Position numbers and translations under genes: made by a program | Origin: Pseudomonadota bacterium | Lineage (GTDB): Bacteria > Desulfobacterota > Desulfobulbia > Desulfobulbales > SURF-16 | NCBI GenBank assembly: GCA_018897105.1 | Contig: JAHILF010000118.1 | Location: forward strand, 1 to 52,943 | Direction: 5' to 3' | DNA: 52,943 nucleotides | Part shown: in pieces, positions 1 to 52,943 of the stretch | Layout of the letters: each line of letters begins with the position of its first letter | Numbering within the stretch: the stretch's first letter is position 1 | Notes under the pieces: model-generated | Seen by the model: only the letters and a program-made list of their open reading frames with translations | Told to the model about the DNA's origin: nothing | The model's database searches: none

Positions 1-190
1 CAGGCCATCTTTGGCTGCGCCTCAATCGCAAAATCCTCGCCGGAGCACTGCTACGCCTGCGGTTTTGCTCAATCGGTGCAACCAAATCTTACCCAAATCC
101 GGGCGCGATCCAGGTAAATTAACATTTTCCGAGTCCCTTAGCGAAGTTGCTACCGGGATTTCTGTCTCGGTAAGATGAAGGAAAATAAAC
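1..190. other. Left-edge non-coding stretch with a repeat core
   Basis: No credible gene is seen; a short minus-strand open frame at 22-216 runs through the intron end and has no recognisable content. The segment around 41-57 (CGGAGCACTGCTACGC) is identical over 16 bases to a segment at 41040-41055 inside an inverted-repeat element, so the left edge probably carries part of the same dispersed repeat family. The stretch from about 85 to 190 may belong to the intron of which domains V/VI follow, but I cannot fold it with confidence. Confidence 0.4.
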
Positions 191-273
191 AGGAGCCGTA
201 TACGAGGCCCGTACATACGGTTTTGTGAGAGGGATGAGGTGAGAGTGATTTACCTCACCTCACCCTACTCGAT
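191..273 (+). mobile_element. 3' end of a group II intron (domains V and VI)
   Basis: The stretch starting GAGCCGTATACG near 193 and closing with CATACGGTTTTGTG has the form of catalytic domain V of bacterial group II introns (GAGCCGTAT paired with ATACGGTT). It is followed by a GGTGAG/CTCACC stem, which fits domain VI, and by the typical intron end CCTACTCGAT at 264-273. No reverse-transcriptase reading frame is visible in the 190 bases upstream, so this is either an ORF-less or truncated intron or one whose ORF ends before the window. Assignment rests on recognised primary-sequence motifs, not on a covariance-model search. Confidence 0.7.
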
Positions 274-546
274 TATTGATGCAGCTTATTATGATGAGCT
301 TTTTTGCAACAGTCTGTATTCTTTACGAAGTTTAACAGCTGTTGTTTTTTTTGGGTAATGCAAAGAAAATATTGCCTTGCGTGAATTCTTTTGTTATTTG
401 ATATATACGTTGATGGTACAGTTTTTTTTAGTCAGAGTTGTTGGTCGTATCCTAACTAAAAAAGGATAGTTAAACTGTTTGGCTATGAGAAATCTGTAAA
501 CGGTAATTTTTTTTAAATGATTCCTCATAGGAATGAAGGAGCAGTA
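274..546 (+). promoter_or_regulatory. A/T-rich leader region upstream of the cold-shock gene
   Basis: No gene is seen here. The stretch is A/T-rich and contains a small self-complementary segment TAACTA-N8-TAGTTA around 451-470. It may hold the promoter and a structured 5' untranslated region for the cold-shock gene, as is typical of that family. The position of the promoter cannot be fixed from sequence alone. Confidence 0.35.
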
Positions 547-747
547 ATGGTACAGGGCAAAGTGAAGTGGTTCAATGAATCAAAAGGTTTCGGCTTCATT
601 GAGCGGGAAGATGGTGATGATGTTTTTGTACATTTCTCAGCTATTAAAGAGGAAGGATTTAAGACATTAAACGAGGGGCAGCGGGTCGAATTTGACATTG
701 TCGACGGGCAGAAAGGTCCGGCTGCTGCCAATGTGAAAAAGATCTAA
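547..747 (+). CDS. Cold-shock domain protein (CspA family)
   Basis: This 66-residue single cold-shock domain protein binds single-stranded nucleic acid and acts as an RNA chaperone or transcription antiterminator in the cytoplasm. Both nucleic-acid-binding motifs are intact: KGFGFI (RNP1-like, around residues 13-18) and VFVHFSAI (RNP2-like, around 26-33), and the length is the usual one. The ATG at 547 is chosen over an in-frame ATG at 517 because it follows AAGGAG at 536-541 and begins the conserved [10 protein letters not shown]. The roughly 270-base stretch between the intron end and the start codon is gene-free and A/T-rich, compatible with the long 5' leader that many csp messages use for temperature control, although no cold box is recognisable. 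The gene is single, with no clear operon partner. Confidence 0.95.
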
Positions 748-759
748 ACCTTCTTTGAT

Positions 760-854
760 GAACTCGTAAAAAGTCCCAAAAACGTTTTTTTTGCGTCGTA
801 ACTCATTGAGTTAGTGTCATCATTTTTTGAAATTTTGACTTTTTACGAGACCAT
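760..854. repeat. MITE-like inverted-repeat insertion flanked by 10-bp direct repeats
   Basis: Perfect 13-base inverted repeats CTCGTAAAAAGTC (763-775) and GACTTTTTACGAG (837-849) bound a short A/T-rich core. The segment is flanked by the direct repeat CTTCTTTGAT at 750-759 and again at 855-864, as expected for a target-site duplication. It sits directly after the cold-shock gene stop codon and separates that gene from the terminator at 872-905. It has no coding capacity. Confidence 0.7.
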
Positions 855-871
855 CTTCTTTGATATAAAAT

Positions 872-905
872 AAAAAAAAACCCACCTCATCAGGTGGGTT
901 TTTTT
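872..905. terminator. Bidirectional intrinsic terminator between csp and paaK
   Basis: A perfect stem CCCACCT (881-887) / AGGTGGG (892-898) with the 4-base loop CATC is preceded by a run of A and followed by a run of T. It can therefore terminate transcription from both converging sides: the plus-strand cold-shock gene and the minus-strand ior-liv-paaK operon. Confidence 0.9.
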
Positions 906-906
906 A

Positions 907-2205
907 TTACAACTTTCGTTTATCTATTACTCGTTTTGCTTTCCCTTCAAATCTTTCAAGGGTTTTTTCCTCAACAAGCTTCACATCAACACCGATACCG
1001 AGTTCTGTCGCCAATCGTTTTTTGATATGCTCTACGAGCTGCCTCTGTTTTTTCATCTGGTCAAAAAAGATCGATTCAACAACCTCCACCAGCACCGTCA
1101 CTTTATCAAGCCGGCCCTCGCGTTCGACAATGATCTGATAATGGGGCTCTGTCCCTTCGATATCAAAGAGAATTGATTCAATCTGCATGGGATAAACGTT
1201 GACCCCTTTAATGATGAGCATATCATCGGTGCGACCGATCACTCTGGTCATACGGTGAAAGGTTCGACCGCATGGACAAGGCTCAGGCATAAGCCTGGCA
1301 AGGTCCCGCGTTCGATAGCGAATGACGGGAAAGGCCTCTTTGGTGATTGTTGTAAAAACCAGCTCGCCCAACTCCCCTGGAGCAACCGGTGCAAGGGTCT
1401 CCGGGTTAATGACCTCTACAATAAAATGATCCTCATTGATATGTAAGCCATCGCAGTAACTGCATTCGCCGGCCACGCCAGGACCCATTACCTCGCTTAG
1501 CCCGTAGTTGTCCGTGGCTATGATTCCGAGCTTATTTTTTATTTCCCTCCGCATCTCTTCAGACCAGGGCTCTCCGCCGAAGAGGCCGTATTTCAGCTGC
1601 AGGGAATTGATGTTGATATCCATGGCGTTCATGGTATCGGCAAGCAGCAGGGCATAGCTCGGCGTGCAGACAAGGGTGGTTGTTTTAAAATCCTGCAGTA
1701 TTTGGATCTGACGTTTGGTATTGCCGCTGGAAATGGGGATAACCGAGGCGCCGACCCGTTCAGCGCCATAATGAAGGCCAAAGCCACCGGTAAACAAGCC
1801 GTATCCAAAGGCAATCTGCACCACGTCATCAGCATCAACCCCGGTGGCCGTCAAAATTCTAGCCACCATATCCGACCAGTTTTTCAGGTCGTTTCTGGTA
1901 TAGCCCACCACTGTTGCCATACCAGTAGTACCGGAGGAGGCATGCAGCCGGACCACGTCACGCAGCGGTACGGCAAAAAGACCGTAGGGGTAGTTATTGC
2001 GCAGGTCATCTTTGGTTGTAAAGGGCAATTTGCGCAGCTCTTCCAGGGAACGGAAGCCATCCGGGTCAATAGCCAGTTCCTTGAATTGTTTTCGATAAAA
2101 GGGGACATGGGTGGCAACGCGATAAAGGGTGGACTGCAATCTCTCCAGTTGGAGTTGTTCCAGGTCCGCCCTTGGCATGCATTCTTTTGCTTTATCCCAG
2201 TACAT
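907..2205 (-). CDS. paaK: Phenylacetate-CoA ligase (second copy, operon-distal)
   Basis: This 432-residue AMP-forming aryl-CoA ligase converts phenylacetate or a related arylacetate, ATP and CoA to the CoA thioester in the cytoplasm. It has the adenylate-forming P-loop-like HASSGTTG near residue 90, the [10 protein letters not shown] motif, the YRTRDLARL hinge segment, and [16 protein letters not shown] introducing the C-terminal domain, all usual for the PaaK family. GGAGG lies a few bases before the ATG. It is the last gene of the minus-strand operon, after livF, and is a paralogue of the ligase at 7636-8937, with the same length and motifs. In this setting it may act on a different arylacetate, or run in the direction that conserves ATP from arylacetyl-CoA made by IorAB; the sequence does not decide. 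Confidence 0.92.
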
Positions 2206-2261
2206 GTTCAGCCTCCATATAAAAATAACCCGGATAATGGGGTGAAATCCCGTTCAGCGCT

Positions 2262-2990
2262 CTAAACCGCAACCTCACGGCCAAGATAGGCGCGCTGCAC
2301 GTCTCTGTTAACAAGAAGGTCTTCCGATGGACCCTGCAGAATAAATTTACCTGTTTCCAGAACATAGCCGCGATCGGCGATGGCCAGGGCCGCCTTGGCA
2401 TTCTGCTCGATAAGCAGCACGGTGTTGCCGGCGTTACGCAGCTTGCCAATAATCTCAAAAATATTTTTGACAATGAGAGGAGCCAGGCCGGTTGACGGTT
2501 CATCAAGCATAATAAGTTTAGGCTTGGCCATCAGGGCCCGGCCCATGGCGAGCATCTGCTGCTCCCCGCCGGAAAGGGTGCCGGCCAGTTGGTTTTCGCG
2601 CTGTTGCATAACCGGGAAGATATCATAGATATGCTGCAGCTCCGCATCGGTATTTACCTTGTTTTTCTTATACTGAACATACCCACCCAGAATAAGATTC
2701 TGGCGCACGGTAAGGGTGGAGAAAACCTGGCGTCCCTCCGGCACGAGCGAGCAGCCTGCAGCGACAATTTTTTCCGGTTTTGTCTGGTTGATGGGATTAC
2801 CCAGCAGCTGAATGTCACCGGCAGAGGCTTTGATGATCCCTGCTATGGTGTAGAGCAGGGTGGTCTTACCAGCGCCGTTTGCCCCGATAATGGTGACGAT
2901 TTCGCCGGTGTCAACATGCATGGAGATACGTTTAAGCACCCGTAGTTTCCCATAGCCCGCCTCAAGATTTTTTATTTTAAGCATCCGCAT
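2262..2990 (-). CDS. livF: Branched-chain-type amino acid ABC transporter, ATPase LivF
   Basis: This 242-residue ABC ATPase energises a HAAT-family amino acid importer at the inner face of the membrane. It shows Walker A GANGAGKTT, signature LSGGEQQMLAMGRAL and Walker B LIMLDEPSTGLAP, the LivF pattern. Its start overlaps the end of livG by up to 14 bases; the second methionine (2984) is an alternative start. The genes before it supply the second ATPase (LivG), both permeases (LivM, LivH) and the binding protein. Because the operon also encodes IorAB and PaaK, the transported substrate is more likely an aromatic amino acid or aryl acid than leucine; that is inference. Confidence 0.93.
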   Translation of the reverse strand: MRMLKIKNLEAGYGKLRVLKRISMHVDTGEIVTIIGANGAGKTTLLYTIAGIIKASAGDIQLLGNPINQTKPEKIVAAGCSLVPEGRQVFSTLTVRQNLILGGYVQYKKNKVNTDAELQHIYDIFPVMQQRENQLAGTLSGGEQQMLAMGRALMAKPKLIMLDEPSTGLAPLIVKNIFEIIGKLRNAGNTVLLIEQNAKAALAIADRGYVLETGKFILQGPSEDLLVNRDVQRAYLGREVAV

Positions 2991-3741
2991 CCCCCAGATA
3001 AATATGTATAACTTCCTTGTTCTGTTGGATAGCGCTGGGGATATCCTCGGCTATTTTCTGACCGAAGCTCAGTACCACAATCTCGTCAGAAATATCCATG
3101 ACCAGCGACATGTCATGTTCAACAAGGAGAACCGTTATACCCTGGGATTGGATTTTCGTGATCAGGCGGGCGATTTCCGCTGTCTCATAAATATTTAACC
3201 CGGCAGCCGGCTCATCAAGCAGGAGAATGGACGGTTCGGAGGCAAGGGCCCTGGCAAATTCCACGGCACGCTGCTGGCCAAAGGCGAGGCTTGCGGCCTC
3301 TACATCGGCATATTGGCTGATTTCGAGAAGTTGCAGCAGCTCAAAGGATTTCTCTCTGATGGTATCTTCCTCTTTGCGGGCGGTGGGAAAATGAAACATC
3401 CCGCTGATAAATCCAGCCCGGCTGCGGGTATGGCGGCCGATCATGACATTTTCCAGGGCGGTCATGCCTGGGAAAAGCTTAATATTCTGGAAGGTACGAG
3501 ATATGCCGCGGCGGGCGATCTGGTACGGTGCCAGACCATGGATCGGTCTGCCGGCAAAAAAAATTTGGCCGGAAGTGAGCGGCAGGTTACCGGAAATCAG
3601 ATTAAAAAGAGTGGTTTTGCCGGCGCCGTTTGGACCGATGAGGGATTTAATCATTCCCTTCTGCACGCCAAAGCTAACCTGGCTTACGGCCTGCAGACCG
3701 CCGAAATGTTTATTGACATTTTTAATATCTAAAAGTGTCAT
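2977..3741 (-). CDS. livG: Branched-chain-type amino acid ABC transporter, ATPase LivG
   Basis: This 254-residue ABC ATPase is the larger of the two typical LivG/LivF subunits. Walker A is GPNGAGKTT, the signature is the family variant AFGQQRAVEFARAL, and Walker B is SILLLDEPAAGL. The start at 3741 (MTLLDIKNVNKHFGG) is chosen because further upstream the open frame only runs antiparallel to conserved LivM sequence; even so the gene starts inside nothing else but lies about 20 bases from the livM stop codon. It is translationally coupled with livF, whose start lies within its last codons. Confidence 0.93.
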   Translation of the reverse strand: MTLLDIKNVNKHFGGLQAVSQVSFGVQKGMIKSLIGPNGAGKTTLFNLISGNLPLTSGQIFFAGRPIHGLAPYQIARRGISRTFQNIKLFPGMTALENVMIGRHTRSRAGFISGMFHFPTARKEEDTIREKSFELLQLLEISQYADVEAASLAFGQQRAVEFARALASEPSILLLDEPAAGLNIYETAEIARLITKIQSQGITVLLVEHDMSLVMDISDEIVVLSFGQKIAEDIPSAIQQNKEVIHIYLGDADA

Positions 3742-3763
3742 GGTAAATGACCTTGCATCCGGT

Positions 3764-4828
3764 TCAGGTGTTGCCCGAAGATTTTTTGAAAAAGTGCCAG
3801 AACTGCAGGCGCAACAGGCCATGGGGGGCAAAAAGCATGATGATGATGAGAATGGTGCCGAAAACCGCATCATCATAGGAGCCGAACATGCCTCTGAGGG
3901 AGAGGAAATTGAGCAGGGCGGCCATGACCAATGCTCCCCACAGGTTTGCCATGCCGCCTATGGCGACAATGGCCACATAACGGACAGATTTCATGATGCC
4001 GGCCTCTGAAGGCCCGATGCCGCCGTTGTAGTGAGTAAGAAAAATACCCGCAATCGCGGCAAAAACAGCGCTTAAGACAAAGGTGTAGAGTTTGTAGCGC
4101 GAGGTATCAACCCCCATGGCGTTGGCTGCCTCTTCTGACCCATGAATGGCCCGCAATGCCCTACCGACCCGTGAATCGATAAGGTTCTGCAGCAAAACGA
4201 AGCCTATGACCAAGAGAATACAGGCGATGTAATAGTTCTGCACCCGGTTGCTGAAATCGCCGCTGACAATGACGCCGGGAAGCAGGGGAAAGCCGGGCAC
4301 ATCGGATATGCCGTCCGCTTCGCCGAAGATTTCAGTGGCAAGCACCACCCGGAAGATGATGATGCCGAAACCCAGGGTGGCCATGGCCAGGTAGTGTCCT
4401 TTGAGTTTCAACACCGGGATGCCGATCAGAAAGGCGATCACCACGGTGACGATAATGGCGGCAACACAGGCAATCCACGGGTTCACCGAGAGCAGTGCCT
4501 CTCCGTAAAGATTGTCGCGGGAAACCAGCAGTCCGGAGGCGGCAAGAAAGCTGATGATACTGTTGCCCTTGGACAGCAGTGGCGTCAGGTCGTAAGTGGT
4601 CAGCACGGCGGAGGTATAGCCGCCGATGGCAAAGAATCCTGCGTGGCCGAGGGAAAGCTGGCCGGCATAACCCATCACCAGGCAGAGCCCGATTATGAGC
4701 AGGGCGTAGTAGGCGGTCATGGTCATCTGGGTGAGATAGTAGACCGTTCCAGTCAGCTGGGTGAGCTGCTGAATGCCGGCGAGGACCAGCATCAGCACGA
4801 AGATGGGGAAATATTTGCGGGCTTTCAT
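3764..4828 (-). CDS. livM: Branched-chain-type amino acid ABC transporter permease LivM
   Basis: This 354-residue polytopic inner-membrane permease has a hydrophobic N-terminal segment and then the conserved stretch GYAGQLSLGHAGFFAIGGY typical of LivM. It also has the EAA-like cytoplasmic loop region RVGRALRAIHGSEEAANAMG that contacts the ATPases. Its start codon overlaps the livH stop by one base (TGATG), indicating translational coupling. It pairs with LivH to form the transmembrane channel. Confidence 0.93.
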   Translation of the reverse strand: MKARKYFPIFVLMLVLAGIQQLTQLTGTVYYLTQMTMTAYYALLIIGLCLVMGYAGQLSLGHAGFFAIGGYTSAVLTTYDLTPLLSKGNSIISFLAASGLLVSRDNLYGEALLSVNPWIACVAAIIVTVVIAFLIGIPVLKLKGHYLAMATLGFGIIIFRVVLATEIFGEADGISDVPGFPLLPGVIVSGDFSNRVQNYYIACILLVIGFVLLQNLIDSRVGRALRAIHGSEEAANAMGVDTSRYKLYTFVLSAVFAAIAGIFLTHYNGGIGPSEAGIMKSVRYVAIVAIGGMANLWGALVMAALLNFLSLRGMFGSYDDAVFGTILIIIMLFAPHGLLRLQFWHFFKKSSGNT

Positions 4829-5718
4829 CAGAATTCCTTTAATCCTGCCGCCTCTTTACTGCCGAAAAGTCCGTGGGGGCGGACAAAGAGGATAGTGAGC
4901 AGGATGGCGATGGAAATGGCATCCTGGAAAGCCAGTGGGACAACTGATACACTGAACGACTCGATAATACCCAGCAGCAGGCCGGCGATGACGGCTGCCA
5001 TGCTGTTACCCAGGCCCCCCAGCACCGCCACGGTGAATCCCTTGATGGCCAGGGGGGTGCCGCCGTCATACTGGGTATAGGTGATGGGGGAGACCACACA
5101 GCCGGCCAGCGCCCCGATGCCTGCGCTGAGCATGAAGGATAAGGTCACCATGTTTTTCGTGCTGATACCGCAGAGGGTGGCGGCCAGTCTATTGGCGGCG
5201 CATGCCCGCATTTCCTGTCCCAGGGAGGTGAATTTGAAAAAAAGACTGAGCAGCGCGACAATGACTGCACAGACTCCGATCACCCACAGCACCTGGGGTG
5301 ATATGTTTGTTCCCATGATGCGGATGGTGGAGATCTCGTTGCCGTTGAAATAGGGCAGTGAGCGCACCCCTTCACCCCAGATGTGCAGCGCGGCTTCCCG
5401 GATGAGTATGGAGAGGCCGATGGTGATGATGATCATGCGCAGCACGGAGGGATTCTTCAGCCAGCGGATAAAGATTATTTCAATCAGGGCGCCGATGATC
5501 ATGGTGGTGATCACGGCAAGTCCAATAGCCAGCGGCAGGGGCAGTATGGTATGCAGGGAAATGGCAATCATGCCACCCAGCATGACAAACTCCCCCTGGG
5601 CAAAATTGATGATGCCGGTGGTGTTGTAAATGATATTAAAGCCGATGGCGACAATTGCGTAGATGCTGCCATAGGTTATCCCGGCAAAGAGATATTGAAT
5701 AAAAAGTTGGGATGTCAT
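4828..5718 (-). CDS. livH: Branched-chain-type amino acid ABC transporter permease LivH
   Basis: This 296-residue permease with about eight hydrophobic segments carries the LivH signature NTTGIINFAQGEFVMLGGM near residues 31-49 and the EAA-like loop ACAANRLAATLCGI. It forms the membrane channel with LivM. It is separated from the upstream binding-protein gene by about 105 bases that contain an intrinsic terminator-like hairpin, while it directly adjoins livM; that arrangement allows less permease than binding protein to be made. Confidence 0.93.
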   Translation of the reverse strand: MTSQLFIQYLFAGITYGSIYAIVAIGFNIIYNTTGIINFAQGEFVMLGGMIAISLHTILPLPLAIGLAVITTMIIGALIEIIFIRWLKNPSVLRMIIITIGLSILIREAALHIWGEGVRSLPYFNGNEISTIRIMGTNISPQVLWVIGVCAVIVALLSLFFKFTSLGQEMRACAANRLAATLCGISTKNMVTLSFMLSAGIGALAGCVVSPITYTQYDGGTPLAIKGFTVAVLGGLGNSMAAVIAGLLLGIIESFSVSVVPLAFQDAISIAILLTILFVRPHGLFGSKEAAGLKEF

Positions 5719-5765
5719 TGGTGCATCAGACCCGAAAAAGCAGAGCTCTCCTTCTTTGCAGGTAG

Positions 5766-5803
5766 AAAAAAGGGGATTGCCGTTTTTCAGGCACTCCCCT
5801 TTC
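5766..5803 (-). terminator. Intrinsic terminator/attenuator between livJ and livH
   Basis: On the minus strand AAAGGGGA pairs with TCCCCTTT around an inner TGCC/GGCA stem, and the hairpin is followed by a run of T toward livH. The position after the binding-protein gene and before the permease gene suggests partial termination that sets a high binding-protein to permease ratio. Confidence 0.7.
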
Positions 5804-5823
5804 CCTTCGTTGTAAAATTTTAA

Positions 5824-6987
5824 TTACTTGTTATACAGAGCAAACTTACCGTCTTTGACGGTCAGCATGGCAAAAGAATCAATATCAAGTCCGTTGTGGT
5901 CTTCGGGGCTGAAGTTGAAGATGCCGCCGGTGCCGTCAAAACCCTTCAGGTTTTCAATGGCGTCACGTACTTTCTCCGGATCGGTGCTGCCGGCGTTTTT
6001 AATAGCTTCAACAAGGATCATGATGGCATCATAGCCATGGCCGCCGAAGGTGCTGGCAGGTTCATGGAATTTTGCCTCATACTCATCCCGGTACTGGGTC
6101 AGAACCTTTTTCTGGGGATTGTCATCAGGCAGGGTGTCGGCAACCAGCAGGCGGCCGGCGGGGAAGATAATCCCTTCAGCTGCAACGCCTGCGGCCTCAA
6201 CATACTTGATGTTGCCAAAGCCATGGCTCTGGAAAATGGGTACATTCCAGCCGGCCTGGCGGATGTTTTTGGCCACAATGGCCTGGGCCGGGACGATGGA
6301 CCAGTTGACCACAGCCTGGATATCATTGTTGGCGCTGATTTTGGCAATGACGGCGCTGAGGTCGGTGGCAGCCTTGTCATAGACCTCGGCCGCCAGAATC
6401 TGGATGCCGAATTCAGGGGCAAGGGCCTCGAGCTGTTCTTTGCCTGCCTTGCCGAAACCGGTGTTGCCGGCTAGGACGGCAATTTTGGAAATGCCCATCT
6501 TGTTCATTTCCATATAGATTTTTTTGACGGCATAGCTGTCTTTCTGCGGGGTTTTAAAGACATATTTGCCGACGGGATTGACGATAACCTCGGCAGCCGC
6601 GCAGGAGAGGAGAATGGTTTTGCCATCCTCACAGATCTTTTTGATGTTCATGGTCTCGCCGCTGGTGGACGGCCCGAGGATGGCCAGGACCTTATCCTCT
6701 TCGATAAGCTGTTTGGCGAAGGAGATGGCTTTTTCCGGATTGCCGCCGGAATCCTTGATGATCAGTTCGATGGTGTCGCCATTTATGCCGCCTGCAGCAT
6801 TAATCTTATCCGCCAGCATCTTGATGGTTCTGGCCTCCGGGCCGCCGAGAAACGACGCTCCTCCGCTTTCAGCGAGAATAGCTCCAACTTTGATCGTCTT
6901 TGCCTGGACAGCAGTGGGCATGGCAAAAAAGCTTGCCATTGCCCACAGAGCAAGAAGGGTAACGGTCGAAAGAAAAAATCGCTTCAT
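5824..6987 (-). CDS. livJ: Periplasmic amino acid-binding protein of the Liv system
   Basis: This 387-residue periplasmic-binding protein (Peripla_BP_6 / LivJ-LivK family) captures the substrate for LivHMGF. A signal peptide (residues 1-29, ending AVQA before KTIKVG) is clear. The mature protein starts with the family sequence IKVGAILAESGGAS and contains ALIGPSTSGET-like AILGPSTSGETM and the C-terminal FGGHGYDAIMILVEAI. The ATG at 6987 is chosen because AAAGGAG precedes it by about six bases; an ATG two codons upstream abuts the ribosome site. The first-domain ligand pocket cannot be assigned to leucine or phenylalanine by eye. It is followed by the attenuator at 5766-5803. Confidence 0.92.
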   Translation of the reverse strand: MKRFFLSTVTLLALWAMASFFAMPTAVQAKTIKVGAILAESGGASFLGGPEARTIKMLADKINAAGGINGDTIELIIKDSGGNPEKAISFAKQLIEEDKVLAILGPSTSGETMNIKKICEDGKTILLSCAAAEVIVNPVGKYVFKTPQKDSYAVKKIYMEMNKMGISKIAVLAGNTGFGKAGKEQLEALAPEFGIQILAAEVYDKAATDLSAVIAKISANNDIQAVVNWSIVPAQAIVAKNIRQAGWNVPIFQSHGFGNIKYVEAAGVAAEGIIFPAGRLLVADTLPDDNPQKKVLTQYRDEYEAKFHEPASTFGGHGYDAIMILVEAIKNAGSTDPEKVRDAIENLKGFDGTGGIFNFSPEDHNGLDIDSFAMLTVKDGKFALYNK

Positions 6988-7024
6988 GTTCATCTCCTTT
7001 GTCAATTGATAGTGAAGCTATTGT

Positions 7025-7456
7025 TTAAATAGCATAAACCTCTTCCCCGGACAGCAGTCTGATGCCGGCCTTGACCAGCACGTCAATGGCGGCATCGATT
7101 TTTTCAAAGCGGAAGATAATAAGTCCTGTCTCGCCGCTTTTTTGCGTAAAGGCATACATATACTCAATATTTAAATCGGCTTTTTTGATGATCTGCAGGA
7201 CATTGGCCAGACCGCCCGGTTTATCCTTCACCTCGACTACCACCACACTGGTGGTGCCGACGGTAAAGCCATTTTCTTTCAACACCTTGCGGGCGTTTTC
7301 CGTATCATTGACAATCAGTCGCAGAATACCGAAATCCGAGGTGTCGGCCAGGGACATGGCGCGGATGTTTATGCCTTTTTCTGCCAGAATCCCGGTTATT
7401 TCAGCCAGCCGGCCTGATCTGTTTTCCAAAAAAATAGCTATCTGTTCTACTTTCAT
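7025..7456 (-). CDS. Tandem ACT-domain protein
   Basis: This 143-residue cytoplasmic protein consists of two ACT domains: the first begins at VEQIAIFLENRSGRLAEITGILAEKGINI, the second near residue 70 at SVVVVEVKDKPGGLANVLQIIKKADLNIEY. ACT domains bind amino acids and regulate enzymes or transcription. Proteins of this kind commonly lie beside paaK and ior genes in anaerobes; here the gene lies between the first paaK copy and livJ, so sensing of an aromatic amino acid for pathway control is a reasonable inference. There is no catalytic or DNA-binding domain. Confidence 0.85.
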   Translation of the reverse strand: MKVEQIAIFLENRSGRLAEITGILAEKGINIRAMSLADTSDFGILRLIVNDTENARKVLKENGFTVGTTSVVVVEVKDKPGGLANVLQIIKKADLNIEYMYAFTQKSGETGLIIFRFEKIDAAIDVLVKAGIRLLSGEEVYAI

Positions 7457-7635
7457 AGGTTCCTCACTTTTAGGGCAGTTAAGAAATAATCATGACTTTT
7501 CCAACCATTTCGTTACGGCCCTTATGCCGTTTACAGCATTACAATATTACAGTTATTTTTGAACCATTGCTTAGAAGATGCCTGTCGCTCAGGTGGATGT
7601 ACTTTTGCATATATAAAAACCTGTTCGCCAGGAAA

Positions 7636-8937
7636 TTAGATCTTTCGCTTGTCAATGACCCTTTTTGCCTTGCCCTCACTGCGCTGGATCGATTTCGGTT
7701 CAACAAGTTTCACCTTGCAGCTCACACCGAGTAGATCCTTGATCTCATTCTGGATTTTTTTGGTCAGTCCTTCCAGGGTTTTCACCTCGTCGGAAAAGAT
7801 GCTGTCGCTGACCTCAACCTGGACTTCCATGGTGTCCAGGTTGCCCTCCCTCTGGACAATGATCTGGTAATGGGGCTCAACACCTTCGATGCTGATCAGT
7901 ACATGCTCGATCTGGGAGGGGAAGACATTAACCCCGCGAATGATCAGCATATCATCGGAACGACCGGTGATCTTCTCCATGCGGTAGAATGTCCGGGCGC
8001 AGGAGCAGGGAGCGGTGATCAGCCGGGAGAAATCCTTGGTACGGTAACGGATGAGCGGAAAGGCCTCTTTGGTCAGGGTGGTGAATACCAGTTCCCCCTT
8101 CTCGCCCAGGGGCAGAGGTTCAAAGGTCTCGGGATGGACGATCTCCGGCAGGAAGTGATCTTCCATGATGTGGAGACCCTTCTGCTCCTCCACGCATTCA
8201 ACGGCTACGCCCGGTCCAATTATCTCACTCAGACCATAAATATCAATGGCCTTGATACCGAGCTGCTTTTCGATCTCTTCCCGCATGTTTTCGCTCCACG
8301 GCTCGGCCCCGAAAACACCGACCTTGAGCGCCATCTCCTTGGGATCAATACCCATATCCACCATGGCCTCGGCCAGATTCAGGGCATAGGACGGGGTGCA
8401 GAGCAGCACGGTGGAGCGGAAGTCACGCATGAGCATGATCTGTCGCTTGGTGTTGCCGCCGGAAACAGGAATCACGGTGGCGCCAAGATTTTCCGCGCCG
8501 TAATGGGCGCCGAGGCCGCCGGTGAACAGCCCGTAGCCGTATGCGTTGTGGATGATGTCCTTCTGGGTCGCCCCGGCAGCGGTCAGGCAGCGCGCCATCA
8601 GTTCGGCCCAGATGGCGATGTCCCGCTTGGTATAGCCGACAACGGTGGGTTGGCCGGTGGTGCCGGAAGAGGCGTGGATGCGTACCACCCTTTCCAGGGG
8701 CACGGTGAAAAGTCCGAAGGGATAATTCTTGCGCAGATCCTCCTTGGTGGTAAAGGGGAGCTTGCTGATATCGGCAAGGGTTTTTATGTCACCCGGCGCC
8801 ACGCCGGCTTCATCCATTTTGGCCCGGTAGTAGGGGACTCTGGCATAGATCCTTTCGATCTGGGACTGCAGCCGTTTCAGCTGCAGCGCCTCCAGCGCCT
8901 CCCGCGGCAATGTTTCATATTCATCGTTATAGATCAT
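7636..8937 (-). CDS. paaK: Phenylacetate-CoA ligase (first copy)
   Basis: This 433-residue AMP-forming aryl-CoA ligase has [37 protein letters not shown] and [16 protein letters not shown], the PaaK pattern. The start at 8937 ([16 protein letters not shown]) follows GGAGAGGGAACA; open frame upstream of it lacks similarity to the family. It adjoins iorB by 31 bases and is a paralogue of the ligase at the end of the same operon. With IorAB producing arylacetyl-CoA from arylpyruvate, PaaK could recapture arylacetate or, working backwards, release arylacetate with ATP formation; established examples exist of the forward reaction, the reverse is my inference. Confidence 0.93.
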
Positions 8938-8968
8938 TGTTCCCTCTCCAAAAAAATGGCATTGTATG

Positions 8969-9547
8969 CTATGCCGTGATCTTGCGGCCATCCTTGAAGG
9001 CAGCAATGTTTTCATCAAGTTTTCTGGGGATCCTTTTTTTCAGCACCTCAAGAAAAACATCTTCGCTAACCGGCAGAAAAGTTGACAACGCCCCAACCAG
9101 CACCAGGTTTGCCGTCCGGATTTCTCCAACCGCTTTGGCAATGCTGAAACCGTCCAGCGGATAGACGGCTATGTTGCGGTTGGTCAATTGCGTCAGGAGG
9201 TCGGTCGGATAAACCATTTTACCGGTGGCAACGGCCGGCGGAGCAATCTGATGGGTATTGACGATCACCTTGCTGCCCTTATGCAGAAAAGGCAGATAAC
9301 GCACCGCCTCCATGGTTTCAAAGGCCACCAGGAAATCCGCCTGGCCTGGATCGATGAGCGGTGAGTAGACCTTTTTCCCATAGCGCAGGTGAGCGACAAC
9401 CGAGCCGCCGCGCTGGGCCATGCCGTGCACCTCGCTTTTCTTGGCGTCCAGGCCGCACTCAAGCAGGGCAAAGGCGGTGATCTCGCTGGCCAGCAGGATA
9501 CCCTGGCCGCCAACCCCGCAAAAAAGTATGTTTCCGCTTGGTATCAT
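8969..9547 (-). CDS. iorB: Indolepyruvate:ferredoxin oxidoreductase, beta subunit
   Basis: This 192-residue gamma/beta-type subunit of a 2-oxoacid:ferredoxin oxidoreductase has the nucleotide/CoA-binding N terminus [17 protein letters not shown] and the conserved [13 protein letters not shown]. Together with IorA it oxidatively decarboxylates aryl pyruvates (indole-, phenyl- or hydroxyphenylpyruvate) with CoA to arylacetyl-CoA, CO2 and reduced ferredoxin in the cytoplasm. Its start overlaps the iorA stop codon by four bases (ATGA), so the two subunits are translationally coupled. Confidence 0.93.
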
Positions 9548-11358
9548 TTAGCATCCTCCGCTTTGCCGATGGCCTTGAATTTACAGACCGCCAGACACTG
9601 GCCGCAGCCATTGCACATCTCCGCGCTGATGCGGGCATAGCCCTTTTGTTTTTCCTTTTTCCCCATCTTTTTTGCCTCTGCGGCGGTCAGCGGTACCCAG
9701 CTGATGGCCGGGCAGCCCAGGCGTACGCAAGTGCCGCAGCCGGTACAGTTGTCCACGAAGCTGGTGAGAGGGATTTTGGGGCGTTTGCGTTCTTCCGGCA
9801 GAAGGACGCAGGGGGCGAGCGATATGATGACCGACGTTTCGGGCCGGTCTATCTCCTCTGTCAAAACCTTTTTGCATTCCTTGATGTCGTGCGGGTTAAC
9901 GGTGCGCACATGTTTGACGCCGATGGCCCGGCACAGTTCCGTCAGGTTAATGGCATTGGCCGGCTCCCCCATGATGTTGCTGCCGGAAGCCGGGTTGGCC
10001 TGGTGACCGGTCATGGCGGTAATGCGGTTATCCAGGATGATGACCGTGGACATGCTTTTGTTGTAAACCATGTTGACCAGGCCGGTAATGCCCGAGTGCA
10101 TAAAGGTGGAGTCGCCGATCACCGCCACGGTCTTGCCTTGGGCCTTGTCGCCCAGGGCCTTATCCATGCCGTGGGCCACGCCGATGCTGGCGCCCATGCA
10201 GACGCAGGAGTCCATGGCGGACAGGGGGGGCAGGAAGCCCAGCGTGTAGCAGCCGATATCGCCGGCAATAAAAACGTCATATTTGGCCAGGTTGTAGAAA
10301 AGTCCGCGGTGGGGGCAGCCAGGGCACATATTGGGCGGCCTGGGCGGGATGTCCACCGGCGCAAAGATGTCGCCGGTTTCCTGGCCGAGCGCTTTCTTGA
10401 TGATAAAGGGATTAAGCTCGCCCATGGCCGGAATCTTGTCCTTGCCGGTGCAGGCAATGCCCGCGGCCTTGATATGGGTTTCGAGAAAGGGATCAAGCTC
10501 TTCGACGATCACGACTTCATCCACCTGGGCGGCGAAATCGCGGATCTTATTAAAGGGCAGCGGCCAGGTGGTGGCGATTTTCAGCACCGAGGCCTTGGGA
10601 AAGGCCTCCTTCACATAGAGATAGGAGATGCCGCCGGTGATGAAACCAATTTTTTTATCGCCCTTGTCAATGCGGTTAGCGGCAAAGGTCTCGACAAATG
10701 CCGCCAGTTTTTCCATCCGTTCGGCAATGGATCTGCGCCGCATCCGGGCGTTGCCGGGCAGCATGACAAATTTGGCCGGCATCTTTTCGATGGCCACCGC
10801 TACCGGCCCTTTCTTTCTTTTGCCGGTCGCTACCAGTCCCTTGACATGGGCCACCCGGGTGGTGGTGCGGAAGAGCACCGGGGTATCGAATTCCTCGCTG
10901 ATTTCAAAGGCCTTTTTGAGCATCTCCCGGGCCTCGGCCGGATCGGACGGCTCCAGCATGGGGAGCTTGGCAGCATAGGCATAATGACGGTTGTCCTGCT
11001 CGTTCTGCGAACTGTGCATCTCCGGATCATCGGCGGTGATGATGACGATGCCGCCGCGCACGCCGGTGTAGGAGGCGGTGAACAGGGGGTCGGCCGCCAC
11101 ATTAAGTCCCACATGCTTCATGGTGACCAGCACCCGGGCACCGGCAAAGGAAGCCCCCATGCCAACCTCCAGGGCAACCTTTTCGTTGGGCGCCCATTCG
11201 GTATAGACATCTTTATAGGTGCAGAGATTTTCGAGTATTTCTGTGGAGGGTGTGCCAGGATAGCCTGATGCAACCGTTACCCCGGCTTCCCATGCAGCAC
11301 GGGCAATCGCCTCGTTGCCCGACAGCCATTGTTTATTTTTTGAGCTGACTTTCGTCAC
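9544..11358 (-). CDS. iorA: Indolepyruvate:ferredoxin oxidoreductase, alpha subunit
   Basis: This 604-residue thiamine-diphosphate-dependent subunit is the first gene of the long minus-strand operon. The N-terminal pyrimidine domain starts with NEAIARAAWEAGVTVASGYPGTPS; the ThDP/Mg-binding region shows AGDIGCYTLG and AVIGDSTFMHSG. The C terminus carries two 4Fe-4S ferredoxin clusters: Cys 538, 541, 544, 549 and Cys 582, 585, 588, 592. The start is GTG at 11358, preceded by AAGGAG with six bases between. The subunit size and domain order equal those of characterised IorA. It supplies low-potential electrons to ferredoxin. Confidence 0.95.
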   Translation of the reverse strand: MTKVSSKNKQWLSGNEAIARAAWEAGVTVASGYPGTPSTEILENLCTYKDVYTEWAPNEKVALEVGMGASFAGARVLVTMKHVGLNVAADPLFTASYTGVRGGIVIITADDPEMHSSQNEQDNRHYAYAAKLPMLEPSDPAEAREMLKKAFEISEEFDTPVLFRTTTRVAHVKGLVATGKRKKGPVAVAIEKMPAKFVMLPGNARMRRRSIAERMEKLAAFVETFAANRIDKGDKKIGFITGGISYLYVKEAFPKASVLKIATTWPLPFNKIRDFAAQVDEVVIVEELDPFLETHIKAAGIACTGKDKIPAMGELNPFIIKKALGQETGDIFAPVDIPPRPPNMCPGCPHRGLFYNLAKYDVFIAGDIGCYTLGFLPPLSAMDSCVCMGASIGVAHGMDKALGDKAQGKTVAVIGDSTFMHSGITGLVNMVYNKSMSTVIILDNRITAMTGHQANPASGSNIMGEPANAINLTELCRAIGVKHVRTVNPHDIKECKKVLTEEIDRPETSVIISLAPCVLLPEERKRPKIPLTSFVDNCTGCGTCVRLGCPAISWVPLTAAEAKKMGKKEKQKGYARISAEMCNGCGQCLAVCKFKAIGKAEDAK

Positions 11359-11721
11359 GTGGTTCTCCTTGCCTCAGCGGTTTCTATCGGCAGTATCCGG
11401 GAAGGGCGCAGACACGGTCTTATTGTTACTTTGCCATGCTACTTATCATGGATATAAAGGAAGTTCAAGCAAATGAACGGGGAGAAAGGGGTAAAAAGTG
11501 TCTACTTCTGGAGACAGTGTTACTTCTTTGTCATGGGTTGTAGAAAATTCTGCTGACATTTCGAATGGATTGCGATGATTTGGCCATCACGGGCAGGGTT
11601 AATAAAAGTAAATGCGGCTATCTGTGCGAGCGGCGGAAGATAATTCACCGTCTCCTGCGGCCCAGGTCATATTCTTTTCCTGCATGGCATTTTGCCGAAA
11701 ACCTGGTATAAAAATGCAAAA
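11359..11721. other. Divergent intergenic region between iorA and thiF
   Basis: About 330-360 bases separate the divergent ior and thi operons. Apart from the candidate ior promoter, I see a short hairpin TGTCT/AGACA near 11500-11517. I looked for a thiamine-pyrophosphate riboswitch (CTGAGA and the paired ACCTGATC-type element) ahead of the thi genes and found none. No small gene is convincing. Confidence 0.5.
11440..11468 (-). promoter_or_regulatory. Candidate promoter of the ior-paaK-liv operon
   Basis: On the minus strand TTGAAC (11468-11463) and TAAGTA (11445-11440) are separated by 17 bases, upstream of the iorA ribosome site. The -35 match is good, the -10 match moderate; this is a candidate only. 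Confidence 0.35.
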
Positions 11722-12429
11722 ATGCATGATAAACAGGTCGCTTTCACCGCCTTGGCGTATTATGTATCTGATTTCAAGCTGGAGGAGAATGTGCCTGACA
11801 GGAAAGAATTTGCCGCCGTGCTGGCCGAGCGGCACGGGGAGGAAATACAGGCCCGCATAGAGCAAGGCGTGGTGGGGGTCATGGGGCTGGGCGGACTCGG
11901 CTCCGCCGTTGCCGTCGCTTTGGTCAGAATAGGTATTGGCAAGTTGCTTCTTGCCGATTATGATGTGGTGGAACTGAGCAATCTCAATCGGCAGTATTAT
12001 TTTGCCGACCAGCTCGGCTTACCCAAGACTGTGGCTCTGCGGGACACTCTCCTCCGGATCAATCCTTACGTCTGCCTGGAAACAATTAACGAACGCCTGA
12101 GCGAAGAACGCATCCCTTTACTGTTTAAGGGAGTTGATGTGCTGGTGGAGTGTTTTGACGATCCGGCGATGAAGCCTGCCGCCCTGCGGGCCGCCCTGAC
12201 TGCACTGAAAGGGGTCGGCTTTGTGGGGGCCTCGGGCATGGCCGGTTTCGGGGACAATAACCGTATCGTCACCCGCAGGATTCATCCCCGGGTTTACCTG
12301 GTGGGTGACGGGGAGGCCGAGGTCGGCCCCAACCAGGGACTCATGGCGCCCAGGGTCGGCATTGCCGCCCATCACCAGGCCAACCAGGCGCTACGCCTGC
12401 TGCTGGGTGTTGATGAACAGAGCGAATGA
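11722..12429 (+). CDS. thiF: Sulfur carrier protein ThiS adenylyltransferase
   Basis: This protein of about 235 residues belongs to the E1-like ThiF/MoeB family and activates the C terminus of ThiS with ATP for sulfur transfer in thiazole synthesis. The nucleotide-binding GLGGLGS is at residues 55-61, followed by ADYDVVELSNLNRQ (acidic and Arg residues of the family) and PK(102). It is the short ThiF form with a roughly 45-residue N-terminal extension and lacks the C-terminal CxxC zinc pairs of E. coli ThiF. The start is uncertain: ATG at 11722 has no clear ribosome site, and a TTG at 11692 in frame is possible. First gene of thiFSGH-purH. Confidence 0.9.
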   Translation: MHDKQVAFTALAYYVSDFKLEENVPDRKEFAAVLAERHGEEIQARIEQGVVGVMGLGGLGSAVAVALVRIGIGKLLLADYDVVELSNLNRQYYFADQLGLPKTVALRDTLLRINPYVCLETINERLSEERIPLLFKGVDVLVECFDDPAMKPAALRAALTALKGVGFVGASGMAGFGDNNRIVTRRIHPRVYLVGDGEAEVGPNQGLMAPRVGIAAHHQANQALRLLLGVDEQSE

Positions 12430-12494
12430 GCTGGTAAGCTGATGAGCTGTTTAGTTAATAAGTTGTTGAGCTGTTGAGCCAAGAGCTATATTTT

Positions 12495-12698
12495 ATGATG
12501 CAGATTGTCTGTAACGATGAAAAAAAAGAGATCCGGCCGGAAACCACCCTTATCGCCTTTCTCGGTGAGTTGGGCGTCAAACCTGACACGGTTTTTGTGG
12601 AATGCAACGGGGTCATCATCAAAAGAGATGAGTACGAGACCTTGGTGCTGCCTGAGGGCGCCAGGCTGGAATTGATACGTTTTGTAGGAGGCGGTTGA
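12495..12698 (+). CDS. thiS: Sulfur carrier protein ThiS
   Basis: This 67-residue ubiquitin-like sulfur carrier ends in Gly-Gly-Gly, so the C-terminal Gly-Gly needed for adenylation by ThiF and thiocarboxylate formation is present. The fold pattern (short beta strand, [14 protein letters not shown] helix, [29 protein letters not shown]) fits the family. ATG at 12495 or 12498 is the likely start. The glycine codons at the end overlap the AGGAGG ribosome site of thiG at 12686-12691. Confidence 0.9.
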
Positions 12699-12699
12699 C

Positions 12700-13467
12700 A
12701 TGTTAACCATTGCCGGCAGGACTTTCAGGTCCCGTCTTTTCGGTGGCACGGGGAAATTTTCATCACCCAAGGTGATGAAGGAGGCCCTGGACGCCTCAGG
12801 CTGCGAGATGGTCACCGTGGCATTGCGCCGGGTGGACCTGGCTAATCCCGCCGATGACATCATGAGTGTCCTGGACCGGAAGAAATTCCTCTTTCTGCCC
12901 AACACCTCCGGGGCGCGGGACGCCCATGAGGCAGTGCGCCTGGCCAGGCTGGCCAGGGCGGCCGGCGGCGGGGAGTGGCTCAAACTTGAGGTGACCCCGG
13001 ACCCGCGCACCCTGCTGCCCGATCCGATTGAAACCCTGAAGGCCACCGAGATTCTGGTCAAGGAGGGCTTCATCGTGCTGCCCTATATGAACGCCGATCC
13101 GGTGCTGGCCCTGCGTCTGCAGGATGCCGGCGCGGCAGCGGTCATGCCGCTGGGCTCGCCCATCGGCACCAATCAGGGAATCCTCACCGCTTTTCAGATT
13201 GCCATTATCATTGAGCAGGCCCGGGTGCCGGTGGTGGTGGATGCCGGTCTCGGCGCTCCTTCCCATGCAGCCCAGGCCATGGAGATGGGCGCTGATGCGG
13301 TGCTGGTCAATACGGCCATTGCCGTGGCCGGTGATCCGGTGCGCATGGCCCGGGCCTTTGCCCTGGCGGTGGAGGCTGGCCGCGAGGCTTTTGAAGCGGG
13401 ACTTGGCGAGAGGCGCGAGGATGCCGCCGCTTCCTCGCCGGAAACAGGCCTTGATTTTCTGCGCTGA
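12700..13467 (+). CDS. thiG: Thiazole synthase ThiG
   Basis: This 255-residue TIM-barrel enzyme condenses deoxyxylulose 5-phosphate, dehydroglycine and ThiS thiocarboxylate into the thiazole phosphate moiety of thiamine. The Schiff-base lysine is in WLKLEVTPD (Lys 95), and the phosphate-binding [20 protein letters not shown] and [11 protein letters not shown] are typical. It starts two bases after the thiS stop codon with an ideal ribosome site. The last about 12 residues ([12 protein letters not shown]) are a usual tail. Confidence 0.95.
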
Positions 13468-13497
13468 ACTTTTTTCATACACAGAGTATACGGTGAT

Positions 13498-13525
13498 GTA
13501 GGGGCGGTTCGCGAACCGCCCCTAC
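13498..13525. repeat. REP palindrome between thiG and thiH
   Basis: A perfect 28-base palindrome reads GTAGGGGCGGTTCG followed by its reverse complement. A near copy (12-base arms, AGCA loop) is at 19478-19505, and related GTAGGGGC palindromes lie at 19858-19931 and 21654-21803. It sits between two cotranscribed thi genes and would form a strong RNA hairpin; there is no T-run, so it is not an ordinary terminator. Confidence 0.85.
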
Positions 13526-13558
13526 GGGTGCCACTGGGGTTACTTCTTTAAACAGACA

Positions 13559-14704
13559 ATGATACACGAAACATTTACCATACCTGATTTCGCCGAACTG
13601 CAGCGGCTGGTGGAGAGAAATTGCCATACAGCCGATGTGCACCATGCCCTGCAGAGCGACCGGATTGACATCAAGGGTCTTGCCGCCCTGCTGTCGCCTG
13701 CGGCGGAGCACCTGCTGCCCCGGCTGGCGGCCCGTTCCGCCCGGATAACCGCCAAACGATTCGGCAGAACCATTCAGATCTATGCCCCGCTTTACCTGTC
13801 GAATTTCTGTATTAACCGCTGCGCCTACTGTGGCTTTTCCGCAGGCAATAAAATCGACCGTCGCGTGCTGACCATGGAAGAGGCCGAGCAGGAGGCCATG
13901 ATCCTGCACGGTCGGGGCTTCAAGCATATTCTGCTGGTTGCCGGCGAGGCCCCGGCCAGGCTGGGGGTGGACTATCTGGCGGCACTGACCACCCGGCTGC
14001 GGGACGGATTTGCCGCCATCTCCATTGAGGTGCAGCCCCTGGAAGAGGATGAATACGTCCGTCTCTTTGCCGCCGGCATCACCAGTGTGGCCGTTTACCA
14101 GGAGACCTATGACCGCGGGATTTACGGTCAGGTGCACCATGCCGGTAAAAAATGTGATTTTGACTACCGGCTGGCCACCCCTGCCCGGGCCGCTGCCGCC
14201 GGCATGCGCGAGGTGGGGATCGGCGCGCTGCTGGGTCTGGCCGACTGGCGGCTTGAAGGTCTGGCCATGGGGATGCATCTTGCCTGGTTGCGCAAACATT
14301 ACTGGCGCACGGCCCTGACCATTTCCTTTCCCCGACTGCGGCCGGCGGAAGGAGGCTTTCAGCCGCTGGTTAAGGTGAACGAGCGTATGCTGACCCAGAT
14401 GATTTTCGCCCTGCGTATTTTTGACCCTGATGTGGGGCTCTTACTGTCAACCCGTGAGGAGGCCCGCTTCCGGGACGGCATGGTGGGGCTCGGCCCCACC
14501 AGATATTCCGCCGGTTCCTGCACGGCGCCGGGCGGCTATGCCCACCCCGAACTCACAGGGGAGCAATTTTCCGTCGGTGATCACCGTTCCATGCAGGAGG
14601 TGTGCGCCGATATATGCCAGAAAGGATATGACCCGGTCCGCAAGGACTGGGATGCAACGTTCCAGATAAAGGACGGCGGCAGCGGGATGTCTGCCGCCTT
14701 CTGA
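13559..14704 (+). CDS. thiH: 2-iminoacetate synthase ThiH (radical SAM)
   Basis: This 381-residue radical SAM enzyme cleaves tyrosine to dehydroglycine (2-iminoacetate) and p-cresol for thiazole formation under anaerobic conditions. The cluster motif is C84-INR-C88-AY-C91 (CxxxCxxC), and GEAPARLGVDYLAAL and VAVYQETYD are conserved ThiH segments. Use of ThiH, rather than the oxygen-dependent ThiO, fits an anaerobe. No strong ribosome site precedes ATG 13559; the REP hairpin lies in the thiG-thiH gap of about 90 bases. Confidence 0.94.
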   Translation: MIHETFTIPDFAELQRLVERNCHTADVHHALQSDRIDIKGLAALLSPAAEHLLPRLAARSARITAKRFGRTIQIYAPLYLSNFCINRCAYCGFSAGNKIDRRVLTMEEAEQEAMILHGRGFKHILLVAGEAPARLGVDYLAALTTRLRDGFAAISIEVQPLEEDEYVRLFAAGITSVAVYQETYDRGIYGQVHHAGKKCDFDYRLATPARAAAAGMREVGIGALLGLADWRLEGLAMGMHLAWLRKHYWRTALTISFPRLRPAEGGFQPLVKVNERMLTQMIFALRIFDPDVGLLLSTREEARFRDGMVGLGPTRYSAGSCTAPGGYAHPELTGEQFSVGDHRSMQEVCADICQKGYDPVRKDWDATFQIKDGGSGMSAAF

Positions 14705-14722
14705 TGACGAGAGAGGAGAGCT

Positions 14723-16018
14723 ATGGCTGCACAAGATTTGAAAAAGATGTACACAACAATTTTAGGTGATCATTTCCCCATGGAGATGAAGATTTCCTTT
14801 GGTGATCAGACCCTGGTTTACCGCAAACGGACCTGGAAAATCCCCATGGAGGACGGCACCGTTGACGAGCGCGGGGTGCGTTACGGCGAGAATCCGGACC
14901 AGGAGGCCGCCCTCTACGAGTTGGTCAACGGCAATCTGATGCTGGGCGACTGCAGATTCATCGAACCGGGCAACGGTCTGGTCAGCGGCATCAGTGTGGA
15001 AGACATGCTGCAGGTGGGCAAACATCCGGGCAAGATTAATCTCACCGACATCGACAACGGCCTGAACATTCTCAAATATCTGGTGGATCGGCCGGCCGCC
15101 GTCATCCTCAAACACAACAATCCCTGCGGCGCGGCCTACGGCAAGACCCTGGCCGAAGCCTATAACCGGGCCAACCGGGCCGACCGCATCGCCGCCTTCG
15201 GCGGAGCGGTGATCATGAGCCGGGCCATTGACCGGGAAACGGCGGATCTGCTTAGCGGCAATTATCTGGAGGTGGTCTGCGCCCCGGATTTTGAGGAGGG
15301 GACGCTCGACATCCTCAAGGCCCGCAAGAACCTGCGAGTGATCAAAATGGCCCGTATCGACCGACTGGCTGATTTTGAAAACTATCGTTACGTTGATTTC
15401 AAGAGCCTGATCGACGGCGGCATCATCGCCCAGCAGTCCGCGGTCAACTCCATCCGCAAGCCCGAGCATCTGAAAGATGCGGTCACCACCTCCAAGGGCA
15501 AGGAATACCGCTGCGAGCGCCAGCCCACCGCAGCCGAGATTGACGACATGCTTTTCGGCTGGGCCGTGGAGCATGGCGTCACATCAAACTCCGTGATTTA
15601 TGTCAAGGACGGCTGCACCGTGGGCATCGGCACCGGCGAGCAGGACCGGGTGGGCGTGGCCGAAATTGCCGTGCACAAGGCCTATATCAAATATGCCGAT
15701 ATCCTCTGCTTTGATAAACTGGGCATCCCATATGCCGACATGGTGCTTGAGATTGAGCAGGGCAAGCGGGACAAGGCGGACAAGGTGGCCATTGACGCCC
15801 AGACCCAAAAAGATCGGGCCGGCCTGCCCGGTTCCGTCATGATCTCCGATGCCTTTTTCCCCTACCGCGACGGGGCGGATGTGGGCATCCGTCAAGGGGT
15901 GAGCGCCATCCTGCAGGCGGGCGGCTCCATGCGTGATTTTGAAACCATCGAGGCATGCAACGAGGCCAATCCCCAGGTGGCCATGAAGTTTACCGGGCAG
16001 CGCTCCTTTAAACATTAG
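14723..16018 (+). CDS. purH: AICAR transformylase-type PurH (formyltransferase domain only)
   Basis: This 431-residue protein matches the AICAR formyltransferase part of PurH: the catalytic KHNNPCGAA (Lys 130, His 131) and SDAFFPYRDGAD near the C terminus. It transfers a formyl group from 10-formyl-tetrahydrofolate to AICAR in purine synthesis. The N-terminal IMP cyclohydrolase (MGS-like) domain of the usual roughly 520-residue bifunctional enzyme is absent, so ring closure must be provided elsewhere or by this protein in a non-classical way. GAGAGGAG precedes the ATG. It follows thiH by 18 bases and is last in the operon; the terminator at 16087-16134 lies just after it. AICAR metabolism borders the pyrimidine branch of thiamine synthesis, which may explain the linkage. 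Confidence 0.9.
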   Translation: MAAQDLKKMYTTILGDHFPMEMKISFGDQTLVYRKRTWKIPMEDGTVDERGVRYGENPDQEAALYELVNGNLMLGDCRFIEPGNGLVSGISVEDMLQVGKHPGKINLTDIDNGLNILKYLVDRPAAVILKHNNPCGAAYGKTLAEAYNRANRADRIAAFGGAVIMSRAIDRETADLLSGNYLEVVCAPDFEEGTLDILKARKNLRVIKMARIDRLADFENYRYVDFKSLIDGGIIAQQSAVNSIRKPEHLKDAVTTSKGKEYRCERQPTAAEIDDMLFGWAVEHGVTSNSVIYVKDGCTVGIGTGEQDRVGVAEIAVHKAYIKYADILCFDKLGIPYADMVLEIEQGKRDKADKVAIDAQTQKDRAGLPGSVMISDAFFPYRDGADVGIRQGVSAILQAGGSMRDFETIEACNEANPQVAMKFTGQRSFKH

Positions 16019-16057
16019 TAGCATTGGGTTGACAAGCTGCTGTTTATAGGGTGTTAT

Positions 16058-16858
16058 ATGCTGATGAACCTAACACCTGAGATCATAAGGGCACAGACCG
16101 CCAGATTTGCAATGGCGGCCTGTGCCCTTTTTTTGTGGTGCCTCTGCCTCATGCCCTGCCCGCTGCAGGCGGCGGATGACGTTCAGGAAATCATCAAAAG
16201 AGTGGAGGACCAGCTCAACGGCAAAACCGCCGTGCTGCAGATCTCCATGATCATCACCACCAGCCGCACCACCCGCACCATGAAGATGGAAAGCTATTCC
16301 GTGGGCAACGAGAAAAGCTTCATCAAGATCACCTATCCGGGCAAGGATTACGGCATCACCTTTCTCAAGATTGAAGATTCCATGTGGCAGTACGTGCCGC
16401 GCATAGAAAAGATCATCAAGATTCCCGCCTCCATGATGCTGCAGAGTTGGATGGGCACTGATTTCACCAATGACGACCTGGTACGGGAGAGCTCCATCAG
16501 CCGGGATTATGACGCGAAATTGATTGCTGAAAATGACGATGAATATGAGATTGAACTACTGCCCAGGCCGGAGGCGGCCGTGGTGTGGGGCCGGCTGGTG
16601 ATGACCGTGAGCAAAAAGGACATGCTGCCGGCCACGGTCAACTATTTTGATGAAGAGGGCGCCCTGGTGCGCACCCTGCAGTACACCGAGGTGAAGCAGA
16701 TGGGCGACCGCCTCTACCCGTCCCGCTGGGTGATGACCCCCCTTGATAAAGAAAAGGCCGGCAATCTGACCATCATCGAAATAACCGAGGCCGCCTTTGA
16801 TGTTGCGATTGATGAGGAGTATTTCAGCAAGCGGGCCTTGAAGCGCTTCTCGAAATAG
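16058..16858 (+). CDS. LolA-like outer-membrane lipoprotein-sorting protein
   Basis: This 266-residue exported protein belongs to the COG2834 LolA-like group. After an N-terminal hydrophobic signal region (MAACALFLWCLCLMPCPLQA, about residues 19-38) it has DVQEIIKRVEDQLNGKTAVLQ and then a beta-rich body with MWQYVPRIEKIIKIP and the two-part WMGTDFTNDDLVRES motif seen in LolA-like proteins next to lipid exporters. It probably carries a lipid or lipoprotein across the periplasm. It opens a cluster with two permeases, an ATPase and a beta-barrel protein. The purH terminator lies inside its first codons, so either the gene is expressed by read-through or the real start is downstream (an ATG at 16112). 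Confidence 0.85.
   Translation: MLMNLTPEIIRAQTARFAMAACALFLWCLCLMPCPLQAADDVQEIIKRVEDQLNGKTAVLQISMIITTSRTTRTMKMESYSVGNEKSFIKITYPGKDYGITFLKIEDSMWQYVPRIEKIIKIPASMMLQSWMGTDFTNDDLVRESSISRDYDAKLIAENDDEYEIELLPRPEAAVVWGRLVMTVSKKDMLPATVNYFDEEGALVRTLQYTEVKQMGDRLYPSRWVMTPLDKEKAGNLTIIEITEAAFDVAIDEEYFSKRALKRFSK
16087..16134 (+). terminator. Intrinsic terminator of the thi-purH operon, overlapping the next gene's start
   Basis: A 14-pair stem with one A/C mismatch (AAGGGCACAGACCGCC with GGCGGCCTGTGCCC), an 11-base loop and a run of seven T form a strong terminator. It lies within the predicted signal-peptide codons of the LolA-like gene, so it can limit entry of thi-purH transcripts into the export cluster. 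Confidence 0.85.
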
Positions 16859-16860
16859 GA

Positions 16861-16981
16861 ACGTTCCAACGATCAAACGTTCCAACGCTGAAACGCTTGA
16901 TCGCTTGAACGCTGGAACCCTGAAACGCTGGAACCCTGAAACGCTTGATCGCTTGAACGCTGCAACCCTGGAACCCTGGAA
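16861..16981. repeat. Imperfect short tandem repeats
   Basis: About 120 bases consist of degenerate units such as CTGAAACGCTTGATCGCTTGAACG, CTGGAACCCTGAAACG and CGTTCCAACG. They fill the gap between the LolA-like gene and the first permease. Part of the tract is open in frame with the permease, but the residues encoded are just the repeat and not an exporter N terminus. Confidence 0.7.
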
Positions 16982-16982
16982 C

Positions 16983-18203
16983 ATGTTTTTCAAGATCGCA
17001 GTCAGAAACATTTTCGCCTACAGTAAACGCAGCATCATCACGGTGCTTCTACTGTCCTGCACCACCGCCCTGCTGGTCTTTTCCACGGCCTACATGGACG
17101 GCTCCCATGGCCGCATGATCCAGAGCAGCGTGGAGATTTACCCCGGCTACGTGCAGATCACCCACAAGGGTTTCCGGGACAATCCAAGCCTGGAGAATCT
17201 TATCTTTGATGCCGGAAAGGTGAGGGCCAGCCTGAAAGACTTCCCCGGTATTGCGGTGCTCACCCCCCGTTTTGAATCCTTTGTGCTTTTTTCCTCGGAA
17301 GAGAAGGCGGTGGGCGGAATGTTCACCGGCATCGACCCGGAAAAGGAGATGCATGTATCCCGGCTGGCCGCCTCCCTCAAGCAGGGGAGCTACCTGACAT
17401 CAAACGATGATGCCCAGGTGTACATGGGCCGCGAACTGGCCAAACGTCTCAAGGTGGGGGTAGGGGACCAGGTGACCTTTGTCGGCACCGGCGCTGATTA
17501 TTCCTTTGCCGCGGATACCCTGACCGTAAAGGGCATCTTCCAGACCGGCCTCTTTGATTTTGATTCCCGGGCCTCCTTTGTGGCAAAACCCTATTTTGAC
17601 CGTATGATGGCCGCCAAAAATATCGCCACCCATTTCATTGTGCAGCCGGCCGATCCCTCCCAGGCTGAGGCCCTGGCCGCGGCCATCGGTCAGCGCCTCG
17701 GCCCTGAATACGAGTCGGCAAGCTGGCAGCAGACCATGGCCGGTCTGGTGCAGGCCATGCGGGTTGATTCCATCTTCGGCTACATCACCCTGGGCATCAT
17801 TTTTATCGTCATCTTTTTTGTGGTCATGATCTTCACCCTCCTGGTGGTCTATGCCCGGGTGCGTGAAATCGGCATCCTGCGGGCGGTGGGCACCGGACCG
17901 GGGCAGATTTTTTCCATGCTGCTGCTGGAAAGCGTGCTGCTGGGGCTGGTCAGCGTCGTCCTGGGAGGCCTGATCGGCGGGTCCTTTGCCTATTATTTTC
18001 ACATCAATCCCATTGTCTTTACGAGCTTTGAGGAGCAGTTCAAGCAGTATGGCCTGGCCATGACCGCCATGCCCACCGACTTTGCGCCGCTGATCATTTT
18101 ACGCGACATGGCCGTGATGTTCGTGTTGTCGGTTTCCGCCACTCTCTACCCCATCTTCAAGGTCAACGCTTTTAAGCCCATCGAGGCGATCCACCATGTT
18201 TAG
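16983..18203 (+). CDS. ABC transporter permease, FtsX/LolC family (first)
   Basis: This 406-residue inner-membrane permease has the MacB/FtsX/LolC topology: an N-terminal transmembrane helix (around residues 18-40), a large periplasmic domain of about 220 residues, and three C-terminal helices starting at YITLGIIFIVIFFVVMIFTL. The conserved VREIGILRAVG coupling motif contacts the ATPase. The start MFFKIAVRNIFAYSK is preferred to longer versions because the longer N terminus is encoded by simple repeats. It overlaps the next permease by eight bases. With the ATPase at 20010 it should form a LolCDE-like exporter. Confidence 0.88.
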   Translation: MFFKIAVRNIFAYSKRSIITVLLLSCTTALLVFSTAYMDGSHGRMIQSSVEIYPGYVQITHKGFRDNPSLENLIFDAGKVRASLKDFPGIAVLTPRFESFVLFSSEEKAVGGMFTGIDPEKEMHVSRLAASLKQGSYLTSNDDAQVYMGRELAKRLKVGVGDQVTFVGTGADYSFAADTLTVKGIFQTGLFDFDSRASFVAKPYFDRMMAAKNIATHFIVQPADPSQAEALAAAIGQRLGPEYESASWQQTMAGLVQAMRVDSIFGYITLGIIFIVIFFVVMIFTLLVVYARVREIGILRAVGTGPGQIFSMLLLESVLLGLVSVVLGGLIGGSFAYYFHINPIVFTSFEEQFKQYGLAMTAMPTDFAPLIILRDMAVMFVLSVSATLYPIFKVNAFKPIEAIHHV

Positions 18204-19419
18204 AACCATCTGCCGCATAGCCTGGGCGTCACTGGCCCGCCGCTTGTCTCGCTCCGTGCTGGTGGTGGTGATGATCAGTATGAGCCTGTGGGGCCTGCTG
18301 CTCATGGAGGGCATTTATGACGGCATGACCGAGCAGATGATCAGTAACGCCATCCGCAGCGATTCCGGTCAGCTGTCCCTTTTTGCCCCAGGCTTTCGGG
18401 AGGACCCGGGGCTGAATAGGCTGATCATGCAGGATGGAGAGATCACAGAGCTTCTTGCCGGTGATCCCCGGGTGAAGAGCTTTGTGCGCCGCCTGCGGCA
18501 GGACGGGCTGGCGGCCACGGCACATTATTCGCGGGGCGTCATGATTTACGGGGTGGATCTGGCCACGGAAAAGAGACAGGGCAGGCTTGACACCTATCTG
18601 ACCCAAGGGGAATATAGCTTTGGCGAGAAAAAACGGGGGGCGATCATTGGCGCCAGGCTTGCGGAAAAGCTCAAGGTAAAGATCGGCAGGAAACTCATCG
18701 TCTCGGCCCAGAACAGTGAACAAGAGGTTTCCGCCGTTGCCCTGACCATCAGCGGCATAGTGCGTACCAACAACATGGGGCTGGACGAATCAGCGGTTTT
18801 CATTGATATGGACAAGGCCCGGGAGCTGTTCATGACCCCGGCCGGCGTGAGCCAGATCATCGTCATTCTCCAGGCGGAGAAGGACATTCCTGCAGTGCAG
18901 AATACCCTGGGCCAGCATTTTCCCACCCTGCAGATACTGCGCTGGGATGAGCTCTATCCAGCCCTGATGCAGGGCCGAGTGATGATGAACGGTTTTAATA
19001 TGGTCATGAGTCTGCTGATCTTCGGGGTGGCCGGCCTGGGCATATTCGGAGTGATGCTGGTGTCGGTACTGGAGCGCCTGCGGGAATTCGGCATCATGCT
19101 GGCCATTGGCACCTCCTTTGCCCAAGTCCGCGGCATTATCTTCACCGAATCGTTCATCCTGGGCTTTAGCGGTTTTGTGGCCGGTTCGCTGCTGGGCGGG
19201 GCAACCCTGTTCTATTTTTACCGACACGGCCTTGACCTGACCATTTTCGGCGAAGGACTGGAGGAATTCGGCATGGACGTGATCACCTATGCGGTCATCC
19301 GCACAAGCTATTTTACCACCGCCTTTATAGCAGTCATGCTGGCCACCTTTGTCAGTGTGCTGTTTCCTCTGCGTCTGTTGAAAAAATCGAATCCTATTGA
19401 GGCGATCAATAAGGTGTAG
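18196..19419 (+). CDS. ABC transporter permease, FtsX/LolE family (second)
   Basis: This 407-residue permease has the same topology as its neighbour: a first helix near residues 16-38, a periplasmic domain, then GVAGLGIFGVMLVSVLERLREFGIMLAIG and two further helices. LREFGIMLAIG is the cytoplasmic coupling segment. It ends LLKKSNPIEAINKV, the usual FtsX-family tail. Start and stop overlap the first permease (ATG inside its last codons), so the two are a heterodimeric pair. Its ATPase gene lies about 590 bases downstream beyond an insertion of REP elements and a transposase remnant. Confidence 0.88.
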   Translation: MFRTICRIAWASLARRLSRSVLVVVMISMSLWGLLLMEGIYDGMTEQMISNAIRSDSGQLSLFAPGFREDPGLNRLIMQDGEITELLAGDPRVKSFVRRLRQDGLAATAHYSRGVMIYGVDLATEKRQGRLDTYLTQGEYSFGEKKRGAIIGARLAEKLKVKIGRKLIVSAQNSEQEVSAVALTISGIVRTNNMGLDESAVFIDMDKARELFMTPAGVSQIIVILQAEKDIPAVQNTLGQHFPTLQILRWDELYPALMQGRVMMNGFNMVMSLLIFGVAGLGIFGVMLVSVLERLREFGIMLAIGTSFAQVRGIIFTESFILGFSGFVAGSLLGGATLFYFYRHGLDLTIFGEGLEEFGMDVITYAVIRTSYFTTAFIAVMLATFVSVLFPLRLLKKSNPIEAINKV

Positions 19420-19477
19420 GGGGGCGATGTGTTGAGGGGATGGCCGGGGTGTGTGTATGATGATAGGGGTAAGGGAC

Positions 19478-19505
19478 GTAGGGGCGGTTAGCAAACCGCC
19501 CCTAC
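19478..19505. repeat. REP palindrome upstream of the transposase remnant
   Basis: Arms GTAGGGGCGGTT and AACCGCCCCTAC are separated by AGCA. It is a near copy of the palindrome at 13498-13525. It lies between the second permease and the REP-associated transposase remnant. Confidence 0.85.
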
Positions 19506-19592
19506 ACGAATTGCCCGGATGTCGATCACCAAACGGAAACCAGGGACGGTAAACCATGCGCTGTTATTATTTGCAACCATGAGGGTGACCCA

Positions 19593-19935
19593 ATGCCGTA
19601 CAACCCGGAAATCCATCACCGCCGTTCCATCCGGTTAAAAGGGTATGATTATTCGCAGGCGGGTTGGTATTTTATCACCATCTGCACCCGGAACTATCTA
19701 CAGCTGTTCGGTAAAATCGAGAATAGGGCGATGATTGCCAATGATGCCGGCAGAATGGTCGAACAACAATGGTTGGGATTGGTTGAACGTTTTGAAAACA
19801 TGCAAACTGCATGAATTTATCATCATGCCCAATCATTTTCATGGAATTGTTGAATTCGTAGGGGCACCCCTTGTGGGTGCCCACTTGCCCATCGGCAGCC
19901 AAAACAGGGCACCCACAAGGGGTGCCCCTACGGGA
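19593..19935 (+). pseudogene. REP-associated tyrosine transposase (RAYT), frameshifted and truncated
   Basis: The 5' part encodes the usual RAYT start (MPYNPEIHHRRSIRLKGYDY, then GWYFITICTRNYLQLFG). After RFENM the frame breaks; removing one A from the run at 19804-19806 restores NMQLHEFIIMPNHFHGIVEFVG, including the catalytic HUH-type HFH. The frame then enters GAPLVGAH and APTRGAPTG, encoded by the REP inverted repeats at 19858-19931, as happens in intact family members. The C-terminal half with the catalytic tyrosine is missing. RAYTs mobilise REP sequences, four more of which are nearby. The remnant splits the exporter operon. Confidence 0.85.
19858..19931. repeat. REP inverted pair inside the transposase remnant
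   Basis: Two perfectly complementary 25-base arms (19858-19882 and 19907-19931), each of the GTAGGGGCACCCCTTG type, enclose a 24-base spacer. They form a REPIN-like hairpin. In the coding frame they specify GAPLVGA and APTRGAPTG. Confidence 0.9.
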
Positions 19936-20009
19936 AATAACCTTTGGCGATTGATGGTGCTATGGCTACCCCACATCATTTCCATACAACCCCAGTTGGG
20001 AAATAACTC

Positions 20010-20705
20010 ATGAAGCAACCCTTCCTTGATGTAAAAAAAATCAGCAAGACATTTCATCCCGGCCGGGACGTACAGGTACAGGCCTTGGTGGATATCAGCC
20101 TTACCTTCAACCGGGGAGAGTTCGTGGTTATTTACGGGCCGTCCGGCAGCGGCAAGACCACCCTGCTCAACATCATGGGCGGCCTGGACAGTCCCACGGC
20201 GGGCGACGTGTTGCTTGACGGCGAACGGATCACCGGGGTGGAGGAGAAGCGGCTTTCCCGGCTGCGGCGCGACCACATCGGCTTTGTCTTTCAGGCCTAT
20301 AACCTCATCCCGGTGCTCACAGCCCGGGAAAATATCGAGTATGTCATGCAGCTGCAGGGCCGCAGCCGTAGCGAATGCGACCACCGCACCCGGGAGGTGG
20401 CGGAAAAACTGGCCATTGCCGAACTGCTGGACAAGCTGCCGGGTGAGATGAGCGGCGGGCAGCAGCAGCGGGTGGCCGTGGCCCGGGCCGTGGCCTCCCG
20501 TCCCAAGCTCATCCTGGCCGATGAGCCCACTGCCAATCTTGATTCAAAAAGCGCGGAAGGCCTCATGGACATGATGCAGGCCTTAAACGAGGACGAGGGG
20601 ATCACCATTATCTTCTCTTCCCATGATCCGCTGGTGATCGGCAAGGCGAAACATTCCATCCTGTTGAAAGACGGGCAAGTGGCTGCTGATGAGTTTCCTG
20701 GCTAG
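20010..20705 (+). CDS. ABC transporter ATPase, LolD/MacB family
   Basis: This 231-residue ATPase powers the adjacent FtsX/LolC-type permeases. Walker A GPSGSGKT is at residues 43-50, signature MSGGQQQRVAVARAVA, Walker B LILADEPTANLD, and the LolD-type Q-loop region HIGFVFQAYNLIPVLTA. The length is that of LolD. It starts just after the REP/RAYT insertion and its 3' end overlaps the start of the outer-membrane protein gene by 17 bases, linking ATPase and barrel translation. Confidence 0.92.
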   Translation: MKQPFLDVKKISKTFHPGRDVQVQALVDISLTFNRGEFVVIYGPSGSGKTTLLNIMGGLDSPTAGDVLLDGERITGVEEKRLSRLRRDHIGFVFQAYNLIPVLTARENIEYVMQLQGRSRSECDHRTREVAEKLAIAELLDKLPGEMSGGQQQRVAVARAVASRPKLILADEPTANLDSKSAEGLMDMMQALNEDEGITIIFSSHDPLVIGKAKHSILLKDGQVAADEFPG

Positions 20706-21651
20706 CATGGTTGCCGCCGCCGGGGTGCTGGCCCTGGTTCCGCAGTATTCCCTGGAAAACACCAATATCTTCGGTTTTGACGAGGATTCCCGCTTTGTCG
20801 ACTATAACCGGCTGCGGGCCGATATTTCGGTCAAGCATGAGAAGTATGAGGCCTTTGCCGCCAAACTTACCATTGACAATGAGGCGGCTTATATTGAGAG
20901 ACCATACAGCCTGACCAACGACACCTCTATCTATCGCGGCTACCTGGAATACCACGGCGAGACCCATTTCTGGGTCATCGGCCGCCAGCGCATCCCACTG
21001 GGCGTGGGCCGGGTCTGGAACCCCATCGACATCTTCAACCCCATTGATTCCCAGTCCGTTGAACCCCAGGAACGGCCGGGCACTGAGGCGCTGCGCTATG
21101 AGTATGCCGTGAGCCAACTGGCCAACTTTGATTGCACCCTGTCCCGGGACAAGGGGGAGGCCCGACTCAAGGGCTATCTGGATTATGCCGATGTGGCCCT
21201 GGTCGGCCTCTATGACAATGATGCGGATCTGGACATCATCGGCTGGGAGCTGGAAGGGGAGCTTTTTGCTTCGGGTATCGAGCTGCGCAGCGAAGGGGGG
21301 AGTTTCCATGATGACGCCACCGGCAGCCGCCACACCGAGTTCATTGCCGGGGCGGAATACGGATTTGTCAATTCACTCACCGTTTTAGGTGAATATCGCT
21401 ATTCGGATGAGACGAAAAGCGATGATATGGCCATAAGCCTCAGTTTCCAGCCGGAGATCCTGTGGACCGTGACCTGTCTTGGGGTGGAAAATCTTAATGA
21501 TCATTCCTTTTTTATTGCCCCGTCAGTGGAATACAGCACCGGCAACGAATCGACGCTGAGTGCCGGGGCCTTTCTCTATCACGGCAGCGATCGAGATGTC
21601 TATGGCGGCTATGCTGACCGCATCTATGTTCGCTGGTTTGTCCATTTTTAA
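20689..21651 (+). CDS. Predicted outer-membrane beta-barrel protein of the exporter cluster
   Basis: This 320-residue protein shows alternating hydrophobic/aromatic strands and ends in Phe (RIYVRWFVHF), the classical outer-membrane insertion signal. The N terminus (MSFLASMVAAAGVLALVPQ) resembles a weak signal peptide without basic residues. Segments such as WVIGRQRIPLGVGRVWNPIDIFNP resemble porin-like proteins found beside LolA-like proteins and RND or ABC lipid exporters. Its start overlaps the ATPase gene, so it is likely a functional partner: the outer-membrane exit or acceptor for cargo. I do not recognise a characterised relative. Confidence 0.7.
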   Translation: MSFLASMVAAAGVLALVPQYSLENTNIFGFDEDSRFVDYNRLRADISVKHEKYEAFAAKLTIDNEAAYIERPYSLTNDTSIYRGYLEYHGETHFWVIGRQRIPLGVGRVWNPIDIFNPIDSQSVEPQERPGTEALRYEYAVSQLANFDCTLSRDKGEARLKGYLDYADVALVGLYDNDADLDIIGWELEGELFASGIELRSEGGSFHDDATGSRHTEFIAGAEYGFVNSLTVLGEYRYSDETKSDDMAISLSFQPEILWTVTCLGVENLNDHSFFIAPSVEYSTGNESTLSAGAFLYHGSDRDVYGGYADRIYVRWFVHF

Positions 21652-21653
21652 AT

Positions 21654-21803
21654 GGGCACCCACAAGGGATGCCCCTACAGTTAAAACCATTGCCGATGGA
21701 TGCTCACATTGAAAATATTGAGAAATAATTGCTACCGTACATGGCTACCCCGCACCATTCCCAGATGACCGCCCCTCTGTAGGGGCGCCCCTTGTGGGTG
21801 CCC
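21654..21803. repeat. REP inverted pair between the barrel gene and the response regulator
   Basis: GGGCACCCACAAGGGATGCC-CCTAC (21654-21678) and its inverted partner GTAGGGGCGCCCCTTGTGGG (21779 onward to 21803) enclose about 100 bases. The spacer contains ATGGCTACCCCGCACCATT, also seen in altered form at 19970-19985, so spacer and palindromes spread together. Confidence 0.8.
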
Positions 21804-21845
21804 TTGTGCCCTGGCCTCCCAAGGTGGCCAGAGACATGTCAATCA

Positions 21846-21875
21846 TTAGCGCCAATAGCTCTCTAATGATCAAAG
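21846..21875 (-). other. Hairpin at the end of the response regulator gene
   Basis: GATCATTAG, which contains the stop codon of the regulator gene, pairs with CTAATGATT across a 12-base loop. There is no T-run, so it may stabilise the message or be a weak terminator. Confidence 0.4.
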
Positions 21876-22573
21876 ACATATCCCACCGAACGGCGGGTCT
21901 TGAAAAAAACGGGTTTTTTGGGATCCTCTTCAAAATATTTCCTGAAGCGGACAATGAAATTATCCACGGTCCTGGTCTGGATATCGCCTTCATAGCCCCA
22001 AACCATTTCGATCAGCTGCCGGCGGGACAGCGGTTTGCCGCGATTTACGATGAAGAGCTTTAATAGTTTCACCTCAATATCGGTCAGGGTGATGGTGCCG
22101 CTGGCGCATTGGGCCGTGTGGGTGGTGAAGTTAATGCTGTTGTTGCCAAAGATGTAAGTTGGCCCGATTGCAGCCAGATCCCTTTCCTTGTCATCATTAT
22201 TTTCCCAGGCATAACGGGTGAGCAGCCGTTTGACCCGCAGCAGAAACTCCTCCAGATGAAAGGGCTTGGTCAGGTAGTCGTCCACCCCCAGGGCCAGCCC
22301 CTTGATCTTGTCTTCGGCCATGGCCTTGGCTGACAGGATCAGCACCGGCAGCCGCTCATCCTCCAGCCGAATATTCTGCAACACATCCAGGCCGTCAATG
22401 CCGGGCAGCATGATATCGAGCACGATCAGGTGCGGTCGCCACTCTTGCCATTGCTGCAGCCCGCTTGGGCCATCCGCCGCAACTTCCACCTCATACCCCT
22501 GCATCACTAGATTGAGCTGCAGGCCCTCGGCAATATGACGGTCGTCTTCGATGATCAGGATGCGCTTTTTCAT
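21863..22573 (-). CDS. OmpR-family response regulator
   Basis: This 236-residue regulator has a receiver domain with the acidic pair ED-D at 9-11, phosphoacceptor Asp 53 (VLDIMLPG) and Lys in YLTKPFH, followed by a C-terminal winged helix (RQLIEMVWGYEGDIQTRTVDNFIVRFRKYFE). It binds DNA when phosphorylated. Its start overlaps the kinase gene by four bases. It is convergent with the exporter cluster; whether it regulates that cluster is not shown. Confidence 0.93.
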   Translation of the reverse strand: MKKRILIIEDDRHIAEGLQLNLVMQGYEVEVAADGPSGLQQWQEWRPHLIVLDIMLPGIDGLDVLQNIRLEDERLPVLILSAKAMAEDKIKGLALGVDDYLTKPFHLEEFLLRVKRLLTRYAWENNDDKERDLAAIGPTYIFGNNSINFTTHTAQCASGTITLTDIEVKLLKLFIVNRGKPLSRRQLIEMVWGYEGDIQTRTVDNFIVRFRKYFEEDPKKPVFFKTRRSVGYVFDH

Positions 22574-23574
22574 GGCGAGTCCCCTGGTTCCGGCCGGGGC
22601 GGGCCGGGGGAAGCATCAGCCTCCTCGTTAAGCTCAAAGGTGATGATCATGGTGGTGCCCTGGCCAGGACCCTCGCTTTCCGCCTTGATGCGGCCATGAT
22701 GGATCCTGACGATGTTGTCAGCAAAGTAGAGGCCCAGGCCGCAGCCCTCGCCCTGATTCCTGTCTGTTTTCTCCCCCTGGTAGAATTTTTTAAAGATTTT
22801 TTTTTTCTCCCGCCTCTTCAGGCCAATGCCGTTGTCCCTGATGTTGATGTTGAGCTGCCCGTCCTGGTGGATGAAGGTGATGGCAACGGTTGGCTCTTTG
22901 GCCTCGTTATATTTGCAGGCATTGGTCAGCAGATTCATCAGGAGCATCTCAAAAAGCGGCAGGTCCACCAAATAGGGGCAGGTCCGGCCGCTGGGGTTAT
23001 GAATGGTTATGGCGCACCCTTGAAAAAGATGGCTGTTTTGCCGGCAAAATTGCTCAACCGTCTCCACCAGGTCGACCCGCACCGGATGCATTTCGTAGAG
23101 CTTGCTCTCCAGCTTGGCCAGACTGAGGATACTGTTAATGTTGTCTGTCAGGCGGGAGACATTGATCAGCATGTAATCGATGTATTTCAGCTGCATCTGG
23201 CGCGGCAGTTCATGCTTCTGGAAGGTTTCCAGATACAGCCTGATCGATGTGACCGGCGTTTTCAGCTCATGGGTGAAATTGTTGATGAAATTGTGCTGCA
23301 GTTGGTAGAGGCGCAGCAGCTTAACATTAAAGGCAAAGATAATGAAAATGCCGACCATGATGATCGCCACCAGAATGGAAAGAACAAGGATCACCACCCA
23401 GGTTTTCAGCTCCAGGAACTGCCCCGGGTCAAGATTGTAACGCTTAACTACCCCCTGCAGCCTGGCACTGACCGCTACGTACCAGTAGATGTAGAGAAAG
23501 AGTGACAATCCCAGGGCCACAACGGAAAAGATAAAGATGAGGATAGGGTGCAGATACCACCTGATCTGTCGCAT
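22570..23574 (-). CDS. Membrane sensor histidine kinase
   Basis: This 334-residue kinase has two transmembrane helices (about residues 9-35 and 58-82) enclosing a periplasmic loop of only some 20 residues, then a HisKA domain with His 102 in FTHELKTPVTS and an ATPase domain with N box NLLTNACKYNE, DNGIGL and GEGCGLGLYFADNIV. The tiny external loop suggests sensing in or near the membrane, or through another protein, rather than by a large periplasmic sensor. There is no HAMP domain. It is cotranscribed with the response regulator. Confidence 0.92.
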   Translation of the reverse strand: MRQIRWYLHPILIFIFSVVALGLSLFLYIYWYVAVSARLQGVVKRYNLDPGQFLELKTWVVILVLSILVAIIMVGIFIIFAFNVKLLRLYQLQHNFINNFTHELKTPVTSIRLYLETFQKHELPRQMQLKYIDYMLINVSRLTDNINSILSLAKLESKLYEMHPVRVDLVETVEQFCRQNSHLFQGCAITIHNPSGRTCPYLVDLPLFEMLLMNLLTNACKYNEAKEPTVAITFIHQDGQLNINIRDNGIGLKRREKKKIFKKFYQGEKTDRNQGEGCGLGLYFADNIVRIHHGRIKAESEGPGQGTTMIITFELNEEADASPGPPRPEPGDSP

Positions 23575-23724
23575 AGAGCATCACCAAGAAAAATGGATGG
23601 TCGGCCTGTGTTCATCATAGCATAACCGAGCAAAAATGGTGACTCGGATGATTAGGAAAATATTACTATCCACCTAACCGATGGATTGTAAAACTTTTGT
23701 AAAACAAGCCGCGCCCTGTATCGG

Positions 23725-23761
23725 CTGACGTCAGTATGCAGTATCTTATCTTTAAGATAAG
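23725..23761. promoter_or_regulatory. Two palindromes in the divergent kinase/radical SAM promoter region
   Basis: A 10-base palindrome CTGACGTCAG (23725-23734) and a 17-base one CTTATCTT-T-AAGATAAG (23745-23761) lie close together in the gene-free stretch 23575-23865. Both are possible operators for divergent transcription. No factor can be assigned. Confidence 0.5.
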
Positions 23762-23865
23762 TTAATCATCCTGCGACTGACGGATCATCCCTTCTTCCCC
23801 TTTCGTCTCGATGCGTTTCTCTCCACTTTCATGTCCCATTGATTTTTCAGTAAGGAGTACACCAC

Positions 23866-25620
23866 ATGCACGACAACCACCCCCAGCACCCCCTTAAAAC
23901 AAAAGCAAAGGTGCTGTTATCCAGCGTCTTCGGTCCCTATGCCCAGGACGATCAATACGGCAGCAGGCAGATCAACCCCATGGAACTCTATCATAACCAG
24001 GTGACCCGGGCCCAGGGCGTCTTCTCCCTGCGCATGTTCCACCGCTCCTTTGGCCTGCTGATGATCCAGGCCAATATCGAGGCGCCGTCGACCTTGCTGG
24101 ATTTCCCGGACCTGGACCGCTTTGAGAGCGAGATCCGGGACAATGACTTCGATATCGTCGGTATCAGCTCGATTATTCCTAATGTGGGCAAGGTCAAGAA
24201 GATGTGCGAACTGGTGCGCACCCATCTGCCGCGCGCCACCATTGTCATTGGCGGCCATGTTGCCAACCTGCCGGATCTGGCTGAACGGATATCCGCCGAT
24301 CACATTGTCAGGGGTGACGGCATCGGCTGGTTCCGCCGCTATCTAGGCCAGGATGAGACCAAGCCCATTCGCCATCCCCAGGTTCTTTCAGCCCACGGCA
24401 CCAGAATCCTGGGGCATAACCTGGCCGGGAAACCGGGTGATACCGCGGCCATTGTCGTGCCCTCGGTGGGCTGTCCCATGGGCTGTAATTTCTGCTCAAC
24501 CTCCCATCTTTTTGGCGGTAAGGGTCATTTCATTAACTTTTATGAGACCGGCGACGAACTCTTTGCCATCATGTGCGAGCTGGAGGAAAAACTGAAGGTC
24601 AGTTCCTTTTTCATGATGGACGAGAATTTTCTCCTGCACCGGAAAAGGGCGCTCAGGCTGCTTGAGCTGGTAGAGCAGCACAACAAGAGTTGGTCGATGT
24701 ATCTTTTCAGTTCCGCCCGGGTGCTGCGATCATACACCATGGAGCAGCTTGTCAGCCTCGGCGTCTCCTGGGTGTGGATGGGCCTGGAAGGTCAGAAAAG
24801 CAGATACCGCAAACTCAACGGCATAGATACCCTGGCCCTGGTCAAAGAACTGCAGTCCCATGGCATCCGGGTACTCGGTTCCTCCATCATCGGTCTGGAA
24901 AATCACACGATGGATAATATTGACCAGGTCATTGATTATGCGGTCAGCCATAACACGGATTTCCACCAGTTCATGCTCTATACCGCTCTGCCCGGCACGC
25001 CGCTGCACCGGGAGCTGCAGGAGAAGGATCTGCTGCTGCCGGAAGCGGAAATGCCCCATGCCGACAGCCACGGCCAGTTCCGGTTTAATCATCGCCACCT
25101 GCACATCCATGGTCACCAGGAGGAAGAACTTATCCAGGAGGCTTTTCGGCGTGATTTCGACAAGAACGGCCCCAGCCTCTATCGCCTGATCAGGACCATG
25201 CTGCAGGGCTGGCTGCGTTACAGAGACCATCAGGACGCGCGCATTATGAAGCGCTATGCCGAAGAAATGAAGCCGCTGCGCACCACCTATGCCGCTGCGG
25301 TCTGGGCCATGGGGAAATGGTACAGCAACAGCAACCCGGCACTCGCGGCCAAACTGCGCTTGCTGCTGCAACAGCTCTACCAGACCTTTGGCTGGCAGAC
25401 CAGGCTCTATGCCCCCACCGTCGGCCGCTATATCCATTTTGCCATGCACCGGGAAGAAAAACAGCTAGCCCAGGGCTGGAGCCCGGAACCCGCCACCTTC
25501 TGCGAGAAAAAAACGGCCAGTGTGATCGCGGCCACGGCCCAGCCGGCGGTGGTGCGGGAACAGGGGTTGCCGCAGATGGCTGAGCCGCACATGATTTTTT
25601 CAAAAAGCAATATTAGTTAG
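23866..25620 (+). CDS. B12-binding radical SAM protein of unknown substrate
   Basis: This 584-residue protein has an N-terminal cobalamin-binding-like Rossmann domain (about residues 60-160; DFDIVGISSIIPNVGKVKKM and ATIVIGGHVANL) lacking the DxHxxG motif, followed by a radical SAM domain with the cluster motif C203-PMG-C207-NF-C210 and downstream SMYLFSSARVLRSYTMEQL and ALPGTPLHREL. The last 150 residues are helical and unassigned. Members of this class carry out methylations and other difficult C-C or C-S bond chemistry, often on lipids, but the substrate here is not recognisable. The gene is monocistronic. A usual ribosome site (TAAGGAG) precedes the ATG. Confidence 0.85.
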   Translation: MHDNHPQHPLKTKAKVLLSSVFGPYAQDDQYGSRQINPMELYHNQVTRAQGVFSLRMFHRSFGLLMIQANIEAPSTLLDFPDLDRFESEIRDNDFDIVGISSIIPNVGKVKKMCELVRTHLPRATIVIGGHVANLPDLAERISADHIVRGDGIGWFRRYLGQDETKPIRHPQVLSAHGTRILGHNLAGKPGDTAAIVVPSVGCPMGCNFCSTSHLFGGKGHFINFYETGDELFAIMCELEEKLKVSSFFMMDENFLLHRKRALRLLELVEQHNKSWSMYLFSSARVLRSYTMEQLVSLGVSWVWMGLEGQKSRYRKLNGIDTLALVKELQSHGIRVLGSSIIGLENHTMDNIDQVIDYAVSHNTDFHQFMLYTALPGTPLHRELQEKDLLLPEAEMPHADSHGQFRFNHRHLHIHGHQEEELIQEAFRRDFDKNGPSLYRLIRTMLQGWLRYRDHQDARIMKRYAEEMKPLRTTYAAAVWAMGKWYSNSNPALAAKLRLLLQQLYQTFGWQTRLYAPTVGRYIHFAMHREEKQLAQGWSPEPATFCEKKTASVIAATAQPAVVREQGLPQMAEPHMIFSKSNIS

Positions 25621-25678
25621 AGGGTCAAGCTGAGGGCAGTTTGATTAAATGAGGTATTTGATGAGGGAGTCTCAAGGG

Positions 25679-25751
25679 GGGGAACGCCGCGGTTCAGCGT
25701 GTATTTGACACGCGCAACGTGTTGAAAATCCGCTGGAGTCGATTGTTAACC
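25679..25751 (-). other. Integron attC-like recombination site (end of first cassette)
   Basis: On the minus strand the site runs from the R'' box GGTTAAC (25751-25745), through AATCGACTCCAGCGG and inner hairpins, to the R' box GTTCCCC (25685-25679). The stop codon of the 380-residue gene lies within R''. The R'' box is exactly complementary to the R' box GTTAACC of the attC-like site at 26904-26984, as expected for one cassette. Confidence 0.7.
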
Positions 25752-26888
25752 GTCACTTTTCGGCCTTTCTCCCTTGAGATGGAAAAAGACTTGATCCAGG
25801 ACGAGAATGCCCAGTAAAGAAGCTTTTAGGGAGAGATCCGCAGGGGAGGCGACGCCGTGCGCTATGCTGTGGCGGGATACCGGCGCTGGCTCTCCGGCCG
25901 TGAAGTTTGCAAAGTAGACGCGTTTCAGATAGGCTCGAAAGCGCTGCGGCATTAGCAGGCTAAAATCCTCCACACCAGCATGATCAGCCCCCGTTACCGT
26001 CTTTACCAATGCGCCCTGGGTTGCGCGTTCGCCATGACGTATTTGCTGATGGCATGATCGGATCACCCCTTCGATTCTTGGGTATAGAATACTGGTGGAA
26101 CTCACATAATCTGATTCAAGGTGCCGATTAAGAGCGTGTTCTATGACTTGATGATGAGGTTGAAAGAAAAGGCTTGAGCCCCACCGTTCCAGCAGTCTGG
26201 GGATGCATTCCGACACCTCGGCTGCAACTCTTGGAAGAAGTTCATCAACAGGCCAGCCCGCGCGAACATGGTTAACCATCTTTTTGATTGTCTCACCCTT
26301 CAGAGTTATAAATGGATACCATTGCTGGGCAATTAGTTCTTGCCAATCGTCGTCTGTAATGGCAAAGAGATGCTGAGCGGATAGGTACGCGAACATTTGA
26401 CCAAGGAATGCCCCAAGATCGTAGGAGCGTGAACATCCCGAGGGCTGGATCGGTTCGAAGTCGAAGTAGAACCCTTTTCTCCACCCAACGGACATCAGGA
26501 TAGCAACGCCTGCATCAGCAGGTATTTCGATGCCTTCAAAGTGGAGGCGACTAATTTCCGCTATGTCGTCGTGGTAGACCCCTTCGCCTTTCTTGAGAGA
26601 TCGCTTGGCTCTTATTTCAGCAATTGGGCGGATGTCGATGTATATGGATGCCTTTTTGTCTGGGTAGATAACACAAACAAACCAATCAGCATTGGCGGGT
26701 CTAATCCCCGCCTCTTGGGGTAACAAGGAAAGAATCGATGTGGGCCAACCTTCTAGGCGTGAAATGAACATTTCACCGTCCTCAGACGATGTGAACTCAC
26801 GCCCAAGAACCGGAACTTGCTCCCCTGGTCTCGCATTCGCCATCGAGTATCCGGCAGGCAGACTGTTCAAGACTATGTCATAGCGCAT
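25746..26888 (-). CDS. Integron-cassette protein with HEPN-like Rx4H motif (unknown function)
   Basis: This 380-residue protein has no domain I can name with certainty. The C terminus carries YPRIEGVIRSCHQQI (about 269-283), then PVSRHSIAHGV (336-346) and LKASLLGILVLD, a pattern I associate with uncharacterised proteins having an (N/S)RHxxxHG motif; Arg 339 to His 344 forms Rx4H, the form of HEPN ribonuclease motifs. The N-terminal part is mixed alpha/beta and unassigned. AAGG lies before the start. The gene fills a cassette of about 1.2 kb between two attC-like sites; such cassettes often carry toxins or phage-defence genes, which is the best guess here. Confidence 0.75.
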   Translation of the reverse strand: MRYDIVLNSLPAGYSMANARPGEQVPVLGREFTSSEDGEMFISRLEGWPTSILSLLPQEAGIRPANADWFVCVIYPDKKASIYIDIRPIAEIRAKRSLKKGEGVYHDDIAEISRLHFEGIEIPADAGVAILMSVGWRKGFYFDFEPIQPSGCSRSYDLGAFLGQMFAYLSAQHLFAITDDDWQELIAQQWYPFITLKGETIKKMVNHVRAGWPVDELLPRVAAEVSECIPRLLERWGSSLFFQPHHQVIEHALNRHLESDYVSSTSILYPRIEGVIRSCHQQIRHGERATQGALVKTVTGADHAGVEDFSLLMPQRFRAYLKRVYFANFTAGEPAPVSRHSIAHGVASPADLSLKASLLGILVLDQVFFHLKGERPKSDG

Positions 26889-26903
26889 AATGCCTTATCT
26901 CAC

Positions 26904-26984
26904 GGTTAACACCAGCCATAACCGTCGTGCAAAAGCAGAGCGAAGCGGCGCTTTTGCACGACCGAGCTGATGGCATTGTTCGGC
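26904..26984 (-). other. Integron attC-like recombination site (between the two cassettes)
   Basis: On the minus strand R'' is GCCGAAC (26984-26978) and R' is GTTAACC (26910-26904). Between them a 12-base perfect stem TCGTGCAAAAGC/GCTTTTGCACGA (26950-26961 with 26925-26936) and an outer CCAGC/GCTG pairing give the folded shape of an attC site, 81 bases long. It begins five bases after the stop codon of the upstream gene. Confidence 0.75.
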
Positions 26985-26988
26985 ACTT

Positions 26989-28023
26989 TCATGCGTACGG
27001 TTTGATCCATTCGTATTCCTTAACATGCAGGGCCATTTCACCGGCATACCATGAACCTTCTTTCTCAAGTGCTGCAAGATCCGCTAGGGCGCCTTCGCCT
27101 TCATTCATTGCGAGAATAAGCGCTGCGAATTCGCGGATAGACATTTCTACACCGTGCAAACGTATGATCTCACGCAGCATCGTAGCAGCGTTAGGAAGCG
27201 ACGACACGATTGCTTCAACAGACTGCCCCAATGTTCCCCTTCCAATCTGTTCTTCTGGGTCGATAAACGAGAGCAGCTTGATGACTTCCTCAACTCCGAA
27301 TCGTGCGAATAGACCACTTGCGTAGGCCCGTGTTTCCGCCGATGGCGTCTCGCCATAGTAGAAAATGTCACCGTGCCCCGGAATATGTGCTAGCCAGTAC
27401 AGGAGCACCGGAGGGATTTCAGTAGTTGGCCGCTCGATAAACGTGCGAACGAGTTCATCCCAAACCGCCGTTTTATTTGGGAAGCGCCGAAACAAGACAA
27501 GCAGTCCAAGATAGATCTCCGACGCCTCCTGTGAATGGGCAAGCTTAAACGCCTCGTCAAAATCCAACACCGGTGTTTTGCCAATCACAGCAGGCACGAA
27601 TAAATTATTGAATGTAGCAGTATTGAATTTGTTCGCTTCTGTTGCCGGGAATCGAATGACTGCCGCCTCTGGGTTTTGTTCTAGGTAATGTTTGATATTG
27701 ATCCAATAGGCTGTTTGTAGCGCGGGCACATAGACGAGTCCGAATACAGGAAGCGGGTATCTGCTCCAATAGGTCCGATGGCTTCCGCTTGGGAACGCAC
27801 ATTCTTTGGCCTTGGCCGTGTAGTACGATGCCCCCGATTTTATCTGAATAGCAATCTGCTTGTTAAGTGGATACTCATTCTCAATAAATTCAAGAATTGC
27901 ATCGATACCTAAATCGTTCTCTTGTTCAATTTTTATGAATAGTGAACCACCGCTCTCAACGACGCTGCGGATAAAGTTAATGCCTTCTTTTGCCGTAATT
28001 GCTGATTTTTTGTAAGCAGTCAT
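26989..28023 (-). CDS. DUF4365 domain protein (nuclease-like), integron-cassette gene
   Basis: This 344-residue protein begins with a DUF4365 domain, related to PD-(D/E)xK nucleases: Asp 41 in NDLGIDAILEF and IAIQIKSG with Gln 60 and Lys 62 form the D...(E/Q)xK core. The segment WSRYPLPVFGLVYVP is also typical. The C-terminal two thirds (about 150-344) are helical and unassigned. Its cassette is bounded upstream by R' GTTCGGC (28044-28038, minus strand) and downstream by R'' GCCGAAC. DUF4365 proteins recur in defence contexts; a role here is inference. Confidence 0.8.
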   Translation of the reverse strand: MTAYKKSAITAKEGINFIRSVVESGGSLFIKIEQENDLGIDAILEFIENEYPLNKQIAIQIKSGASYYTAKAKECAFPSGSHRTYWSRYPLPVFGLVYVPALQTAYWINIKHYLEQNPEAAVIRFPATEANKFNTATFNNLFVPAVIGKTPVLDFDEAFKLAHSQEASEIYLGLLVLFRRFPNKTAVWDELVRTFIERPTTEIPPVLLYWLAHIPGHGDIFYYGETPSAETRAYASGLFARFGVEEVIKLLSFIDPEEQIGRGTLGQSVEAIVSSLPNAATMLREIIRLHGVEMSIREFAALILAMNEGEGALADLAALEKEGSWYAGEMALHVKEYEWIKPYA

Positions 28024-28037
28024 GTGATCTTTATGAA

Positions 28038-28083
28038 GCCGAACAAGTTATTATCAAGTTTCTTGATACCTACTCTAACCTAA
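28038..28083 (-). other. 5' boundary of the cassette array
   Basis: GTTCGGC on the minus strand (28044-28038) is the exact reverse complement of the R'' box of the downstream attC-like site and marks the insertion joint of the DUF4365 cassette. A small hairpin TATCAAG-TTT-CTTGATA (28052-28068) and a second consensus-like GTTAGGT (28083-28077) lie just before it. A complete attC or attI site is not recognisable, and no integrase gene follows. Confidence 0.55.
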
Positions 28084-28183
28084 CATTCTTGACAACGAAA
28101 TATAGGGTATTCTACTCATTTTCTGACTCCGGTTTACATCTTTTAGGCAGGATTGCCAGGGCCTGCAGTATCTCTACTTCGGG

Positions 28184-28212
28184 TTGACTGACCTGTTAAC
28201 AGGTGCTATTAT
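28184..28212 (+). promoter_or_regulatory. Promoter with palindromic operator for the toxin-antitoxin operon
   Basis: TTGACT (-35, 28184-28189) and TATTAT (-10, 28207-28212) are separated by exactly 17 bases that contain the perfect 14-base palindrome ACCTGTTAACAGGT (28191-28204). A bound antitoxin would block polymerase. A partial second half-site TTAACAG lies at about 28219. Confidence 0.8.
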
Positions 28213-28319
28213 GGGGTCTATTAACAGCCCTTTTGTAAGTCTCTACAGGGCATGAGTTTCCCCACCCGCTCCCGGATTTTAGCCCGTGACAGGTTGCAGG
28301 TTTTTTAAAAGGAGACCCC

Positions 28320-28589
28320 ATGGATATTAAATTTTCTGAAGACATAATCCCGATCAGCGTTTTCAAAGTAAATCCAGGCAAGATTGTCAATCAGATTCAG
28401 CAAACACATCGGCCGGCGGTGTTGACCAGCAGGGGGAGGGGAGTCGCCGTGGTGCAATCACTGCAGGATTTTGAGGCAAATGTTGAACAGCAGGCCTTTA
28501 TGAAGGCTGTCGTGCAGGGAATGGTGGATCTGGAGGAGGGCCGGGAACTGACCCTGGCTGACGTGAAAAAACGTTTAAAAATCAAGTAG
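28320..28589 (+). CDS. Phd/YefM-family antitoxin
   Basis: This 89-residue antitoxin has the Phd/YefM DNA-binding N terminus (IIPISVFKVNPGKIVNQIQQT, RPAVLTSRGRGVAVVQSLQDFE) and an acidic-to-basic C-terminal helix (MVDLEEGRELTLADVKKRLK) that wraps the toxin. It likely binds the palindrome in its own promoter. One base separates its stop codon from the toxin start. AAAAGGAG lies before the ATG. Confidence 0.93.
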   Translation: MDIKFSEDIIPISVFKVNPGKIVNQIQQTHRPAVLTSRGRGVAVVQSLQDFEANVEQQAFMKAVVQGMVDLEEGRELTLADVKKRLKIK

Positions 28590-28590
28590 C

Positions 28591-28890
28591 ATGGCAGCCA
28601 GAATCACGATTACTTTTGCTGACTCCGCGCTTGGGGACTTGGAGGGAATTCTCGAATATTACCGGGACCAGCAGGCTCCCCAGGCGGGAGAGAGACTTGT
28701 TGCCGATGTCATCAAAGAGATTGAGTTGCTTGCTGCTCAACCGGATATTGGGCGCATAGTCCCTGAATTTGATCTGCAGAATCTTCGTGAATTAATTCGC
28801 CCACCTTTTCGGATTGTTTATCGCCGGGAACCGGGCAAAGTCCGTATCGTCAGAGTCTGGCGAAGTGAACGTTTAATGACTTTGCCCTGA
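28591..28890 (+). CDS. RelE/ParE-family toxin
   Basis: This 99-residue toxin of the RelE/ParE superfamily shows DLEGILEYYRDQQAPQAGERLV, LLAAQPDIGRIVPEFDLQNLRELIRPPFRIVYRRE and the final VRIVRVWRSERLM. RelE members cleave mRNA in the ribosome; ParE members poison gyrase; the sequence alone does not decide. It is directly downstream of the antitoxin. Confidence 0.92.
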   Translation: MAARITITFADSALGDLEGILEYYRDQQAPQAGERLVADVIKEIELLAAQPDIGRIVPEFDLQNLRELIRPPFRIVYRREPGKVRIVRVWRSERLMTLP

Positions 28891-28970
28891 GGAGCAGCGA
28901 CGCAGTAATCGGGCCGGAGGGCAAATTTTCAAGATTCCCATGCGCAGAAAAGAAAGGAGGCTGTTCGGTA

Positions 28971-29241
28971 ATGAAGAAACAAATTCCTGAATTTAAAAAT
29001 GAAGATGAAAAAAAGGAGTTCTGGGCAACCCACGACTCGACGGAATTCATTGCTTGGCAGAAGGCTGAAAGGGTGAATTTTTCAAAATCTTAAGCCCTCT
29101 GTCAAAACAACATCCCTTCGTCTTCCTGAATCAATGCTGGAAGAACTAAAACTTTTGGCAAATAAGAGAGACGTCCCCTATCAGTCTCTGTTGAAAATTT
29201 TTTTAGCTGAGCGCATAGAAAAAGAACTCGGTGCGCGTTAA
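28971..29241 (+). pseudogene. CopG-type antitoxin gene broken by a one-base frameshift
   Basis: GAAAGGAGG precedes an ATG that opens MKKQIPEFKNEDEKKEFW, then THDSTEFIAWQKAERVNFSK, the start of a CopG_antitoxin (BrnA-like) protein. A stop follows at 29091. Leaving out one T at 29088 continues the frame as LKPSVKTTSLRLPESMLEEL and on to ERIEKELGAR, the ribbon-helix-helix part, ending at 29241. No toxin gene accompanies it. It is a remnant of a second toxin-antitoxin locus unless the extra T is a sequencing error. Confidence 0.8.
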
Positions 29242-29283
29242 TAGACGGATTGAAATCGTGACTAATATGACAATATTACTGGT

Positions 29284-29316
29284 CGTCATTCCGGCATGTT
29301 TTTAGCCGGAATCCAT
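29284..29316. repeat. Short palindrome, REP-like
   Basis: CATTCCGGCATG-TTTTTAG-CCGGAATCCA forms a 7-base ATTCCGG/CCGGAAT stem. The motif is common as an intergenic repeat in related genomes (from memory). No gene lies between 29242 and 29401. Confidence 0.4.
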
Positions 29317-29401
29317 ACCCATGTATAGCCCCCAGGCCGATGTCGCGCATCAGCATGTCAGCCATCAAATTTCTTTCCCGGCTCCGCCTCCCTCCTGAAG
29401 C

Positions 29402-29629
29402 CTATGACCCCTGCGGCCCCTTTTTGTTCAGATAGGTGGCCTGCACCCAACTCCAGTTAAAATAAAGATGCAGGATCACCCCGGAAACCAGGAGCACGCC
29501 TCCTCCTTCATGAAAGACTTCAAAGACTTCCTTGGGTATAAAGTCATGCAATGAGCTGGATATGGCCTGGTTCAGGATAAGCAGGCCGATAACGGGATTG
29601 ATGATCTTCAGTGCCTGATTTTTCTTCAT
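29402..29629 (-). CDS. Small DUF4405-like membrane protein
   Basis: This 75-residue protein has two hydrophobic helices (about residues 8-24 and 43-62) and the histidine pattern HEGGGVLLVSGVILHLYFNW of DUF4405 proteins, which resemble half of a b-type cytochrome. The histidines could bind haem. The start at 29629 follows AGAGGAATTCA. It is monocistronic and its partner is unknown. Confidence 0.7.
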   Translation of the reverse strand: MKKNQALKIINPVIGLLILNQAISSSLHDFIPKEVFEVFHEGGGVLLVSGVILHLYFNWSWVQATYLNKKGPQGS

Positions 29630-29902
29630 TGAATTCCTCTTTTGCTGCCGCACAAAGGGCAGATTGATTATGGATGGTTTTTCCAGTATTTTTTTTACTT
29701 CATCAGAATGTCATAAGGCAAGGTCATAATTTGCCGGTGGGAATGTAGCCTGTTCCTTACCTTGATGAAAAAAAGGGAGGATTGTTGCGCAAAAACTGAG
29801 TAATTCCCCCGAAGCCCCGAGGTGACTTGCTGTAATTAAAAAATATTTTTCTGTGATCTCTGTGTGCTCTGTGGTGAAAAAAGCCTTCTGTGTATTGATT
29901 TT
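29630..29902. other. Gene-free stretch
   Basis: A gap of about 270 bases between two minus-strand genes holds A/T-rich sequence with TGATCTCTGTGTGCTCTGTGG, a phrase repeated in altered form at 30900-30925 (CAGTGTACACAGAGATCACAG). No terminator or small gene is evident. Confidence 0.4.
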
Positions 29903-30820
29903 TCAGCGCAGCATATCCGGGAAGAAGGTCAGCAGGACTCCCAGCACCACCATGATGATGCCGCCCAGCGCCTTGCAGAGGCTGGTGTATTTTACGCCGA
30001 GAGAGGAGTTGACCGCAAAAACGGCGTTGCCGAAGATGAGCAGGTCATCAAGCATGAAGAAAAAAATATAAAGCAGGATATAGGCGTAATACTGCAGGGC
30101 GCTCAGGGCGCTGATGGCCAGCACATGGGTGAAGATGGCCGGTATGCCGGCCGAGCAGAGGAACTCGATGGAGTTCACCGCAAAGGCCAGGAGGATGATG
30201 CCGAAGATGCTGGCCATGGTCAGCGGCGAGGAGACCAGCTGCTGGATTCTGTTCATGGTTTTCTTTTTTGTTTTGCCATCGGTGACCTTGCAGACCACCG
30301 CTCCCCTGGTGACGATGAATTCCCGGATGTTTCTGATGCCGGTCCACAGGGCAAAAAGCCCGATCAGCAGGGTCAGCGGCCTGATGTAGCCGATGAACAG
30401 AAAGGCGTTGAGCCAGGCGGTCATGAAGAGAAAATAGAGAATGCCTGAAGCGGCCACGAAAGAGCCCACCAGAAACCAGATCTTTTTTCTGTCCTTGAGA
30501 CTCATGATCAGTGAGATGAGATAAACCAGCACCCACATGGCGCAGGGGTTGAAGCCGTCCACCAATCCGAGTATCACGGCCAGCATCGGCAGGGAATAGC
30601 TTCTGGCGTCCTGTTGGCCCAGCAAAGGGATGTGAAAGGTGGTGTCCATTGCTGGCACGTCTGCTGCGGCTTCATTTTGGTAGGCAAGGCCGGCGCCAGA
30701 GGCGGTCAGATGAAAATTCTGCCCGGAGCGATCGGCATACGAGACCGCATGGGCGCAGACAACAGTGCAGAAAAAAATTGCGGCCAGCAGCAGGGCAGTG
30801 AGGAAAGTGTTCTTTTTCAC
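29903..30820 (-). CDS. CcdA/DsbD-like thiol-redox membrane protein
   Basis: This 305-residue protein has a signal peptide (about residues 1-26, ending AHA), a short periplasmic part and some seven membrane helices. Cysteines in GLVDGFNPCAMWVL (first helix) and IEFLCSAGIPAI (mid-protein) are placed like the redox pair of the CcdA/DsbD transmembrane domain, which carries electrons from cytoplasmic thioredoxin outward for cytochrome c or disulfide metabolism. Conserved repeats LLLIG/WTGI support the family. The gene stands alone. A haem-maturation role would fit the cytochrome at 34877. Confidence 0.8.
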   Translation of the reverse strand: MKKNTFLTALLLAAIFFCTVVCAHAVSYADRSGQNFHLTASGAGLAYQNEAAADVPAMDTTFHIPLLGQQDARSYSLPMLAVILGLVDGFNPCAMWVLVYLISLIMSLKDRKKIWFLVGSFVAASGILYFLFMTAWLNAFLFIGYIRPLTLLIGLFALWTGIRNIREFIVTRGAVVCKVTDGKTKKKTMNRIQQLVSSPLTMASIFGIILLAFAVNSIEFLCSAGIPAIFTHVLAISALSALQYYAYILLYIFFFMLDDLLIFGNAVFAVNSSLGVKYTSLCKALGGIIMVVLGVLLTFFPDMLR

Positions 30821-31021
30821 CAGGGGCCAGGAAATGCTCAGAGGTTTAAAGTAGTTTCAGGGGCCAGTATAAAAGATGACCTCATAAAAGTCATTTTTAC
30901 CACAGTGTACACAGAGATCACAGAGAAATGTTTTTATTACAGTCAGTTAACTTTGTGGGCTCTGCGCGCTCCATGGTAAAATCTCGGTATATGCATTCAT
31001 CGGCAGATGGTGCGGGCAAAA

Positions 31022-31417
31022 TCAGGCCTTGCGCACCTGGAAAACCAGATAGCGGGAGGCGGTGAAATTGACCGCCAGCCCGACCAGGGAGCCGGCCGCT
31101 ACTCCCAGGTACAGATGCTGGCGGACAAACTCTGAAAGGAAAAGGCAGAGGGCGTAGACGCCGTAATTGACCCCGCCACCTGCAGCATTGACCACCAGGT
31201 AGCGTAGCCACTGGCCTTTCCAGCAGGCCTCGTCGCAGGCGGTAAAGGTGAAGCGCCGGTTGAGCCACCAGGTGGTGGTGGCGGCAAGAAGATAGGAGAA
31301 AAGCCTGCTCGCGTAAGGGTTGATGCCGGCCAGGCTGACCAGGAGCTGCAGACTGCCGGCGTCCACCACAAAACCCAGGGTGCCCACCAGGGAGAACTTA
31401 AAGAGTTCCGTTACCAC
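31022..31417 (-). CDS. gtrA: GtrA-like membrane protein
   Basis: This 131-residue GtrA family protein has four membrane helices and the family start FKFSLVGTLGFVVDAG, also SRLFSYLLAATTTWWLNRRFTF. GtrA is thought to flip undecaprenyl-phosphate-linked glucose across the inner membrane. Its start touches the glycosyltransferase stop codon at 31417. It is last in a gtrC-gtrB-gtrA-like operon. Confidence 0.88.
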   Translation of the reverse strand: MVTELFKFSLVGTLGFVVDAGSLQLLVSLAGINPYASRLFSYLLAATTTWWLNRRFTFTACDEACWKGQWLRYLVVNAAGGGVNYGVYALCLFLSEFVRQHLYLGVAAGSLVGLAVNFTASRYLVFQVRKA

Positions 31418-32394
31418 TATTTTGCCTCAGTAGCCATCATGTTATGTCCCGGCGCGGCAATGGCCAGATAGCTCAAGCGTTTCAGTTCCCGGCGGCCGTG
31501 GGTGACGGTGTCGAGGATCAGGCCGCATGCCAGGCTGAGAAAGGCAAGCAGCATGGTGCCGGTGGCCAGGATGGCGGTGGGAAAGCGGGGCACCAGGCCG
31601 GTTTTGGCGAAAGTGATGAAGAGCGGCACGGCGAGAATCACCGAGATGGCGGCCAGCAGGGCAAAGACAATGGTGAAGAAGAGCAGGGGCCGCTCCTCCT
31701 TGAAGAGGTTGATGATGGTCAGCAGGATGCGCAGACCGTCCCGGTAGGTGTGCAGTTTGCTTTCCGAGCCGCTTGGCCTGGAGCCGTACGGGGTAACGAT
31801 TTCGGTGATGGGCATGCGCAGTTCCAGGGCGTGCACGGTGAGTTCGGTCTCGGTCTCGAATCCCTTGGACAGGGCCGGGAAGGATTTGACAAAGCGGCGC
31901 GACATGACGCGGAAGCCGGACAGCATGTCGGTCAGGCTGCGGCCGAACAGCAGGGTGACAAAGCCGGTGAGCAGCCGGTTGCCGAACTGGTGGCCGAGGC
32001 GGAAGGATGCCGCCCCGGCATGGGAGGTGAGCCGGGAGCCCACCACCATGTCCAGTTGCTCGCTCAGCAGCCGGTCAATCATGGCCGGGGTGCTGGCTGC
32101 ATGATAGGTGTTGTCGCCGTCAACCAGGACGTAGATATCGGCCTCGATGTCGGAGAACATGCGGCGCATCACGTTGCCTTTGCCCTGATGCTTTTCCGTC
32201 CGGACCATGGCCCCGGCTGCTGCGGCCCGTTGGGCGGTCTGGTCTTTCGAGTTGTTGTCATAGACATAGATCATAGCTTGCGGCAGCATGGCGCGGAAGT
32301 CCTCCACCACCTGGACCACGGTTTTTTCCTCATTGTAACACGGGATAAGTACGGCAACACGTTGGGAGAAAGCTGCGGAAACACCCTGCATCAT
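31417..32394 (-). CDS. gtrB: GT2 polyprenyl-phosphate glycosyltransferase (GtrB-like)
   Basis: This 325-residue family 2 glycosyltransferase has VAVLIPCYNEEKTV, IYVYDNNSKD, YVLVDGDNTYH (DxD) and SGFRVMSRRF, and two C-terminal membrane helices (starting LLFFTIVFALLAAISV and ILATGTMLLAFLSL). This is the GtrB/dolichol-phosphate-sugar synthase form, which loads a sugar on polyprenyl phosphate at the cytoplasmic face. The start ATG at 32394 overlaps the upstream stop (ATGA) and follows GAGGAA; a longer frame upstream is an overlap artefact. Confidence 0.9.
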   Translation of the reverse strand: MMQGVSAAFSQRVAVLIPCYNEEKTVVQVVEDFRAMLPQAMIYVYDNNSKDQTAQRAAAAGAMVRTEKHQGKGNVMRRMFSDIEADIYVLVDGDNTYHAASTPAMIDRLLSEQLDMVVGSRLTSHAGAASFRLGHQFGNRLLTGFVTLLFGRSLTDMLSGFRVMSRRFVKSFPALSKGFETETELTVHALELRMPITEIVTPYGSRPSGSESKLHTYRDGLRILLTIINLFKEERPLLFFTIVFALLAAISVILAVPLFITFAKTGLVPRFPTAILATGTMLLAFLSLACGLILDTVTHGRRELKRLSYLAIAAPGHNMMATEAK

Positions 32395-34052
32395 TTGTTT
32401 TTTCCTCTGTTGTTTACGGTATTGTTTGGCGCTGCGGCGCAGAAAATAAGCGGATAGTTCAGGCATTCATCGATATGGGTGATGAGCGGCCGGCAACTGC
32501 CGGGATCAATGGCCAGCCCGTATGCCTGCAGGGCATCCCTGCTCTGTTCTTCTTCCTGATACGAACCGTACAGCACGTAAAGCGGACCGCGATGATCGGC
32601 AATCAGCCGCTGCATGAGGCGATCAAAGCCGTTGGGCGAGTCCGATGGCTTGGTGAAGTAACTCTGAATCCGGAGAAAGCGCACAGGTTCAGGGAAAAAC
32701 GGGATGACATAGGACATGGGGTCAACCCCGGTCATCAGCACAATTGTATGGGCCGGATCGGTAAGCGGCGGCGGCGTGACGCCGAAATAGTCATTCCCCC
32801 AGGAAACCCGGCCCCAGTTGCCGGGCCGCAGGGTGACCAGCAGCAGGACGATGCAGCCCAGTGCGGCAAGATTCTTCACCAGCCGCCGCCAGGGCAGGGT
32901 GTCTATCAGCAGCCAGATGCCCAGCGGGGTCAGCATCTCCAGGGGCAGCAGATAGCGGTAGATGGCGAACATCTTCAGCCACATCGCATAGGCAACCAGG
33001 CAGCCGATCAGCAGAAAGCGCTTTTTGTGCCGCGCAAGCCAAAGTCCGGGGCTTGCCGGATCAGATGTCGGCGAGCTTTTCTTGAACTTTGTCAGCAGGG
33101 CGGGCAGACCGCTCACAACCAGCAGCACCATGAAGAGCGGCAGCCGCAGGTCTCGGAAGGTGGTTTCCGCGGTACGGAACGGGTACTGGACAATGATGAA
33201 GGGGAAGAGCAGCGCGTCCAGCAGGCTGCGCGGCAGAAAACGGGCGTCCCGGTAATCGGCCATGGAGGCCATGGGGGAGTGGAAGATGCGATTGTAATAG
33301 GGGAAAAGGGGATTGCCGTAACGGCTCCACATCTCATGCAGCCAGTAGCCGCCGCCGGCGGCAACGCCGGCCAGAACCCCCACCCCGAAAAAAAAGGCCA
33401 GCCCGATCCGCTGTCCGACCGGCAGCGGCAGGAAAAGCAGGGCCACGCACCAGCCCACGGCAAAAATGGCTGCCGGCTGTTTCAGCCCGACGGCCAGGCC
33501 GAACATGACTCCGGCGACGATGACGGGCAGCAGTGCCCCAATTATCCGCCGCTGGTCAGTCAGTCTGGAGAAATTGGTCAGCAGCAGCCAGAGCCCGCCC
33601 AGGATCAGCAGGCTGGTCAGGTTGTCGCCGAACATGGTGCCCAGCTCCGAGATATTGCCCGCACCCAGCACGCCGAGCAGGGCAATGAGAAAACCCCGCC
33701 ACCAGGGAACGCTGCTGTCGCCTGCCATAAAATTGCGGGCGATGGCCAGCAGCAGGGGGAAGTTGAGCCCCTGCAGCGCGCCGAGCAGGAAGCCGACCAG
33801 CATGGGCGGCAGGCGCAGCACTGCTTCATAAAAGGGGATATAGAACAGCGGGTTGTAAAATGTCGCCACCTGGGCCGGGGCCACGTCATAATCCAGGCGC
33901 TGGTGCAGAAAGGCATAGGGGTTGTAAAAGTGATAATTGCGCAGATCCCAGTTGGCATCCTGCCCCATGCAAAGGGTAAGAACGCCGCAGTAAAGGGGAC
34001 CGATAAGCCAGGGAAGATAACGCAATATGCGCTGCTGGGTTGAGGAGGTCAT
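32391..34052 (-). CDS. Polytopic membrane glycosyltransferase (GT-C / GtrC-like)
   Basis: This 553-residue protein has about ten membrane helices. The first periplasmic loop contains MGQDANWDLRNYHFYNPYAFL, with acidic residues of the kind used by GT-C enzymes, and there is a soluble C-terminal part (about 430-553). It lies first in an operon with a GtrB-like transferase and GtrA, exactly as the serotype-specific GtrC does, so it should transfer a lipid-linked sugar to a surface glycan or protein on the periplasmic side. The C-terminal part with DHRGPLYVLYGSYQEEEQ is of unknown role. The start has only a weak ribosome site. Confidence 0.75.
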   Translation of the reverse strand: MTSSTQQRILRYLPWLIGPLYCGVLTLCMGQDANWDLRNYHFYNPYAFLHQRLDYDVAPAQVATFYNPLFYIPFYEAVLRLPPMLVGFLLGALQGLNFPLLLAIARNFMAGDSSVPWWRGFLIALLGVLGAGNISELGTMFGDNLTSLLILGGLWLLLTNFSRLTDQRRIIGALLPVIVAGVMFGLAVGLKQPAAIFAVGWCVALLFLPLPVGQRIGLAFFFGVGVLAGVAAGGGYWLHEMWSRYGNPLFPYYNRIFHSPMASMADYRDARFLPRSLLDALLFPFIIVQYPFRTAETTFRDLRLPLFMVLLVVSGLPALLTKFKKSSPTSDPASPGLWLARHKKRFLLIGCLVAYAMWLKMFAIYRYLLPLEMLTPLGIWLLIDTLPWRRLVKNLAALGCIVLLLVTLRPGNWGRVSWGNDYFGVTPPPLTDPAHTIVLMTGVDPMSYVIPFFPEPVRFLRIQSYFTKPSDSPNGFDRLMQRLIADHRGPLYVLYGSYQEEEQSRDALQAYGLAIDPGSCRPLITHIDECLNYPLIFCAAAPNNTVNNRGKNK

Positions 34053-34401
34053 GAAAGGGTAAGTAGTCCATAACAGGGCTCCGGCTGCGGCAGCAGCCAG
34101 GCGATCACCACAGGAGCCCGTAAGGGTGTAGAATAAAAATTATATCTGCAGAATTGTGCCGTACATATATAATTTTTACAAAAAACGATTTTAAAATTAT
34201 TTTAGGGGGAAGGGAAGAGAAATGTTGCAGGAAATTATTTATCAGGCAACGGGAAGGTAATATTGCCATCCTTGTTTTGCCACAGATGAACGTCATGTCT
34301 GTCTTGACATTTTCCCTCATTTTGACGCAGGATTTAAAAAGACGCGGCAAAGGGTCGGGAAGCCGGCAAAATGCACGCACAGCTACAGAGGAGTGGTAAC
34401 C
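34053..34401. other. Gene-free A/T-rich stretch between divergent genes
   Basis: About 350 bases separate the glycosylation operon from the DUF1566 gene. The middle (34135-34205) is very A/T-rich with TATATAATTTTTAC, suitable for a promoter, and TTGACATTTTCC lies near 34305. No small gene is convincing. The site for divergent promoters is likely here but cannot be fixed. Confidence 0.4.
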
Positions 34402-34863
34402 ATGGGAAAATCATGTCGCCTGTTTATCGTCATGGCAACATGTCTGTTCGCCTTGTTTTCATTGCTGTGTGGGGCCTGGGCCCAGATGCAGGAGGGCCGA
34501 TTTACGGCTGTCGGCGGCGATACGGTGCTTGACCACAGTACCGGTCTCATGTGGGCGGCAACGGATAATGGTGCGGATATCACCTGGGAGCAGGCGAAGT
34601 TCTACTGTGAAACTTTTACAGGCGACGGCCATACTGACTGGCGAATGCCGACCCTGGCCGAACTGGAGACCCTTTTTGATCAAAACTCCGGAAGTCGCTT
34701 TAAAACCTTCCAGCCCATCACACTCACCGGCTGCTGTCCCTGGACCTCGGACAGCCGGCGCAACCGGGCGCGGACCATCTTTTTCATGACCGGTGAGATC
34801 AATACCTTTGATCAGGCGACCTCCAGCAGCATGCGTGCCCTGCCGGTGCGCACCGCCCGTTGA
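34402..34863 (+). CDS. Secreted DUF1566 (Lcl C-terminal) domain protein
   Basis: This 153-residue protein has a signal peptide (about residues 1-25, ending GAWA) and one DUF1566 domain: VLDHSTGLMWAATDNGADITW, GHTDWRMPTLAELETL and the final MRALPVRTAR. DUF1566 is a C-type-lectin-like module of adhesins and other surface proteins, of unknown ligand. ATG at 34402 is chosen, eight bases after GAGGAG; a GTG three codons earlier is too close to it. The gene is monocistronic. Confidence 0.85.
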   Translation: MGKSCRLFIVMATCLFALFSLLCGAWAQMQEGRFTAVGGDTVLDHSTGLMWAATDNGADITWEQAKFYCETFTGDGHTDWRMPTLAELETLFDQNSGSRFKTFQPITLTGCCPWTSDSRRNRARTIFFMTGEINTFDQATSSSMRALPVRTAR

Positions 34864-34876
34864 AACCCTGATCTCC

Positions 34877-35410
34877 TTATTGGGGAATTTTTACCAGGTC
34901 ATCCTCATACACACCTTGTTCGGCGCTGGTATGGCAGGCGGGACAATTGGCGAGGGAGCCGACTGACTGCCTGCTGAAGATATCTTGCTGCAGCTCCCTG
35001 TGTTTTTTCCGGATGTATGGGATCTCGGTAATGCGCAATGTTTTCTGGCCGTTAAGGCTTTTCAGGATTTTGGCGGCCCGTTCAGCCGAGGCATGCTCTG
35101 CAGCATTGCTCCGAAGATAATCGGCAATGACATTTTTGGCTCCTTGCTCTATCTCAAGCTCTTCAGCAAAATGTGCGGGCAGCTGATTCATGATTTTTTC
35201 CCATGAACCGGCAGGCAGTAAGCCGGGTTGATAGACAAAGTGGCAGGCGCCGCACTCCTGTCTGTATGTTTCGTTGGTTACCGGCGGGAGATTTTTGCTT
35301 TCGTGTTTATCGTGGCCGTGGTCATGATCTGCCGCTGCAACACTGAAAAAAAGAAGTGACGATAGGCAGCATGCCGAAATTGAAAGAATATTTTTTGATT
35401 TTTGTCGCAT
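34877..35410 (-). CDS. Dihaem c-type cytochrome
   Basis: This 177-residue exported protein has a signal peptide (ending about residue 27, VAAAD), a His-rich stretch HDHGHDKHE, and two haem c attachment sites CGACH and CPACH, one near each end, so two haems. It resembles the dihaem cytochrome c family (QECGACHFVYQPGLLPAGSWE) that hands electrons to cytochrome b561-like or DUF4405-like membrane proteins. The start at 35410 follows GGAGGAGG. The nearest genes are unrelated. Confidence 0.88.
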   Translation of the reverse strand: MRQKSKNILSISACCLSSLLFFSVAAADHDHGHDKHESKNLPPVTNETYRQECGACHFVYQPGLLPAGSWEKIMNQLPAHFAEELEIEQGAKNVIADYLRSNAAEHASAERAAKILKSLNGQKTLRITEIPYIRKKHRELQQDIFSRQSVGSLANCPACHTSAEQGVYEDDLVKIPQ

Positions 35411-35766
35411 GGCGCCTCCTCCTCTCATGTCCCACCCATTGAAATAAAATCGTCCCCTAACCGGCGGAAAGAATTTTTACCCTGCTCAGTCAAATCAACG
35501 TACCGACAAACGGCAAAAACGCCAATATTTTTATATCACTTTGTGGTTATTTTGTGTATTTTACTTAATACTTAAAATATGTTAATACTTAAAATATGCA
35601 AGTCTGGAAAATCGGCGCAACATGTCTCAGCCCATTTAAAGGGGGGAGCAAACTCCGTTTTCAGCGTGTCTGAATTCAGAGTTTTGAGAAGGCCGATCCG
35701 CTATTGTAAGAAACGACGGACTGCGCTAACAAATTGATAAGTCAATAAATGAGAGGAGTTGGAAGT
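35411..35766. repeat. Gene-free stretch with a 17-bp tandem duplication
   Basis: TTAATACTTAAAATATG occurs twice in direct succession (35565-35581 and 35582-35598). The region is A/T-rich and lies between the divergent cytochrome and zinc-ribbon genes, so it probably contains both promoters. No gene seen. Confidence 0.6.
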
Positions 35767-36057
35767 ATGAAATGTCCAGTATGCACTTCTGTTGACCTGC
35801 TGATGTCTGATCGGCAGGGTGTGGAAATTGATTATTGTCCCCAGTGCCGTGGCGTATGGCTCGATCGGGGAGAACTCGACAAAATTATCGAACGTTCCGC
35901 CCCGGCGCAGATGCCTCCGGTGCCGGAAGAGCGGAACCGCAGGCCCGAAACCATGAAATACGGCGACAGCCATCATCATGGCGATAAGCATGACAAATAT
36001 CATGACGGTAAACAGTATAAGAAAAAGTCATTGCTGAAAGATCTTTTTGATTTTTGA
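35767..36057 (+). CDS. zf-TFIIB-type zinc-ribbon protein with His-rich tail
   Basis: This 96-residue protein has the zf-TFIIB motif: CPVC at residues 3-6, then YCPQCRGVWLDRGELDKII. A His/Lys-rich C terminus follows (SHHHGDKHDKYHDGK), ending KKKSLLKDLFDF. Proteins of this family are widespread but unassigned; a metal- or nucleic-acid-binding role is likely. ATG at 35767 is used as it begins directly at the ribbon; GAGAGGAG precedes it. The terminator at 36088-36120 follows. Confidence 0.85.
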   Translation: MKCPVCTSVDLLMSDRQGVEIDYCPQCRGVWLDRGELDKIIERSAPAQMPPVPEERNRRPETMKYGDSHHHGDKHDKYHDGKQYKKKSLLKDLFDF

Positions 36058-36087
36058 GTTTTTTTGGCCCATGATAAAGATGGTTAT

Positions 36088-36120
36088 GCCCCCCTGTTGC
36101 AGAGATAGGGGGCTTTTTTT
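36088..36120 (+). terminator. Intrinsic terminator after the zinc-ribbon gene
   Basis: The stem GCCCCC/GGGGGC encloses about 14 bases and is followed by eight T. Confidence 0.85.
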
Positions 36121-36243
36121 TGTATGCCTGGACTGTGACGGGGCGCTTGATTGCGGCAGGCTCGGCGGTGCGGGCTCGCTTCCTCCCCGTCAGCGCCGGA
36201 CAATTACCGCGGGAAGAACCTGTCTCAAAGAGCAGGAGTCCTG

Positions 36244-37092
36244 CTAGGCCAGCAGCAGGAAGAAGATACCGTTTAATGCGGCCCAGGCGAGTATCACCAC
36301 CGTGAACGCCGCGCAGCCGATGGCCAGGTATTTGTGGCTGATATTTTCCCGTTTCCGCTCCTGGTAGCCTAAGAGATAGGCGAGCAGGGCTCCCGCCGCC
36401 ATGCCGCCGCCATGTCCCCAGTTATTGATGCCCGGCACGATGAACCCGAAAATGAAGATACTGATGGCCCAGACGCCGATCTGGCTGTAGATGTTGCGGC
36501 CATAGGTTCCGCCCCGGCTTTTGCCGTAAAAGAGCATGGCGCCGATCAGGCTGCACACCGAGGCGGATGCGCCGATGGTGAAGTGTATGCCTGCCAGATA
36601 AGAGAGAAAAAAACCGGCAACACCTCCCAGGGTATAGATGATAAACATGCGATAGCCGCCGTATTCATTGATGACCAGCGGGGCTATCTGCCGCAGGGCG
36701 ATGAGGTTGAAGGCGATATGCATGAGACTGCCGTGCAGGTAATTTGCCGCCACAAGGGTCCACCAGCGATGCATCTGGTCAATGGCAACGGTGCCGGTGG
36801 AGCCGAGGATGAGCAGGCTTCTGTTGCTGGGCGACAGAAAGTCGAAGGGGTTGACGGCAAGACCTGCGCTGCGTGGATTGAGCAGCAGGGAAAGAATATA
36901 CATGCCGATATTGGTGTAGGTGATCAAGGTAATGATCCGGTTCCCATCGGTAAGGGCTGTGGTGAAACGATTGTTTTTCCACCAGGAACCGGGCCTGCTC
37001 GTGCCGCAATAGGGGCAAACTTTTTCATCTCGGCTGATCAGCCGGCGGCAGTTGGGGCAGAGCATGGAATTTTTGGGGTGAAGCGTTGTCAT
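36244..37092 (-). CDS. Rhomboid intramembrane protease with N-terminal zinc ribbon
   Basis: This 282-residue rhomboid serine protease carries a double CxxC zinc ribbon (Cys 12, 15, 26, 29) ahead of the membrane domain. Catalytic Ser 176 lies in GASAS and His 227 in NWGHGGG; the structural His 120, His 125 and Asn 129 (LHGSLMHIAFN) are present, so it should be active. It cleaves membrane proteins within the bilayer. The start at 37092 follows AGAGAGACATCGC; the open frame extends 42 codons further upstream without family similarity. Confidence 0.9.
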   Translation of the reverse strand: MTTLHPKNSMLCPNCRRLISRDEKVCPYCGTSRPGSWWKNNRFTTALTDGNRIITLITYTNIGMYILSLLLNPRSAGLAVNPFDFLSPSNRSLLILGSTGTVAIDQMHRWWTLVAANYLHGSLMHIAFNLIALRQIAPLVINEYGGYRMFIIYTLGGVAGFFLSYLAGIHFTIGASASVCSLIGAMLFYGKSRGGTYGRNIYSQIGVWAISIFIFGFIVPGINNWGHGGGMAAGALLAYLLGYQERKRENISHKYLAIGCAAFTVVILAWAALNGIFFLLLA

Positions 37093-37508
37093 GCGATGTC
37101 TCTCTGGTGGTTCACATACATTATTGACCCTCGGCAAATGGAGGCATAAAAAAACGCTGCCCTCATTCCAGGCGACTGTAACAGTTCTTGGCGCGAAAGG
37201 GAAATTGTAACCGGACAAAAAATGTGCAATACCTGCCCTGTCCAGCTGAGCCGATTATAATGATCAGACAGCGGAAAGGATTTTTTGTTTCAGCCTTGAG
37301 ACTAATGATCGAAGTTTCGGCCCGGATGTGTTATTTTTATAAAAACCTGCAGGTTGATACGGCTCCGTCCGTCATCTCGCCTCGTTTGCCCAAAGCTAGC
37401 CATTTTACCGCGCTTTCCCATGGATTTTTTTGCCCCTGGACGCAAACCTCTTTCTCGGTTAGTGCCCCCCCTCTCATACGGATCCGCGGGAAAAGGACAA
37501 TTTCCACC
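37093..37508. other. Divergent intergenic region between rhomboid and MFS genes
   Basis: About 415 bases without a convincing gene. The plus strand is open in frame with the MFS gene throughout, but the encoded residues do not resemble any transporter N terminus. No strong promoter, operator or terminator could be singled out. Confidence 0.45.
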
Positions 37509-38690
37509 ATGCAAGGCCATTTGCTTGTTACCCTTCTTTTATCGGTATTTATCGCTTTGCTCGGCATCGGCATCATCGTCCCGGTCATGCCGGTCTTTGC
37601 CGCCAGCCTCGGTGCAGGAGGGCTGGCGCTGGGTCTGATCATCGCCGCCTTTTCCATCACCCGGGGTATTTTCCAGCCCATTGTCGGCAATCTGTCCGAC
37701 CGCTGGGGCAGGAAGATGTTTCTGGTCTGCGGTTTGCTGGTTTATGCCCTGGTGGGCCTGGTCATGCCCGAGGCCACCTCGGTAATCAATCTTATCGTCA
37801 TTCGGGCCTTTCACGGCGTGGGCTCGGCTATGATCGTGCCGGTTGCCATGGCCTGTGTCAGCGACATGGCGCCGGTGGGCCAGGAAGGACGCTATATGGG
37901 GATGCTGAATATCGCCATTTTTACCGGCATCGGCAGCGGACCGCTGCTGGGCGGTTTTTTCACCGATCTGTGGGGCATGGCAGCCGCCTTTTACGCCATG
38001 GCCGGCCTGAGCTGTCTGGCCCTGATGCTGGTGCTTTTCCAGATGCCGATGATGGAGCGCAAGGATCGCGGCGTCCACCGCATGGGCATCTTCGAGGCGC
38101 TGCGCAGCATGCTCAGCCGTCGCAGAACAGGCGGGATTCTGCTGGCCAGGATGGCCACCATGATCATCATGGTGCCGACCATGGCCTTTCTGCCCCTGCT
38201 CATGCACCAGTGGTTCGGGTCAAGCGGCATGGAGATCGGCATGGTCATCGCCTGCCGCACCCTGGTCAATGCCCTGCTGCAGACCCCCTTCGGCAGACTG
38301 GCCGACCGCCGGGACAAGAGCGGCCTGTTGCTGATAGGCTGCCTGGTCATCAGTGCAGTGATGTGCCTGGTCCCGCTGGCGAGCAGTTTCTGGTTTCTGC
38401 TGGGGCTGTTTATCCTGCTCGGCGTGGGAGAGGCGATGATCTGGCCGACACTGGGCGCCTATGCCACGGAGGAGGGGCGGCAGTATGGACAGGGCACCAT
38501 GATGGGTGTTTTCAGCCTGGCCATGAGTGTCGGGGTATTATGCGGCTCACTGGGCGCCGGGTTCACCATGGATCTTTTCGGCCTGCACTGGTCTTTTTTC
38601 ATCATCGGCATCCTGGTGCTGGGGCTGACCATGATTGCCGTCGGCCTGCTCAGAGGCACTTCCGCCTATGCGGTTCCTGCGGCAGATTAA
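37509..38690 (+). CDS. Major facilitator superfamily transporter
   Basis: This 393-residue permease has 12 predicted helices and the MFS motif A variant GNLSDRWGRK in the loop after helix 2, with a second copy GRLADRRDKS in the C-terminal half. The form resembles small drug/solute antiporters. MQGHLLVTLLLSVF is chosen as the start as helix 1 begins there; the ribosome site is weak (AAGGA 12 bases before). The substrate is unknown. The gene is monocistronic and no neighbouring regulator is visible. Confidence 0.85.
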   Translation: MQGHLLVTLLLSVFIALLGIGIIVPVMPVFAASLGAGGLALGLIIAAFSITRGIFQPIVGNLSDRWGRKMFLVCGLLVYALVGLVMPEATSVINLIVIRAFHGVGSAMIVPVAMACVSDMAPVGQEGRYMGMLNIAIFTGIGSGPLLGGFFTDLWGMAAAFYAMAGLSCLALMLVLFQMPMMERKDRGVHRMGIFEALRSMLSRRRTGGILLARMATMIIMVPTMAFLPLLMHQWFGSSGMEIGMVIACRTLVNALLQTPFGRLADRRDKSGLLLIGCLVISAVMCLVPLASSFWFLLGLFILLGVGEAMIWPTLGAYATEEGRQYGQGTMMGVFSLAMSVGVLCGSLGAGFTMDLFGLHWSFFIIGILVLGLTMIAVGLLRGTSAYAVPAAD

Positions 38691-38956
38691 AAATTTGTCC
38701 ATAAATAAGCTCGCAGAGATAAATATCCGGGGATCCAGGAAAACAGCAAAAAAAATAAATAAAAAAGCAAGTTAGCGCGTCCGCCAGGAAATAAATCAGC
38801 CCCTGGGTTGCATATTTTCTTTGAGATTTCCGGCCCAACCTGCTATTGATTTATTCCTGATTTTGTCGCATCATCATAATAATATATGATCAAGTCCTGC
38901 GGGGACTTACGCGTAAATACTTTTCAATACTTCAGTCGGGGGTCGTTTCAAGGGAC
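38691..38956. other. Gene-free stretch
   Basis: This A/T-rich gap of 266 bases between the MFS gene and the 604-residue gene has no convincing terminator or small gene; a weak minus-strand open frame (38650-38838) lacks a recognisable product. Confidence 0.4.
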
Positions 38957-40771
38957 ATGGCTAGTTCAGTTTTCAGGAGTGCGCATACATTTCACATCCC
39001 GGTGATGGGAACGGGGTTTACCATCGATACAGCATTACGCGTGGCAAAATACGGCATTAGCGCGGTCATCTCCCTGGTCGATGATCTGCTGATTGAACAG
39101 ATGCGGAAATACCATTGCGAGAAGGCCGGTGAACCCTATGAGGAAATTTCCAGCCAGCAGGAAGATGCCCGGGCGTTGCGTATCACCGCCTTTCTTGATT
39201 TGCTGGACCGCTTAATCGAGCGCCAGGTGCGGGATCTGCAGGCCGCTCCTTTCTCGCCGGGCAGCGACATCACCCGCTATTATGAAATGCTGCCTGATGA
39301 TGCGCCGGTCAAAAAAGACTATCTGACCATGTTGGCCACTGATGACGCCGAAGAAAAGACCAGGCTGCAGCAGGTACTGCGCGAGCATGCCGTGCCCGGC
39401 ACCATTGACGTCAATATCATGACCAAGCTCGATCGGGTCAATTACCGCCACGGCAAGGCGCTGGGGCCGGAATTCTTCGATGCCATGGCGGCCCTGCGCG
39501 GCTATGCCCTGAGCACGGTCCGTTCCTCCATTATTTTTTCGGCCGGCATCAATAAACGCCTCTACAGTTACCTTGCCTCTTTTGATGATTTTTTCCCGGA
39601 CTCCAACGGCCTCAGCAAAAAAAAGATCGTTTTGAAGGTGAGCGATTACCGCTCTGCGGAAATCCAGGGGAAATTCCTGGCCAAGCAGGGCATGTGGGTA
39701 TCCGAATTCCGTATTGAGTCCGGTCTGAACTGCGGGGGCCATGCCTTTGCCTCAAAGGGCTTTCTGCTCGGACCAATCCTTGAGGAGTTCAAACAGAAAA
39801 AGAAGGAACTTGTCGAAAAATTGCACACGGTTTACGTCAAGTCCACTGCCGCCCTCGGCCGGCCGACCGGCAGCAATCCGCAGGATGTGCGTATTACGGT
39901 ACAGGGCGGCATCGGCACCGCGGCCGAAGATCAGATGCTGCTCAACTACTACGGGGTCGAGGGCACAGGCTGGGGCACGCCTTTTCTGCTCGTTCCCGAG
40001 GTCGTCAATATTGATGATGCCCATCTGCAGAAACTGCTCAAGGCCACCAGTGAGGATGTCTATCTCAGCGACAGTTCACCAATGGGCGTCCCGTTCTGGA
40101 ACCTGCGCACCTCGGCCAGTGAGGAGGCGCGGCGCAGACGGATCAGCGAGGGCAAGCCCGGTTCCTCCTGTCCCAAAGCCCATATCTCCATCAATACGGA
40201 ATTCACGGAACGACCCATCTGTCTTGCGTCGCGCCTCTACCAGAAAAAGAAGCTGGCCGCACTGCCGGAGGAAGGGCATCCATTGCCGCTGCTTGAAAAG
40301 CTGCGTGAAGGGGTGTTGGTCAAATCCTGTATCTGTCATGATCTTGCCGGCTGCATTACCCTGCCCACCGGCATCGATCCCACTGCCACACCCGCTATAT
40401 GCTGCGGCCCCAATATTGTCAATTTCGGTAAAGTTGTCACCCTGGAAGAGATGGTGGGGCATATTTACGGAAGAATCTCCCTGTTGACCAGGCCGGAAAG
40501 GCCGCACATGTTTATCCGGGAGATCGGTATTTTTAACGATTATATCCGCGGTGAAATGGACAAAATCGCCTCAGGACTTGTCTCCCGTGCCCCGGCATAC
40601 CTGCAGGAGCTAAAGGAAAATTTGCTCAAGGGTATTGAATATTATCAGGGTTTTCCCCGGCAGATGATCAAAGAGAAAAGCGACCAGTTTTTCTCTGACC
40701 TGCTGAGCATGCGGGAGACCATCGAGGCGCTGCCACTGGGAGATGCTGCTAGCGCGGACGGTCAGGTTTGA
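38957..40771 (+). CDS. Uncharacterised protein with nitronate-monooxygenase-like motifs and a Cys cluster
   Basis: This 604-residue protein starts FHIPVMGTGFTIDTALRVAKYGISAVISLVDD-like (residues 12-43), the way FMN-dependent TIM barrels of the nitronate monooxygenase/FabK group do. SGLNCGGHAF (255-264) resembles their catalytic GxEAGGH, and VQGGIGTAAEDQMLL (315-329) with TGWGTPFLLVPE (337-348) their phosphate-binding strands. Between these blocks and after them are unusual insertions: a helical part at about 50-220 and a Cys-rich part with Cys 405, 422, 458, 460, 466, 482, 483 that might bind a metal cluster. Function unknown. The gene is monocistronic. Confidence 0.6.
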   Translation: MASSVFRSAHTFHIPVMGTGFTIDTALRVAKYGISAVISLVDDLLIEQMRKYHCEKAGEPYEEISSQQEDARALRITAFLDLLDRLIERQVRDLQAAPFSPGSDITRYYEMLPDDAPVKKDYLTMLATDDAEEKTRLQQVLREHAVPGTIDVNIMTKLDRVNYRHGKALGPEFFDAMAALRGYALSTVRSSIIFSAGINKRLYSYLASFDDFFPDSNGLSKKKIVLKVSDYRSAEIQGKFLAKQGMWVSEFRIESGLNCGGHAFASKGFLLGPILEEFKQKKKELVEKLHTVYVKSTAALGRPTGSNPQDVRITVQGGIGTAAEDQMLLNYYGVEGTGWGTPFLLVPEVVNIDDAHLQKLLKATSEDVYLSDSSPMGVPFWNLRTSASEEARRRRISEGKPGSSCPKAHISINTEFTERPICLASRLYQKKKLAALPEEGHPLPLLEKLREGVLVKSCICHDLAGCITLPTGIDPTATPAICCGPNIVNFGKVVTLEEMVGHIYGRISLLTRPERPHMFIREIGIFNDYIRGEMDKIASGLVSRAPAYLQELKENLLKGIEYYQGFPRQMIKEKSDQFFSDLLSMRETIEALPLGDAASADGQV

Positions 40772-40868
40772 CCCGGCGTCTGCCAGCTCACCGGTCTTGA
40801 TTAGCAGTGCCGCAAAAAAAATCTGTTTTTTTGATCAGCCGGCCGGCATTTCGGGCAAAGATTTATAA

Positions 40869-40946
40869 AATAGCGTTTTATCACTAACCGCGCCATGATC
40901 CTTGGGGCCACTTCCGGCCGGGCGCATTCATCGATAAAACGCTATT
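40869..40946. repeat. 14-bp inverted repeat downstream of the 604-residue gene
   Basis: AATAGCGTTTTATC (40869-40882) and GATAAAACGCTATT (40933-40946) are perfect complements around a GC-rich core of 50 bases. It could be a small mobile repeat or a large hairpin at the transcript end; there is no T-run. Confidence 0.7.
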
Positions 40947-40959
40947 GTTGTCTCTGGCG

Positions 40960-41134
40960 AGCCTCTTGCAAAATGAACATCTACTCCGATCGGCTAAAAA
41001 TATCCTGTGCGGCGTCTTCCTTGTGAAATCGTCCTCAACGGAGCACTGCTACGCTTCCGGGCGGTTTCACAACTCATCCTTGCACAGAAAATTTTTCTCT
41101 CGATCTCGCTACGACGTTCATTTTGCAAGGGGCT
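40960..41134. mobile_element. 175-bp MITE-like element with 19-bp inverted ends
   Basis: AGCCTCTTGCAAAATGAAC (40960-40978) matches the reverse complement of 41116-41134 at 18 of 19 bases. The interior shares the 16-base core CGGAGCACTGCTACGC with the left edge of the window. It has no coding capacity and lies directly ahead of the peptidoglycan glycosyltransferase gene. Confidence 0.75.
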
Positions 41135-41166
41135 CTATCGTTTGCATTCAGAATTGAGGTTTTGCC

Positions 41167-41958
41167 TTGAGCATTGCCGGTTATATGAACAGTGAGGAGG
41201 ATACTGCTGTCGGATCTTTATTTTCACGGGCCAGCCGGAGAAGGAAACATGTCGGCCGGAGAAGGGCGGCCGGACTGATTGTTGTTGTCGGCCGCCTGGC
41301 TCTGGCTGCCGTTGTTCTGTCAGTTGCCCTGGTCCTCTGTCTGCGCTGGGTCGCACCGCCGACCAGCGCCTTCATGGTGGGGAGACACCTGGCGCAGCTC
41401 TTCAGCAGTGACTCCCTCAGCCGGATCCGTTATCACTGGGTCGACTGGGAAGCGATTTCTCCCCACGTGCCGCTTGCCGTGGTAGCTGCGGAGGATCAGA
41501 AGTTTTCCCGCCATGCCGGTTTCGATTTTGACTCCATCGGCAAGGCCTTGGAAAAAAACAGGAAGGGAGGCCGTCTGCGGGGGGCGAGCACCATCAGCCA
41601 GCAGGTGGCCAAGAATCTCTTTCTGTGGCCGGGGAAAAGCTACGTGCGCAAAGGCCTGGAGGCCTACTTTACCGTTCTGCTGGAATGTCTGTGGCCGAAA
41701 AAGAGGATTCTTGAGGTTTATGTCAATATCGCGGAATTCGGCAATGGGATCTACGGCGTGCATGCCGCGGCAGAAAGTGTGTTCGGCAAGAAGCCCGCTG
41801 AGCTGACCAAGTGGGATGCGGCTCTGCTGGCTGCGGTGCTTCCTAATCCCAAGGTGCTGCAGGCGCGAAAGCCGTCCTCCTATGTCATGGAGAGAAGGCG
41901 GTGGATCGCCACGCAGATGAGACAGTTGAACGGCACCGAATATCTGCAGGACCTGTGA
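41167..41958 (+). CDS. mtgA: Monofunctional peptidoglycan glycosyltransferase
   Basis: This 263-residue family GT51 enzyme polymerises lipid II into glycan strands on the periplasmic side of the inner membrane. One membrane anchor (about residues 36-60) follows a basic N terminus. The catalytic AAEDQKFSRHAGFD contains Glu 109; RGASTISQQVAKNLFL and KKRILEVYVNIAEFGNGIYG are the other family blocks. There is no transpeptidase domain. The start is TTG at 41167, with GAGG eight bases before it, or ATG at 41185. Confidence 0.93.
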   Translation: MSIAGYMNSEEDTAVGSLFSRASRRRKHVGRRRAAGLIVVVGRLALAAVVLSVALVLCLRWVAPPTSAFMVGRHLAQLFSSDSLSRIRYHWVDWEAISPHVPLAVVAAEDQKFSRHAGFDFDSIGKALEKNRKGGRLRGASTISQQVAKNLFLWPGKSYVRKGLEAYFTVLLECLWPKKRILEVYVNIAEFGNGIYGVHAAAESVFGKKPAELTKWDAALLAAVLPNPKVLQARKPSSYVMERRRWIATQMRQLNGTEYLQDL

Positions 41959-42031
41959 CGGCATGTCTCAGCCGCCCGGAATTATGGCATGTGGTGTATG
42001 ACCAGGAATAATCTGAAACAGGGTGATGACA

Positions 42032-42373
42032 ATGATTGATGACTACTCTTTTGGCAGGATCGTGATCTCCGGTAAGGTATACAGCGCTGATCTGAAAATC
42101 ATCAACAACAGGGTGGTGGCGGACTGGTGGCGCAAGGCAGGACATGTGGTGGACGTGGATGATGTGGCGGACATCCTTGCCGCCCAACCCCAGTACCTGG
42201 TCATCGGCAAGGGAAAACCAGGTCTCATGCGGGTCAGCGGGGAACTGGCTGCGGAGCTGCAGGGGCGGGGGATTGAACTGCTGGCGGAACCCACTGCCGG
42301 CGCGGTGGAGACATTCAACCGCCTGGTTGCCGCAGGATACCAGGTGGCGGCCGGTTTCCATCTCACCTGCTGA
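42032..42373 (+). CDS. Mth938-like (DUF498) domain protein
   Basis: This 113-residue protein of the Mth938/NDUFAF3-like fold has FGRIVISGKVYSADLKII and YLVIGKGKPGLMRVSGEL, then GIELLAEPTAGAVETFNRL. Bacterial members are of unknown function; the mitochondrial relative assists complex I assembly. The ATG at 42032 follows AGGG; GTG 42023 and ATG 42026 are alternatives. It lies 74 bases after mtgA and 18 before the protease gene. Confidence 0.85.
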   Translation: MIDDYSFGRIVISGKVYSADLKIINNRVVADWWRKAGHVVDVDDVADILAAQPQYLVIGKGKPGLMRVSGELAAELQGRGIELLAEPTAGAVETFNRLVAAGYQVAAGFHLTC

Positions 42374-42391
42374 TCGGCAGGCCGGACGATC

Positions 42392-43279
42392 ATGATGGGG
42401 AAATACCTGAAGCTTACCCTGCTCTGCTGTCTCTGCCTGCTTGGTCTGGCTGGTTGCGAGGATACCGATGTCAGGATGGCGGCCGAGGCGGGACTCGATG
42501 CAGCCAAGGCGGTCACCCTGTCGGATGAGACCGTGCGGGAACTGGCACTGCAGTCGGCGCAGTTTGCCGACGGAAAACAGAGACTCGCTGCACCCGGCGA
42601 CCCTTACGCCAAAAGGCTGCAGCGTCTTGTCGGCGAACATCAGCAGGAAGGCGCCCTCCGTTTCAATTATAAGGTGTATCTTGCCGATGAGGTCAATGCT
42701 TTTGCCCTGGCCGACGGGACCATCCGCATTTACAGCGGGCTGATGGATATGCTTGACGACGGTGAGCTGCATTTTGTCATCGGCCATGAGATGGGGCATG
42801 TGGTCGGCAACCATATTCGCAAGAAAATCCAGCTGGCCTATGCGGCCAGTGCAATGCGCAAGGGGATCGCCTCGCTGAACAGCGCGGTGGGCGAGCTGGC
42901 CCGTTCGCAGCTGGGCGCCTTTTCCGAACTGCTCATGAGCGCCCAGTTCTCCCAGCTGGAGGAGAAAGAGGCGGACGACTACGGTCTGGCATTTCTCAAA
43001 AAGAATGGCTACGAGACAAGGAACGCGGTGACCGCTTTGCGAAAACTTGCCGGCCTGGGCAATGACCATTCTTTCCTGTCAAGCCATCCGGCACCGGACA
43101 AGCGGGCTGACCGGCTGGAACTGCAGCTGGCGGGCAAGGCCGTGCCCATTGAGGAGAGCCGGAGAAATCTTCCCAGTCGGCTGACCGGCTGGTTTGCCAG
43201 GCAATTTCCCGGCCTTTATGAACGGTTGAGCGATTTTTTCCCCTGGCTGGAAAGGAAAGAAAAGCGGTCGGCCATTTGA
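42392..43279 (+). CDS. M48-family metalloprotease lipoprotein
   Basis: This 295-residue periplasmic zinc protease has a lipobox LAGC (Cys 22), so it is membrane-anchored through lipid. HEMGH gives His 132, Glu 133 and His 136, and Glu 193 in KEADDYG is the third zinc ligand. It resembles LoiP/YggG-type proteases that act on envelope proteins. The SSHPAPDKRADRL segment is a family feature. It is probably in one operon with mtgA and the Mth938-like gene. Confidence 0.92.
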   Translation: MMGKYLKLTLLCCLCLLGLAGCEDTDVRMAAEAGLDAAKAVTLSDETVRELALQSAQFADGKQRLAAPGDPYAKRLQRLVGEHQQEGALRFNYKVYLADEVNAFALADGTIRIYSGLMDMLDDGELHFVIGHEMGHVVGNHIRKKIQLAYAASAMRKGIASLNSAVGELARSQLGAFSELLMSAQFSQLEEKEADDYGLAFLKKNGYETRNAVTALRKLAGLGNDHSFLSSHPAPDKRADRLELQLAGKAVPIEESRRNLPSRLTGWFARQFPGLYERLSDFFPWLERKEKRSAI

Positions 43280-43331
43280 TCGCCGCCTGGCATCAGCCCC
43301 CTAAAAGACGGGAGTCCTTTGCCGGCAAGCC

Positions 43332-44477
43332 TCAGTCCTGCGCATTGATGCCGGCGGCTGAAATGCCTTTGATCACATACTCCTCGCTGTTGATGAAGTT
43401 GGCAAAAATAATCAGGAAGGTGACTGCCACGAGTCCCATCAGTCTTTTGTCATGGTAGAGGTCATCCAGGCCTTTTCTTTTCATCTCCTTATTTTCATAA
43501 ACGAAATGTCTGCGGAAAAGGCCGTCAAGCACGGACGGGCCTTTGTCCCTGATGCTGTCGCAGCCGCCGCTATGGGAATACTCCATGGCTTCGAGCAGCA
43601 GGGCGCGTTGATCGGCGGGAGACGTCAGGTGGTAGGCGAAGATATGCAGCATGATGGTCTGGGCCTCCCTGATGCTTGCCACGGCCAGGGAATAAAAAAG
43701 TTTCTGCGCCGCATCTCCCAGGGGAAGCTTCTCCGCCCGCAGCATGGATAAAAAAACTACATTTTTGTAGAGCTGGAAAAGCCGCCTGGCGCCGTTGATT
43801 CTGCTGGCAGAGGGATGGGACTGGCTGAGATGCAGCCCTTTGTAGGAATTGACAAACAGGATATCAAAGATGACCTGAAAGCAGCGGGCGCGGTCAGTGA
43901 AATCCTGCAGGTCTATGCGGAGATCCAGCGTATTGTCCAGGCGGTCCGCAAGCTTGATGACCGCAAGTTCAGGGGTTATCCTCGCCTGGGTGAGCAGACG
44001 GCCGAGATATTCCGTGTACTTCTGGCCCTTTGGTTTGGTGAGAAAGGCGATACGTTCATTGAGAAACCAGTTGGCCTGGGAGTCGATCTTCTCCAAGAGC
44101 TGGCGGTATCTGTTATCAAGCCTGCGCCAGGTGTCGGGGCTATATCTGCCCGGGGTCAGATCCTCTTCCTTGTCGTGCAGCAGGGCGGTGAGCAGATCCA
44201 GGGTGCTGGGTCGGTCATGGGCTCTGGCCAGCAGGGCGGAGGCCCGGATGGGATGGAGGATGGCAAGGGGGCCCAACCAGCGTTTCTGGTTGCCGTAGGC
44301 TTCGCCGAGATATTCCAGGGCCTCCATGAGAAACCCTTGGGAGACCTTGTCCAGCACCAGATGATTTCCCTCCACCAGGTTCAGTATCCCCTGCCAGTTG
44401 ACCGGTTCACCGGCCAGCTGATAGTTGAGGAAGGATGAAAGGGAAAGAAACTCCTGGGTGTCGATGAGCGGCTTCAT
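43332..44477 (-). CDS. Membrane-anchored HD-domain protein resembling the SpoT hydrolase domain
   Basis: This 381-residue protein carries the blocks of RelA/SpoT-type HD hydrolases: HPIRAS (His 75), LLTALLHDKEED (His 101, Asp 102, Glu 105, Asp 106) and AVIKLADRLDNTLDLR (175-187). These would bind Mn and hydrolyse a nucleotide such as (p)ppGpp. No synthetase, TGS or ACT domain follows; instead there is a helical region and one membrane segment near the C terminus (about 350-368, LMGLVAVTFLIIFANF). It may therefore be a small alarmone hydrolase tied to the membrane. The gene is convergent with the protease gene. Confidence 0.75.
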   Translation of the reverse strand: MKPLIDTQEFLSLSSFLNYQLAGEPVNWQGILNLVEGNHLVLDKVSQGFLMEALEYLGEAYGNQKRWLGPLAILHPIRASALLARAHDRPSTLDLLTALLHDKEEDLTPGRYSPDTWRRLDNRYRQLLEKIDSQANWFLNERIAFLTKPKGQKYTEYLGRLLTQARITPELAVIKLADRLDNTLDLRIDLQDFTDRARCFQVIFDILFVNSYKGLHLSQSHPSASRINGARRLFQLYKNVVFLSMLRAEKLPLGDAAQKLFYSLAVASIREAQTIMLHIFAYHLTSPADQRALLLEAMEYSHSGGCDSIRDKGPSVLDGLFRRHFVYENKEMKRKGLDDLYHDKRLMGLVAVTFLIIFANFINSEEYVIKGISAAGINAQD

Positions 44478-44748
44478 GCCTCACCCCATGCATCAATTCT
44501 TGATTTGCAGGAAAAACACAGATGATGTCCCACGTTTGCCCTCAATTTTTTCATCACCTTCAGATATACCATGGCGGTCACGGAGCACAAGTTTTTTTCG
44601 CTGCATGTTCAAATGGTTGGAACGGGCGGGCCGCCAGGGTTTATTGGAAGATTGCCGCTGCGGCAGTTTGCCCGGCTGGGAATGCAGATGGGGAGAGGTC
44701 GGATCTGGATCGGGTGATGTACCATAACTTGAAGTATTTGAGCGCACT
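44478..44748. other. Gene-free stretch
   Basis: A gap of 270 bases between two minus-strand genes. No gene, terminator or repeat stands out. Confidence 0.4.
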
Positions 44749-47553
44749 TCAGGCACGCTGTTTGCTATCCAGCGCCTGGCGCATTGCCTTGGCCATATCT
44801 CTTTTCATCACGGGTTTCATGAGAAATTCCCTGATGCCCTGGGCCTTGGCCTGCTCTTCATTGACCAGCTCACTGAAGCCGGTGCACATGATAATGGGGA
44901 TATCCGGTCTGATCGCCAGAATCTCGCTGGTTAATTCCAGTCCGGTCAGGCGGGGCATGGTCATGTCGGTGATGATGAGATCGAAATCATGTGGCCTGGC
45001 CTTGAAGGTTTCCAGGGCCTTCACGCTGTCCATCAGGGCTGTGACCGCATAGCCGAGATCGGTCAGCATCAGCTCCTCCATCCGCGTTATGACCTCTTCA
45101 TCATCCACCAGCAGAACCCTTTCATTGCCCGTCGGCAGGGATTCCGTTGCCTGCACCACCGGAGCCCCGGCCTGCAGGAGACGAGGCAGGTATACATGAA
45201 AAGTTGTCCCCTTGCCGAGTTCACTGGCTACCGTGATATGGCCGTCATGGCTTTTGACAATATTATGTACCACGGAAAGTCCCAGTCCGGTGCCCTCACC
45301 CTCTTTTTTGGTGGTGAAGTAAGGTTCGAATATCCGTTCCAGAGTCATAAGATCCATACCATGGCCGGTGTCGCTTATTTCCAGATGCACATATGGGCCG
45401 GGGACAAGTTCCGGCGAAATATCTTTGCTATCCTCCTGCCTGATATCAATCGGCGTCAGTCCGATCGCCAGCACTCCTCCTGTGGCACGCATGGCGTGGT
45501 AGGAGTTGGTGCAGAGGTTCATAACAATTTGGTGGATCTGGCTGGGATCGGCCAGCACCTGGCAACAGTCCGGGGCGATGTCGGTGCGGATTTCAATGGT
45601 GGTGGGGATACTGGCCCGTAAAAGTTTCAGGGCCTCCTTGACAATCAGGTGAATCTGGACAGGCTGGCGGTCCTGTTCCCTCTGCCGGCTGAAGGCAAGA
45701 ATCTGAGTGACCAGGTCTTTGGCCCGGTTGCCGGCACTCAGCACTGCGTTCAGATAGGCAAAAACATGACTTTCCTGCGGAGTTTCATTTTTGATCATAT
45801 CCGCATAGCCGAGAATAGGGGTGAGGATGTTGTTGAAATCATGGGCAATGCCGCTGGCCAGGGTGCCGATGGCCTCCATTTTCTGGGAGTGCTGGAGCTG
45901 GGTCAAAAGATTGGTATTCTCCATCTCGGCAAAAACCTGTTCGGTTACGTCATCAATACGGATGACCGCTCCAGAGACTGCCTCACCGATGAGCGGATAG
46001 ACGACGATATCGGCATAGTGGGGCTTGCCATCCTGCAGGTCAAAAACCCTTGTCGGATTTTTCGGCTGCCGTTTGGCCAGGGCTTGGCGGATATTTTCCT
46101 TTTGTCCCGCCAGTTGGGGTAATACCTCGCTCAGCAGGCAGCCCAGTGCCGCAGATGAGGAGATGCCGGTCTGTTTTTCCGCCTCACGGTTCCATTGGAT
46201 GACCTTGCCGTCCTGATCGACACCGACCAGAATCGAAGGCATGGAATTGATGATGCTGCTGAGCATGGCGCGCAGCCGCAGCATCTCCTCTTCGTGTTTT
46301 CGGCGGTCACGGATCATCCGGTTGGCCGATTCGGCCAGATTTCTGAATTCCCGGATGTTAAGGCTTTTCCGGTCAATCTCACTGTAGCCGGAAGCAGCAC
46401 CCTGAAAAAACGCGGTGAATGCCTGAAATTCCTTGTTAAGTCTGCCGGCAAGGTAGTGGGACAGGAAAATGACAAAGACGACAAAGCCGACCAGGAGGAC
46501 GAGGCCCTTGATAATGTAGCTGTTTACCTGCTGCTTCAGTAGTCTCTTTTTTTGCTGGAGAGCGCCACGGATGTCATCGGTATTGACATCAATGGCAACA
46601 ATCCACTGCCAGTCCGGATAAGAACGGGCATAGGCGATCTTCGGCGCCATCTCCAGGGTGGCGGCATCCTCCCAGGCAGAGGAGACAAAGCCCCCCTCGG
46701 CATTCAGCGCCACATGGAGGAGTTGCCGATAAATCTCCATTCCCTTGTCGTCGGTATAGGAAAACATGTTGCGGCCGATGTTTTCCTTTCTGGAATGGAA
46801 GAGGGCGATTCCATCTTCGCGAAAGAGAGCGATGGTGCCGATATTCTGCTGCATGCTGTACAGGTAATCCAGGATATTCTTCTGCACATCGCGGGTCATG
46901 TCGTCCTTATAGGCAGCCGTGCCGATATACCAGCCGAACGGTTCGAAATACTTGATAAAGGCCAGCTTGGTCCGGTTCTGCGCTGTATCTTGGGGGTCGG
47001 GGACCAGATACTGGTAAAAGGCCTCCTCATGGGCGGACACCATGGCCACCATGCTCCGCACCTTGGCTGCGCTGGAGCTGTCGGTCACATTGGTCAGCTT
47101 CCGGCCGGCCAGCTCCGGGCGGGCGGCAATAATCTCTTCTCCGCCATCGCCGGTTGTGGCGAAATAATAGCCCTGACCGTTGTCAAAACGGCTGGCCCGC
47201 AAGGTGGCTATAATGAGCTGTTTGATCTCAGGAACAGGCAGTTTCTCCTGATTTTTCTGATAGGTGTGCAGGGCGGTGGTATAGGCCTGCAGAACCCGTT
47301 CACGCAGGGTGTCCCGGATTTCTTTTTCTCTCTGCTTTCTCTGGAAGTCGATGAGCTGGATAATTTTTCCCACCTCATTGCGTAGCATCCATTGCCGGTC
47401 CCGGAGATACTCATCTTCATAACTGCTGGAGTCCAAGGCGGAATGGCGGTATGTTTCGTAAAGCCAGCCACCGCTCAGGCAGATGGTGAAAACGAAAATA
47501 ATCACCAGAAAGCTGAGAAAGGTTATTTTTTGGATGCTCGATTTACGAAACAT
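44749..47553 (-). CDS. Hybrid sensor histidine kinase with double Cache, PAS and receiver domains
   Basis: This 934-residue kinase has an N-terminal helix (10-30), a periplasmic double-Cache sensor region (about 45-340; GQGYYFATT and FGWYIGTAAYKDD in the first half, IALFREDGIALFHS and WQWIVAIDV in the second), a second helix (347-366), a PAS domain (430-540), HisKA with His 571 (GIAHDFNN), an ATPase domain (N box NLCTNSYHAMRA, DTGHGM, GEGTGLGLSVVH) and a C-terminal receiver with Asp 863 (ITDMTMPRL). No output regulator is adjacent. It follows two solute-binding protein genes by 37 bases on the same strand, so these may present ligand to its sensor. AAGGA precedes the ATG. Confidence 0.92.
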   Translation of the reverse strand: MFRKSSIQKITFLSFLVIIFVFTICLSGGWLYETYRHSALDSSSYEDEYLRDRQWMLRNEVGKIIQLIDFQRKQREKEIRDTLRERVLQAYTTALHTYQKNQEKLPVPEIKQLIIATLRASRFDNGQGYYFATTGDGGEEIIAARPELAGRKLTNVTDSSSAAKVRSMVAMVSAHEEAFYQYLVPDPQDTAQNRTKLAFIKYFEPFGWYIGTAAYKDDMTRDVQKNILDYLYSMQQNIGTIALFREDGIALFHSRKENIGRNMFSYTDDKGMEIYRQLLHVALNAEGGFVSSAWEDAATLEMAPKIAYARSYPDWQWIVAIDVNTDDIRGALQQKKRLLKQQVNSYIIKGLVLLVGFVVFVIFLSHYLAGRLNKEFQAFTAFFQGAASGYSEIDRKSLNIREFRNLAESANRMIRDRRKHEEEMLRLRAMLSSIINSMPSILVGVDQDGKVIQWNREAEKQTGISSSAALGCLLSEVLPQLAGQKENIRQALAKRQPKNPTRVFDLQDGKPHYADIVVYPLIGEAVSGAVIRIDDVTEQVFAEMENTNLLTQLQHSQKMEAIGTLASGIAHDFNNILTPILGYADMIKNETPQESHVFAYLNAVLSAGNRAKDLVTQILAFSRQREQDRQPVQIHLIVKEALKLLRASIPTTIEIRTDIAPDCCQVLADPSQIHQIVMNLCTNSYHAMRATGGVLAIGLTPIDIRQEDSKDISPELVPGPYVHLEISDTGHGMDLMTLERIFEPYFTTKKEGEGTGLGLSVVHNIVKSHDGHITVASELGKGTTFHVYLPRLLQAGAPVVQATESLPTGNERVLLVDDEEVITRMEELMLTDLGYAVTALMDSVKALETFKARPHDFDLIITDMTMPRLTGLELTSEILAIRPDIPIIMCTGFSELVNEEQAKAQGIREFLMKPVMKRDMAKAMRQALDSKQRA

Positions 47554-47590
47554 AAGTCCTTGATTGCTTGCCCTGGTCTGTTAATGTCCA

Positions 47591-48934
47591 TCAGCTGCGG
47601 TACATGCGGGCCAGCCTTTTTTCCGCCGCCAGCATGGCGGCTTTGGGCGTTTTGCCACCGGTGCAGACAGCGGCGAACATATCCACAATGACGAATTCAC
47701 TCATGGCGGCGGCCGATGCCGCCCCCAAAGGACCCGCATAGCCGTTCCACAGCATGCGCCCCGTACATTCCCGGTAAGGGGTGATGCGCGGGTCCTTGTG
47801 CCAGGCAGCCATATCATAATATGATTTCAGGGTCGGGGTGACAAAACCCCAGGTCCCGCTTTCCCATGCTCCGTAACTCGGTTCCTCGAACAGGAACTGC
47901 AGATAATGTTTTGCGGCATTGGGAATCGGGGTATGTTTAAAGATAAAGCCCAGACTGAACAGGGAGAGTTCGCTGGGAAAGCCCACCGGACCCACCGGAA
48001 AATTCATGGTCATCAGGTCCCTGTTGATATCCGGGAAATTCTGCATGGAGGCATAAAAGATGCTGTTGCCGTTGGCAGTCAGCGAGATTTGCCCGGCCAG
48101 AAAGGCATGGTTGTTGTGGGGATCAAGCCAGTTTTCCACCCCGGGGATCATGGTGTCATAAAGCTCTCTCGCCGTCTCCAGGGCCTGCATGGTTTCGCTG
48201 CTGTTGATGGCAATGGTTCTGCCGTCCGCCTCAATTGCCTTGCCGCCGAAAGACCATAACCACCAATGGGTCCAGGAGTTGGCGTCGCCCACGGCATGGC
48301 CCAGGGCGAAGCCGGTGGGATGGCCCTGGGATTTGAGCGCCTTGCAGCATCTGAGAAATCCCGCGACATCCTCGGGCACTTTGTCAAAGCCGGCCTCCTG
48401 TACCTGGCTTACCCGGTAGTTCAGACAGATGCCGGCGCTGCCCAGGGGCAGGGCGATCCACTGTTTGTTTTTGGCATCCCTGCCATAGACCTCGCATACC
48501 GGATACCAGCCGCCGTATTTTTTGCCGAGATAGTCCGCCACATCGCTGACATCAAGCAGCCGGTCCGGGTAGAGGTGGGGGTCGTCGAACCAGCCGAAGA
48601 CAATATCATGGCCCGAACCCAGCAGCGATTCCATAGCGGCAGTGGAACGGACATCTCCCCATTGGAGGAAATCCGTGATCACCCTGCCGCCGGTGGCGAT
48701 CTCCCATTTTTTCGTATTGATCCGCCAGATTTCCTCATCGCTCTTGACAAATCCCATCCAGCGCAAAACCTTGAGCACCGGTCGCGGTTCAAGCTCAAAG
48801 CGTGGGGCCGGGATTTCCGCCGCCAGGGCCGGGTTGAACTGGAATAGAGCAGGCATGGCCCCGCAGGCCAGCCCGATGGCCGATGTCCTGAGAAAATCCC
48901 GGCGGGAAAGCCAATGTTTCATTTCATCGCACAT
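47591..48934 (-). CDS. Tat-exported solute-binding protein (first of two paralogues)
   Basis: This 447-residue protein starts with a twin-arginine signal (SRRDFLRTSAIGLACGA) and has the shape of a family 1 extracellular solute-binding protein (sugar-type): LKVLRWMGFVKSDEEIW, HDIVFGWFDDPHLYPDRLLDVSD, WIALPLGSAGICLNYR, GHPTGFALGHAVGDANSWTHWW and a final SEFVIVDMFAAVCTGGKTP. The ligand is unknown. GGAG lies six bases before the ATG at 48934. It is 27 bases from its paralogue and 37 from the kinase gene; no ABC permease or ATPase is near. Confidence 0.88.
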   Translation of the reverse strand: MCDEMKHWLSRRDFLRTSAIGLACGAMPALFQFNPALAAEIPAPRFELEPRPVLKVLRWMGFVKSDEEIWRINTKKWEIATGGRVITDFLQWGDVRSTAAMESLLGSGHDIVFGWFDDPHLYPDRLLDVSDVADYLGKKYGGWYPVCEVYGRDAKNKQWIALPLGSAGICLNYRVSQVQEAGFDKVPEDVAGFLRCCKALKSQGHPTGFALGHAVGDANSWTHWWLWSFGGKAIEADGRTIAINSSETMQALETARELYDTMIPGVENWLDPHNNHAFLAGQISLTANGNSIFYASMQNFPDINRDLMTMNFPVGPVGFPSELSLFSLGFIFKHTPIPNAAKHYLQFLFEEPSYGAWESGTWGFVTPTLKSYYDMAAWHKDPRITPYRECTGRMLWNGYAGPLGAASAAAMSEFVIVDMFAAVCTGGKTPKAAMLAAEKRLARMYRS

Positions 48935-48961
48935 CAGCTGCTCCCTATTTCCGGATTGCGG

Positions 48962-50317
48962 CTATACATACAGCCGACTGAGCCTTTTTTCGGCCCGCAG
49001 GGCAGCGGTCCGGGGTGTCTTGTTGCCGGTGCAGACATCAGAGATCATGTCAACGATGACGAATTCACTCATGGCGGCGGCCGATGCCGTGCCAAGAGGG
49101 CCGGCATGACCATTGGAGCGCATGCGTTTGATGCATTCCCGATAGGGAGTTATTTTCGGATTCTGCACCCAGCCGGGCGTATCATGAAATTTTTTGAGGC
49201 TCTGGCAGATATACCCCGATGAACCGCTGATCCAGCTGCCATACTGCTCTTCCTCAAACATGAACCTGAGATAGTGTCTGGCCGCGTTGGGCATGGGGGT
49301 GTGTCTGAAAATAAAGGCCTGGCTCAGGGCGGAGAGTTCGGCCGGTCTGCCCACCGGACCGATGGGGAAATTGATGACAGCCAGATCGGCGTCAATGTCC
49401 GGATTTTTTCCCTGGGCGGCATAGGCTATGCTGCTGCCGTTGTTGGTGACCGAAATATTGCCGGCCAGAAATTCCCTGTTGTTGTGGGGATCAAGCCAGG
49501 TATCCACACCGGTGATCATGGTAGCAAAGAGTTCGCGGGCCGTCTCCAGGGCCAGCAAGGTTTCCTGGTTGTTGATGGCGATGGTCCGGCCATCGGCTTC
49601 AACCGCCTTGCCGCCGAAGGACCACAGCCACCAGTGACACCAGGCATTGGCGTCCGCCACGGCGTGGCCCAGGGCAAAGCCGGTGGGGTGCCCTTTGGCC
49701 TTGAGCGCCTTGCAGCACCTGAGAAAGCCGTTGATGTCGGTGGGCATGGTCTCAAACCCTGCATCACGGACCCATCTCTGGCGGTAATTGATGCACTGGC
49801 CGGAACAACCCACGGGCAGGGCGATCCACTGATTGGTGCGTGAAGAGCGACCGTAGGTTTCACATACCGGATACCAGCCCCCGTATTTACTGCCCAGGTA
49901 TTCGGCCAGATCGGTCAGTTCCAGGAGCTTGTCCGGATAGAGATGAGGGTCGTCAAACCAGCCGACAACGATATCGTGACCGGTGCCGAGAGTTGCCTCC
50001 ATGGCGGCATTGGGCCGCACGTCATTGAAGGGGACGATGTCGGTAATGACCCGGCCTCCCGTCAATTTTTCCCAGCGCCGCGTGTTCGCCAGCCAGATAT
50101 CCTCGTCACTTTTCAGAAAGCCCCCCCAGCGGAGCACCTTGATCAGCGGCTTCTGTTCAATGGTGATCAGCGGTGCAGCAGTATCAGCCGCGGCAGCTGT
50201 GGACTCGCTTAAGGGTAAGTCGGGGACATACGCTGCAACCGCTAGTCCGGTCAGGGTGACTGCGGTATTCTGCAGAAAGCGGCGGCGCGACAGGCCGACT
50301 GTGTCATCTTTTCCCAT
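48962..50317 (-). CDS. Tat-exported solute-binding protein (second paralogue)
   Basis: This 451-residue protein with a twin-arginine signal (SRRRFLQNTAVTLTG) is a close paralogue of its downstream neighbour throughout its length, for example GHDIVVGWFDDPHLYPDKLL, KYGGWYPVCE and SEFVIVDMISDVCTGNKTP. ATG at 50317 is chosen because GAGGAG is eight bases upstream; a GTG two codons earlier abuts it. It heads the three-gene unit that ends with the hybrid kinase. Export by Tat in place of Sec suggests folding, perhaps with a cofactor or quick folding, in the cytoplasm. Confidence 0.88.
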   Translation of the reverse strand: MGKDDTVGLSRRRFLQNTAVTLTGLAVAAYVPDLPLSESTAAAADTAAPLITIEQKPLIKVLRWGGFLKSDEDIWLANTRRWEKLTGGRVITDIVPFNDVRPNAAMEATLGTGHDIVVGWFDDPHLYPDKLLELTDLAEYLGSKYGGWYPVCETYGRSSRTNQWIALPVGCSGQCINYRQRWVRDAGFETMPTDINGFLRCCKALKAKGHPTGFALGHAVADANAWCHWWLWSFGGKAVEADGRTIAINNQETLLALETARELFATMITGVDTWLDPHNNREFLAGNISVTNNGSSIAYAAQGKNPDIDADLAVINFPIGPVGRPAELSALSQAFIFRHTPMPNAARHYLRFMFEEEQYGSWISGSSGYICQSLKKFHDTPGWVQNPKITPYRECIKRMRSNGHAGPLGTASAAAMSEFVIVDMISDVCTGNKTPRTAALRAEKRLSRLYV

Positions 50318-51201
50318 CTTCACGTCTCCTCACCGGTTTTCCCGGAGGCAAAAAAGAGGATATGGGTTGCCGGTATCCTGCCGAATGCTGGCGCGATTAG
50401 CGCTACGGACAGGATTGCCCATGATATTTCCCGTCCCGTGTGTAGAAAAATGTGGCATTGGGTTCCTGCTCATCGGTCTTGCCCCAGATGAGCAAAGCCT
50501 TGCAGGAACAGTTTTTCGAGTCGTTTTCTTTTTGTCCCCTGCAGAGAGGGAAAATGGAATGTGTTGCGCATGAAACTTTTAGTGTCCCTGTTGATGATGC
50601 CATTATTTTCGTCTTGCGGCGAAAAAAAAGTTTGAAATACTGTCATATTACGACACTGCAAACTGAATGCTCATACCAAAACAGATCTAAAAAAAAGTCC
50701 AACTGGTCGGGATGGTAAAATGCCGGAAGTGTGTTTATATCGGCCAGGTTGCTTTGGAGCATGAGAGCGGCACTGAGGCGAGAAAAGATGTGGATGATCA
50801 TGTCCATCGTCCCCGTGGCAGCCGGCACAAAAAACTGTCATAATTGAGCGGTGGAGTTATCAGCTCAAGGATTATCAGCCCGGAATTTTCTTTAAATCTA
50901 GTTGGTTCCGTGATAGACATCCCTGGGAGCGGGGAGATTTGTCCAGTCAATATCGTTCCCGCTGATGTCGCAAAGTCAATTCATAGGGGCATGGTATATG
51001 TTCAGATGATATCGTTCATTTGTCAAATGCAAAGATGATAAATAGTATTTTTTATCTGTCGGGGGAAGGGCGAATCTCAAGTCTAGCAAGGGGCTTGGGC
51101 ATAAATCGACCATGGCGGAAAGACTTTCACTGGAGGTTTGGGAGACGGCAGCAGAGGCGATTGCCTGCCGTAAGGTGCGGTAGTTCAGCGGATACTGCCC
51201 T
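50318..51201. other. Gene-poor region
   Basis: About 880 bases hold no gene I can support. Several short frames exist; the most gene-like is on the minus strand at 50403-50603, ending KNCSCKALLIWGKTDEQEP and so on with three cysteines, but its start is not preceded by a ribosome site and I know no relative. The stretch is rather A/T-rich around 50600-51060. The promoter of the binding-protein/kinase unit should be near 50330-50450. Confidence 0.4.
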
Positions 51202-52638
51202 TTACTTTCCGGCCAGCCAGGCCGTCAGGGTGGGCGGTGAGGCGATATATCTGGCCACCGGTTTCAACTGGCATTGAGCACTCACCTCAACGCCTTCCTT
51301 GATGATGGAAACCGGCCGGTCGGACGATACCACGACCACGATGATATCGCTGTGTTCCGAGCTGAACCGCAGGGCCGAGTTGTAACGCGCCCCTCGGGAG
51401 CGATCTTCCCCTGGCACGGTACGGCCGTCCAGCAGACAGGCAAAGGAGTGCAGATGCATATCCGTGCCGATGTGCAGGGCGCCGTCAACTTTGGCCAGGG
51501 ATTTGGCCAGTTCCAGGATTGAGGGCTGGCGCAGGTCCAGGGGGTGTTCCAGGCGCTGGCCGGAAATCTCGATGGGCCGGGGATTGAGGTCAAGTACCAG
51601 GGTGCAGCCGTGTTTTTCGGTTTCTGCGCTGTGGACCAGGGCGGCGATGATTTGAAACAGGTGATGGGTGCAGGTCAGTTCCAAAGAGGTTTCCAGCAGC
51701 AGCTCCTCCAGTTGCACCAGTTTGGCTTTGTGGGTGGTGGAATGGAAGCTGCCGTTGAAAAAACTGCACACTGGCTTGTCGTTTAAGCTGAGAAAGCCGT
51801 AGCCTCGGCGAAAGTCGGCGATGATATGGAAAGCAGGCAGGTCGGCGGTGGTAATGCCGACGATATGCTGGCCGTTGGAAACCAGGCGGCGGTCGGAATT
51901 TTCCACGGCCTGCAGAATCTTGCGCACATGCTTGAAATTACTGAGCTGGGGCCGGCCTTCGTGGGGAAACTGAACCATGAAGTCCATTTGCTTGACTGCA
52001 TGTGGTTCGACAAAAACCAGTTCACCCTTGGGCCAGGCCCCTTCTTCCCTGGTTTCGGAGATACCCAGCACGGCATCGAGAATGGGGTAGATGCGGATGT
52101 AGGTATCCCAGCCGAGGAAAACATTCATTTCATCCACCATGAAATCACGTACGGCATGGGTGCCATAGCCGCGCAGCACATAGCCGGTTGTGCGGGTATA
52201 GAGATCACTGTCCGTGCCCAGGTCATGGGCCAGCAGCCAGGCCGCATGTTCCAGCCAGCATTCGGTGGGCCCGATGGAGCACATGTCCGGATGGTGCTCG
52301 GTGAACCATATCTGGTAAAAGATGATATTGGAACGGGCTCCGTAGGAAATAAGGCCGGCCAGATCAAGATTTTTTACCGGATGAAACTGTTTGAAGCCGT
52401 CAATTCTAGAGGGATTGGCCGGGCCGGAGCGCCAATCGTCCGAGTCCAGAAAGAGCTCTTTCAGTTTGGGCTCATGTCCCTGCAGCAGGTTCTGTGGATC
52501 GACAACATGGATGGGGTCCGCCGCACCTATGGCATAGAGCAGGGCGACCCGGCTGGGACCCGAAAAACGGGAAAGGCCGTCCTGCACCCCGTCAAGGGCG
52601 TTGAAGATGCACTGATGTATGAACGCTTTATCCTGCAT
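51202..52638 (-). CDS. DisA_N (diadenylate cyclase) domain protein with altered RHR motif
   Basis: This 478-residue protein has an unassigned N-terminal part (about 1-330) and a C-terminal DAC/DisA_N domain. The DGA motif is at 385-387 (KVDGALHIGTDMHLHSFACLLDG). The second catalytic block reads SRGARYNSALRFSSEHSDII (414-433), with Tyr-Asn (419-420) where cyclases have His-Arg in GxRHRAA. The final strands VVVVSSDRPVSIIKEG match the family. It may make cyclic di-AMP, bind it, or have changed chemistry. The N-terminal part is not the DNA-binding part of DisA. No strong ribosome site precedes ATG 52638. Confidence 0.78.
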   Translation of the reverse strand: MQDKAFIHQCIFNALDGVQDGLSRFSGPSRVALLYAIGAADPIHVVDPQNLLQGHEPKLKELFLDSDDWRSGPANPSRIDGFKQFHPVKNLDLAGLISYGARSNIIFYQIWFTEHHPDMCSIGPTECWLEHAAWLLAHDLGTDSDLYTRTTGYVLRGYGTHAVRDFMVDEMNVFLGWDTYIRIYPILDAVLGISETREEGAWPKGELVFVEPHAVKQMDFMVQFPHEGRPQLSNFKHVRKILQAVENSDRRLVSNGQHIVGITTADLPAFHIIADFRRGYGFLSLNDKPVCSFFNGSFHSTTHKAKLVQLEELLLETSLELTCTHHLFQIIAALVHSAETEKHGCTLVLDLNPRPIEISGQRLEHPLDLRQPSILELAKSLAKVDGALHIGTDMHLHSFACLLDGRTVPGEDRSRGARYNSALRFSSEHSDIIVVVVSSDRPVSIIKEGVEVSAQCQLKPVARYIASPPTLTAWLAGK

Positions 52639-52829
52639 GGTTGCCGATACGCAAAGGTTTGTGCGGCCACAATTTTCCTTACGATGGAAAAGGCCCTTGA
52701 TGAAAAATTTCGCTAGGAAAGATTATAGCCAAAACATCAAGGAAATTCAACCACTTTGCATGATTGCCCCATGGCGGCTGTGGCTGCGGCAGAAATAACT
52801 TGCTTAAAGGGAGGGTGAGCAATAGGATT
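52639..52829. other. Gene-free stretch upstream of the DisA_N gene
   Basis: About 190 bases ahead of the DisA_N-domain gene and before the tandem repeat hold no gene. The promoter of that gene is presumably here. Confidence 0.4.
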
Positions 52830-52934
52830 GATGGCTGATGGCTGATGGCTGATGGCTGATGGCTGATGGCTGATGGCTGATGGCTGATGGCTGATGGCTG
52901 ATGGCTGATGGCTGATGGCTGATGGCTGATGGCT
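52830..52934. repeat. 7-bp tandem repeat, 15 perfect copies
   Basis: GATGGCT is repeated 15 times without a mismatch over 105 bases and ends at TGTGAAACGA. It lies in non-coding DNA near the right edge. A heptamer shifts the reading frame at each unit, and such a pure tract should vary in copy number by slippage. Confidence 0.97.
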
Positions 52935-52943
52935 GTGAAACGA

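Follow-up and report, generated by a model that had tools for sequence, protein, structure and literature searches.

Organization and distribution of the locus

All coordinates refer to positions on the forward strand within the window, that is, the whole 52,943-nt stretch of contig JAHILF010000118.1 that was analysed. Three genes lie in tandem on one strand, in the order SBPa, SBPb and a hybrid histidine kinase gene, separated by gaps of 27 and 37 bp. SBPa (48962..50317, minus strand, counted from its ATG; an alternative upstream GTG start extends it to 50323) and SBPb (47591..48934, minus strand, 447 aa) were assigned from their open reading frames, Pfam and the twin-arginine model TIGR01409, and SBPb also from a structure model. 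Both match the solute-binding protein (SBP) families SBP_bac_8 and SBP_bac_1, and the model of SBPb adopts a MalE-type fold with a mean pLDDT of 87.7. The third gene (44749..47553, minus strand; open reading frame and Pfam) encodes a kinase of 934 aa, in which a dCache_2 domain (aa 44–328, 1.1e-63) is followed by PAS, HisKA (H-box SGIAHDFNNIL), HATPase_c and Response_reg, the receiver being fused to the C-terminus. The SBP genes thereby adjoin the gene of a sensor kinase with an extracytoplasmic domain. A gene for a DAC/DACND/DACNH protein flanks the cassette on one side and one for an HD-like protein, whose HD match falls under the Pfam cut-off, on the other; Pfam analysis of both flanking genes found no transporter gene adjoining the cassette. 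The initial annotation had described two paralogous SBPs and a 934-residue kinase at this spacing, with no permease or ATPase beside them, and the reading frames and flanks agree with it.

The region separating SBPa from the DAC gene (50318..51201, minus strand) contains short blocks conserved in genomes G002 and G004 and is presumed to be the promoter region. On inspection by eye for a sigma-54-like site, the spacing in these blocks did not fit. A promoter scan returned seven sites in the region, against 4.3 ± 2.4 expected by chance, and a promoter-like site lies inside SBPb. The two intergenic gaps leave scant space for promoters.

The neighbourhood comparison for SBP–SBP–kinase units, proposed with the initial annotation, recovered the cassette in four genomes of two families: the present one, G002, G004 and G090. 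Three of them belong to the same genus, G090 being the fourth, and SBPa orthologues are present in G002, G004 and G090. The gene order is identical in all four carriers, and its retention across two families indicates more than chance. The second gap measures 141 bp in G002, so the short spacing is not universal. In a further genome, G003, the DAC and HD genes lie about 160 bp apart and the cassette is absent, which identifies it as a separable unit. PMC6321045 describes SBPs as stimulating chemoreceptors in addition to kinases, and the pair might accordingly serve as co-receptors of another periplasmic receptor, such as a chemoreceptor, with the kinase as a second client or a bystander. This arrangement is highly improbable, as the kinase gene accompanies the SBP pair in each of the four genomes found and the cassette contains no chemoreceptor gene.

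Importer ancestry of the binding proteins

SBPa and SBPb form a single clade (100/98) nested among importer SBPs. In all 23 informative distinct family loci examined outside the cassette, MalF/MalG-type permease genes lie beside the SBP gene, and none of the 23 contains a match to the sensor part of the cassette kinase. On sequence evidence, SBPa and SBPb are importer proteins that appear to have been recruited and duplicated. The duplication, initially called recent, is old, since the paralogues share 62% identity and each of their two clades includes a genome of another family. Both proteins carry an SRRxFL motif (SRRRFL in SBPa, SRRDFL in SBPb); with the TIGR01409 cut-off at 16.7 bits, SBPb scores 18.9 bits and SBPa 16.4 bits, slightly under it. 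The initial annotation had regarded Tat export as an unusual mark of these proteins. The Tat signals are likewise old and common in this SBP family: the RR pair is invariant in all covering family rows, importer SBPs included, and Tat export was consequently rejected as a hallmark of sensors.

A dedicated permease elsewhere in the genome had been named as the finding that would speak against a co-sensor role. No cognate permease pair was found by profile searches with positive controls in the four cassette genomes, which are drafts of 93–100% completeness, and the co-sensor reading stands. The cognate MalF profile had no match in the three same-genus genomes, and in G090 it matched two fragments that score about 17 bits; the MalG profile reached at most 26 bits in the four genomes versus more than 500 in the controls. 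In both control genomes the permease profiles match at no more than 1.5e-159; control G097 contributed one row to each profile and control G098 none. These searches supersede an earlier single-protein MalF query, which gave no match and had no positive control. The cognate ATPase query reached a best identity of at most 40% in the cassette genomes. Of the parts of a CUT1-type importer, the SBP is thus represented by ancestry and fold, and the two permeases and the MalK-type ATPase were not found; at the gene level, in these four draft genomes, the pair corresponds to SBPs without a transporter of their own, of the AioX type.

Across all 26 SBP family rows, cassette SBPs included, 71 columns are invariant. 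At residues 84–105, the cassette SBPs have changed 7 of 12 importer-conserved columns (permutation p 0.003), versus 1 of 13 in a control clade. Replacing the reference set weakens the cluster (p 0.096 and 0.157), and a separate cluster of changes occurs elsewhere in the control clade (p 0.022). Residues 92–105 of SBPb (48620..48661, minus strand) form a helix in the structure model, which may represent a permease-facing surface. These results bear on whether the SBPs still feed an unlinked or non-cognate permease while the kinase also uses them, as with GltB of Pseudomonas aeruginosa. SBPs are known to be shared between systems, the genomes are drafts, and the present one holds ten PF00528 matches, so that other permease types exist. 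Set against the missing or marginal MalF and MalG matches and the changed helix, continued transport is nevertheless improbable.

To judge by the relatives of the SBPs, a sugar or a sugar acid would be the most likely ligand. One alpha relative, in S. meliloti (one examined of 220 matching plasmid records), adjoins denD, ltnD and otnK, and one relative from the phylum adjoins OtnK- and PdxA-like genes. DenD has no match in the five other alpha loci, and family f27, which holds the nearest relatives, has none of the denD, ltnD, otnK or PdxA-like neighbours; a four-carbon sugar acid is therefore only a guess.

Altered positions in the kinase Cache domain

The dCache_2 part of the kinase (46570..47424, minus strand) has V184, T240, A242, S292, A320 and D322 in place of the W, Y, F, Y, G and G of unlinked relatives. 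The latter six residues are conserved at 91–100% in 33 other kinases and are changed in all four cassette kinases; the positions were chosen post hoc out of 21 columns that differ in every cassette kinase. The underlying alignment, A4, covers 33 of the first 40 loci (without L126, L131, L135, L137, L138, L140 and L142), and all seven omitted loci were included in the wider six-position test described below. The pocket of PscD, a carboxylate-binding Cache, served as the reference (Tyr90, Trp92, His103, Tyr143, Trp145 and Lys156). Module 1 of the cassette kinase keeps Y129, F131, Y182 and K196, with the Trp replaced by V184 and the His by I142, the latter His being missing from most relatives as well. 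Module 2 keeps H253, W294 and K305 and has lost the aromatics at 240 and 242 and the Tyr at 292, a position at which the Vibrio sensor 2qhk has Phe in a profile alignment. Since several mapped pocket residues are kept, the pocket is altered and not necessarily lost, and the domain may still bind some ligand directly.

The conserved columns had been defined from unlinked rows, by which the first comparison favours the co-sensor reading, and a wider test was therefore run. Its 120 loci were taken roughly best first from among the matches listed, with at most four candidates scored per genome, and so do not form a random sample; L228 was dropped because it has no kinase open reading frame, and three loci initially classed as unlinked carry an SBP gene and were regrouped as linked. 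Among the matches listed, 41 of 41 kinases that adjoin a Peripla_BP_6 gene differ at three or more of the six positions, versus 3 of 78 unlinked ones. Unlinked status derives from the upstream genes (40 same-strand open reading frames judged by translation, three of them by Pfam), and five of the 78 have less than 900 bp of upstream sequence, so that an SBP gene is possible there. One of the three altered unlinked kinases falls inside an SBP-linked clade, and the unlinked kinases L200 and L217 have three changes each. Peripla_BP_6-linked kinases amount to 3 of 40 in the first loci and 41 of 120 after 80 more, among the matches listed, which overturned an early impression that SBP-linked relatives are rare. 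In a quick tree, SBP linkage and the changed positions have two independent origins.

The same pocket could mean that a small ligand of the kinase's own binds directly to a remodelled Cache, the SBPs being separate, either as scavengers or as proteins whose expression the kinase controls. The seven kept residues agree with this, as a new ligand specificity would likewise alter pocket residues, and PMC11113362 describes AgtS and AruS as showing no SBP binding despite neighbouring SBP genes, also of SBP_bac_8. However, transporterless SBPs would have no delivery target, and in a second, distinct clade of kinases SBP linkage coincides with changes at the same positions. This explanation is unlikely, albeit the most credible of the alternatives.

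A proposed sensing unit

The lost importer and the neighbouring kinase with its altered pocket suggest that the SBPs are probably external sensors of the kinase. We propose, with a probability of roughly 0.7, that the cassette is a three-gene sensing unit in which the SBPs act as ligand-loaded co-sensors of the kinase and direct binding by the Cache domain has perhaps been given up. The periplasmic co-sensor role advanced in the initial annotation thus gains support from the separable cassette, the importer ancestry and the altered Cache positions, and the two paralogues may, as proposed there, cover two ligand ranges. We infer a route in which Tat would export SBPa and SBPb, which would capture a small periplasmic solute; a loaded SBP would dock on the double-Cache domain and alter autophosphorylation, and the phosphate would pass to the kinase's own receiver and presumably through an HPt protein (15 Hpt matches occur in the same genome) to an unlinked output. 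The SBPs trace back to the binding protein of a CUT1-type ABC importer; the genes of that importer are absent and the SBP gene has been duplicated, and the Cache domain, changed at several nearly fixed positions, may have abandoned direct binding.

A stronger version is tentative, and we hold it at somewhat less than even odds: the Tat-exported, former-importer pair would be the sole input of the kinase, the Cache would only dock and relay, and the gain of an SBP together with a change of the Cache pocket would have occurred at least twice in the kinase family, each time involving an unrelated SBP fold. If true, six Cache residues would reveal SBP-driven orphan kinases of this family from sequence alone. 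Most sensor kinases have no known input, and those driven by SBPs are difficult to spot. The locus offers a clean evolutionary case in which an importer SBP became a probable sensor while relatives keep the importer state, and here a single kinase has two SBPs. The association of Cache changes with an SBP neighbour in two kinase clades would offer an inexpensive way of picking, from sequence, the kinases that should enter ligand screens with their SBPs instead of as bare sensor domains.

Comparison with known systems

In LuxP–LuxQ, TorT–TorS and XylFII–LytS, a loaded SBP docks on the periplasmic domain of the kinase; each has a single SBP partner, and the SBP folds and sensor-domain types differ from those of the cassette. 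A legend in PMC6321045 names structures of three of these kinases, LytS, TorS and LuxQ, together with their binding proteins. Searches of the open-licence PMC literature found no description of a dCache kinase that is joined by two CUT1-type SBPs but by no importer, and none that connects changes in the Cache pocket with SBP linkage. According to PMC11113362, the two genes lie next to each other in 10 of 11 characterised SBP–kinase pairs, and the SBP families known to activate receptors include SBP_bac_8.

The AatJ–AauS–AauR system of Pseudomonas syringae is similar in that an importer SBP is required for kinase-driven regulation, with transport genetically separable from regulation; it differs in its retained importer genes and amino-acid SBP, and its authors left direct binding by AauS possible (PMC7386598). 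In GltB–GtrS–GltR, the glucose-sensing system of Pseudomonas aeruginosa, a sugar-importer binding protein binds the sensor kinase and requires its glucose-binding residues to promote GtrS activation, according to PMC7927077. GltB retains its importer GltFGK, whereas the cassette SBPs have no detected cognate importer. AioX–AioS–AioR, together with ArxXSR and ArrXSR for arsenic oxyanions, also uses an ABC-transporter-family binding protein for signalling, with its gene adjoining that of the kinase (PMC5908839). AioX is a single, PhnD-related protein working with a separate response regulator; the cassette instead combines a CUT1-type SBP pair, Tat signals and a kinase-fused receiver.

Architecture and distribution of the cassette

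The cassette comprises the genes for two paralogous solute-binding proteins, SBPa (48962–50317) and SBPb (47591–48934), followed by that for a 934-residue hybrid kinase (44749–47553), all on the minus strand with intergenic gaps of 27 and 37 bp. Both SBP ORFs carry the Pfam domains SBP_bac_8 and SBP_bac_1, and the kinase carries dCache_2, PAS, HisKA, HATPase_c and Response_reg, in agreement with the tandem described in the initial annotation. Its statement that no permease or ATPase is adjacent also holds, as the flanking genes encode a DACND-DACNH-DAC protein (51202–52638, minus strand) and an HD-like protein (43332–44477, minus strand). A motif search located the H-box and receiver motifs in the kinases of the window and of G002 and G004, two genomes of the same genus; it did not pick up the kinase of G090. 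The modeled sensor part of the kinase (mean pLDDT 81.6) consists of two mixed α/β modules with long helices on either side. The SBPb model is confident (pLDDT 87.7), with the maltose-binding protein MalE3 as its top match among solved structures. Upstream of SBPa, a long stretch without a called gene (50318–51201) includes short segments whose sequence is conserved in G002 and G004.

SBPa and SBPb are the only members of their family in the genome. Among the 97 genomes searched (own and relatives), family matches occurred in four, a pair in each: the own genome, G002, G004, and G090 from another family. The gene-neighborhood search proposed in the initial annotation found the SBPa–SBPb–kinase order repeated in G002, G004 and G090; the trio behaves as a single unit. 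Within the genus, the cassette is present in three of six genomes, located between the DAC and HD genes. These two genes lie approximately 160 bp apart in G003, which lacks the cassette (locus L194, 1446–4183); they are thus neighbors there, whereas in the window genome, G002 and G004 the cassette comes between them. In G005 and G001, both without the cassette, the HD gene is present and the DAC gene was not found in the fetched stretch. Neither gene was found near the cassette in G090, where an M48-type gene lies downstream (34% to that of the window), indicating that the flanks are not wholly unrelated. From this distribution, gain of the cassette is not distinguishable from loss.

Importer ancestry of the solute-binding proteins

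A genome-collection scan and a search of 395 genomes of the phylum yielded 24 distinct SBP-family loci outside the cassette after merging duplicates. MalF- and MalG-type permeases adjoin the SBP in 23 of these, usually with a MalK-type ATPase (BPD_transp_1 and MalK-type domains were confirmed by Pfam in L013); the 23 include a distant paralogue, L184 (33%), and in the remaining locus, L183, the contig ends within the SBP. None of these loci showed a match to the sensor part of the cassette kinase. In the SBP tree, the SBPa clade (100/99) is sister to the SBPb clade (100/98), and together (100/98) they fall among importer SBPs, in a clade with their nearest importer-type family, f27 (100/100). 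A G090 protein is present in both paralogue clades, so the duplication, initially regarded as recent, is older than that split or travelled with the cassette, and is not a recent one. One importer-type relative (L056, Sinorhizobium meliloti pSymB, 46.7% identical) has denD, ltnD and otnK among its annotated neighbors, which hints at four-carbon sugar acids for its branch of the family.

The cognate permeases appear to have no counterpart in the cassette genomes. In two control genomes their profiles gave matches at or below 1.5e-159. By contrast, the MalF profile found nothing at 0.01 in G002, G004 or the own genome, while G090 gave two matches of about 17 bits each; MalG matches did not exceed 26 bits in any of the four cassette genomes. 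The cognate ATPase query, 100% identical in its source genome, reached at most 40% identity in the cassette genomes versus 80% in an independent control. The objection that a dedicated permease may be encoded elsewhere thus met with no cognate pair in the four draft genomes. Judged from the neighboring translations, the ten PF00528 matches in the own genome look like peptide, phosphate and molybdate systems, save one that is unassigned.

Both Tat arginines are invariant wherever the alignment rows cover them (22 or more of the 26 rows), in importer SBPs as well. Tat export, which had been considered unusual for this class, is therefore inherited from the importer state and carries no information on sensing. 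Across the 26 family rows, including the cassette SBPs, 71 alignment columns are invariant, and 18 of 153 importer-conserved columns have changed in every SBPa or in every SBPb. The changes cluster in residues 84–105 (7 of 12 columns; 0.3% of permutations; 1.4% for SBPa alone and 1.9% for SBPb alone). The cluster is weaker when the reference set is the other importer SBPs of the phylum (9 of 17 changed; 9.6%) or f27 alone (12 of 21; 15.7%). As a control clade, f27 has 1 of 13 columns changed in this region and its own cluster elsewhere (2.2%). Residues 92–105 form a helix in the SBPb model; in importers, we infer, this helix faces the permease.

Altered Cache positions and their association with binding-protein genes

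Among solved structures, Cache module 1 of the kinase matches PscD and Adeh_3718, and module 2 matches the Vibrio sensor 2qhk. Excerpts of PMC5062169 give the PscD pocket as Tyr90, Trp92, His103, Tyr143, Trp145 and Lys156. In the profile alignments, with Adeh_3718 (reported to have an identical pocket) standing in for 5g4y, these correspond to Y129, F131, I142, Y182, V184 and K196 in module 1 and T240, A242, H253, S292, W294 and K305 in module 2. Twenty-one columns conserved in at least 70% of 33 other kinases differ in each of the four cassette kinases. From these we picked the pocket-mapped W184, Y240, F242 and Y292 and the glycines G320 and G322, which are 91–100% conserved in the 33. Since the cassette kinases retain Y129, F131, Y182, K196, H253, W294 and K305 alongside these changes, the pocket is best described from its sequence as altered, mainly in module 2, rather than proven lost.

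The six positions were scored in 122 further kinases drawn among the matches listed, three of them cassette kinases, with the window kinase counted apart. A Peripla_BP_6-type gene lies directly upstream of 38 kinases by ORF choice, and a tblastn check added L202, L256 and L257 (three changes each), giving 41 linked kinases; the domain was Pfam-confirmed in four loci and assigned by similarity in the remainder, and two (L130 and L141) had been examined before this wider test. Among the matches listed, at least three positions are changed in 41/41 linked and 4/4 cassette kinases but in only 3/78 unlinked ones, 68 of which have none changed. This split is not seen at ten control positions. The unlinked exceptions are L238, within the Peripla_BP_6-linked clade, and L200 and L217, outside. 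L238 has four positions changed, and no adjoining SBP gene was found. On a quick tree, the kinases linked to an SBP gene form two separate clades and so represent two independent events. Divergence alone is a poor explanation, as four unlinked clades with comparably long stems (0.70–0.86 versus 0.80 and 0.81) show at most one change per member. The Peripla_BP_6-linked kinases make up a clade of dCache_2 kinases of the order, 41 of the 119 non-cassette ones among the matches listed, including L130, L131, L141 and L199; a response regulator gene lies directly downstream of the kinase in the three loci inspected (L130, L131 and L141).

A co-sensor reading and known systems

The binding proteins lack an importer, their cores are conserved and one helix is changed, and the neighboring kinase has altered Cache positions; this combination fits a picture in which the SBPs would bind ligand and then dock on the cassette kinase. 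The co-sensor role initially proposed gains from the missing importer, the changed helix and the altered Cache domain. Excerpts of PMC11113362 report that 10 of 11 characterized SBP–kinase pairs are gene neighbors but that two tested neighbors showed no binding. A phosphorelay is possible, since the genome contains 15 matches to Hpt, of which two lie in short reading frames of 128 and 149 aa.

AioX is the closest known system in kind and GltB–GtrS the closest in SBP class. The cassette differs from both in joining a dCache_2 hybrid kinase to two SBPs whose importer family is Tat-exported, and in that the importer state is still seen in the relatives of its SBPs.
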